Source: Pelagibacteraceae bacterium AG-365-D07 | GTDB taxonomy: Bacteria > Pseudomonadota > Alphaproteobacteria > Pelagibacterales > Pelagibacteraceae | Assembly: GCA_003280005.1 (NCBI GenBank) | Contig: QCGH01000013.1 | Span: 1-37,717 of the forward strand | Length of the DNA: 37,717 nt | Reading direction: 5' to 3' | Shown here: piece after piece, positions 1 to 37,717 of the stretch | How the letters are laid out: every line of letters begins with the position of its first letter | Position numbering within the stretch: position 1 is the stretch's first letter | Notes under the pieces: model-generated | What the model was told of the DNA's origin: nothing | Database searches by the model: none | What the model saw: only the letters and a program-made list of their open reading frames with translations | Position numbers and translations under genes: made by a program

Positions 1-713
1 TTAATAACGAAAAAAACAAAGTAGAGGTAGATGCTGAAAATATCAACGATTTTCTAGGTGTAAAAAAATTCAAATATGGAGAGGTCGAGTCAGAAAATAA
101 AGTTGGAATAGTTACTGGTTTAGCTTGGACTGAATTTGGTGGAGAAATATTAAAAATTGAAACTGTTAATATGCCAGGAAAAGGAAGAATGCAAATTACT
201 GGAAAACTTGGAGATGTTATGCAAGAGTCAGTAAAAGCAGCAAAATCTTTTGTTCGGTCAAAGAGTTTAGAATATGGAATTATTCCACCAATTTTTGAAA
301 AAAAAGATTTTCATATCCATGTTCCTGAAGGAGCCACACCTAAAGATGGTCCTTCCGCAGGTATTGCTATGGTTACCTCTATAGTATCATCAATTAATGG
401 TATACCTGTGAATAAAGATATAGCTATGACTGGTGAAGTAACAATAACTGGGCAAGTTCTGCCAATAGGTGGATTAAAAGAGAAGTTACTAGCCGCACAC
501 AGAGCTGGTATTAAGCATGTTCTTATACCAAAAGATAATGAAAAAGATTTAACTGATATTCCTGAGAAAGTTAAAAAAGATATTAAAATAACTCCTATCA
601 AACATGCTGACGAAGCTTTAAGAATTGCCTTAACAAAGGAACTTAAAAGAGTTGATTGGGTAGAGGTAGATATTTCCAAGAAAGACGATAAATCTCAAGC
701 AAGTATCCAGTAA
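1..713 (+). CDS. lon: ATP-dependent protease Lon, C-terminal part (5' end outside window)
   Basis: This is the C-terminal 236 residues of Lon, the cytoplasmic AAA+ serine protease that degrades misfolded and regulatory proteins. The reading frame is open from base 3 to the stop at 711-713, and the N-terminal and most of the ATPase domain lie before the window. The visible part is the proteolytic domain. The catalytic Ser is in the DGPSAG motif (codon 354-356) and the catalytic Lys is in GGLKEKLLAA (codon 477-479), 41 residues apart, close to the spacing in E. coli Lon. The conserved block VTGLAWTEFGGE, MPGKG and TGKLGDVMQES precede the active site. The tail after the protease domain is short and charged. 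Lon followed within 2 kb by tRNA-Val, tRNA-Asp and nuoA fits alphaproteobacterial gene order. Identification is secure; only the truncation limits the entry. Confidence 0.97.
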   Translation, partial: NNEKNKVEVDAENINDFLGVKKFKYGEVESENKVGIVTGLAWTEFGGEILKIETVNMPGKGRMQITGKLGDVMQESVKAAKSFVRSKSLEYGIIPPIFEKKDFHIHVPEGATPKDGPSAGIAMVTSIVSSINGIPVNKDIAMTGEVTITGQVLPIGGLKEKLLAAHRAGIKHVLIPKDNEKDLTDIPEKVKKDIKITPIKHADEALRIALTKELKRVDWVEVDISKKDDKSQASIQ

Positions 714-724
714 ATAATTTATTA

Positions 725-1435
725 GTGCTACAAACTATCAAAAAACTTTTACCAAATTCTTTATTATCCTTTTATAGAAAAAATTTGAAAAAATTTCACG
801 GTAATGAGTTACTAGATAAAAAAATGCTTAAATATATAAATTATAAAAATGGATTTTATATAGAAATAGGTGCTCATGATGGAATCATTAATTCAAATAC
901 TTATTATTATGAAAAAAATCTAAATTGGAGAGGTATTTTAGTAGAACCATCTAATTACTTCAAAAATTTAAAAAAAAACAGATCTAAAAGAAATCTTTTC
1001 TACAAAAAAATTTGCGTTCCATTTAATTTTAAAAAAAAAATTTCATTCGAGCAAATTGGCCCTTATTCAAGGTCAAATGATCTTATATCTTCAAAATACT
1101 TAAAGTGGCATAAAACTAAATCTGATGAAGTTAAAAACATTTATAAAAAAACGGTGAATAAAAATATTAAAACTAGCAATCTAAACGATCTTTTAAAAAT
1201 ATCCAAAGCACCAAAATTAATTGATTTTTTTTCTTTAGATGTTGAAGGAAGTGAATTGAATGTTCTTAAAGGAGTAAACTTTAATAAATTTAATTTTAAA
1301 TATCTTCTAATAGAAATAACGGATATAGATAAAGGAAAACATCTAAAAAAAATGTTTAATTTTTTAAAAAATAAAGGTTATTATTTACATGACAATTTGA
1401 CGGGTTATGATTATTTATTCAAATATAAAAAATGA
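725..1435 (+). CDS. FkbM-family SAM-dependent methyltransferase
   Basis: A 236-residue protein with the Methyltransf_21/FkbM pattern. It has a glycine-rich SAM-binding motif EIGAHDG (residues 47-53), NWRGILVEP (67-75) where the acidic residue usually contacts the SAM ribose, and SLDVEGSELNVLKG (about 170-183), which is highly typical of the family. FkbM enzymes are generally O-methyltransferases acting on sugars, glycans or secondary metabolites; the substrate here cannot be told from sequence. No signal peptide or membrane segment is evident. The start is a GTG 11 bases after the lon stop with no clear ribosome-binding site; an internal ATG at 823 would still leave motif I intact. Composition is extremely A/T- and Lys/Asn-rich. 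In many alphaproteobacteria the DNA-binding protein gene hupB lies after lon, so this looks like an accessory gene in a core neighbourhood. Family call is firm, function is not. Confidence 0.85.
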   Translation: MLQTIKKLLPNSLLSFYRKNLKKFHGNELLDKKMLKYINYKNGFYIEIGAHDGIINSNTYYYEKNLNWRGILVEPSNYFKNLKKNRSKRNLFYKKICVPFNFKKKISFEQIGPYSRSNDLISSKYLKWHKTKSDEVKNIYKKTVNKNIKTSNLNDLLKISKAPKLIDFFSLDVEGSELNVLKGVNFNKFNFKYLLIEITDIDKGKHLKKMFNFLKNKGYYLHDNLTGYDYLFKYKK

Positions 1436-1572
1436 ATCCTTATTTTCATAAAATATCTAAATCATCTCTAGCCCAACTATAATCGTAATAAATATAAATA
1501 TAGCCATTTTTGACAACTAATAGATCTTGACGTTATTGTACTAAAAGATATAAATCACAAAGTTTTGGTAAG
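1436..1572. other. intergenic gap between the FkbM gene and the tRNAs
   Basis: A 137-base noncoding stretch, the longest gap in the window. Its right part holds a promoter-like pair for the tRNAs, listed separately. Read on the minus strand, 1532 down to 1446 is open for 28 codons, with a protein-like peptide that includes SWARDD and ends in a stop, but has no start codon. This could be a gene remnant or chance. I see no convincing GC-rich terminator hairpin after the methyltransferase gene. Confidence 0.6.
1527..1554 (+). promoter_or_regulatory. sigma70-like promoter for tRNA-Val/tRNA-Asp
   Basis: TTGACG at 1527-1532 matches the -35 consensus in five of six positions, and TATAAA at 1549-1554 matches the -10 in five of six, with a 16-base spacer. 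Initiation about 7-8 bases downstream would start RNA near 1561-1562, roughly 11 bases before the first base of tRNA-Val, a normal short tRNA 5' leader. It is the best promoter match I noticed in the window's intergenic DNA. It may also drive the nuo operon by read-through, since only 56 bases separate tRNA-Asp from nuoA. Confidence 0.7.
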
Positions 1573-1648
1573 GGGCGGTTAGCTCAGTTGGTAGAGCATC
1601 TCGTTTACACCGAGGGGGTCAAAGGTTCGAGTCCTTTACTGCCCACCA
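1573..1648 (+). tRNA. tRNA-Val (anticodon UAC)
   Basis: A 76-base cloverleaf. The acceptor GGGCGGT at 1573-1579 pairs with ACTGCCC at 1638-1644, including one G-U pair, followed by A73 and an encoded CCA (1646-1648). The D-arm TAGCTCAGTTGGTAGAGCA, the anticodon stem TCTCG/CGAGG with loop TTTACAC, and the T-arm GGTTCGAGTCC are all present. Anticodon TAC reads GUA and related valine codons. It lies 5 bases before tRNA-Asp, so both are probably cut from one transcript. Confidence 0.97.
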
Positions 1649-1653
1649 AAAAT

Positions 1654-1730
1654 GGGGGTGTAGCTCAGTTGGTTAGAGCGCCTGCCTGTCACGCAGGAGG
1701 CCGCGGGTTCGAGTCCCGTCACTCCCGCCA
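1654..1730 (+). tRNA. tRNA-Asp (anticodon GUC)
   Basis: A 77-base cloverleaf. The acceptor GGGGGTG at 1654-1660 pairs with CACTCCC at 1720-1726 with one G-U pair. G73, the expected discriminator base for aspartate, comes next, then encoded CCA (1728-1730). The anticodon stem CCTGC/GCAGG encloses loop CTGTCAC, giving anticodon GTC. The T-arm GGGTTCGAGTCCC is canonical. A short T-run follows at 1731-1735 but has no separate terminator stem, so transcription may continue into nuoA. Confidence 0.97.
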
Positions 1731-1786
1731 TTTTTGTTACATTATGTGACCTATCTTCTTCTTTTATTATTCCAAAACTGATATAT

Positions 1787-2164
1787 ATGAACCTGATGTT
1801 ATTTGACTTTTTAACTGAATACCTATCTATAATAATATTTCTAGCAATTGCTTTAATATTAAGCATAGGCTTTATATTCATAAATTTTGTATTTTCTCCA
1901 AAAAATCCAGATCCTGAAAAGTTATCTAGTTACGAATGTGGATTTGAGGCTTTTAACGACTCAAGAATGGAATTTGATGTAAGATTTTACCTGGTAGCTA
2001 TTTTGTTTATTATATTTGACCTTGAAATAGCGTTTTTATTTCCATGGGCAATCTCATTAGGTAAAATTGGTTTATTTGGTTTTATTTCAATGATGATTTT
2101 TTTATTTATTCTAACAATTGGATTTATTTATGAATGGAAAAAGGGAGCATTAGATTGGGAATAA
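1787..2164 (+). CDS. nuoA: NADH-quinone oxidoreductase subunit A
   Basis: First gene of the complete complex I operon. NuoA is a small inner-membrane subunit at the junction between the peripheral and membrane arms, near the quinone site. The 125-residue protein has three predicted membrane helices (about residues 9-31, 63-86, 93-116). It carries the conserved loop [16 protein letters not shown] and the acidic [21 protein letters not shown] segment diagnostic of the family. I use ATG 1787; a second in-frame ATG at 1796 gives MLFDFL and is equally possible, and neither has a clear ribosome-binding site. A -10-like TATTAT lies at 1765-1770 without a good -35, so an operon-specific promoter is uncertain. 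nuoB follows after 3 bases. Confidence 0.96.
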
Positions 2165-2167
2165 AAA

Positions 2168-2689
2168 ATGAACTTTGCGGAAAAACAAAAACAAATTCCA
2201 GACGAATTTAAAGAATTAGCAAAAGATTTTAGTGACAAGGGTTTTATCACTACATCATTTGATAATTTAGTTAATTGGGCTAGAACAGGATCTCTTCATT
2301 GGATGACATTTGGTCTAGCTTGCTGCGCTGTTGAAATGATGCAGACATCTATGCCAAGATATGATTTAGAAAGATTTGGTGCAGCACCGAGGGCCTCACC
2401 AAGACAATCAGATGTAATGATTGTTGCTGGAACTTTAACAAATAAAATGGCTCCAGCACTGAGAAAGGTATATGATCAAATGCCAGAACCAAGATACGTA
2501 ATATCTATGGGAAGTTGTGCTAATGGCGGTGGTTATTACCACTATTCATATTCTGTGGTTAGAGGTTGCGATAGAGTGGTTCCTGTTGATGTCTACGTAC
2601 CAGGCTGCCCTCCATCAGCAGAAGCCCTTTTATATGGAATAATGCAATTACAAAAAAAAATAAGAAACAAAGGTTCATTAGAAAGATAA
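2168..2689 (+). CDS. nuoB: NADH-quinone oxidoreductase subunit B
   Basis: NuoB carries cluster N2, the [4Fe-4S] centre that passes electrons to quinone at the base of the peripheral arm. The 173-residue protein has the four expected ligands: the adjacent pair Cys52-Cys53 in [10 protein letters not shown], Cys117 in GSCANGGG and Cys147 in [14 protein letters not shown]. The block [19 protein letters not shown] between them is also highly conserved. The N-terminal 35 residues are variable, as usual. The start ATG follows the nuoA stop by 3 bases, and nuoC starts 4 bases after the nuoB stop. Length is normal and no key residue is missing. Confidence 0.98.
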
Positions 2690-2693
2690 TTAG

Positions 2694-3287
2694 ATGAATA
2701 ATCTTCTAGATTTAGAAAAAAAAATAAATTCTGAACTTGCAACTAAAATTAAGTCAAGTCAAATTAATCATGATCAGCTATATTTAAATATTGAGTCTGA
2801 TAGTTTAATTGAAGTTCTAGTTTTTCTAAAAAATAATTCGTCAACAAAGTTTAGACAATTAGTTGATATTACTGCAGTTGATTACCCAGAACTAAATCAA
2901 AGATTTAAATTAATTTATTTACTTTTAAGTCATGATTTAAATAGCAGAATTATTCTTAGTTATTCAATTAATGAAAATGAAGTAATTCAGTCAATAACTG
3001 GAATTTTTCCGTCTGCAAATTGGATGGAAAGAGAAGTCTTTGACATGTATGGAATTAAATTTAAAGATCATCCCGATCTTAGAAGAATTTTAACAGATTA
3101 TAATTTTGAAGGTTTTCCTCTTAGAAAAGATTTTCCCTTAACAGGACATAATGAGGTTCGTTACAATGAAGATGAAAAAAAAGTTGTATATGAACCCGTT
3201 AAGCTTGAACAAAACTATAGAAACTTTGATTACGAAAGTCCATGGGAAGGAACCAAATATATAAAAGAAATAAAAAAAAATGACTAA
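2694..3287 (+). CDS. nuoC: NADH-quinone oxidoreductase subunit C
   Basis: NuoC (30 kDa-type subunit) is a cofactor-free scaffold of the complex I connecting module and packs against NuoD and NuoB. The 197-residue protein shows the family signature near its C-terminal half: [24 protein letters not shown] followed by [10 protein letters not shown]. The N-terminal 85 residues are less conserved. Unlike E. coli, where nuoC and nuoD are fused, the two genes are separate here, as in other alphaproteobacteria, and overlap by 8 bases (3280-3287), which suggests translational coupling. Start ATG 2694 lies 4 bases after nuoB. Confidence 0.97.
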
Positions 3288-4455
3288 GGAGAAAAAAACT
3301 TTAAATCTTAATTTTGGTCCTCAGCACCCAGCTGCTCATGGTGTACTGAGGTTGATTTTAGAGTTAGATGGTGAAGTTGTGGAAAAAGCTGATCCACATA
3401 TAGGATTGTTGCATAGAGGAACTGAAAAGTTAATTGAACATAAAACTTATTCTCAAGCAGTGCCATATTTTGATAGGCTTGACTATGTTGCTCCAATGAA
3501 TCAAGAACATGCTTTTGCATTAGCGGTTGAAAAAATATTAAATTTAGAGGTTCCCATAAGGGGTCAATATATAAGAGTGATTTTTTGTGAAATTGGAAGA
3601 ATTTTAAGTCATATTTTAAACGTTACTACGCAAGCCATGGATGTAGGTGCTTTGACACCAACTCTATGGGGTTTTGAAGAAAGAGAAAAGTTAATGGGTT
3701 TTTATGAAAGAGTTTCTGGCTCAAGGTTGCATGCAAATTACTTTAGGCCCGGAGGAGTCCATCAGGATTTGCCAAGAGGTTTGATAGAAGATATAGCAAA
3801 ATTTTGTGTAGATTTTCCAAAAATAATAAACGATTTAGAAACTTTGTTAACTGATAATAGAATTTTTAAACAAAGAAATGTTGACATAGGAATAGTTTCA
3901 AAACAGGATGCTCTTGATTACTCATTTTCTGGAGTAATGCTTAGAGGTTCTGGTGTTGCGTGGGACTTAAGAAAATCTCAACCATATGATTGTTATGAAC
4001 AACTAGAGTTTAAAATACCAATAGGTAAAAATGGTGATTGTTACGATAGATATTTATGTAGAATTGAAGAGATGAGGGAGAGCGTTAATATTATTAATCA
4101 ATGTCTAGCAAAATTACCAAAGGGTCCAGTAAAAACTCAAGATGCAAAGGTAACCCCACCCCCAAAAAAAGAATTAAAAAATTCAATGGAGGCACTGATA
4201 CATCATTTTAAATTATTCACAGAAGGATATAGAGTAGATAAAGACGAAATTTATACCTCTGTAGAAGCTCCTAAGGGTGAGTTTGGTGTATATTTAATAT
4301 CTGATGGATCAAATAAACCATATAAATGCAAAATTAAAGCCCCTGGTTTTTCTCATCTACAAGCAATGGATTATTTGATTAAAGGGCATATGCTTGCAGA
4401 TGTTCCAGCTGTTTTGGGATCAATGGATATAGTGTTTGGAGAAGTTGATCGATGA
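3280..4455 (+). CDS. nuoD: NADH-quinone oxidoreductase subunit D
   Basis: NuoD (49 kDa-type subunit) forms most of the quinone-binding pocket together with NuoB and is related to the large subunit of NiFe hydrogenases. The 391-residue protein begins with the conserved [15 protein letters not shown]. It continues with [12 protein letters not shown], the long block [29 protein letters not shown] and then [12 protein letters not shown]. The C-terminal half has [17 protein letters not shown] and ends with the usual DIVFGEVDR. The conserved His and Tyr residues of the quinone pocket region are present. The gene overlaps nuoC by 8 bases and nuoE by 4 (ATGA type). Length is normal. Confidence 0.98.
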
Positions 4456-5060
4456 GTATTAAAAAAATATCAAAAGATCAGCCAGAAAACTTTAAGTTTA
4501 ATGACAAAAATTTAGAAGCAGCTGAAAAAGTTATTTCTAATTATCCTAAAGGGAAACAACAAAGTGCAGTTATGGCTCTACTATATATTGCTCAAAGGCA
4601 AAATAATAATTGGATACCTTTGTCTGCAATGAAGTATATAGCCAGGTATTTAAATATGCCCTACATTAAAGTGTATGAAGTAGCAACATTTTACACAATG
4701 TATAATTTGGCTCCTGTGGGAGAGTATTTTTTCCAAGTATGCACAACAACACCATGTATGCTAAGAGGTGCATATAAACTTGTTGATGTTTGTAAAAGTA
4801 AAATCTCTCAGAATGAAAATGTTATTTCTAAAGATGGAAAAATATCATGGATGGAGGTCGAGTGTCTTGGTGCATGTGTAAACTCACCTATGATACAAAT
4901 TAATGATGATTATTTTGAGGATTTGGATGAAAAAAAATTAGAAAAAATTATTGAAAACATACAACATGGTCAAAAAATTAAACCTGGTTCTTACAAAGGA
5001 AGAAAAAGTGCAGAACCAGAAAACAATAGAGTTACACTAATGGATAGTAAAAATGCTTGA
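4452..5060 (+). CDS. nuoE: NADH-quinone oxidoreductase subunit E
   Basis: NuoE (24 kDa-type) is a thioredoxin-like [2Fe-2S] subunit of the NADH dehydrogenase module, holding cluster N1a next to the FMN in NuoF. The four ligands are visible as Cys97 and Cys102 in [11 protein letters not shown], and Cys138 and Cys142 in [11 protein letters not shown]. The N-terminal helical part has the conserved [12 protein letters not shown] and [11 protein letters not shown] segments. At 202 residues it is slightly longer than the E. coli protein because of a basic C-terminal tail, which is common in alphaproteobacteria. It overlaps nuoD by 4 bases and nuoF by 8. Confidence 0.97.
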
Positions 5061-6384
5061 AGACAAAGATAGAATTTTTAAAAATTTATATAATGATCTG
5101 GGTTCAGATCTAAAATCTTCTAAAGAAAGAGGTGATTGGTCTAATACCAAGGATATTTGTGAGAAGGGAAGAGATTGGATAATCAAAGAAATAAAAGACT
5201 CCCAGTTAAGAGGTAGAGGTGGCGCTGGTTTTCCTACCGGATTAAAATGGTCTTTTGCACCTAAAGAAGTTGGAAGCAGACCTCATTATCTAGTTATTAA
5301 TGCAGATGAGTCTGAACCTGGGACATGCAAAGATAGAGATATTCTCAGATTTGAACCTCAAAAGTTAATTGAAGGTTGTTTAATCGCATCTTATGCAGTT
5401 AATGCACATGTTTGTTACATTTATATAAGAGGTGAATATATAAGTGAAGGTGCAAATCTGCAAAAAGCAATTGATGAAGCTTACAAAGACGGATTGCTTG
5501 GAAAAAACGCTGCAGGGTCAGGTTGGGATTTAGATATTTATATACATTATGGTGCAGGTGCATATATATGTGGAGAGGAAACAGCATTATTGGAAAGTCT
5601 TGAGGGTAAAAAAGGTCAACCAAGATTAAAACCTCCATTTCCAGCGTTAATAGGTTTATATGGGTGTCCTACAATAATTAATAACGTTGAAACTATTTCG
5701 GTTGTTCCGACAATACTAAGAAAAGGAGCAAAATGGTTTTCATCTCTAGGAAGAGAAAAAAATACTGGAACAAAAATTTATTGTATATCCGGAAATGTTA
5801 ATAATCCGTGCAACGTAGAGGAAGAAATGGGTGTTCCATTAAAAGATTTAATTGAAAAACATGCAGGTGGAGTTGTTGGAGGATGGGATAATCTTAAAGC
5901 TGTAATACCAGGTGGATCTTCAATGCCATTATTACCAAAACATATATGTGATAGTATTAAAATGGATTTTGATGCGTGTGCTGAAAATAAAACAGGACTT
6001 GGAACAGCAGGAATAGTAGTAATAAATAACGATCAAGACATAATTAAGTGCATGGCGAGAATTGCAAGATTTTATAAACATGAAAGTTGCGGACAATGTA
6101 CACCATGCAGAGAAGGATCTGGCTGGATGTGGAGAATGTTAGAAAGAATGGCAATAGGAGAAGCATCAAGAGAAGAAGTTGATATGTTAATGGATGTTAC
6201 CAAACAGATTGAAGGTCACACAATTTGTGCATTTGGCGAAGGGTCATCTTGGCCTGTACAAGGTCTTTTAAGACATTTTAAAAAAGAAATTGAAGAAAGA
6301 AATAATTTTAATCCGTTAGTAAATACAGGCCAAAAAAATCCTTATTTAGTTGATCAACATTTATTAGAAAAAGATAATGTTTAA
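5053..6384 (+). CDS. nuoF: NADH-quinone oxidoreductase subunit F
   Basis: NuoF (51 kDa-type) binds NADH and FMN and holds the first [4Fe-4S] cluster (N3) of complex I, so it is the electron entry point. The 443-residue protein has [17 protein letters not shown] for FMN/NADH binding and the [19 protein letters not shown] block. It also has [19 protein letters not shown], then the cluster motif [12 protein letters not shown] with its fourth Cys in HTICAFGEG. All are intact. The protein shows the usual order: Rossmann-like domain, SLBB domain, C-terminal cluster-binding helical bundle. The ATG at 5053 overlaps the nuoE end by 8 bases, and nuoG overlaps its end by 8. Confidence 0.98.
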
Positions 6385-8404
6385 ATTAAAAGTAAATGAT
6401 AAAGAAATTGAGATAGAAGAAGGTCTTACAGTTCTTCAAGCTTGCGAACAAGCAGGTTATGAAATTCCAAGATTTTGTTATCATGAAAAGTTATCAATAG
6501 CAGGAAATTGTAGAATGTGTTTAGTTGAAATTGAAAAATCACCTAAACCTATAGCATCTTGTGCTATGCCTGCCACAGAAGGAATGAATATTAAAACCAA
6601 TACTAGTATGGTTGAAAAAGCTAGAAAAGGTGTTATGGAATTTTTATTAGTCAATCATCCTTTAGATTGCCCGGTATGTGATCAGGGTGGTGAATGTGAT
6701 CTTCAAGATCAATCAATGTTTTATGGTGTAGATAAATCAAGATTTAAAGAGAATAAACGTAATGTTCCAGAGAAGTATATGGGTCCATTAATTAAGACAC
6801 AAATGACAAGATGTATACATTGTACAAGATGTATTAGATTTGCAACAGAAGTTGCTGGAGTTCCAGAATTAGGGGCAATAGGCAGGGGTGAGGATATGCA
6901 AATAACAACATATTTAGAGAAGGCAATGGATTCAGAATTATCTGCAAATGTTATTGACCTATGTCCTGTTGGAGCTCTTACTTCGAAACCTTATGTTTTT
7001 GAAGCAAGACCATGGGAATTAAAAAAAACAGAGTCTATTGATGTAATGGATGCTGTTGGGTCTAATATAAGAGTAGATACCTATGGCTGGGAAGTCAAAA
7101 GAGTCCTTCCAAGAATAAACGAAGATATTAATGAGGAATGGATTTCCGACAAAACAAGATATTCTTGTGATGGGTTAAAAAATCAAAGACTTGACTCACC
7201 ATTTATCCGAGAAGGAAATAAATTTAAAAAAATTTCTTGGAATGATGCTTACAATCTTTTGAAATTAAAGATTTCAAATATAGATCCAGATAAAATTGGT
7301 TGTTTTACAGGAGACTTAACTAATATGGAAACAGCATATGCTTCAAAAGAACTTTTTAATAAAGTTTTTAAATCAAGTTTAATTGATGCAAGATCTGATA
7401 ACTATTACGTTAATTTTTCTGAAAATCAAAATTATAAATTTAATAGTAAAATTTCTGGAATTGAAGATTCAGATTTAATATTAATGATTGGCTGCAACCC
7501 AAGGTTTGAGGCAACTATTTTAAATAGTAGGATAAGAAAATCTTACCTAAAGTCTAAACTGCCAATTTATTCAACTAATGATATAGGTGATCAAACTTAT
7601 CCATATATCATATTAAATAATTCAACAGATTTTATAAAAGAAATTATTGAAGGCAAGAGTCAAATTTCAGAAAAAATAATTAATTCTACAAAACCAGTTA
7701 TTATTTTAGGTCAATCTGTTTTGAAACTTAAATCAGGTCAGTTTATATTTGAGGAACTAAAAAAATATTTAAAAAAAAATAACAAAATTAATAATGAGTG
7801 GAATTCATTAAATATATTATCAACCGATGCATCTACTGTTGGCTCATATGATTTAACTTTATTTAGCTCAAACAATGGTCGAAATCTACTATTAGAAAAA
7901 TTGAATAAAAATTCACTTGATATACTTTTTTTAGTCGGACAAGATAAATTAAAAATTGATAGAAATGGATTATTCATTGTATATATTGGTTCTCATGGTG
8001 ATGAGGGAGCAAAAAAATCAGATTTAATTTTGCCAGGTTGCGCTTATACAGAGCAAGATGGTTTTTATGAAAATTTAGAAGGAAAAATTCAAAAAGCTTA
8101 CAAAGCTTCTTATCCAACAGATCTTGCAAAAGAAGATTGGTCGATCATAAATGAAATCTCAAAAATTGTTCGTGGAAAAAAATTATTCAAAAATAAAGAT
8201 GAGCTAATTGATAATATGTTAAATTATTTAAATCAAACGAGAAAAGAAGAATTTATATTGACCGAATATGATTTTGAAAATGAGGAGATAATAGTTGATG
8301 AAATTGATTATTATTTTTCAAATGTAATATCTAAAAACTCTAAAACAATGTCAGAATGTAGATCCCTACGTGCTAATATTAAAAAAACAGGAACAGATGG
8401 ATAA
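6377..8404 (+). CDS. nuoG: NADH-quinone oxidoreductase subunit G
   Basis: NuoG (75 kDa-type) is the largest peripheral subunit and contains several Fe-S clusters of the electron wire. The 675-residue protein has a [2Fe-2S] ferredoxin-like N-terminus ([21 protein letters not shown], then SCAMPA). Next is the His-ligated [4Fe-4S] motif [20 protein letters not shown], then [11 protein letters not shown] with a distal Cys in DLCPVGAL. A molybdopterin-oxidoreductase-like domain follows from about residue 215. I see no extra cluster motif like N7 of E. coli, and the length is typical of alphaproteobacteria. The second half is less conserved and Lys/Asn-rich. It overlaps nuoF by 8 bases; nuoH follows after 2. 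Confidence 0.97.
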
Positions 8405-8406
8405 TT

Positions 8407-9408
8407 ATGGAAACTTTAAATTTATTATTTAATGAAATTTATAAAATATTATTTTTATTAATACCAGTCTTAGTGACAGTTGCAATGATAGTGTGGCTTG
8501 ATAGAAGAGTTTGGGCGCTCGTTCAAAAAAGAAGAGGTCCTAATGTTGTTGGACCTTTTGGTTTGTTGCAATCATTAGCTGATGCTTTAAAATATATTTT
8601 TAAGGAGATAATTATCCCAGCAAGTTCCAATAAAGTTATTTTTATTCTTGCTCCAATAATTACCATGACCTTAGCTTTAGTTGCCTGGGCAGTAATACCA
8701 TTTAGTGAAAATTTAGTTTTGTCCGATATTAATGTTGGAATTTTATATCTATTTGCTGTTTCTTCTCTAGGTGTTTATGGAATAATAATGGGTGGGTGGG
8801 CATCAAACTCAAAATACCCATTTTTAGGAGCAATTAGATCAGCGGCACAAATGGTTTCGTATGAAGTTTCTATTGGCGTTATAATAATTAACGTTCTGCT
8901 ATGTGTGGGCTCTTTAAATTTAACTGATATTGTTTTGGCTCAACAAAATACATGGTTCGTACTTCCGTTATTTCCAATGTTTGTAATATTTTTTATTTCA
9001 GCACTCGCTGAAACAAACCGACCCCCATTTGACTTGCCAGAGGCAGAAGCAGAGTTGGTTGCAGGATATCAAACAGAATATTCTGGTATGATGTATGCAA
9101 TGTTTTGGCTTGGCGAATATGCAAATATACTTCTAATGTGCGCAATGGGTTCAATATTATTTTTAGGAGGTTGGCTATCACCATTTGATATAGAGATACT
9201 TTCTTTTATACCGGCTCCATTTTGGTTAATTTTTAAAATTTTATTTCTATTTATTTTATTTGCATTGGTTAAAGCAATTGTTCCAAGATACCGGTACGAT
9301 CAATTAATGAAGTTGGGTTGGAAAATATTTTTACCTTTCTCATTAATTTGGGTTGTATTGACTGCAGGTTATTTACTATATTTTAATTTATTGCCATCAC
9401 AATTATGA
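8407..9408 (+). CDS. nuoH: NADH-quinone oxidoreductase subunit H
   Basis: NuoH (ND1-type) is the inner-membrane subunit that completes the quinone channel and joins the two arms of complex I. The 333-residue protein has about eight predicted membrane helices. Its conserved cytoplasmic loops are visible: [22 protein letters not shown] near residue 40, and the acidic [30 protein letters not shown] near residue 200, which is the strongest family signature. [18 protein letters not shown] lies near the C-terminus. Length is normal. The start lies 2 bases after nuoG, and the end overlaps nuoI by 4 bases (ATGA). Confidence 0.98.
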
Positions 9409-9890
9409 AAATAAGCAGATTATTAAAAACAATATTTATGATAGACTTTGCAACCGGTCTATTGATTGCAATAAAAGAAATATTTAAATCTAAAAAAACA
9501 ATTAATTACCCTTTTGAAAAAGGACAAGTAAGTCCAAGAGCCAGAGGAGAGCATGCTTTAAGAAGATATCCAAATGGAGAAGAAAGATGTATAGCTTGTA
9601 AACTATGTGAAGCAGTATGTCCTGCTCAGGCTATTACAATCGAGTCTTCTGAAAGAGAAGATGGAAGTAGAAAAACAACTAGATACGATATTGATATGCT
9701 TAAGTGTATTTATTGTGGATTATGTGAGGAATCTTGCCCTGTAGATGCAATTGTACAAGGACCAAACTTTGAATTTGCTACAGAAACAAGAGAGGAGCTT
9801 TACTACAATAAAGAAAAACTTTTAGAAAACGGAGATAGGTGGGAAAATATACTTGCTGCTAATATTAAAGCAGATAACCCATACAGGTAA
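9405..9890 (+). CDS. nuoI: NADH-quinone oxidoreductase subunit I
   Basis: NuoI (TYKY-type) is a ferredoxin-like subunit carrying two [4Fe-4S] clusters (N6a and N6b) between NuoG and NuoB. The 161-residue protein has both motifs: Cys62, 65, 68, 72 in [16 protein letters not shown], and Cys101, 104, 107, 111 in [16 protein letters not shown]. An N-terminal amphipathic helix (residues 1-30) anchors it to the membrane face, and [16 protein letters not shown] is the usual lead-in. Overlap with nuoH is 4 bases; nuoJ follows after 2. All eight ligands are present. Confidence 0.98.
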
Positions 9891-9892
9891 TA

Positions 9893-10525
9893 ATGGTAGC
9901 TCACGCAATATTTTTTTATTTTTTTTCAATTATTGCAATCATATCTGCAATAATGGTTACAGCCTCAAGAAATACAGTTCATTCAGTTTTTTTTTTAATA
10001 TTAGATTTTATAAGCATTTCTTGTTTATTTATTATGATAGGTGCCGAATTTTTAGGAATGATTATGTTAATTGTTTACGTAGGTGCCGTAGCTGTTTTAT
10101 TTCTTTTTGTAGTAATGATGTTAAATGTTGCTCAACAAAAAAATCAATGGTTTGGATCTTCTAAAAGTAGCTCACATATTCCAATTGGTTTATTGGTAAG
10201 TTTAATTATTTTTTTTGAATTAATCATTGTTGTTGGTGGGTGGCAATATAAACCAGACCTCTTGAATTCTTCAACTATTACCGTATCCGAAAATATATCA
10301 AACACACACTCACTAGGTAATGTGTTATACACGGATTACATTCACTTATTTCAAATTTCTGGAATGATCCTACTTGTAGCTATGATTGGTGCAATAGTTT
10401 TAACTTTTAGAGAACGTGCAGGTTTAAAGAGACAAAGTTATATTAATCAAATTTCTAGAGAAAGAAAAGATGGCATTCAATTGGTAGATGTGCCTAGTAA
10501 AAAGGGAGTCAAAATTGATGTTTGA
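9893..10525 (+). CDS. nuoJ: NADH-quinone oxidoreductase subunit J
   Basis: NuoJ (ND6-type) is a membrane subunit beside NuoA, NuoH and NuoK that takes part in coupling quinone reduction to proton movement. The 210-residue protein has five predicted helices. The conserved third helix contains [28 protein letters not shown], including the mid-membrane Tyr and Gly residues typical of the family, and the fourth helix begins near residue 98. The C-terminal 40 residues are basic and cytoplasmic. The gene overlaps nuoK by 8 bases, since the nuoK ATG lies inside its last codons. Confidence 0.96.
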
Positions 10526-10829
10526 AATAGGGTTAGGTCACTATTTAACTCTTGGCGCAGTTATATTTACAATTGGTTTGATTGGTATTTTTTTAAACAG
10601 AAAAAATGTAATAGTACTTTTAATGAGCATCGAATTAATATTACTAGCTGTAAATATTAATCTTGTATCTTTTTCAATTTTTATAAATGATTTAAGCGGT
10701 CAAATATTTACTTTATTTATTCTAACAGTTGCAGCTGCTGAGGCAGCCATAGGTTTAGCAATTATTGTAGTTTATTTTAGAAACGTTGGAACAATAAGAG
10801 TTGAGGAAATCGATAAATTAAAAGGATAG
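10518..10829 (+). CDS. nuoK: NADH-quinone oxidoreductase subunit K
   Basis: NuoK (ND4L-type) is a three-helix antiporter-like subunit in the complex I membrane arm. Using the ATG at 10518 gives 103 residues, the normal size, starting [14 protein letters not shown]. An upstream in-frame codon at 10488 would add a basic extension that no NuoK needs, so I reject it. The two functionally important membrane glutamates are present, in [13 protein letters not shown] (second helix) and [15 protein letters not shown] (third helix). The start overlaps nuoJ by 8 bases, the same spacing as several other junctions in this operon. nuoL follows after 1 base. Confidence 0.96.
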
Positions 10830-10830
10830 T

Positions 10831-12744
10831 ATGGAAAAACTTATTATTTTTTTACCTTTGTTAGCAGCAATTATCTCAGGATTTTTTGGAGGGATAATTG
10901 GGAATAAAGCATCCCAAATAATTACAAGTCTATTTGTTTCTTTGTCAGCTTTGTTATCTATTTATATATTTTATAACGTAATAATCAATGGTTACGCAGA
11001 TAACATTATAATTACGAAATGGATAACCTCAGGACTTTTAGATGTTAATTGGTCTATAAAAATTGATCAGTTGTCTTCAGTTATGCTTGTTGTTGTAACT
11101 TTAGTTTCAGCGATAGTACATGTTTATTCCATAGGTTATATGTCTCATGATCCTCATCAACCAAGATTCATGTCTTATTTGTCATTGTTTACTTTTGCTA
11201 TGCTTGTATTAGTGACTTCAGATAACTTTCTTCAATTATTCTTTGGATGGGAAGGTGTTGGTTTATGTTCTTATTTTTTAATCGGTTTTTGGTTTAAAAA
11301 GCCTACAGCTAACGCTGCTGCTATAAAGGCATTTATAGTAAATAGAGTAGGTGACTTCGGTTTTGCTCTTGGAATATTTTTGGTTTTCTACATCTTTGGA
11401 AGCGTGAATTATGAAGAAGTATTTAATCAAGTGGCTTTATTTAAAGATAATAATCTAAATTTTTTAGGATTAGAGCTTAATGCAATAAATTTAATATGTT
11501 TTTTATTGTTCATTGGAGCCATGGGAAAATCGGCTCAAATATTTTTACATACTTGGTTGCCAGATGCGATGGAAGGACCAACTCCTGTTTCCGCATTAAT
11601 TCATGCAGCAACAATGGTTACCGCGGGTGTGTTTTTAGTTGTAAGATGTTCTCCAATTTATGAATACTCACCGGTAGTTTTAAATTTTATAACAGTTATA
11701 GGAATGTCCACTGCGTTGTTTGCTGCAACAGTTGCTTTAGTTCAAAATGATATTAAAAAAATAATTGCATATTCAACATGTAGTCAATTGGGATATATGT
11801 TTTTTGCAACTGGTGTTGGGGCTTATAACGTTGCAATGTTTCACCTTTTTACACACGCTTTTTTCAAGGCATTATTATTTTTAGGTGCAGGCTCTGTTAT
11901 TCATTCATTTCATGATGAACAAGATATTAATAAAATGGGGGGTGTTTATAAACATTTACCTTATACATACGTCTTGATGATGATTGGAACTTTAGCATTA
12001 ACTGGATTTCCGTTTTTATCAGGTTTTTATTCCAAAGATTTAATAATCGAATTTGCTTATCTAAAAAATAATACAGTTGGATATTATGCTTGTGGGATAG
12101 GAATATTTACAGCAGTGCTAACCTCAATTTATTCATGGCGATTAATGTTTAAAACATTTCATGGGGAATATAATAATAAGTCTCAACCAATTTCTAGTAT
12201 GCATGAATCACCTATGATGATGCTGGTGCCATTGGTTATTTTAGCTATTGGTTCAGTATTAGTAGGATTTTTTTTTAAAGATTTATTTATGGGCTACGGT
12301 TCCTTTTCTAATTTTTGGGAAGGTTCAATTTTCTTTTTACAACCATTAACAACTGATCATCCCCCAGGATATATATTATATTTAACACCAATATTGGTAA
12401 CTATTTCTATACCATTTAGTTTTTATATATTTTTAAAAAATAAATCTTTTATTGAAGGTTTAACTAATTCTAATAAACCAATTTATCTTTTTCTAAAAAA
12501 CAAATGGTACTTTGATGAATTGTATGAAGTTTTATTTGTTAAATCCTCAAAATTTCTAGGAAAATACTTCTGGAAGAAAATAGATGGTTTAGTAATTGAT
12601 AGATTTGGTCCTGATGGTTTATCAAATTTATTTAAATATTTTTCTATTAAAGCTTCAAAATTTCAATCAGGTTTTATTTATCAATATGCATTTGTAATGT
12701 TAATTGGTTTTTCAATAATATTAACAATAATTATAGTTAATTAA
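10831..12744 (+). CDS. nuoL: NADH-quinone oxidoreductase subunit L
   Basis: NuoL (ND5-type) is the distal antiporter-like proton-pumping subunit, with about 16 membrane helices and a long lateral amphipathic helix at the C-terminus. The 637-residue protein has the conserved FFGWEGVGLCSYFLIGFW segment with its key Glu. Next are the MGKSAQIFLHTWLPDAMEGPTPVSALIHAATMVTAGV block with the mid-membrane Lys, and then KKIIAYSTCSQLGYMFFATGVG. The C-terminal part from about residue 480 is less conserved, as usual. It touches nuoM by 1 base (TAATG). Length and motifs are normal. Confidence 0.98.
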   Translation: MEKLIIFLPLLAAIISGFFGGIIGNKASQIITSLFVSLSALLSIYIFYNVIINGYADNIIITKWITSGLLDVNWSIKIDQLSSVMLVVVTLVSAIVHVYSIGYMSHDPHQPRFMSYLSLFTFAMLVLVTSDNFLQLFFGWEGVGLCSYFLIGFWFKKPTANAAAIKAFIVNRVGDFGFALGIFLVFYIFGSVNYEEVFNQVALFKDNNLNFLGLELNAINLICFLLFIGAMGKSAQIFLHTWLPDAMEGPTPVSALIHAATMVTAGVFLVVRCSPIYEYSPVVLNFITVIGMSTALFAATVALVQNDIKKIIAYSTCSQLGYMFFATGVGAYNVAMFHLFTHAFFKALLFLGAGSVIHSFHDEQDINKMGGVYKHLPYTYVLMMIGTLALTGFPFLSGFYSKDLIIEFAYLKNNTVGYYACGIGIFTAVLTSIYSWRLMFKTFHGEYNNKSQPISSMHESPMMMLVPLVILAIGSVLVGFFFKDLFMGYGSFSNFWEGSIFFLQPLTTDHPPGYILYLTPILVTISIPFSFYIFLKNKSFIEGLTNSNKPIYLFLKNKWYFDELYEVLFVKSSKFLGKYFWKKIDGLVIDRFGPDGLSNLFKYFSIKASKFQSGFIYQYAFVMLIGFSIILTIIIVN

Positions 12745-14237
12745 TGAATTTTCCTATTTTATCTTCACTAATTATTCTTCCTACAATTGGGGCGTTGTTT
12801 ATTTTATTTGGTAGATCTTCTTCTAAATATAATGCTGCAAAATATATTTCCTTATTTGTATCTTTGGCCAATTTTATTTTATCTTTATATCTTTGGTATT
12901 TATTTGATAAAGCTAATTCAGGTTTTCAATTTGTTGAAGAGAGAATATGGCTAGAAGGTTTTATAAATTATAAAGTTGGAATAGATGGAATTTCTATATT
13001 ATTTATTATTTTAACAACATTTATAACTCCACTTTGTATTATTTCTGTAAATTCGACTATCAAAAATAGACTTAAGGATTTTCTTGTTGCTATTCTGTTT
13101 ATGGAAACAATGATGATAGGAGTTTTTTGCTCACTTGATCTAGTTATTTTTTATTTATTTTTTGAAGCTGGATTGATTCCAATGTTTTTGATTATAGGAA
13201 TATGGGGAGGAGAAAGAAGAGTATATTCAGCTTTTAAATTCTTCCTATACACTCTGTTAGGATCTGTTCTTATGTTAATTGCAATTATCACTATTTACTG
13301 GATGACAGGGACTACTGATGTAATAGAGCTATATCAAATAGGAATAGATGCAAAATATCAAGATTTACTTTGGTTAGCTTTCTTCAGTTCTTTTGCAGTA
13401 AAAACGCCAATGTGGCCAGTGCATACTTGGCTTCCTGATGCTCATGTAGAAGCACCAACAGCTGGCTCAGTTTTGCTGGCTGCAATACTATTAAAGATGG
13501 CTGGCTATGGGTTTATAAGATTTTCAGTTGGTCTATTTCCTGTGGCCTCTGAATATTTTGTACCACTTGTTTTTGGACTAAGTCTTATTGCAATAGTTTA
13601 CACATCACTAGTGGCATTAATGCAGGAAGATATGAAAAAACTTATCGCATACTCCTCCGTTGCGCACATGGGCTTTGTAACAATGGGAATTTTTACAATG
13701 ACGCCACAAGGTATAGAGGGAAGTATATTTCAAATGATAAGTCATGGAATAATTTCTGCCGCTCTCTTCCTTTGCGTTGGTGTTGTTTATGAAAGAATGC
13801 ATACTAGAGAAATAAATAAATATGGTGGAATTGTATCTGTGATGCCAAGATATGCTGTTGTATTTATGATTTTTACTTTAGGATCATTAGGTTTACCAGG
13901 CACAACTGGATTTATAGGAGAATTTTTAATTTTATTAGGCACTTTTAAAGTAAATTTTCTAGTTGCAACAATAGCAAGTTTAGGAGTTATATTGGGTGCC
14001 GCATATATGCTTTGGCTTTATAAAAGAGTAGTATTTGGAGAAATTAAAAATACTGAAGTTAATAAGCTCGTAGATTTAAAAAGATCTGAAATGATTATTT
14101 TATCTGTATTAGCCTTTGTATCAATTTTATTTGGTTTTTATCCAGATCCTCTGCTAAGTACAACTTCGGCTTCAGTTCAAGGATTAATTGATTTATTTAA
14201 TATAAATATAAATATTTCTACAGCGAGTAATTTATGA
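12744..14237 (+). CDS. nuoM: NADH-quinone oxidoreductase subunit M
   Basis: NuoM (ND4-type) is the middle antiporter-like proton channel of complex I, with about 14 membrane helices in 497 residues. Characteristic segments are FYLFFEAGLIPMFLIIGIWGG with the essential Glu, and SFAVKTPMWPVHTWLPDAHVEAPTAGSVLLAAILLKMAGYG with the mid-channel Lys. KKLIAYSSVAHMGFVTMGIF and GLPGTTGFIGEFLILLG follow. It starts by a 1-base overlap with nuoL and ends with a 4-base overlap with nuoN (ATGA), consistent with coupled translation and fixed stoichiometry. Confidence 0.98.
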   Translation: MNFPILSSLIILPTIGALFILFGRSSSKYNAAKYISLFVSLANFILSLYLWYLFDKANSGFQFVEERIWLEGFINYKVGIDGISILFIILTTFITPLCIISVNSTIKNRLKDFLVAILFMETMMIGVFCSLDLVIFYLFFEAGLIPMFLIIGIWGGERRVYSAFKFFLYTLLGSVLMLIAIITIYWMTGTTDVIELYQIGIDAKYQDLLWLAFFSSFAVKTPMWPVHTWLPDAHVEAPTAGSVLLAAILLKMAGYGFIRFSVGLFPVASEYFVPLVFGLSLIAIVYTSLVALMQEDMKKLIAYSSVAHMGFVTMGIFTMTPQGIEGSIFQMISHGIISAALFLCVGVVYERMHTREINKYGGIVSVMPRYAVVFMIFTLGSLGLPGTTGFIGEFLILLGTFKVNFLVATIASLGVILGAAYMLWLYKRVVFGEIKNTEVNKLVDLKRSEMIILSVLAFVSILFGFYPDPLLSTTSASVQGLIDLFNININISTASNL

Positions 14238-15649
14238 TGAATTTAGATCTTATTTTTCCAGAAATATTCCTTTCTTTATCAATTATGTTTTTGTTAATGG
14301 TAGGTGTATTTAAAAAAAATAGTGAAAATATAGTTTATAACCTATCTACAATAATACTTTTAATTTTACTAGCTTTAGTCGTAAATTTATTTTCAGTTAG
14401 CGAAACATTTGTTTTCAATAATAGTTATAAAATTGATTCTTTGTCCTCGTTCATGAAAACTTTAACAATTTTATCAGCAATTTTTGTGATGATCTCATCA
14501 TTTTCATATCTTAAAAAATCGAACATTTTAAAAATTGAATATCCAATATTAATTTTAAGTTCGATACTTGGAATGATGATAATGATAAGCTCCAATGATT
14601 TAATTATATTTTATTTAGGTTTAGAACTTCAATCTTTGGCTTTATATGTGTTAGCATCATTTAACAGAGACAATGTTTTATCCTCAGAGTCTGGACTAAA
14701 ATATTTTGTACTAAGTGCGTTATCATCAGGTTTATTGTTATATGGTTGCTCGCTAGTATACGGGTTTTCAGGATCAACTAATTTTACTTATATTTCTAAC
14801 ACACCAACGAATACTGAATATGGAATTATTTTTGGATTAGTGTTTATAATTGTTGGTTTAGCATTTAAAATTTCTGCAGTACCTTTTCATATGTGGGCGC
14901 CAGATGTTTATCAGGGTTCACCAACATCTGTTACATTATTTTTTGCTGCATTACCCAAAGTTGCCGCCCTAACAGTTTTTATTAGAATTTTATATACACC
15001 ATTTATAAATTTAATAGATCAGTGGCAAACTATACTTGTATTTATATCAGTCGCATCAATGATATTTGGTGCTGTTGCAGCAATCGGACAATCAAATTTA
15101 AAAAGACTTATAGCTTATAGCTCCATAAGTCATATGGGTTATGCTCTAGCAGGTCTTGCCTCAGGAAGCAACCAGGGAATTCAAAGTTCAATAATGTATA
15201 TTTCAATCTATCTTGTAATGACTTTAGCTTTTTTCTCGTGTTTACTTATGTTAAGAAAAAAAAATATATTTTATGAAAAAATTGAGGACTTATCAGGCTT
15301 ATCAATAAATCACCCTATACTCTCAATCTCGTTTCTTGTAGTTTTATTTTCACTTGCAGGTATTCCACCATTGGCAGGCTTTTTTGCAAAATTTTATATT
15401 TTTATGGCTGTTATAGAACAATCAATGTATTTTTTAGCAATAGTAGGATTATTATCAACTGTTATAGCAGCGTTTTATTATTTAAGACTGATTAAAATAA
15501 TTTATTTTGATAAGCCAAAAGAAAAATATGAAACAGATCATACTATTGGATTAAAAGTCACCCTAGCGATTTCTACAGGTATGTTAATATTATATTTTAT
15601 ATATCCTGGGCTATTAAATGAGATGGTTTCTAGAATTGCTGTTATTTAA
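14234..15649 (+). CDS. nuoN: NADH-quinone oxidoreductase subunit N
   Basis: NuoN (ND2-type) is the third antiporter-like subunit, next to NuoK, and the last gene of the complex I operon. The 471-residue protein has about 14 helices. Family blocks visible are IFYLGLELQSLALYVLASFNRD, then AFKISAVPFHMWAPDVYQGSPTSVTLFFAALPKVAAL with the central Lys, and KRLIAYSSISHMGYALAGL. Late in the protein comes LAGIPPLAGFFAKFYIF. The stop overlaps the birA start by 1 base (TAATG), so transcription evidently continues past the nuo genes. Length is standard for alphaproteobacteria. Confidence 0.97.
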   Translation: MMNLDLIFPEIFLSLSIMFLLMVGVFKKNSENIVYNLSTIILLILLALVVNLFSVSETFVFNNSYKIDSLSSFMKTLTILSAIFVMISSFSYLKKSNILKIEYPILILSSILGMMIMISSNDLIIFYLGLELQSLALYVLASFNRDNVLSSESGLKYFVLSALSSGLLLYGCSLVYGFSGSTNFTYISNTPTNTEYGIIFGLVFIIVGLAFKISAVPFHMWAPDVYQGSPTSVTLFFAALPKVAALTVFIRILYTPFINLIDQWQTILVFISVASMIFGAVAAIGQSNLKRLIAYSSISHMGYALAGLASGSNQGIQSSIMYISIYLVMTLAFFSCLLMLRKKNIFYEKIEDLSGLSINHPILSISFLVVLFSLAGIPPLAGFFAKFYIFMAVIEQSMYFLAIVGLLSTVIAAFYYLRLIKIIYFDKPKEKYETDHTIGLKVTLAISTGMLILYFIYPGLLNEMVSRIAVI

Positions 15650-16164
15650 TGAAGTTAAAAAAATATCTGTATAAATCGGTTACAAGTACAAATGATGTTG
15701 CAATAAAAAAAATTAGACAAGGATTTTTATCAGGGATAGTTATTTCAAAAAAACAAACAAAAGGAAGAGGAAGATATGGAAATAAATGGATATCAATTAA
15801 AAATAATTTATTCATGTCAGTTTTTTTTAGCTTAAATAGAAATAAAAGTTTAAAAACATTAACCTTTACAACATGTAAATTAGTTGAAAAATCCTTATTA
15901 AATTTAATTAAAATAAAAATAAAAATAAAAAAACCTAATGATTTGCTCATAAATAAAAAAAAAGTATGTGGAATATTGCAGGAAACCATTTTTTATAAGA
16001 CCAAGAAATTTGTAATTATAGGAATTGGAATAAATGTTGATAGAAGTCCTATAATTGTTAATTATCCCACTACATATGTTAATTTTTATACAAAAAAAAA
16101 ATTAACTAGTGCTAAAATTTATAATGAAATAAAAAAAAATTTTGAAAAATATATAAAATATTAA
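15649..16164 (+). CDS. birA: biotin--protein ligase, minimal catalytic form
   Basis: This enzyme activates biotin as biotinyl-AMP and attaches it to a Lys of the biotin carrier domains of carboxylases. The 171-residue protein starts directly at the catalytic domain, with STND at 13-16. It has the glycine-rich biotinyl-AMP loop GRGRYG (39-44), the KPNDLLINKKKVCGIL block (95-110) and IGIGINV (124-130). It lacks the N-terminal DNA-binding domain of E. coli BirA, so it cannot be a BirA-type repressor. It also appears to lack most of the C-terminal SH3-like domain, making it about half the length of E. coli BirA (321). The position between nuoN and coaX is the usual alphaproteobacterial one. Very Lys-rich composition. 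Gene identity is firm, full activity is inferred. Confidence 0.9.
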   Translation: MKLKKYLYKSVTSTNDVAIKKIRQGFLSGIVISKKQTKGRGRYGNKWISIKNNLFMSVFFSLNRNKSLKTLTFTTCKLVEKSLLNLIKIKIKIKKPNDLLINKKKVCGILQETIFYKTKKFVIIGIGINVDRSPIIVNYPTTYVNFYTKKKLTSAKIYNEIKKNFEKYIKY

Positions 16165-16165
16165 A

Positions 16166-16912
16166 ATGTATATAATTGGTGATATTGGAAATACAGAGGT
16201 GAAAATTTGTTTAATTGATAACAATTTTAAAATTAAAAAAAAAATAATTATTAAAACAAAAAAAATTAATAGTACCAAAATTAGATATAATTTAAGATCT
16301 ATTTTAAAAAAAGACTCAAACATAAAAAATATTATTTTTAGTAGTGTAGTTCCAAAAGTTTTTAGACAGTTTGCATTTTTTTTTAATTCAAATTTACGAA
16401 TTAAAATTATTGAAATTAAAAAATTAAATTTAAGAAAATTAATTGACATTAAAGTGAATAGAAAACAAGTTGGTTCTGACAGGTTAGCTAATTCAATTGC
16501 TGCTATAGATAAAAAAAATAATTATATTATTATTGATTTTGGAACAGCAACTACTTTTGATGTAATACTTAAAAATAAATATTTAGGAGGTATAATCTCT
16601 CCAGGTATTTATTTATCGTTAAACACTTTGACTTCACGAGCTTCCTTGATACCAGAGATTAATCTAAAAAAAATTTCATATGTAATAGGAAAAACTACCA
16701 ATGAAGCTGTTAGATCAGGGTTTTATTGGGGGTATGCAGGTTTGATTGACAATATGATTAAATTAATTAAAAGACAAACTAAATCTGATTTTAAAGTTAT
16801 TTTAACTGGTGGTCTTGCAGATTTATACAAAAAATCAATCAATACAAAATGTACTGTTGATAAAGACTTAACAATAAAAGGAATTATTAAAGTAACAAAG
16901 AATTTAATTTAA
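16166..16912 (+). CDS. coaX: type III pantothenate kinase
   Basis: Phosphorylates pantothenate, the first step of coenzyme A synthesis; CoaX is the ASKHA-fold form unrelated to E. coli CoaA. The 248-residue protein has the N-terminal phosphate loop DIGNTEVKI (6-14), GSDRLAN (103-109) with the catalytic-type Asp105, and IIDFGTATTFDVI (122-134). GGIISPGIYLSL (141-152) and LTGGLADL near the C-terminus follow. All are in the expected order and the length is normal. It lies 1 base after birA and 2 before the RNase J gene, the conserved alphaproteobacterial birA-coaX-rnj arrangement. Confidence 0.95.
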   Translation: MYIIGDIGNTEVKICLIDNNFKIKKKIIIKTKKINSTKIRYNLRSILKKDSNIKNIIFSSVVPKVFRQFAFFFNSNLRIKIIEIKKLNLRKLIDIKVNRKQVGSDRLANSIAAIDKKNNYIIIDFGTATTFDVILKNKYLGGIISPGIYLSLNTLTSRASLIPEINLKKISYVIGKTTNEAVRSGFYWGYAGLIDNMIKLIKRQTKSDFKVILTGGLADLYKKSINTKCTVDKDLTIKGIIKVTKNLI

Positions 16913-16914
16913 TT

Positions 16915-18573
16915 ATGAAAGAAGAATTTTTGTTTTGTCCATTGGGTGGATCAGGTGAAATAGGAATGAATCTTAACCTTTATGCCTATGGAAAACCTGA
17001 AAATCAAAAATGGATTATTGTAGACGTTGGTGTAACTTTTGCTGATGATAGTGTTCCAGGAATAGATCTTATATATCCAGATCCTGGTTTTATTGTCGAT
17101 AAAAAAGATGATGTTTTAGGAATTATTTTAACTCATGCACACGAAGATCATATAGGAGCGATTGCTCATATATGGCCAAAGTTAAAATGTAATATTTATG
17201 CAACCCCGTTTACCGCTGTGTTGGTAAGAGAAAAATTTAAAGAAAAAAAAATTGATATAAATTCAAATTTAAAATTAATTGAATTAAATGGTACATTAAA
17301 TTTAGATCCATTTAAAATAGATTTTGTAACATTAACTCATTCAATACTTGAACCTAATGGTTTAAAAATAAATACACCTTCCGGTACAGTTCTTCATACC
17401 GGAGACTGGAAATGTGATCCAAATCCTCTTATAGGAAATAAAATAGATGAAAATAAATTGAAACAAATAGGGGACGAAGGTGTGCTAGCGATGATTTGTG
17501 ACTCAACAAATGTTTTCAGTATGGGAAGATCAGGTTCAGAAATGGATGTGAGAAAAAATATGCTTAAAGTTGTTGAAAGATTAAAAAAAAGAATAATTGT
17601 TACCTCTTTTGCATCAAACGTAGCTAGAATGGAAAGTGTATTTTATTGTGCAGAAAAAACTGGAAGACAAATTGCTCTTGTTGGACGATCAATGCATAGG
17701 ATTTTTAAAGCTGCAAGAGAATGCGGTTATCTTCAAAATGTAATCGAACCAATAGATTCAAGAGATATAAAAAATATCGCTCGAGAAAAAATTATTTATC
17801 TTTGCACTGGAAGTCAAGGAGAACCAATGGGAGCAATGATGAGAATTGCAAATTATACACATCCTGACGTTTTTATAGAAAGAGGTGATGCAGTAATTTT
17901 TTCTTCAAAAATAATCCCTGGTAATGAAAAAAAACTTTATAAATTACACAATCAACTTGTCAAAGAAGGCATAGAGGTTATTTCTGAGGAAAATGAATTT
18001 ATCCATGTTTCTGGCCATCCAAATAGAGAAGATTTAAAAGATATGTATAATTGGGTTAGACCAAATTCTATTATACCGGTCCATGGCGAACATAGACACA
18101 TGATAGAGCACGTTAAATTCGCTAAAGAAATGCAAATCCCTTTTACGGTGCAAGTAGAAAATGGTGATATAGTAAAATTATATCCAGGAAAAAAACCAGA
18201 AGTTTTTGATAAAGCACCAAGTGGTAGATTATACGTTGATGGAAATGTACCAGTAGAAGAAGACTCAAGGTCGATCAAGGAGAGAAGAAATATTTCGTCA
18301 AACGGTATACTAGAGGTTACAATTTTAGTTACACCAAAAGGCAATATACATAATAAACCTATTGTAAATTATAGTGGATTACCAATTAATAATGATCAAG
18401 ATTACCAATATGAGTTAGAAAATATAATTGAAAAAACTGCAAAAACATTTTCTTTAAATAATCAAAATCAAAGAGATAACATAGTAGATGCAATCAAAAT
18501 TTCTTGTAGAAAAATTACAAAAGAAATTACGGGTAAAAAACCTTTTACAAATATTAAATTAATAAGGATTTAA
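16915..18573 (+). CDS. rnj: ribonuclease J
   Basis: RNase J is a metallo-beta-lactamase/beta-CASP nuclease with endo- and 5'-3' exoribonuclease activity, used in rRNA maturation and mRNA turnover. The 552-residue protein has the zinc motif LTHAHEDHIGAI, HTGDWKCDP, and DSTNVFSMGRSGSE where the beta-CASP domain is entered. TGSQGEPMGAMMRIAN and the C-terminal HVSGHPNREDLKDMYNWVRP plus PVHGEHRHM complete the active-site set. A C-terminal domain of about 100 residues follows, as in the family. In alphaproteobacteria RNase J coexists with RNase E; only RNase J is in this window. Spacing to the neighbours is 2 bases upstream and 1 base downstream. Confidence 0.96.
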   Translation: MKEEFLFCPLGGSGEIGMNLNLYAYGKPENQKWIIVDVGVTFADDSVPGIDLIYPDPGFIVDKKDDVLGIILTHAHEDHIGAIAHIWPKLKCNIYATPFTAVLVREKFKEKKIDINSNLKLIELNGTLNLDPFKIDFVTLTHSILEPNGLKINTPSGTVLHTGDWKCDPNPLIGNKIDENKLKQIGDEGVLAMICDSTNVFSMGRSGSEMDVRKNMLKVVERLKKRIIVTSFASNVARMESVFYCAEKTGRQIALVGRSMHRIFKAARECGYLQNVIEPIDSRDIKNIAREKIIYLCTGSQGEPMGAMMRIANYTHPDVFIERGDAVIFSSKIIPGNEKKLYKLHNQLVKEGIEVISEENEFIHVSGHPNREDLKDMYNWVRPNSIIPVHGEHRHMIEHVKFAKEMQIPFTVQVENGDIVKLYPGKKPEVFDKAPSGRLYVDGNVPVEEDSRSIKERRNISSNGILEVTILVTPKGNIHNKPIVNYSGLPINNDQDYQYELENIIEKTAKTFSLNNQNQRDNIVDAIKISCRKITKEITGKKPFTNIKLIRI

Positions 18574-18574
18574 A

Positions 18575-18820
18575 TTGAGTATAACAGGATCAATTGTAAT
18601 TTTTGTTATAATTTGGTGGATTATTTTTTTTTCATTATTACCAATTGATGTTAATAGGAATAAAAAAAAAATAATTGAAGGAGAAGATCCTGGATCACCT
18701 GAAAATCCAAGAATTGTTAAAAAATTTGTATATACAACGCTTTTATCCTCACTATTTTTTTTAATAATATATTATTTAGTACATTATAATTATCTTAACC
18801 TAAGAAATTTTTTGATGTAG
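18575..18820 (+). CDS. small two-helix membrane protein, DUF1467-like
   Basis: An 81-residue protein starting at TTG, 1 base after the rnj stop. It has two predicted membrane helices (about residues 6-24 and 52-70). The first runs into the conserved-looking turn FSLLPIDVN, and a charged cytoplasmic loop with EGEDPGSPENPR lies between them. This resembles the alphaproteobacterial DUF1467 family, which is commonly found between the RNase J and ProS genes. The molecular role is unknown. No ATG is available upstream in frame, so the TTG start is likely. proS begins 8 bases downstream. Confidence 0.8.
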   Translation: MSITGSIVIFVIIWWIIFFSLLPIDVNRNKKKIIEGEDPGSPENPRIVKKFVYTTLLSSLFFLIIYYLVHYNYLNLRNFLM

Positions 18821-18828
18821 TTTAGGAT

Positions 18829-20151
18829 ATGTATTTTTCAAAATCTTTTATTCCGATACTTAAAAATAATCCTACAGAAGCTAAAATAAAATCCCATCAA
18901 TTAATGCTTAGAACCGGAATGATAAAACAATCTTCTGCAGGAATTTACTCGTGGCTACCGATGGGATTTAAAGTTATGAAAAAGATTGAACAAATTGTAA
19001 GAGAGGAACAAAATAGAGTTGGTGTTCAAGAAATATTAATGCCCACAATTCAATCAAGTGAAATTTGGAAAGAAAGTGGAAGATACGATGATTACGGTGA
19101 AGAAATGTTAAGAATTAAAGATCGTCAAAATAGAGAGATGCTATATGGCCCAACAAATGAGGAATTAATAACTGAAATATTTAGATCATCTGTAAAATCA
19201 TATAAATCACTTCCACAATTGTTATATCACATACAATGGAAATTTAGAGATGAGCTCAGACCAAGATTTGGAATAATGAGATGTAGAGAATTTTATATGA
19301 AGGACGCATACTCTTTTGATATTTCTGATGATGAGGCTTTCTACTCTTACAATAAATTTTTCCTAGCATATTTAAATACTTTTAAGCGAATGAACCTGTC
19401 AGCGATTCCTATGGCTGCTGACACAGGTCCCATAGGTGGAAACCTGTCCCACGAATTCATCATTTTGGCTGATACCGGTGAAAGTAAAATTTATACAGAT
19501 AAAAGAATTTTTGATGTAGATAGCTCAAAAACAACAATTGATAAAAATTCTTTGAATAAATTACGTGGAGATTTTGAGAAATACTATTCGGTAACTGATG
19601 AAAAGTTTAAAAAAGATGATTTTGAAAAAAATGTTTTAAAAGAAAATAGGCTTCAAACAAAAGGTATTGAAGTCGGTCATATTTTTTATTTTGGTGATAA
19701 ATATTCAAAACCAATGAATGCATCTGTTGATTATAATGGAAAAAAAGAATTTGTTAAAATGGGATCATATGGAATAGGCGTCTCTAGACTAGTTGGTGCA
19801 ATTATTGAGGCAAAATATGATGATAAGAATGAAGTAATGAAATGGCCAACTTCAGTTTCTCCATATGATTGCGCAATAATTCCAAATATAAATAAAAACG
19901 ACAAAACAAATTTAGAAAGAGCCGTAAATATTTCTAAAACACTTATCAAAAATAATTTTGAAGTTTTAATAGATGATACTGAAGAAAACCTTTCATCAAA
20001 AATTAAAAAATTTAACTTACTTGGTATCCCTTATCAAATTATAATAGGTAAAAGTTTTAGCGAACAAAAAATAGAATTTAAAGAAATACATAAAGATACA
20101 ATCTTTATTTCAATAGAAGAAATAATAAAAATATTAAAAAATAAAAAATAA
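18829..20151 (+). CDS. proS: prolyl-tRNA synthetase (short, alphaproteobacterial type)
   Basis: A class II aminoacyl-tRNA synthetase charging tRNA-Pro. At 440 residues it lacks the large editing (INS/YbaK-like) insertion of the E. coli enzyme (572), as is normal for alphaproteobacterial ProS. Motifs seen include TGMIKQSSAGIYSWLPMG, GPTNEELITEIFR, and motif 2 QWKFRDELRPRFGIMRCREFYMKDAYSFD. GSYGIGVSRLVGAIIE is motif 3, and a C-terminal anticodon-binding domain begins near residue 345. With no editing domain, Ala-tRNA-Pro or Cys-tRNA-Pro clearance would need a separate protein, not seen here. A modest AGG-type ribosome site (TTTAGGAT) precedes the ATG. Confidence 0.97.
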   Translation: MYFSKSFIPILKNNPTEAKIKSHQLMLRTGMIKQSSAGIYSWLPMGFKVMKKIEQIVREEQNRVGVQEILMPTIQSSEIWKESGRYDDYGEEMLRIKDRQNREMLYGPTNEELITEIFRSSVKSYKSLPQLLYHIQWKFRDELRPRFGIMRCREFYMKDAYSFDISDDEAFYSYNKFFLAYLNTFKRMNLSAIPMAADTGPIGGNLSHEFIILADTGESKIYTDKRIFDVDSSKTTIDKNSLNKLRGDFEKYYSVTDEKFKKDDFEKNVLKENRLQTKGIEVGHIFYFGDKYSKPMNASVDYNGKKEFVKMGSYGIGVSRLVGAIIEAKYDDKNEVMKWPTSVSPYDCAIIPNINKNDKTNLERAVNISKTLIKNNFEVLIDDTEENLSSKIKKFNLLGIPYQIIIGKSFSEQKIEFKEIHKDTIFISIEEIIKILKNKK

Positions 20152-20153
20152 AA

Positions 20154-21383
20154 TTGATTACTTTACTAGAAAGAAAAATAGCATTTAGATATTTATTTAC
20201 CAAAAAAAAAGATGGTTTTATAAATATAATATCAACTTTTTCATTCCTAGGTATTGCTTTAGGAGTTGCGGTTTTAATAGTTGTTATGTCTGTTATGAAT
20301 GGATTCAGAACAGAATTAATTAATAAAATTAATGGTTTTAATCCACATATTAAAATCTTTTCATATGATGGCTCAATAGATTTAAGTAAGTTAAAAAATG
20401 ATAAAATAAAACGAATTTCAAAACAATTCTTTTTAAGTAACTCTAGTGAAGCTGTTATTATACATAACTCTTATACAAAAGGAATTATTTTAAGAGGTTA
20501 CTTAAGAGATGATTTTAAGAAATTAAAAGTAATAAATAACGATAATTTTTATGGGAAAAAAACAATTTCATATAATCATATATCAATAGGAAAAGAATTA
20601 AGCTTTATTTTAAACGTAGATTTAGGTGACAAAATATCAATTATTTCACCAAGTAGCATAATGTCTATTGCCGGAAGTCTACCAAAGCAAAAATCCTTTG
20701 TAGTGGAGTCGATATTTGAGAGTGAGATAAATGAATTCAATCAAAACATTGCTTTTTTAAATTTAAAAGACCTAGAGGAGTTTTTTGACCTAGATAAAAA
20801 TAATAGATATTTAGAAGTTTTCTTACAAGATCCTCGCGATATTGAAGTTAAAAAAAATATATTTCAAAATGTTTTTAAAGATCAATTAATAAATTCATGG
20901 GCAGATTTGAATCAATCACTTTTTTCTGCGTTAAAAATCGAAAGAAATGTAATGTTTATTATTTTGTCTTTAATTATTTTGATTGCAGCATTTAATATAA
21001 TTTCTGGTTTGACAATTTTAGTTAAAAACAAAACACGAGATATTGCTATATTAAAATCTATCGGTGTACAAAATTCATCAATTACAAAAATTTTCTTTAT
21101 TGTTGGTTTTTTAATTGGTGCACTATCCACACTAACAGGAATAATTGCAGGAATTATTTTTTCAATTAATATCGAGTCTTTTAGATCCCTAATAAGCAAT
21201 CTTTTTAATATAAGTCTATTTCCCGAAGAAATTTATTTTCTTAGTAAAATGCCTTCAGAAATTGATCCATTTTCAATTTTAATTATTTCATTACTATCAA
21301 TTGTAATAACTTGTATAGTTTCAATTTTTCCAGCAATAAAAGCATCGCAATTAGATACAATAAAATCTCTTAAATATGAATAA
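20154..21383 (+). CDS. lolC: lipoprotein-releasing system permease LolC/LolE
   Basis: Inner-membrane permease of the Lol ABC exporter, which extracts outer-membrane lipoproteins from the inner membrane. The 409-residue protein starts at TTG (20154), 2 bases after proS, with the typical beginning ERKIAFRYL. It has one N-terminal helix (about 24-48), a periplasmic domain of about 200 residues, and three C-terminal helices (about 265-287, 312-338, 372-398) of the FtsX fold. VVMSVMNGFRTEL and KNKTRDIAILKSIG are family motifs. Only one permease gene is present, so it likely forms a homodimer (LolF-like) rather than a LolC/LolE pair. It overlaps lolD by 8 bases. Confidence 0.93.
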   Translation: MITLLERKIAFRYLFTKKKDGFINIISTFSFLGIALGVAVLIVVMSVMNGFRTELINKINGFNPHIKIFSYDGSIDLSKLKNDKIKRISKQFFLSNSSEAVIIHNSYTKGIILRGYLRDDFKKLKVINNDNFYGKKTISYNHISIGKELSFILNVDLGDKISIISPSSIMSIAGSLPKQKSFVVESIFESEINEFNQNIAFLNLKDLEEFFDLDKNNRYLEVFLQDPRDIEVKKNIFQNVFKDQLINSWADLNQSLFSALKIERNVMFIILSLIILIAAFNIISGLTILVKNKTRDIAILKSIGVQNSSITKIFFIVGFLIGALSTLTGIIAGIIFSINIESFRSLISNLFNISLFPEEIYFLSKMPSEIDPFSILIISLLSIVITCIVSIFPAIKASQLDTIKSLKYE

Positions 21384-22059
21384 TTATTTAGAACTCAAAA
21401 ATTTAAGCAAAAATTATCTTGGACAAAAAAAATTATGTGTGCTTAAAAATATTAATTATAAATTTAAGAAAGGAAAAATTTATTCTTTAGTAGGACCCTC
21501 AGGTTCAGGAAAGTCAACATTACTTAATATAATTTCATTAATTGATCGTCCTTCAAATGGATATCTAATTTTTGATAATACAAAAATAAACTTCGAGGAT
21601 AGAAATACAAATGATAAATTACGATCAAACAACTTTGGTATTATTTATCAAGAAAAAAATCTGCTTAATGATTTTACAGCTGAAGAAAATATATTCCTGG
21701 CTGCTATTGCTAATGGAAAAAATGAATTTGAAAGTACAAAGTTATCAGAAAAAATTATAAAAAGTTTGAAATTAGCTAATCGATCAAAGCATTTTCCATC
21801 TCAACTTTCTGGGGGTGAAAATCAGCGAATCGCTATAGGGAGAGCATTAATAAATTCGCCAAAAATAATAATTGCTGATGAACCATCCGGTAATTTAGAC
21901 CATCAAAACGCAAAAGAGTTTTTTAGTCTTTTATTTAATCTTAAATCAAAAGATAGAATTATTATATATGCAACCCACAATAGATATTTTGCAAATTTAG
22001 CAGATTGTAGATTACAGCTAATTAATGGTAAGTTAAAATCTACTAATGGAAGAAGATAA
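21376..22059 (+). CDS. lolD: lipoprotein-releasing system ATPase LolD
   Basis: ATP-binding subunit of the Lol exporter. The 227-residue protein has Walker A GPSGSGKST (40-48) and a Q-loop in GIIYQEKNLL. The ABC signature is LSGGENQRIAIGRAL, followed by Walker B IIIADEPSGNLD and the H-loop in YATHN. The LolD-type GENQR signature (rather than GEQQR) is a minor variation. The gene overlaps lolC by 8 bases and dnaE by 14, so the exporter is translated together with the neighbouring replication gene. Length is normal and the catalytic residues are all present. Confidence 0.95.
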   Translation: MNNYLELKNLSKNYLGQKKLCVLKNINYKFKKGKIYSLVGPSGSGKSTLLNIISLIDRPSNGYLIFDNTKINFEDRNTNDKLRSNNFGIIYQEKNLLNDFTAEENIFLAAIANGKNEFESTKLSEKIIKSLKLANRSKHFPSQLSGGENQRIAIGRALINSPKIIIADEPSGNLDHQNAKEFFSLLFNLKSKDRIIIYATHNRYFANLADCRLQLINGKLKSTNGRR

Positions 22060-25000
22060 TCAAAATTTTAATCATTTAAAAATACATACGCAATATTCAA
22101 TATGTGAAGGAGCTATAAAAATTGATGAATTAAAAAACTTTTGCAAAGAAAATAAAATTAAATCTATCGGTTTATCAGATACCAATAATTTGTGTGGTGC
22201 ATTAGAATTTTCAGAGGAAATAACTAAGGCTGGATCACAACCAATCATTGGAACCCAAATAAATTTTAAATATAAAAATGAAATTGGCTTAATCCCTTTG
22301 ATTGCAAAAAATCGCAGAGGTTACGAAAATATTTTAGAACTTTCTTCCAATTCTTATCTAATTAATAATAATGATAACTTATCACCATATTGTGATTTTG
22401 AGTATTTATTAAATAGTTTTGAAGGAATTATTGTTTTATCGGGTTCTATTAACTCGCTATCTGGAAATTTGTTTAAAAAAAATAAATTAGATGATTTAAA
22501 AGAATTATATCTTACACTACAAAATAAATTTAAAAATGATTTTTATGTTGAAATTCAAAGACACAATGATTTTAACGAAAAACAATTTGAAAAAATCAAT
22601 TTGAAGTTTTCAAATAATTTGGAAATTCCAATAATAGCTACTCAAGAAGTATTTTACCTTAATAAATCTATGTACGAAGCTCATGATGCTTTATTATGTA
22701 TTAAAAACAAATCTTATGTGAGTGATAAACAAAGGATCAAACTTAGCAATGACCATTATTTTAAATCAAATGAAGAATTGAAAGAAGTTTTTTCAGACTT
22801 ACCAGAAGCATTATTAAATAATTACTATTTACCATATAAATGTAGCTTTAAAGCAAATACTTCAAAACCTTTATTGCCTGAAATTATTGCTGATGATAAA
22901 ATCAGTTCTGATAAAATATTAGAGAAACAAGCAGTTCTAGGTCTTAAAGATAAATTCAAAAATAATTCTATAAATTTGGTTTCTGAGCAAAAAACAAGTG
23001 ATACCTACAAAATATACGAAGAAAGATTACAACATGAAATAAAAATTATAAATCAAATGAAATATTCTAGTTATTTTTTAATTGTTTCAGATTATATAAA
23101 ATGGTCTAAAAAAAATAATATACCTGTTGGTCCCGGAAGAGGCTCTGGAGCTGGATCACTTGTTGCTTGGTGTCTTCAAATAACTGATATAGATCCAATA
23201 AAATTTAATTTGATATTTGAAAGATTTTTAAATCCAGATCGAATTTCAATGCCCGATTTTGATATTGATTTTTGCGAGGAAAAGAGAGATCTAGTTTTTG
23301 AGTACCTAAACACAAAATATAAAGGAAGCGTAGCACACATAATTACATTTGGTAAGCTCAAAGCAAGAATGGTAATAAGGGATGTTGGAAGAGTTCTTGG
23401 GTTACCATATGGATTCGTTGATTCAATCTGCAAAATGATTCCTTTTGATCCGTCTAGACCAATGAAATTGCAAGAATGTATTAACTCTGAACCGCGATTA
23501 CAAAAATTAATTGGAGAAGATCAAAGAGTTAAAAAATTAATAGAGCTTTCTCTAAAATTGGAAGGCTTAAATAGAAATTTTGCTACTCATGCTGCTGGTG
23601 TTGTGATAGCTGACAAAAAGTTAAATTCTATAGTTCCTTTATATAAAGATCAATCGTCCGACCTATTATTGCCTTCAACACAATTTGATATGTATTCAGC
23701 TGAAAGTGCTGGTTTAGTTAAATTTGACTTTTTGGGTTTAAAAACATTAACTGTAATAAATAAAGCTGAAAAACTAATATCTAAAAAAATTAATTCTAAA
23801 TTTCAAATAGAAAGAATTAATTATGAAGATCAAAATGTATTTAAAACTTTATCTGAAGGTAAAACAATAGGACTGTTTCAACTAGAAAGTTCGGGTATGA
23901 AAGATGCCTTAATGAATATGAAGCCAAATAGATTAGAGGATATTATTGCTTTAGTTGCATTGTACCGACCTGGACCAATGAGCAATATTCCAATTTATAA
24001 TGATTGCAAAAATGGAAGAAGGGCCCCAGATTATTTACATCCAAAATTAAAAAAAATTTTAGAACCAACTTATGGTGTTATTATTTATCAAGAACAGGTT
24101 ATGCAGATTGCTCAGGCTCTATCTGGTTTTACTGCAGGTGAAGCAGATATTTTAAGAAGAGCTATGGGTAAAAAAAAGAGAGCTGAGCTAGAGAAACAAA
24201 AACAAAGATTTATTAATGGTGCTGAAAAAAATGGAATTGCAAAAGATGTCGCTGCTGGGATTTTTATGAAAATTGAACCATTTGCAGAATACGGATTTAA
24301 CAAAAGTCATGCAGCAGCATATGCTTTAATTGCTTATCAAACTGCATATTTAAAAACTCATTATCCTAATGAATTTTTTTCAGCATCCATGTCAATGGAA
24401 CTTTCTAATCAAAAAAAACTAAGTGAATTTTATGAAGAACTAAAAAGAATGGGAATAAAAGTTGTTAGACCAGATATAAATAAATGTTTTACAGATTTTA
24501 CCTCCAACAATAATAATTTTTATTATGCTCTTGGAGCGATCAAAAATGTCGGATATGATGCAATTTCTAATATAGTTAAAGAAAGAAGTAAAAATGGCGT
24601 TTTTAAAAATTTATATGATTTTATAAATAGGGTCGATCCAAAAGATATAAACAAATTACAGTTAGAAGGTCTAGTTAAAGCTGGTGCATTTGATAATTTA
24701 AATAATAATAGAAAATCTTTGTTAGAATCTATCCCAAATATAATTTTAAAATCAAAAAATTTATATGAAAATAAATCAGTTAATCAGATTAATTTATTTG
24801 GTGAAAATATTAATGTAAATGATAGTGAAATTGTTCAAAATATAAAAGATTTTTCATTTGAAGAAAGATTATCTAAAGAGTTTGAAACAATTGGTTTTTT
24901 TATTTCAGATCACCCTTTAAATCAATACAAGGATTATTTTCCACAGTATAATATTATTAAATTTAATGATTTTATTAATAATAATGATTTAAAAGAATGT

Positions 25001-25465
25001 TTAATTGCAGCAACAGTTTTAAAAATACAAGAAAAGAAAAATCAAAAAGGATTATCTTATGCAATTTTGAAGCTTTCTGATTTAGGGGGAGTTTTTGAAC
25101 TTTTTATATTTTCAGATCTTTTTGAGCAAAAAAGAGATATTTTGAAGGAAGGGGTGTCATTTTTTTTAAATGTCCATAAAAATATTACATCAGACGGATC
25201 CTCAACGCGTATTAATGTCAGAACAATTAGTAAAATAGAAGATTTACAAGATAAGCCAATCAAATTCATTGAAATTAATACTAAAGATATTAATAAACTT
25301 TTAAAAATTAAAGAAATAATTTCTAATCAAGGTGAAACAAATGTTACTTTAAATATTAATAGTGATAAACTAATTCGCAAATACAAACTTGATCAAAAAA
25401 GAAAAATTAATCAAAAAATAATTACACTACTTAAAAATGAGGGTGTTTCTTTAAAAATAAGCTAA
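22046..25465 (+). CDS. dnaE: DNA polymerase III alpha subunit
   Basis: Replicative C-family DNA polymerase catalytic subunit, 1139 residues, near the E. coli length (1160). Order: PHP domain (residues 8-280), polymerase core with GPGRGSGAGSLVAW and the catalytic PDFDIDF (Asp404 and Asp406), FATHAAGVVIAD, and RPGPMSNIP. The helix-hairpin-helix region (QEQVMQIAQALSGF, AEYGFNKSHAAAYALIAYQTAYLK), an OB-fold domain near residues 980-1060 and a C-terminal tail follow. In the PHP domain the usual active-site 'TDH' is SDTNN, as in E. coli-type DnaE, suggesting no PHP proofreading and reliance on a separate epsilon exonuclease (not in this window). The start ATG lies inside the end of lolD (14-base overlap). 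About 126 bases separate it from rpsB. Confidence 0.97.
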   Translation: MEEDNQNFNHLKIHTQYSICEGAIKIDELKNFCKENKIKSIGLSDTNNLCGALEFSEEITKAGSQPIIGTQINFKYKNEIGLIPLIAKNRRGYENILELSSNSYLINNNDNLSPYCDFEYLLNSFEGIIVLSGSINSLSGNLFKKNKLDDLKELYLTLQNKFKNDFYVEIQRHNDFNEKQFEKINLKFSNNLEIPIIATQEVFYLNKSMYEAHDALLCIKNKSYVSDKQRIKLSNDHYFKSNEELKEVFSDLPEALLNNYYLPYKCSFKANTSKPLLPEIIADDKISSDKILEKQAVLGLKDKFKNNSINLVSEQKTSDTYKIYEERLQHEIKIINQMKYSSYFLIVSDYIKWSKKNNIPVGPGRGSGAGSLVAWCLQITDIDPIKFNLIFERFLNPDRISMPDFDIDFCEEKRDLVFEYLNTKYKGSVAHIITFGKLKARMVIRDVGRVLGLPYGFVDSICKMIPFDPSRPMKLQECINSEPRLQKLIGEDQRVKKLIELSLKLEGLNRNFATHAAGVVIADKKLNSIVPLYKDQSSDLLLPSTQFDMYSAESAGLVKFDFLGLKTLTVINKAEKLISKKINSKFQIERINYEDQNVFKTLSEGKTIGLFQLESSGMKDALMNMKPNRLEDIIALVALYRPGPMSNIPIYNDCKNGRRAPDYLHPKLKKILEPTYGVIIYQEQVMQIAQALSGFTAGEADILRRAMGKKKRAELEKQKQRFINGAEKNGIAKDVAAGIFMKIEPFAEYGFNKSHAAAYALIAYQTAYLKTHYPNEFFSASMSMELSNQKKLSEFYEELKRMGIKVVRPDINKCFTDFTSNNNNFYYALGAIKNVGYDAISNIVKERSKNGVFKNLYDFINRVDPKDINKLQLEGLVKAGAFDNLNNNRKSLLESIPNIILKSKNLYENKSVNQINLFGENINVNDSEIVQNIKDFSFEERLSKEFETIGFFISDHPLNQYKDYFPQYNIIKFNDFINNNDLKECLIAATVLKIQEKKNQKGLSYAILKLSDLGGVFELFIFSDLFEQKRDILKEGVSFFLNVHKNITSDGSSTRINVRTISKIEDLQDKPIKFIEINTKDINKLLKIKEIISNQGETNVTLNINSDKLIRKYKLDQKRKINQKIITLLKNEGVSLKIS

Positions 25466-25520
25466 AAAAATACTTGTAAAATTCTTTAATAATTGTAAAA
25501 AATCGAAAAAAATTAAATCG

Positions 25521-25591
25521 CACACAGTATTTGGTTTTAAACCTCCGGTCCCAATTGGGCTATTACTGTGGAGGCACAACCGGGAAGGAAC
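25521..25591 (+). promoter_or_regulatory. candidate structured rpsB leader (S2 autoregulation?)
   Basis: The only GC-richer intergenic stretch, just before rpsB. Bases 25523-25529 (CACAGTA) pair perfectly with 25564-25570 (TACTGTG). Inside that loop are a possible CCC-AATT-GGG hairpin (25550-25559) and CCTCC (25542-25546). The latter can pair with GGAGG (25570-25574) just 3' of the stem, giving a pseudoknot. CCGGT (25545-25549) could instead pair with ACCGG (25579-25583), close to the ribosome site. rpsB leaders bound by S2 are known in E. coli, so feedback control of rpsB-tsf is a reasonable inference. The structure is drawn by eye without energy or covariation support. Confidence 0.55.
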
Positions 25592-26374
25592 ATGACAATA
25601 CCTACTATATCGATAGAACAACTGTTAGAAGCTGGTGTCCATTTAGGTCACAAGACTTTAAGATGGAATCCAAAAATGAAAAAGTATATTTTTGGAAGAA
25701 GAGACTCGATACATATCATAGACTTAACTCAAACAATAGAATTGTTTAAAAATGCTCTAGAAAAAGTATATGAAACAATTTCTAATAATGGAAAAATTTT
25801 GTTTGTTTCTACAAAAAAACAAGCATCAGAAAATATTGCATTAATAGCCAAAGAGACAAATCAATATTATGTTAATCATAGATGGCTGGGTGGAATGTTG
25901 ACAAATTGGGGCACCATTTCTAATTCAATTAAAAAACTTGAAGATTTAAATAAAAATTTAATTTCTGAAAATAGAGGTTTTACAAAAAAAGAATTATTAA
26001 AGATGGGTGCACAAAGAGATAAATTACAAAGGTCTTTAGGTGGAATCAAAGATATGAAAAAAACACCAGATTTAATTTTTGTTATTGATACTAACTACGA
26101 GTCTTTGGCAATAAAAGAAGCAATAAAATTAAATATACCTATAATAGCAATATTAGATACAAATTCAGATCCAGAGAATATTGATTTTCCTATACCTGGC
26201 AATGATGATGCTAGAAGATCAATAGAACTTTATTGTAATCTAATCAAGGAAACAATTAATAATGCAAAAAAAAATATTCCTACTGATGAAGAAACTAAGA
26301 TTGAAAAAAAAGTAGAAGAAAAATCAGATGATTTAGTAAAGACAAAATCGGTAGAAAAAAAAATACTAAATTAA
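25592..26374 (+). CDS. rpsB: 30S ribosomal protein S2
   Basis: Ribosomal protein S2, 260 residues from the ATG at 25592. That start is preferred over the in-frame GTG at 25568 because it gives the normal N-terminus ([20 protein letters not shown]) and has AAGGA a few bases upstream at 25585-25589. Conserved blocks include [54 protein letters not shown] and [14 protein letters not shown]. The last 35 residues are a Lys/Glu-rich tail. The gene starts a translation cluster rpsB-tsf-frr-uppS and is preceded by a candidate regulatory leader. tsf follows after 28 bases. Confidence 0.98.
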
Positions 26375-26402
26375 ATTAATAACCATTAAACATTGAAATA
26401 AT

Positions 26403-27254
26403 ATGAGTGATATTGAAAAGATTAAAAATTTACGACAATCAACAGGTGCAGGTTTTAAAGATTGCAATGCAGCTTTGAAGGAATCAAATGGTGATTTGAA
26501 TAAAGCGGCTGAAATTTTAAGGGTAAAAGGTATAGCAAAGGCTTCAAAAAAAATGTCAAGAGATGCAAAAGAGGGTGTTATCGTAGTAAGTGGAAATGAG
26601 ATTAAAACCTCTATGATAGAAATTAATTGTGAAACTGACTTTGTTGCCAAAAATGATGATTTTATAAAATTTGCAAAAGAACTTGGCGATATAAATAATA
26701 ATTGTTCTTCAGATTTAGAGAAATTAAACAAAACTAATATGTCGAATGATAAAAGCGTTGAGGAAAATTTAGTAGGATTAATTGCTAAAATTGGTGAAAA
26801 AATTACAATTGGTAAATTACGTACTATACAGAATGCTAATTCACAAAATTTTATTTACCAACATTCGGTGATTAAAGATAATGTTTCTAAATTAGGAGTA
26901 GTAGTAAGCTTGGAGACAAATGAAAAAAATGATCAAATAAAATCATTTGGGAAAAATTTATCAATGCATATTGCAGCTTCAAATCCAATAGCATTGAATT
27001 CTAATGAAATCAAAAATGATATTCTTGAAAAAGAGCAAGAATTAATTGCTGAAGAACTTAAAAATTCAGGTAAACCTGAAGAGATTGCAAAAAAAATAAG
27101 TTTAGGTAAAATTAAAAAATTTAAAGAAGATAATAGTTTAATGACTCAAGACTGGGTAATGGAGCCAAAAAAGAAAGTTAAGGATATTTTATCAGAAATC
27201 AACATCCCAAGTCTTAAAGTTAAAGAATTTGTGAGAATTAAAATAGGTGAATAA
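26403..27254 (+). CDS. tsf: translation elongation factor Ts
   Basis: EF-Ts, the guanine-nucleotide exchange factor for EF-Tu, 283 residues. The N-terminal UBA-like domain shows [19 protein letters not shown] and [12 protein letters not shown]. The EF-Tu-contacting [10 protein letters not shown] motif is at 78-87, and the two core subdomains follow with [10 protein letters not shown]. Length is normal. It lies 28 bases after rpsB, as in most bacteria. The stop overlaps the frr ATG by 1 base (TAATG), which leaves no room for pyrH, usually the next gene; see findings. Confidence 0.98.
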
Positions 27255-27805
27255 TGTTTAATGATAATGTTTATAAAGACAAAATGGCAAAAACTATTGA
27301 CTTATTTTCAAAAGAATTGTCATCCTTAAGAACTGGTCGAGCGAATGCCAGCATGTTAGATCTAATTAAAGTTGATGTTTATGGACAAAAAATGCCAATT
27401 AATCAATTAGCAACCATCACTGTCCCTGAACCAAGAATAATTAATGTTCAAGTTTGGGATATTAATAATGTGGCATTAATAGACTCAGCTATTAAAAAAT
27501 CAGAACTTGGTTTAAATCCACAAATAGATGGACAACTAATGAGATTGCCAATTCCTGATTTGAATGAAGAAAGAAGATCAGAACTTAAAAAAATTATAAA
27601 ATCTACTGGAGAAAAATGCAAAGTTTCAATAAGAAATATAAGAAGAGAAGCCAATGATGAAATAAAAAAATTACTAAAAGCAAAAGAAATTTCTGAAGAT
27701 GATGAAAAAAAATCAGAAAAAAATATACAAAATTTAACAGATACAAATATTAAATTAATTGATGAGAAAGTTATTTCAAAAGAAAAAGAAATAATGACAA
27801 TATGA
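27254..27805 (+). CDS. frr: ribosome recycling factor
   Basis: RRF splits post-termination ribosomes together with EF-G. The 183-residue protein has the canonical features: LSSLRTGRANASMLD near residue 20, YGQKMPINQLATITVPEPR, LIDSAIKKSELGLNP, IPDLNEERRSELKKIIK and VSIRNIRREANDEIKKL. The two-domain tRNA-mimic fold, with a long three-helix bundle, can be read from these. It follows tsf by a 1-base overlap and overlaps uppS by 4 bases (ATGA). Nothing is missing. Confidence 0.98.
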   Translation: MFNDNVYKDKMAKTIDLFSKELSSLRTGRANASMLDLIKVDVYGQKMPINQLATITVPEPRIINVQVWDINNVALIDSAIKKSELGLNPQIDGQLMRLPIPDLNEERRSELKKIIKSTGEKCKVSIRNIRREANDEIKKLLKAKEISEDDEKKSEKNIQNLTDTNIKLIDEKVISKEKEIMTI

Positions 27806-28479
27806 GCAATATAAACCACGTTGCCATAATTATGGATGGCAATGGTCGCTGGGGTCTAAAAAAATTTAAATCAAGAAATTTTGGTCATCAAAAAGGGATC
27901 AAAACTGTCGAAAAGATAATTGAAGTATCTATAAAAAAAAATATTAAATTTTTAACACTTTATACATTTTCAACAGAAAATTGGAAAAGACCCAAATATG
28001 AAATTAACTTCCTTTTTAAATTGTTAGAGGATTATTTAAAAAAAAATTTAGATATTTTACTTAAAAATAATATTAAATTTACAGTTTTAGGAGATATAAA
28101 CAAATTTCCAGTAAAACTTAGAAATTCAATAAATAATGCAATTAAACTTACAAAAAAAAATAAGAAACTCCAAATAAACTTAGCTTTAAACTATGGTTCT
28201 AAAGACGAAATATTAAGATCTCTAAAAATAATTATTAAAAAAAAAATGAAGGTTAATGTAAAAAACATTCAAAATAACTTATATACCTCTGGTATGCCCG
28301 ATCCTGATATATTAATAAGAACAGGAAACACGAATAGATTAAGTAATTTTATGTTATGGCAACTATCATATTCAGAAATTTTCTTTGTGAAAAAACTATG
28401 GCCAGACTTTAATAAAAATGATTTTAAAAAAATTTTAAATCAATTTAAAGAAATTAAAAGAAATTACGGTAAAATATAA
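27802..28479 (+). CDS. uppS: isoprenyl transferase (undecaprenyl diphosphate synthase type)
   Basis: Cis-prenyltransferase making the long-chain polyprenyl diphosphate lipid carrier for peptidoglycan and LPS. The 225-residue protein has IIMDGNGRWG with the catalytic Asp12, FGHQKG, and YTFSTENWKRP. The C-terminal signature is ILIRTGNTNRLSNFMLWQLSYSEIFF. In that signature the common GGEHR is GNTNR, but both Arg residues, the Ser and the Glu of YSEIFF are kept, so activity is expected. Overlaps are 4 bases with frr and 1 with cdsA. Product chain length cannot be read from sequence. Confidence 0.95.
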   Translation: MSNINHVAIIMDGNGRWGLKKFKSRNFGHQKGIKTVEKIIEVSIKKNIKFLTLYTFSTENWKRPKYEINFLFKLLEDYLKKNLDILLKNNIKFTVLGDINKFPVKLRNSINNAIKLTKKNKKLQINLALNYGSKDEILRSLKIIIKKKMKVNVKNIQNNLYTSGMPDPDILIRTGNTNRLSNFMLWQLSYSEIFFVKKLWPDFNKNDFKKILNQFKEIKRNYGKI

Positions 28480-29129
28480 TGCACAATTTAATTAAAAGAG
28501 TTATTACATCTTTAATTTTAATTTCAATACTTATACCAGGATTATTTTATTACAAAAATATATGGCTATTTTTAGTAATTTTAGTAACAATTATTTCATA
28601 TCTAGAACTAAGTAATTTGATTAAAAAAATTTGGAGAAAAAATAAAATAAAAATATTTTTTATAAATTTAATTGGTTTATGTTATTTTTTATTTTTTGCT
28701 TATGCAGCTAATGACTTTGCTAAACTCAGTGCTAATATGTTTTTTGTTTTGTCGATTTGTTTTTTTTCAGATATTGGTGGATATGTTATTGGTAAAACAA
28801 TTGGTGGAAAAAAGTTAACTAAAATAAGTCCAAATAAAACTGTTTCTGGAACAATAGGATCATTTATTTTTTCACTTGTTCCTTTAATTATTATATGGAG
28901 TTTATATTCTGATAGAATAAACCTAAGTTTAATAAAATTATTAATTCTTACAATTATTTTATCTTTTATATGTCAAGTCGGTGATCTTTTTATCTCATTT
29001 TTGAAAAGAAAAGCTAATGTTAAAGATACCGGTACAATTCTCCCAGGACATGGCGGATTATTAGATCGAATAGATGGAATATTGTTCGTAGTTCCTGTTG
29101 CTTATTTAATAAATGAAACTTTTTATTAA
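28479..29129 (+). CDS. cdsA: phosphatidate cytidylyltransferase
   Basis: CDP-diacylglycerol synthase, the branch-point enzyme of phospholipid synthesis in the inner membrane. The 216-residue protein is shorter than E. coli CdsA (285) and has fewer N-terminal helices, with about six predicted helices. The family signature is complete: FFSDIGGYVIGKTIGGKKL, then SPNKTVSGTIGS. The C-terminal CQVGDLFISFLKRKANVKDTG leads into LPGHGGLLDRIDGI. The start overlaps uppS by 1 base, and dxr follows after 3. Confidence 0.95.
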   Translation: MHNLIKRVITSLILISILIPGLFYYKNIWLFLVILVTIISYLELSNLIKKIWRKNKIKIFFINLIGLCYFLFFAYAANDFAKLSANMFFVLSICFFSDIGGYVIGKTIGGKKLTKISPNKTVSGTIGSFIFSLVPLIIIWSLYSDRINLSLIKLLILTIILSFICQVGDLFISFLKRKANVKDTGTILPGHGGLLDRIDGILFVVPVAYLINETFY

Positions 29130-29132
29130 TAA

Positions 29133-30302
29133 ATGAAAAATAAAATTGCAATACTTGGATCAACTGGCTCTATTGGATTTACTACTCTTAAAATAATTAA
29201 AAAAGATAAAAAAAATTTTGAAATAAAACTCTTATCCACAAATGATAATGCAAAAAAAATATTTAAGCAAGCAAAAGAATTTAATGTTAAAAATGTAATT
29301 ATAATTAATCCAATAAAATTTAACTCATGGAAAAGTAAATTTAAAAAAAATAAAATAAAAATTTATAATAATTTTACCTGCATAAATAAAATTTTTAAAA
29401 AAAAAATAGATTATTCAATAAATGCAATTTCTGGTGTTGATGGATTAAACCCAACTTTGAAAATAATAAAATTTTCAAAGAGAATTGCTATAGCGAATAA
29501 AGAATCCATTATCTGTGGTTGGAATCTTATCAGTAAAGAATTAAAGAAATACAAAACACAATTTATCCCTGTTGATTCTGAGCATTTTTCAATATATCAG
29601 CTTATAAAAAATCAAAACCCGTCTTTGATCAAAAAAATTGTTCTAACCGCTTCTGGTGGACCATTTTTTAACAGAAAACAAAAAAAAAAAATTTCTGTGC
29701 AAGATGCATTAAAGCATCCAAATTGGAAAATGGGAAAAAAAATAACAATTGACTCATCAACTTTAGTTAATAAAGTTTTTGAAGTTATTGAAGCTAAAAA
29801 AATATTTAATTTAAAAATGAAAGATATAAGTATTTTGGTTAATCAAAATTCGTATATTCATGCAATTGTACTTTTTAAAAACGGTATTATCAAATTATTA
29901 GCGCATGAAACAAAAATGGACATACCTATTTCAAACTCAATTTATGAGGCTTCTGCTGAAAACAAAATTAATAGTAAAGATTTAAATATTAATAAAATAA
30001 ATAATATTAATTTAACACGACCTGAGATAAATCAATTTAAGGTTTTGAAAATTTTAAAATTAATTCCTTCCAAAGATAGTCTTTTCGAAACTGTATTAAT
30101 TACAGTAAATGATGAACTGGTAGACTTATTTCTAAATAGAAAAATTGAGTATAAAATGATATCTGCACTTCTATTAAAAATAATTAATTTTAAAAATTTA
30201 AAAAAATATTGTAAAGTCAAACCGATTTCGATTGAGCAAATTTATAAAACACGAAATTATGTAAAAAGAGTAGTTAAAACATATGTTAGTAAATCTTATT
30301 AA
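29133..30302 (+). CDS. dxr: 1-deoxy-D-xylulose 5-phosphate reductoisomerase
   Basis: Second step of the MEP isoprenoid pathway: NADPH-dependent conversion of DXP to MEP. The 389-residue protein has the nucleotide-binding ILGSTGSIGFTTL at the N-terminus and NKESIICGW. PVDSEHFSIYQ carries the metal- and substrate-binding Asp, Glu and His. ASGGPF, HPNWKMGKKITIDSSTLVNK and the Glu of VFEVIEA follow. The usual HPQSVIH stretch reads NQNSYIH here: the downstream His (E. coli His257 equivalent) is kept but HPQ is replaced. The end overlaps bamA by 20 bases; no rseP lies between them. Confidence 0.95.
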   Translation: MKNKIAILGSTGSIGFTTLKIIKKDKKNFEIKLLSTNDNAKKIFKQAKEFNVKNVIIINPIKFNSWKSKFKKNKIKIYNNFTCINKIFKKKIDYSINAISGVDGLNPTLKIIKFSKRIAIANKESIICGWNLISKELKKYKTQFIPVDSEHFSIYQLIKNQNPSLIKKIVLTASGGPFFNRKQKKKISVQDALKHPNWKMGKKITIDSSTLVNKVFEVIEAKKIFNLKMKDISILVNQNSYIHAIVLFKNGIIKLLAHETKMDIPISNSIYEASAENKINSKDLNINKINNINLTRPEINQFKVLKILKLIPSKDSLFETVLITVNDELVDLFLNRKIEYKMISALLLKIINFKNLKKYCKVKPISIEQIYKTRNYVKRVVKTYVSKSY

Positions 30303-32547
30303 AATTTGTAAGAGCGTTATTTTATTTATTTTTTTTAATTTTGTGTTGTACGTAAATGTAACTTACGCAGATATTATTAATGATTTTAAAATATCTGGTA
30401 ACGATAGAATCTCAAATGAGACAATAATTTTATTTAGCGGATACAAACTTAAAGATGATATTAACAATGATGATCTAAATGAACTTCTAAAAAATTTATA
30501 CAAAACTACTTTTTTTAAAAATGTTAATATTGAATTTGAAAATAACACTTTGTTTATTGATGTTGTGGAAAATCCTTTAGTCCAAACTATTATATTTGAA
30601 GGTATAAAAAATGATACACTAAAAGAAAATATTAAGGAAATACTCTTTTTAAGAGAAAAATCTTCGTTCGCTGAAAATAAAGTAAAGGATGACCAGAATA
30701 GGATTATAAATACTTTAAGAATGAGCGGTTATTATTTTGCACAAATTTCAACTAATGTTAAAAAAAATGATAATAATACAGTTGATATAATTTATTCAGT
30801 AGAATTAGGTGATAAAGCTTTAATTAAAAATATAAAATTTATTGGAAATAAAATTTTTAAAGATAACAAGTTAAGAAAAGTAATTGTTTCCGAAGAGGCA
30901 AAATTTTGGAAATTTTTATCCTCTAAAAAATATATCGATGTTCAAAGATTTAATTTAGATGCAGATTTATTAACAAATTTTTATAAAAATAATGGATACT
31001 ATAATGCAAAAGTTAATAGTTCATTTGCTCAAATAATAAAAGATGAATATTTTGAGATTGTGTTCAATATTGATGCCGGAAAAAAATATTTTTTTAATGA
31101 TTTAGTTTTAAATATACCAATAGAATATAATAAAAATGATTTTTCAAATTTAAATGAAACTTTAATAAATTTAAAAGAAAAATCATATTCTCTTAATAAA
31201 ATTGAAGATATTCTTGATGATATAGATCTAATTGCACTAGATAAAGATTATGAGTTTGTAAGCGCAACCTATAATGAAAAAATTGTGGATGGTAATAAAA
31301 TTAATCTTACTATCAATTTAAAGGACTCAGAAAAATTTTATATTCAAAAAATTAATATTTATGGAAATACAATTACATCAGAAAGAGTAATAAGAAATCA
31401 ATTATTGGCAGACGAAGGTGATCCTTACAATGAACTTTTGGTTAATAAGTCTCAAAATAATATTAGAGCGTTAAATATTTTTAAAACCGTTGATCTTGAA
31501 ACTGACACTAATAAAAATGAAATGTTAAAAACAATCGATATAAAGGTTGAAGAAAAACCAACAGGTGAAATCTTCGCAGGAGCGGGAACAGGTACAAATG
31601 GCTCATCTATTTCTTTTGGATTAAATGAGAATAATTATAATGGCGAAGGTATAAAGTTGGGGACTGATTTTTCTTTATCAGAGGAATCTTTTACTGGCAG
31701 TTTATTTATAAATGAGCCTAATTATAAAAACTCAAATAGATCATTCAACCGGAGTGTTGAAAGAATTGAGGATGATAAGCTAAGTAGTTTTGGATATAAA
31801 ACAGAAAAAACAGGATTTACAATTGGTACTTCATATGAGCAATATGACGACATTTTCTTTAGTCCAAAATTAAATAACTATTACGAAAAAATTACAACCA
31901 ACTCAAAAGCCTCAGCCGCAAAACGTAAACAAGATGGAGATTATTTTGATTTTTTAGTTGATTATAGGATTACATTAAATAAGTTAAATCAGAACTTTAA
32001 TCCAACAGATGGATTTAAATTTACATTTTCACAAGAGTTACCATTGGTAACTGAAGATTATTCACTAATAAATAAATTAAACTATTCAAAATACTATCAA
32101 ACTTCAAATGGCACAATTCTTTCTTTTGATATTTTTACAGCAGCTGCAAATTCATTATCTGATGATGACGTAAGAGTTACTAAAAGAATATTTATACCTT
32201 CTAAAAAATTAAGAGGGTTTGAGCCTGGAAAAATTGGTCCTAAAGATGGATCTGATTACATCGGCGGAAATTATGCTTCATCATTTAATGTAGCCTCAAC
32301 ACTACCAGATTTATTTGCTGATGTTCAAAATTTAGATGTAAGTATTTTTTATGATGCCGCAAATGTTTGGGGTGTAGATTATGACTCTTCAATTGATGAA
32401 AATAGTAAAATTAGATCCTCTACTGGTTTAGCTATAGATTGGTTCACACCAATTGGTCCTTTAAGTTTATCATATTCATTTCCAATCACCAAAGCTTCAA
32501 CAGATACAACAGAAACTATTAGATTTAATATAGGTACAACATTTTAG
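30283..32547 (+). CDS. bamA: outer membrane protein assembly factor BamA
   Basis: The Omp85 insertase that folds beta-barrel proteins into the outer membrane. The 754-residue protein begins with a basic N-terminus and a hydrophobic stretch (about 11-28), and signal peptide cleavage is likely after TYA (29). About five POTRA domains cover residues 30-415, with repeated GN/GY elements. The 16-strand barrel follows, containing LRGFEPGKIGPKD and GGNYASSFN, and IGPLSLSYSFPI near the end. The final residue is Phe, the usual outer-membrane targeting signal. The ATG lies 20 bases inside dxr. An OmpH/Skp-like chaperone gene follows with a 1-base overlap, a natural functional partner. Confidence 0.96.
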   Translation: MLVNLIKICKSVILFIFFNFVLYVNVTYADIINDFKISGNDRISNETIILFSGYKLKDDINNDDLNELLKNLYKTTFFKNVNIEFENNTLFIDVVENPLVQTIIFEGIKNDTLKENIKEILFLREKSSFAENKVKDDQNRIINTLRMSGYYFAQISTNVKKNDNNTVDIIYSVELGDKALIKNIKFIGNKIFKDNKLRKVIVSEEAKFWKFLSSKKYIDVQRFNLDADLLTNFYKNNGYYNAKVNSSFAQIIKDEYFEIVFNIDAGKKYFFNDLVLNIPIEYNKNDFSNLNETLINLKEKSYSLNKIEDILDDIDLIALDKDYEFVSATYNEKIVDGNKINLTINLKDSEKFYIQKINIYGNTITSERVIRNQLLADEGDPYNELLVNKSQNNIRALNIFKTVDLETDTNKNEMLKTIDIKVEEKPTGEIFAGAGTGTNGSSISFGLNENNYNGEGIKLGTDFSLSEESFTGSLFINEPNYKNSNRSFNRSVERIEDDKLSSFGYKTEKTGFTIGTSYEQYDDIFFSPKLNNYYEKITTNSKASAAKRKQDGDYFDFLVDYRITLNKLNQNFNPTDGFKFTFSQELPLVTEDYSLINKLNYSKYYQTSNGTILSFDIFTAAANSLSDDDVRVTKRIFIPSKKLRGFEPGKIGPKDGSDYIGGNYASSFNVASTLPDLFADVQNLDVSIFYDAANVWGVDYDSSIDENSKIRSSTGLAIDWFTPIGPLSLSYSFPITKASTDTTETIRFNIGTTF

Positions 32548-33068
32548 TGAAAAAAATTAATTTTTTTATTTATGTAATATTTCTTATTTTAATTTCAAAC
32601 TACAGCTATAGCCAAAATATAGCATATGCTAACTTAGATTTAATAATTAAAAATTCTAATGTTGGTAAAAAAATTATAACTTATTTTGAAGATAAAAATA
32701 AAGAAACGATTAAACAAATTAAAAATGAGGAAAAAAAAATTAGAGAAAAAGAAAAATCTTTAATATCACAAAAGAATATTCTTCAAGAGGATGAATATTT
32801 AAAAAAAGTAAACATGATTAAAAAAGAAGTAGAAGTATTTAATAATAATAGTAAAGAAAAGATAAATCAACTCAATATCAAAAAAGAAAAAATTTCAAAA
32901 TTATTTTTAGTTGAGGTTAATAAAATTTTAAGAGACTATGCTGAAACAAATAATATAGACATTATTTTTTCTTCAAATCAAATGCTTATAGGAAAATCAA
33001 ATTTAGACCTTACAAAAAATATTTTAGAAAACGTAAATAATAAAATTAATAATTTTAAAATTGAATAA
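32547..33068 (+). CDS. skp: OmpH/Skp-family periplasmic chaperone
   Basis: A 173-residue secreted protein with an N-terminal signal peptide (KK, then about 15 hydrophobic residues, with likely cleavage near YSYSQN). A short beta strand IAYANLDLIIKNS follows, then a long charged coiled-coil (about 45-125) and a C-terminal strand region IDIIFSSNQMLIG. This is the Skp/OmpH layout: a 'jellyfish' trimer that carries unfolded outer-membrane proteins to BamA. Start is GTG overlapping the bamA stop (TAGTG). Sequence conservation in this family is low, so the call rests on architecture, length and position. Confidence 0.85.
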   Translation: MKKINFFIYVIFLILISNYSYSQNIAYANLDLIIKNSNVGKKIITYFEDKNKETIKQIKNEEKKIREKEKSLISQKNILQEDEYLKKVNMIKKEVEVFNNNSKEKINQLNIKKEKISKLFLVEVNKILRDYAETNNIDIIFSSNQMLIGKSNLDLTKNILENVNNKINNFKIE

Positions 33069-33517
33069 TGAAAGATAAATTAAATAAACAAGAAATAATT
33101 GATTTGCTACCTCATAGAGATCCAATGCTATTAATTGACGAATTAGTAAATATCAAAAAATTATTTTCAGCAACAGCTATTGTAAATGTTAAAAAAGACA
33201 GTTTTTTTGTGCAAGGTCATTTTCCTGGTCAGCCTGTAATGCCGGGAGTTTTAATTGTTGAAGCTTTTGGTCAAGCTGCTGCTGCATTAACAGCCGCAGG
33301 TATTGATAAAAAAGAATATGAAAATAAGTTAGTATTTTTAATGAGTGTCGAAAAAGCAAGATTTAGAAACCCTGTTATACCCAATTGTAAACTCGAGCTC
33401 AATATAGAGGCTATAAGATCCCATGGAAGAGTTTGGAAATATAAAGGTGAGGCCTTTGTTAGCGGCAAAAAAATGGCTGATGCACAGTGGTCTGCAACAA
33501 TTGTTGATAGGAAATAA
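33068..33517 (+). CDS. fabZ: 3-hydroxyacyl-ACP dehydratase FabZ
   Basis: Hot-dog-fold dehydratase of fatty acid elongation; it competes with LpxA and LpxD for 3-hydroxyacyl-ACP, which explains its place among lipid A genes. The 149-residue protein has LLPHRDPMLLID (13-24) and the catalytic segment GHFPGQPVMPGVLIVEAFGQ, with His51 and Glu65. The end pattern EAIRSHGRVWKYKG is also typical. The start overlaps skp by 1 base (TAATG). It comes before lpxD, whereas in most proteobacteria lpxD comes first. A 54-base gap with a hairpin follows. Confidence 0.97.
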   Translation: MKDKLNKQEIIDLLPHRDPMLLIDELVNIKKLFSATAIVNVKKDSFFVQGHFPGQPVMPGVLIVEAFGQAAAALTAAGIDKKEYENKLVFLMSVEKARFRNPVIPNCKLELNIEAIRSHGRVWKYKGEAFVSGKKMADAQWSATIVDRK

Positions 33518-33544
33518 TTAGCAATAAATCTTGATAAGCAATTG

Positions 33545-33571
33545 GATTAAGTTTTGATATTAAACTTAATT
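33545..33571 (+). promoter_or_regulatory. inverted repeat abutting the lpxD start codon
   Basis: Bases 33546-33554 (ATTAAGTTT) pair perfectly with 33562-33570 (AAACTTAAT) around a 7-base loop, and a G-T pair 33545/33571 could extend the stem. The stem ends exactly one base before the lpxD ATG at 33572, so it would cover the ribosome-binding region, and no Shine-Dalgarno sequence is visible. It sits in the only real gap within the skp-lpxB cluster. It is A/T-rich and has no following T-run, so it is not a good terminator. A role in limiting lpxD translation, or in RNA processing, is inference. Confidence 0.5.
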
Positions 33572-34549
33572 ATGGTTAATCCATTTTTTAAAAATACAGG
33601 ACCATACGAAATTAATCAATTGTTACAATTAGTTGGTTTGGTAAATCAAAATTTTCCTCAAGAAAAAATAGAGGATATTAAAGATCTTAAATCTTCACAA
33701 AATAAAAATATTACTTTTTTTCACTCAAATAAATATATCCAATTAGCCAAAATAACCAAAGCATCATATTGTATAACAACTGAAAAACTTAAATCATTTT
33801 TACCAAACTCTTGTAAAGCTATAATTTCAGATAAAGTGTTATTGCACACATCACAAATAACAAAAATCTTTTATCCAGATTCAGTTACCGATGATTTCGA
33901 TATTTCTGTAAAAGACATAAAGAATACTTCATTTAAAGATAAAGTTAAATATGGAAACAATGTAATGATTGGAAATAATGTAAAAGTAGGCTCCAATTGT
34001 TTAATTGGACACAACTCAATTATAGAAAAAAATGTATCTATAGGAGATAATTGTTCAATAGGATCAAATGTAATAATTAGAAATTCATTAATTAAAAACA
34101 ATGTAAATATTTTAGATGGATGCGTAATAGGAAAAAAAGGTTTTGGTTTTTTCCCAAATAAAAATAATAATATTAGGTATCCACAAGTTGGCATTGTGAT
34201 TATTGAAGACAACGCTGAAATAGGATGTGGATCTACAATTGACAGGGGCTCTCTCTCAAATACAATAATCGGAAAAAATACTTATTTAGATAATCAGATT
34301 CATATAGCTCACAATGTTAAGATTGGTGAAAATTGTATTATTGCAGGACAAGTTGGATTTGCAGGTAGCTCAACTTTAGGTAATAATGTAATGATAGGTG
34401 GACAAGCTGGAATTTCTGGACATCTTAAAATTGGTAACAATGTTCAAATTGGTGGAGGAAGCGGTGTAATTAAAGATGTGCCAGATAATTCTAAAGTAAT
34501 GGGATATCCAGCTAAAGATTTAAGAAATTTTATTAGAGAAAATAAATGA
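33572..34549 (+). CDS. lpxD: UDP-3-O-(3-hydroxyacyl)glucosamine N-acyltransferase
   Basis: Third step of lipid A synthesis: adds the N-linked 3-hydroxyacyl chain. Using ATG 33572, rather than a TTG at 33554 inside a hairpin, gives 325 residues starting MVNPFFKNTGPY. An N-terminal uridine-binding domain (about 1-100, with NITFFHSNKY) is followed by a left-handed beta-helix of hexapeptide repeats (about 115-290). The catalytic His lies in IHIAHNVKIGENCIIAGQ. GKKGFGFFPNK is the expected substrate loop, and the end GYPAKDLRNF is typical. Downstream, lpxA overlaps by 4 bases. Confidence 0.96.
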   Translation: MVNPFFKNTGPYEINQLLQLVGLVNQNFPQEKIEDIKDLKSSQNKNITFFHSNKYIQLAKITKASYCITTEKLKSFLPNSCKAIISDKVLLHTSQITKIFYPDSVTDDFDISVKDIKNTSFKDKVKYGNNVMIGNNVKVGSNCLIGHNSIIEKNVSIGDNCSIGSNVIIRNSLIKNNVNILDGCVIGKKGFGFFPNKNNNIRYPQVGIVIIEDNAEIGCGSTIDRGSLSNTIIGKNTYLDNQIHIAHNVKIGENCIIAGQVGFAGSSTLGNNVMIGGQAGISGHLKIGNNVQIGGGSGVIKDVPDNSKVMGYPAKDLRNFIRENK

Positions 34550-35331
34550 TTGATAAAACAGCTATTATAGATCAAAATGCAAAAGTTCATGCAAGTGCTA
34601 AAATTGGTCCTTACACAGTGATTGGTCCAAATGTTGAAGTGGGTGAAAATGTAATAATTCATTCACATGTAAGTATTTCAGGTAATACTAAAATAGGTAA
34701 TGGAAATGTTTTTTATCCATTTGCGTCAATAGGAAATGATCCACAAGATCTAAAATATAATGGTGAAAAAACTTTATTAGAAATTGGAGATAATAACAAA
34801 TTTAGAGAGTATGTTACTGTTAATCCAGGTACTGTTGGTGGAGGAGGGTTAACAAAAATTGGAAACAATTGTCTATTTATGATTTCATCACATATTGCAC
34901 ATGACTGCAATGTTGGAAATAATGTAATTATAGCAAATAACGTACCTTTAGGAGGTCATGTAAAAATAGAAAATAATGTAGTAATAGGTGGAAATTCAGC
35001 AGTACAACAGTTTACTAGAATTGGACAAATGGCAATGATTGGTGGAATGACAGGAGTGTTGCATGATGTTATTCCTTATGGTTTATCTGTTGGAAATAGA
35101 AATTATTTACAGGGTTTAAATTTAATAGGATTAAGAAGATCAAATTTTGAAAACAAAGATATATTAGGACTTTCAGAGGCCTATAAAGAAATATTTGCAA
35201 CCAAAAATCTCACAGACAATCTTAATAAACTTAACGGGGCTTTTCGAAAAAATCCTTTGGTAAAAAATGTTATAGAATTCATAAATAAGGATAAAAAGAG
35301 ATCTATTTGTACACCTTTTTCGAAGGAGTAG
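34546..35331 (+). CDS. lpxA: UDP-N-acetylglucosamine O-acyltransferase
   Basis: First step of lipid A synthesis: transfers 3-hydroxyacyl from ACP to UDP-GlcNAc. The 261-residue protein has an N-terminal beta-helix of hexapeptide repeats (about 5-185) and a C-terminal helical domain. Conserved segments are IGPNVEVGENV, ASIGNDPQDLKY, REYVTVNPGT, and MISSHIAHDCNVGNNVIIAN with the catalytic His. GLSVGNRNYLQGLNLIGLRR follows. Length matches E. coli LpxA (262). Overlap with lpxD is 4 bases; lpxI starts 1 base after its stop with a good GGAG ribosome site near 35323-35328. Confidence 0.97.
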   Translation: MIDKTAIIDQNAKVHASAKIGPYTVIGPNVEVGENVIIHSHVSISGNTKIGNGNVFYPFASIGNDPQDLKYNGEKTLLEIGDNNKFREYVTVNPGTVGGGGLTKIGNNCLFMISSHIAHDCNVGNNVIIANNVPLGGHVKIENNVVIGGNSAVQQFTRIGQMAMIGGMTGVLHDVIPYGLSVGNRNYLQGLNLIGLRRSNFENKDILGLSEAYKEIFATKNLTDNLNKLNGAFRKNPLVKNVIEFINKDKKRSICTPFSKE

Positions 35332-35332
35332 T

Positions 35333-36127
35333 ATGATTGGTTTAATATTTGGAGAAACAAGTTTTCCACTAGAAATACTTAAAAAAATCAAGCAAAGAAA
35401 AAAAAAATACATAATAATAGACTTTACCGTTTCTAAAAAATTTAAAAAAAATAAAAAATCCTTCTCTGTCTCTATTGGTCAATTTGGAAAAATAATTAAT
35501 ATTCTTAAAGAAAATAATTGCAAAAAAGTACTATTTGCTGGAAAAGTAAATAAACCTAATTTTTCTAAATTAAAATTAGATTTTAAAGGTATTTATTATA
35601 TTCCTAGAATAATTAAAGCATCTAAACTCGGAGATGCAGCAATACTTAAAGAAATCATTAAAATATTAGATCAAAACAAGATCAAAACTGAGAATTCACT
35701 TACATTTAATCCCGAACTATCATTAAAGAAAGGCAATTATTCAAAGATTAAACCAAATACACAAGATCAATTAGATATTAAAAAAGCAATAAAAACTTTA
35801 AATAATTTAAGACAATATAATTTTAGCCAAGGAGTTGTTGTTAGAAACAAAAAAGTAATTTCCATAGAAGGAAAAGGTGGAACAAAAAGAATGCTTGAAA
35901 AAAGCAAAAGTAAAAAATTTAGAAATCATGGTGTCTTAGTTAAGTTTCCCAAAAAGAAACAAGACCTTAGAGTTGACCTACCTACTATTGGGTTGAAAAC
36001 TTTAAAACAAAGTAAGAATGCAGGATTAAAAGGTATTGTTATAAAAAGTAAACAACATGTTTTTTTAGATAAAAAAAAATGTATTAAATTTGCTAATAAA
36101 AATAGGATGTTTATCTCAGTAAAATGA
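35333..36127 (+). CDS. lpxI: UDP-2,3-diacylglucosamine pyrophosphatase LpxI
   Basis: Hydrolyses UDP-2,3-diacylglucosamine to lipid X plus UMP. LpxI is the alternative to LpxH and is typical of alphaproteobacteria. The 264-residue protein starts IGLIFGETSFPLEILKKI. It has KKVLFAGKVNKPNFSKLKLD in the middle and LGDAAILKEIIKILD (usually GDDALL). The C-terminal catalytic domain holds GTKRMLEKSK, the acidic DLRVDLPTIGLKTLKQSKNAGLKGI, and ends in a DKKKCIKFANKNRMFI pattern. It is unusually Lys-rich (several KKK runs) but complete. Position between lpxA and lpxB is the standard LpxI context, and the end overlaps lpxB by 4 bases. Confidence 0.92.
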   Translation: MIGLIFGETSFPLEILKKIKQRKKKYIIIDFTVSKKFKKNKKSFSVSIGQFGKIINILKENNCKKVLFAGKVNKPNFSKLKLDFKGIYYIPRIIKASKLGDAAILKEIIKILDQNKIKTENSLTFNPELSLKKGNYSKIKPNTQDQLDIKKAIKTLNNLRQYNFSQGVVVRNKKVISIEGKGGTKRMLEKSKSKKFRNHGVLVKFPKKKQDLRVDLPTIGLKTLKQSKNAGLKGIVIKSKQHVFLDKKKCIKFANKNRMFISVK

Positions 36128-37260
36128 AAAAGATATTTATTTTAACTGGTGAACCTTCAGGTGATAAATTAGCATCTACTGTAATTGCTAAACTTAAACA
36201 AAATCATTCTGATATAGAGTATTTAAGTGTTGGTGGTTCTCATTTAAATTCGCTTGGTGTGAAATCATTATATGATCTTAAAGAAATAACTTATATTGGT
36301 TTTACCAGTGTCATCTTAAACTTATTCAAAATCAGAAACAAAATTAACGAAACGGTTAACAAGATAATTGAATTTAATCCTGACGTTTTATTTAGTGTAG
36401 ATAGCCCAGATTTTACCTTAAGAGTTGCTGAAAAAGTAAAAAAAATTAATCCTAATATTAAAACAATACATTATGTTGCTCCACAAGTGTGGGTTTGGAG
36501 AGAAGGGAGAGTAAAAAATTTTAAAAAATTTTTAGATCATATTTTATTATTATTTGATTTTGAAAAAAAATATTTTGATAAAGAAGATATTCCAAACACT
36601 TTTGTCGGTCATCCTTTATTAGAACAAGAAACAAAAAATAAAATAGATCTTTCTAATATAATATCATATGATAAGAAAATCATTTCTCTTTATTGTGGAA
36701 GCAGATTATCTGAAGTTAATTTACTTTTACCTATCTTAATTGATTTTATAAAAATGATGAATGGAAAATTTAATAATTTTACCTTTGTATTTCATGCAAC
36801 ACATGAAAACAAGAATTTAATTATTAAAAAAATAAATAATATAAATCTGAAAAATGTTCAAATCATATCAGACGAAAATATAAAAAGACAAATACTAAAT
36901 AAATCTATTTTTGCAGTTTCTAAATCTGGAACTGTTTCTCTTGAAATTTGTAATGCAAAAGTTCCATCTATAATTATTTACAAAATGAATTTTCTGAATT
37001 TTTTTATTGTTAAAATGTTGGTTAAAATTAAATTTGCTAACATCATTAATATTATTAATAACAAAGAAATAATTCCCGAATTAATCCAGAAGGAGTGTAA
37101 TTCTAAAGAAATTTATAATTCTGTTGTTTATTTTTTAAAAAATCCAGATTTAATGAAAAAACAAATTAATGATTGTGAGGAAACTTTAGCTCAAATCAGA
37201 TCAAAAACTTCATCTTCTGATGAAGCAGTCTCTGTATTAACAAAGTTTCTTATTAGTTAA
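36124..37260 (+). CDS. lpxB: lipid-A-disaccharide synthase
   Basis: GT-B glycosyltransferase joining lipid X to UDP-diacylglucosamine to form the lipid A disaccharide, at the inner face of the inner membrane. The 378-residue protein has GEPSGDKLAS at the N-terminus and VDSPDFTLRVAEK. HYVAPQVWVWREGRVKNF, VGHPLLEQ, GSRLSEVNLLLPIL and SKSGTVSLEICNAKVPSIIIYKMN follow. All are diagnostic and in order; the usual LPGSR reads YCGSR here. It overlaps lpxI by 4 bases. Its 3' end overlaps the convergent gltX by 24 bases, closing the long run of + strand genes. Confidence 0.96.
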   Translation: MKKIFILTGEPSGDKLASTVIAKLKQNHSDIEYLSVGGSHLNSLGVKSLYDLKEITYIGFTSVILNLFKIRNKINETVNKIIEFNPDVLFSVDSPDFTLRVAEKVKKINPNIKTIHYVAPQVWVWREGRVKNFKKFLDHILLLFDFEKKYFDKEDIPNTFVGHPLLEQETKNKIDLSNIISYDKKIISLYCGSRLSEVNLLLPILIDFIKMMNGKFNNFTFVFHATHENKNLIIKKINNINLKNVQIISDENIKRQILNKSIFAVSKSGTVSLEICNAKVPSIIIYKMNFLNFFIVKMLVKIKFANIINIINNKEIIPELIQKECNSKEIYNSVVYFLKNPDLMKKQINDCEETLAQIRSKTSSSDEAVSVLTKFLIS

Positions 37261-37717
37261 TCTTTTTGACACTTCTTCTTTTCCTAGAGAAGCAATTATA
37301 TCATATATTCCAGGACCAAATTTTGACCCTGTCAAAGCTATTCTCAAAGGCTGCCCAATCCCTTTAAAATTGGTATCGTTTGATTTAATTAATTCGTTTA
37401 CTAGTGGCTCCAACGTTTCTTTATTAAGATTATCAACATCAGCTAATCGAGAATTGAAATCTGAAATGACTTTCTTTGCTTTATTGTCTATTAATTTAAA
37501 ATCATCCTGGTTAAAATTAACCTCCTCTATCATTATATATTGACCATTATTAAATATATCTTCTAATGTTTTAGCTTTATTTTTTAAGAAGATTAGGGAT
37601 TTTTTAATCTTATCTTTCTTATCTGACTTAATTTCACTCTTATATAATTTGCAATAATCAATTAATTGATCAAATAAATTATTTTCATCGATATTCTTAA
37701 TGTAGTACTCATTCATC
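37237..37717 (-). CDS. gltX: glutamyl-tRNA synthetase, C-terminal part (5' end outside window)
   Basis: About the last 159 residues of a class I Glu-tRNA synthetase, the anticodon-binding region. The reading frame is open to the window edge, so the first visible Met is internal and the catalytic Rossmann domain lies beyond. The ending FKGIGQPLRIALTGSKFGPGIYDIIASLGKEEVSKRL is characteristic of bacterial GltX. The upstream part is helical and Lys/Asp-rich. It is the only real minus-strand gene in the window and converges on lpxB with a 24-base overlap, leaving no space for a separate terminator. Some alphaproteobacteria have two GltX copies; which one this is cannot be decided from the fragment. 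Confidence 0.92.
   Translation of the reverse strand, partial: MNEYYIKNIDENNLFDQLIDYCKLYKSEIKSDKKDKIKKSLIFLKNKAKTLEDIFNNGQYIMIEEVNFNQDDFKLIDNKAKKVISDFNSRLADVDNLNKETLEPLVNELIKSNDTNFKGIGQPLRIALTGSKFGPGIYDIIASLGKEEVSKRLTNKKLC

Follow-up and report, generated by a model that had tools for sequence, protein, structure and literature searches.

We present evidence that in SAR11, a group of bacteria abundant in the ocean, the leader of the rpsB-tsf operon is a functional RNA and not a spacer. It is the SAR11 copy of the rpsB motif described by Meyer et al. (2009), a known element rather than a new one, and it very probably adopts the fold of that motif and acts as an S2-responsive translational repressor, a response that we assign to it by homology. 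Our analysis also settles which of two pairings available to the leader is its pseudoknot. The original prediction of a pseudoknot-capable, cis-regulatory leader before rpsB was correct, and this part of it is borne out by covariation; the pairing that it favoured was over-read, and the element that it described is one already on record.

Results and discussion

Location and elements of the leader

The leader was studied in a window of 37,717 nucleotides, the whole stretch of DNA that was analysed, from contig QCGH01000013.1 of Pelagibacteraceae bacterium AG-365-D07. It sits in the junction between dnaE and rpsB, upstream of the rpsB start codon (ATG, 25592-25594), with the motif directly 5' of rpsB and a distance of 69 nt from the start of P1 to the ATG (Table 1). 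A check of the sequence found all the elements named earlier at their positions, with the 7-bp stem P1 perfect. The GGAGG had been placed just outside this stem, but its first base, G25570, already closes P1; the remaining four base pairs of CCTCC with GGAGG could nevertheless coexist with the stem. The frame that follows rpsB is one that we take, from its sequence, to be tsf.

Table 1. Elements of the rpsB leader and its surroundings, in window coordinates
Feature	Position	Strand	Remarks
Promoter-like element (TTGT then TGTAA), after the dnaE stop	25474-25498	+	Putative; pattern written post hoc
P1, 5' arm, CACAGTA	25523-25529	+	Perfect pairing with 25564-25570; covariation
P2 hairpin	25533-25543	+	25533-25536 with 25540-25543; changes on both sides in 3/4 pairs
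CCTCC	25542-25546	+	CC at 25542-25543 is the 3' side of P2
Pseudoknot, 5' strand, CCGGT (J2/3)	25545-25549	+	In 110/110 leaders; compensatory variants in one SAR11 genome and in other groups
P3 hairpin, CCC-AATT-GGG	25550-25559	+	Weak support
P1, 3' arm, TACTGTG	25564-25570	+	Perfect pairing with 25523-25529; covariation
GGNGG block (GGAGG here), between P1 and the pseudoknot strand	25570-25574	+	Conserved
Pseudoknot, 3' strand, ACCGG	25579-25583	+	8 nt upstream of the start codon
rpsB (ribosomal protein S2), presumed regulator and target	25592-26374	+	ORF; protein matches in 115/147 family genomes
tsf (elongation factor Ts), presumed next operon gene	26403-27254	+	ORF; 28-nt gap

As judged from this one sequence, the structure of the leader is not above chance, and it is the composition and the conservation that are unusual. 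When the intergenic region was shuffled 2000 times with dinucleotides preserved, 28% of the shuffles gave a 7-bp stem and 9% a stem together with a 5-bp pseudoknot. Single-sequence folding was discarded as a test of the leader, given a fold energy not beyond chance (z-score -0.10) and a minimum-energy fold that lacked the 7-bp stem P1. The G+C content over 25519-25591 is 51%, as against 28% window-wide, and a value this high is reached by 0.6% of 73-nt stretches.

Conservation and covariation in SAR11

A search with the rpsB protein returned 116 matches in 115 of the 147 genomes of the family, the window's own included, at identities of 61-82% (the window's own excepted; two of the matches are partial). 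We take this family to be SAR11 on the strength of a second search with that protein, in a collection whose records carry names: of the 80 loci kept, the best 47 are titled Pelagibacteraceae, Pelagibacterales or Ca. Pelagibacter, and the remaining 33 are mostly from named alphaproteobacteria. Leaders were taken for 110 of the 116 matches (G027, G064, G071, G079, G136 and G144 were left out), with one genome, G060, contributing two of them, and omission of four duplicates yielded an alignment of 106 distinct leaders, hereafter A1.

Covariation across relatives had been set beforehand as the test of the proposed structure, and the leader passes it. In A1, six of the seven P1 pairs and three of the four P2 pairs have changed on both sides; 93.1% of cells are paired in P1 and 83.2% in P2. 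When the partners were slid by one to three columns, pairing in A1 fell from 91.8% to at most 52.0%, and the covariation of P1 and P2 among the 106 distinct leaders exceeds both the shuffles and these slid controls. The signal from P3 is weak: all 110 leaders have a stem of 2 bp or more, and 48 of the 110 have one of 3 bp or more, against 28.7 expected from shuffles. CCGGT and ACCG are both present in every one of the 110 family leaders. The four G columns of the GGNGG block are likewise invariant in A1, and GGAGG is found in 31 of 31 t44-type leaders, a search which itself required GGNGG. With the exception of its first G, which lies in P1, this block has no supported pairing partner among these leaders, and we regard it as a candidate protein contact.

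Identity of the pseudoknot

Comparison of sequences from several groups identifies CCGGT/ACCGG as the actual, conserved pseudoknot. It had earlier been cast as a competing pairing, a role that does not agree with the compensatory variants that it displays both in SAR11 and in other groups. In the family leaders its pairs are nearly invariant (96.8% of cells paired in A1; two of the pairs have eight unpaired cells each, which trace to visible one-column shifts), and hence this alignment neither supports nor opposes the pairing. In the named SAR11 set, ACCGG is accompanied by its exact partner in 46 of the 47 Pelagibacteraceae or Pelagibacterales loci, and the 47th (L271, from the uncultured Pelagibacteraceae AG-447-O23) carries a compensatory double change, CCTGT/ACAGG, at 354-358 and 388-392. 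The covariation of the pseudoknot within SAR11 comes from this one genome. In this named set, 46 of the 47 SAR11 loci and 31 of the 33 others were parsed by script, and the three that were read by eye all have paired strands.

Other members of the class show the joint changes CTGGT/ACCAG and TCGGT/ACCGA. The class search gave 86 matches, 81 of which were examined; left out were G000 and G009, which belong to the same family, together with G184, G230 and the second match of G210. A strict form of the 3' motif is present in 56 of these 81 upstream regions and missing in 25, and it has an exact partner in 53 of the 56, the partner being missing in three. Among the t44-type leaders, comprising the 30 best matches and E. 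coli K-12, the architecture of the rpsB motif precedes rpsB in 31 of 31; the exact reverse complement of the 3' strand is present in 29 of them, as GGGGT/ACCCC in 28 and CGGGT/ACCCG in one. We refer to the 30 matches (L148-L177) as Gammaproteobacteria on account of their t44 match and their likeness to E. coli, E. coli K-12 being the one named member of the set.

A count of pseudoknot pairs on a second, model-fitted alignment (A2) was dropped because the loops of most of the other leaders fall into insertions there; in its place, each sequence was tested for pairing by itself, with shuffled loops as the control. This control covers only the sequences matched by the SAR11 model, namely 57 leaders from 93 sources. 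A matching 5' strand, with at most one G-U pair, is found in 55 of the 57, against 17.0 expected from shuffled loops, and where the aligned 3' strand is other than ACCGG, 14 of 15 leaders keep a matching 5' strand, against 4.4 expected from shuffles. The two non-matches are a one-base alignment shift (L194) and a loop that is empty in the alignment (L220).

The pairing of CCTCC with GGAGG, which had been favoured as the pseudoknot, fails when tested for compensatory changes. While 83.0% of its cells over all leaders are standard pairs, its third pair is non-standard in 72 of 105 leaders, with four cells that have changed on both sides; its second pair varies on one side only, and most of the cells that do pair are either invariant or G-U. 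Moreover, the CC of the CCTCC belongs to P2, and the E. coli leader retains GTGGAGG with CCTCC being absent from its loop. We attribute the standard pairs of CCTCC/GGAGG to G and C residues that are retained for other reasons.

Relationship to the rpsB motif and t44

Meyer et al. 2009 (PMC2704228) place the rpsB motif between dnaE and rpsB in Ca. Pelagibacter ubique and describe it as having P1, short P2 and P3 elements, and a five-bp pseudoknot between J2-3 and a strand 3' of P1. The leader under study lies in the same type of locus, with a junction of 126 bp as compared to 129 bp in Ca. P. ubique, and has the same P1, P2 and P3 and a five-bp pseudoknot; from that text we infer that CCGGT/ACCGG corresponds to the exact five pairs of the paper. 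The features of the rpsB motif found here are the position before rpsB, the covariation of P1, the P2 and P3 elements (the latter weak), and the five-bp pseudoknot. Literature searches for the motif gave Meyer et al. 2009 and one further paper, which mentions rpsB in a different context.

The two best Rfam matches of the leader are RF01815 and t44 (RF00127), both of them below the cut-off: RF01815 at 28.5 bits (E=3.7e-4 in a 201-base search) against a gathering score of 40, and RF00127 at 22.7 bits (E=0.0089) against one of 44. At gathering thresholds, Rfam returned only two tRNAs in the window. The gathering score of 40 bits for RF01815 is a threshold for inclusion in the database and not a structural feature. 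It is reached by none of the 147 family genomes, the best of which attains 39.5 bits, and it thus missed every SAR11-family genome searched even though the motif was discovered in that lineage. At E<=0.001 and with stricter filters, RF01815 matches 82 of the 147 family genomes; the window's own genome is missed at this E-value in whole-genome searches. In the class sample, 175 of 289 genomes match at E<=0.001 and 75 of 289 exceed the cut-off. Rfam types RF01815 as an sRNA gene, although the motif is a cis leader.

A model built from SAR11 only recovers 29 of the 30 other class loci previously found by RF01815 (E<0.06), one of the 29 by a shortened match, and misses L120. E. coli is scored by this model at E=0.27, and 36 of 93 sources gave no match to it at E<=1. 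In the window's genome it found one site and no second, the next best match having E=5. The location of the leader, this single site, and the conservation of P1, P2 and the pseudoknot with compensatory changes are direct observations. A 35-base match on contig C8 falls upstream of P1.

With the E. coli rpsB-tsf leader (t44/tff, RF00127), the SAR11 leader shares P1 with ..GTGGAGGC..AAC and the pseudoknot, GGGGT/ACCCC in E. coli, directly before rpsB. The two differ in how far the pseudoknot lies from the ATG: 24 nt, with a GAGG core, in E. coli t44 and 8 nt here.

Spacing to the start codon

This difference extends beyond the two genomes. The pseudoknot lies at a median of 8 nt from the start codon in SAR11 (110 of 110 leaders parsed) as against 16 nt elsewhere in the class (70 of 81 parsed, including at least six, at 0, 1 or 7 nt, that look like parsing errors and were kept in). 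A Shine-Dalgarno-like core between the pseudoknot and the start is present in seven of the 110 SAR11 leaders, the window's own being one of the seven, versus 58 of the 70 from other class members. The named set gives a median of 8 nt and a core in 1 of 46 for SAR11, versus 17 nt and 26 of 31 for the other alphaproteobacteria. By its position, the 3' strand of the SAR11 pseudoknot would appear mostly to occupy the place of the Shine-Dalgarno sequence, a modest feature of SAR11. The idea that the Shine-Dalgarno loss is specific to rpsB was dropped, as cores are rare across the genes of the window (6 of 35, rpsB included); hence, the loss may be lineage-wide and not regulatory.

It is possible, albeit doubtful, that SAR11 possesses a compacted, minimal form of S2 autoregulation devoid of a Shine-Dalgarno sequence, in which the pseudoknot would replace that sequence and mask the start region directly, unlike the E. 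coli operator. This compaction is the sole point that we consider worth follow-up: the short spacing between pseudoknot and start offers a compact system for testing the self-repression of S2, a process whose mechanism in E. coli is described in a review as unclear.

Proposed function and alternatives

According to the same review, excess S2 in E. coli represses rpsB-tsf via the leader, with the help of S1, and the operator excludes the ribosome-binding site. Control by S2 is, via this review, demonstrated in E. coli, whereas in SAR11 it is posited by homology only. We propose that the 5' leader of the rpsB-tsf mRNA would fold with P1 capped by the short P2 and P3, and with the CCGGU of the junction pairing with the ACCGG downstream. 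Free S2 in excess of the needs of 30S assembly would bind this fold, S1 helping in E. coli, and the bound S2 would block translation initiation at the rpsB start codon; this repression would lower S2 and, via the shared mRNA, EF-Ts. The binding of S2, the repression and a need for S1 are all presumed for SAR11 from homology. Given its position at -13 to -9, the SAR11 pseudoknot strand might directly mask the landing site of the ribosome. Such direct masking is not transferable from E. coli because, according to the review, the ribosome-binding site there lies outside the operator and the mechanism is unclear. As the downstream genes are nearly contiguous, control reaching tsf and perhaps further, including frr-uppS, is possible.

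The leader might instead be an RNA structure that stabilises or enhances rpsB translation, through protection of the 5' end or S1-mediated recruitment of ribosomes, and not an S2 repressor. The presence of a Shine-Dalgarno core in just 6 of the 35 window genes would suit this role, as a structured leader could aid initiation. However, the homologous E. coli leader is, according to the review, a site of repression by S2, and a conserved fold at the ribosome site would be expected to hinder initiation; we hence consider this role unlikely. Still less probable, in our estimate, is a two-state switch in which CCTCC/GGAGG alternates with CCGGT/ACCGG and toggles access to the ribosome site. The window sequence allows either pairing, with bases common to the two, and the proportion of standard pairs in CCTCC/GGAGG, along with the both-sided changes at one of its four pairs, could be taken in its favour. 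Yet the alignment data that break its third pair and leave its second pair to vary on one side lend no support to switching between the two, the CC at 25542-25543 pairs with covariation in P2, and E. coli has the GGAGG with no CCTCC in the loop. Finally, the closeness of the pseudoknot 3' strand to the start codon in SAR11 might suggest that only the ribosome-binding site and the region around the start are conserved and that the RNA has no structure. This was checked and is ruled out by covariation, namely the both-sided changes in P1 well upstream and the paired changes in the pseudoknot, and we give it practically no credence.

Promoter and gene neighbourhood

The pattern TTGN..TATA/TGTA, which was written post hoc, occurs in 94 of the 110 upstream regions of the family, where shuffles would give 9.8; scans for E. 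coli consensus promoters found nothing above chance. Because a promoter-like element precedes P1 in these 94 leaders, the rpsB mRNA probably starts shortly before P1. The dnaE-rpsB junction had been said to stand out among otherwise short intergenic spaces, and most other gaps in the window indeed measure -20 to 36 nt, with 35 ORFs taken as genes and bases 1-170 left out. Of the longer gaps, that at 1436-1786 has two tRNAs inside it, and an ORF at 10488-10829 takes up most of that at 10526-10830. The gap at 18574-18828 (255 nt, before 18829) contains a short TTG-started frame at ~18576-18821, by eye coding for a membrane-like small protein, and is therefore probably not a true intergenic space.

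The gene for UMP kinase, pyrH, is usually found between tsf and frr. It is absent at the tsf-frr junction of the window (27254). TIGR02075 (pyrH) scored over its cut-off in none of 38 family genomes (37 at no less than 95% completeness and the window's own at 85%), versus 10 of 14 control genomes, and among the papers listed by a literature search none dealt with UDP synthesis in SAR11. The weak matches to TIGR02075 are mostly frames of ~370 or 400 aa, which are probably other amino-acid kinases.
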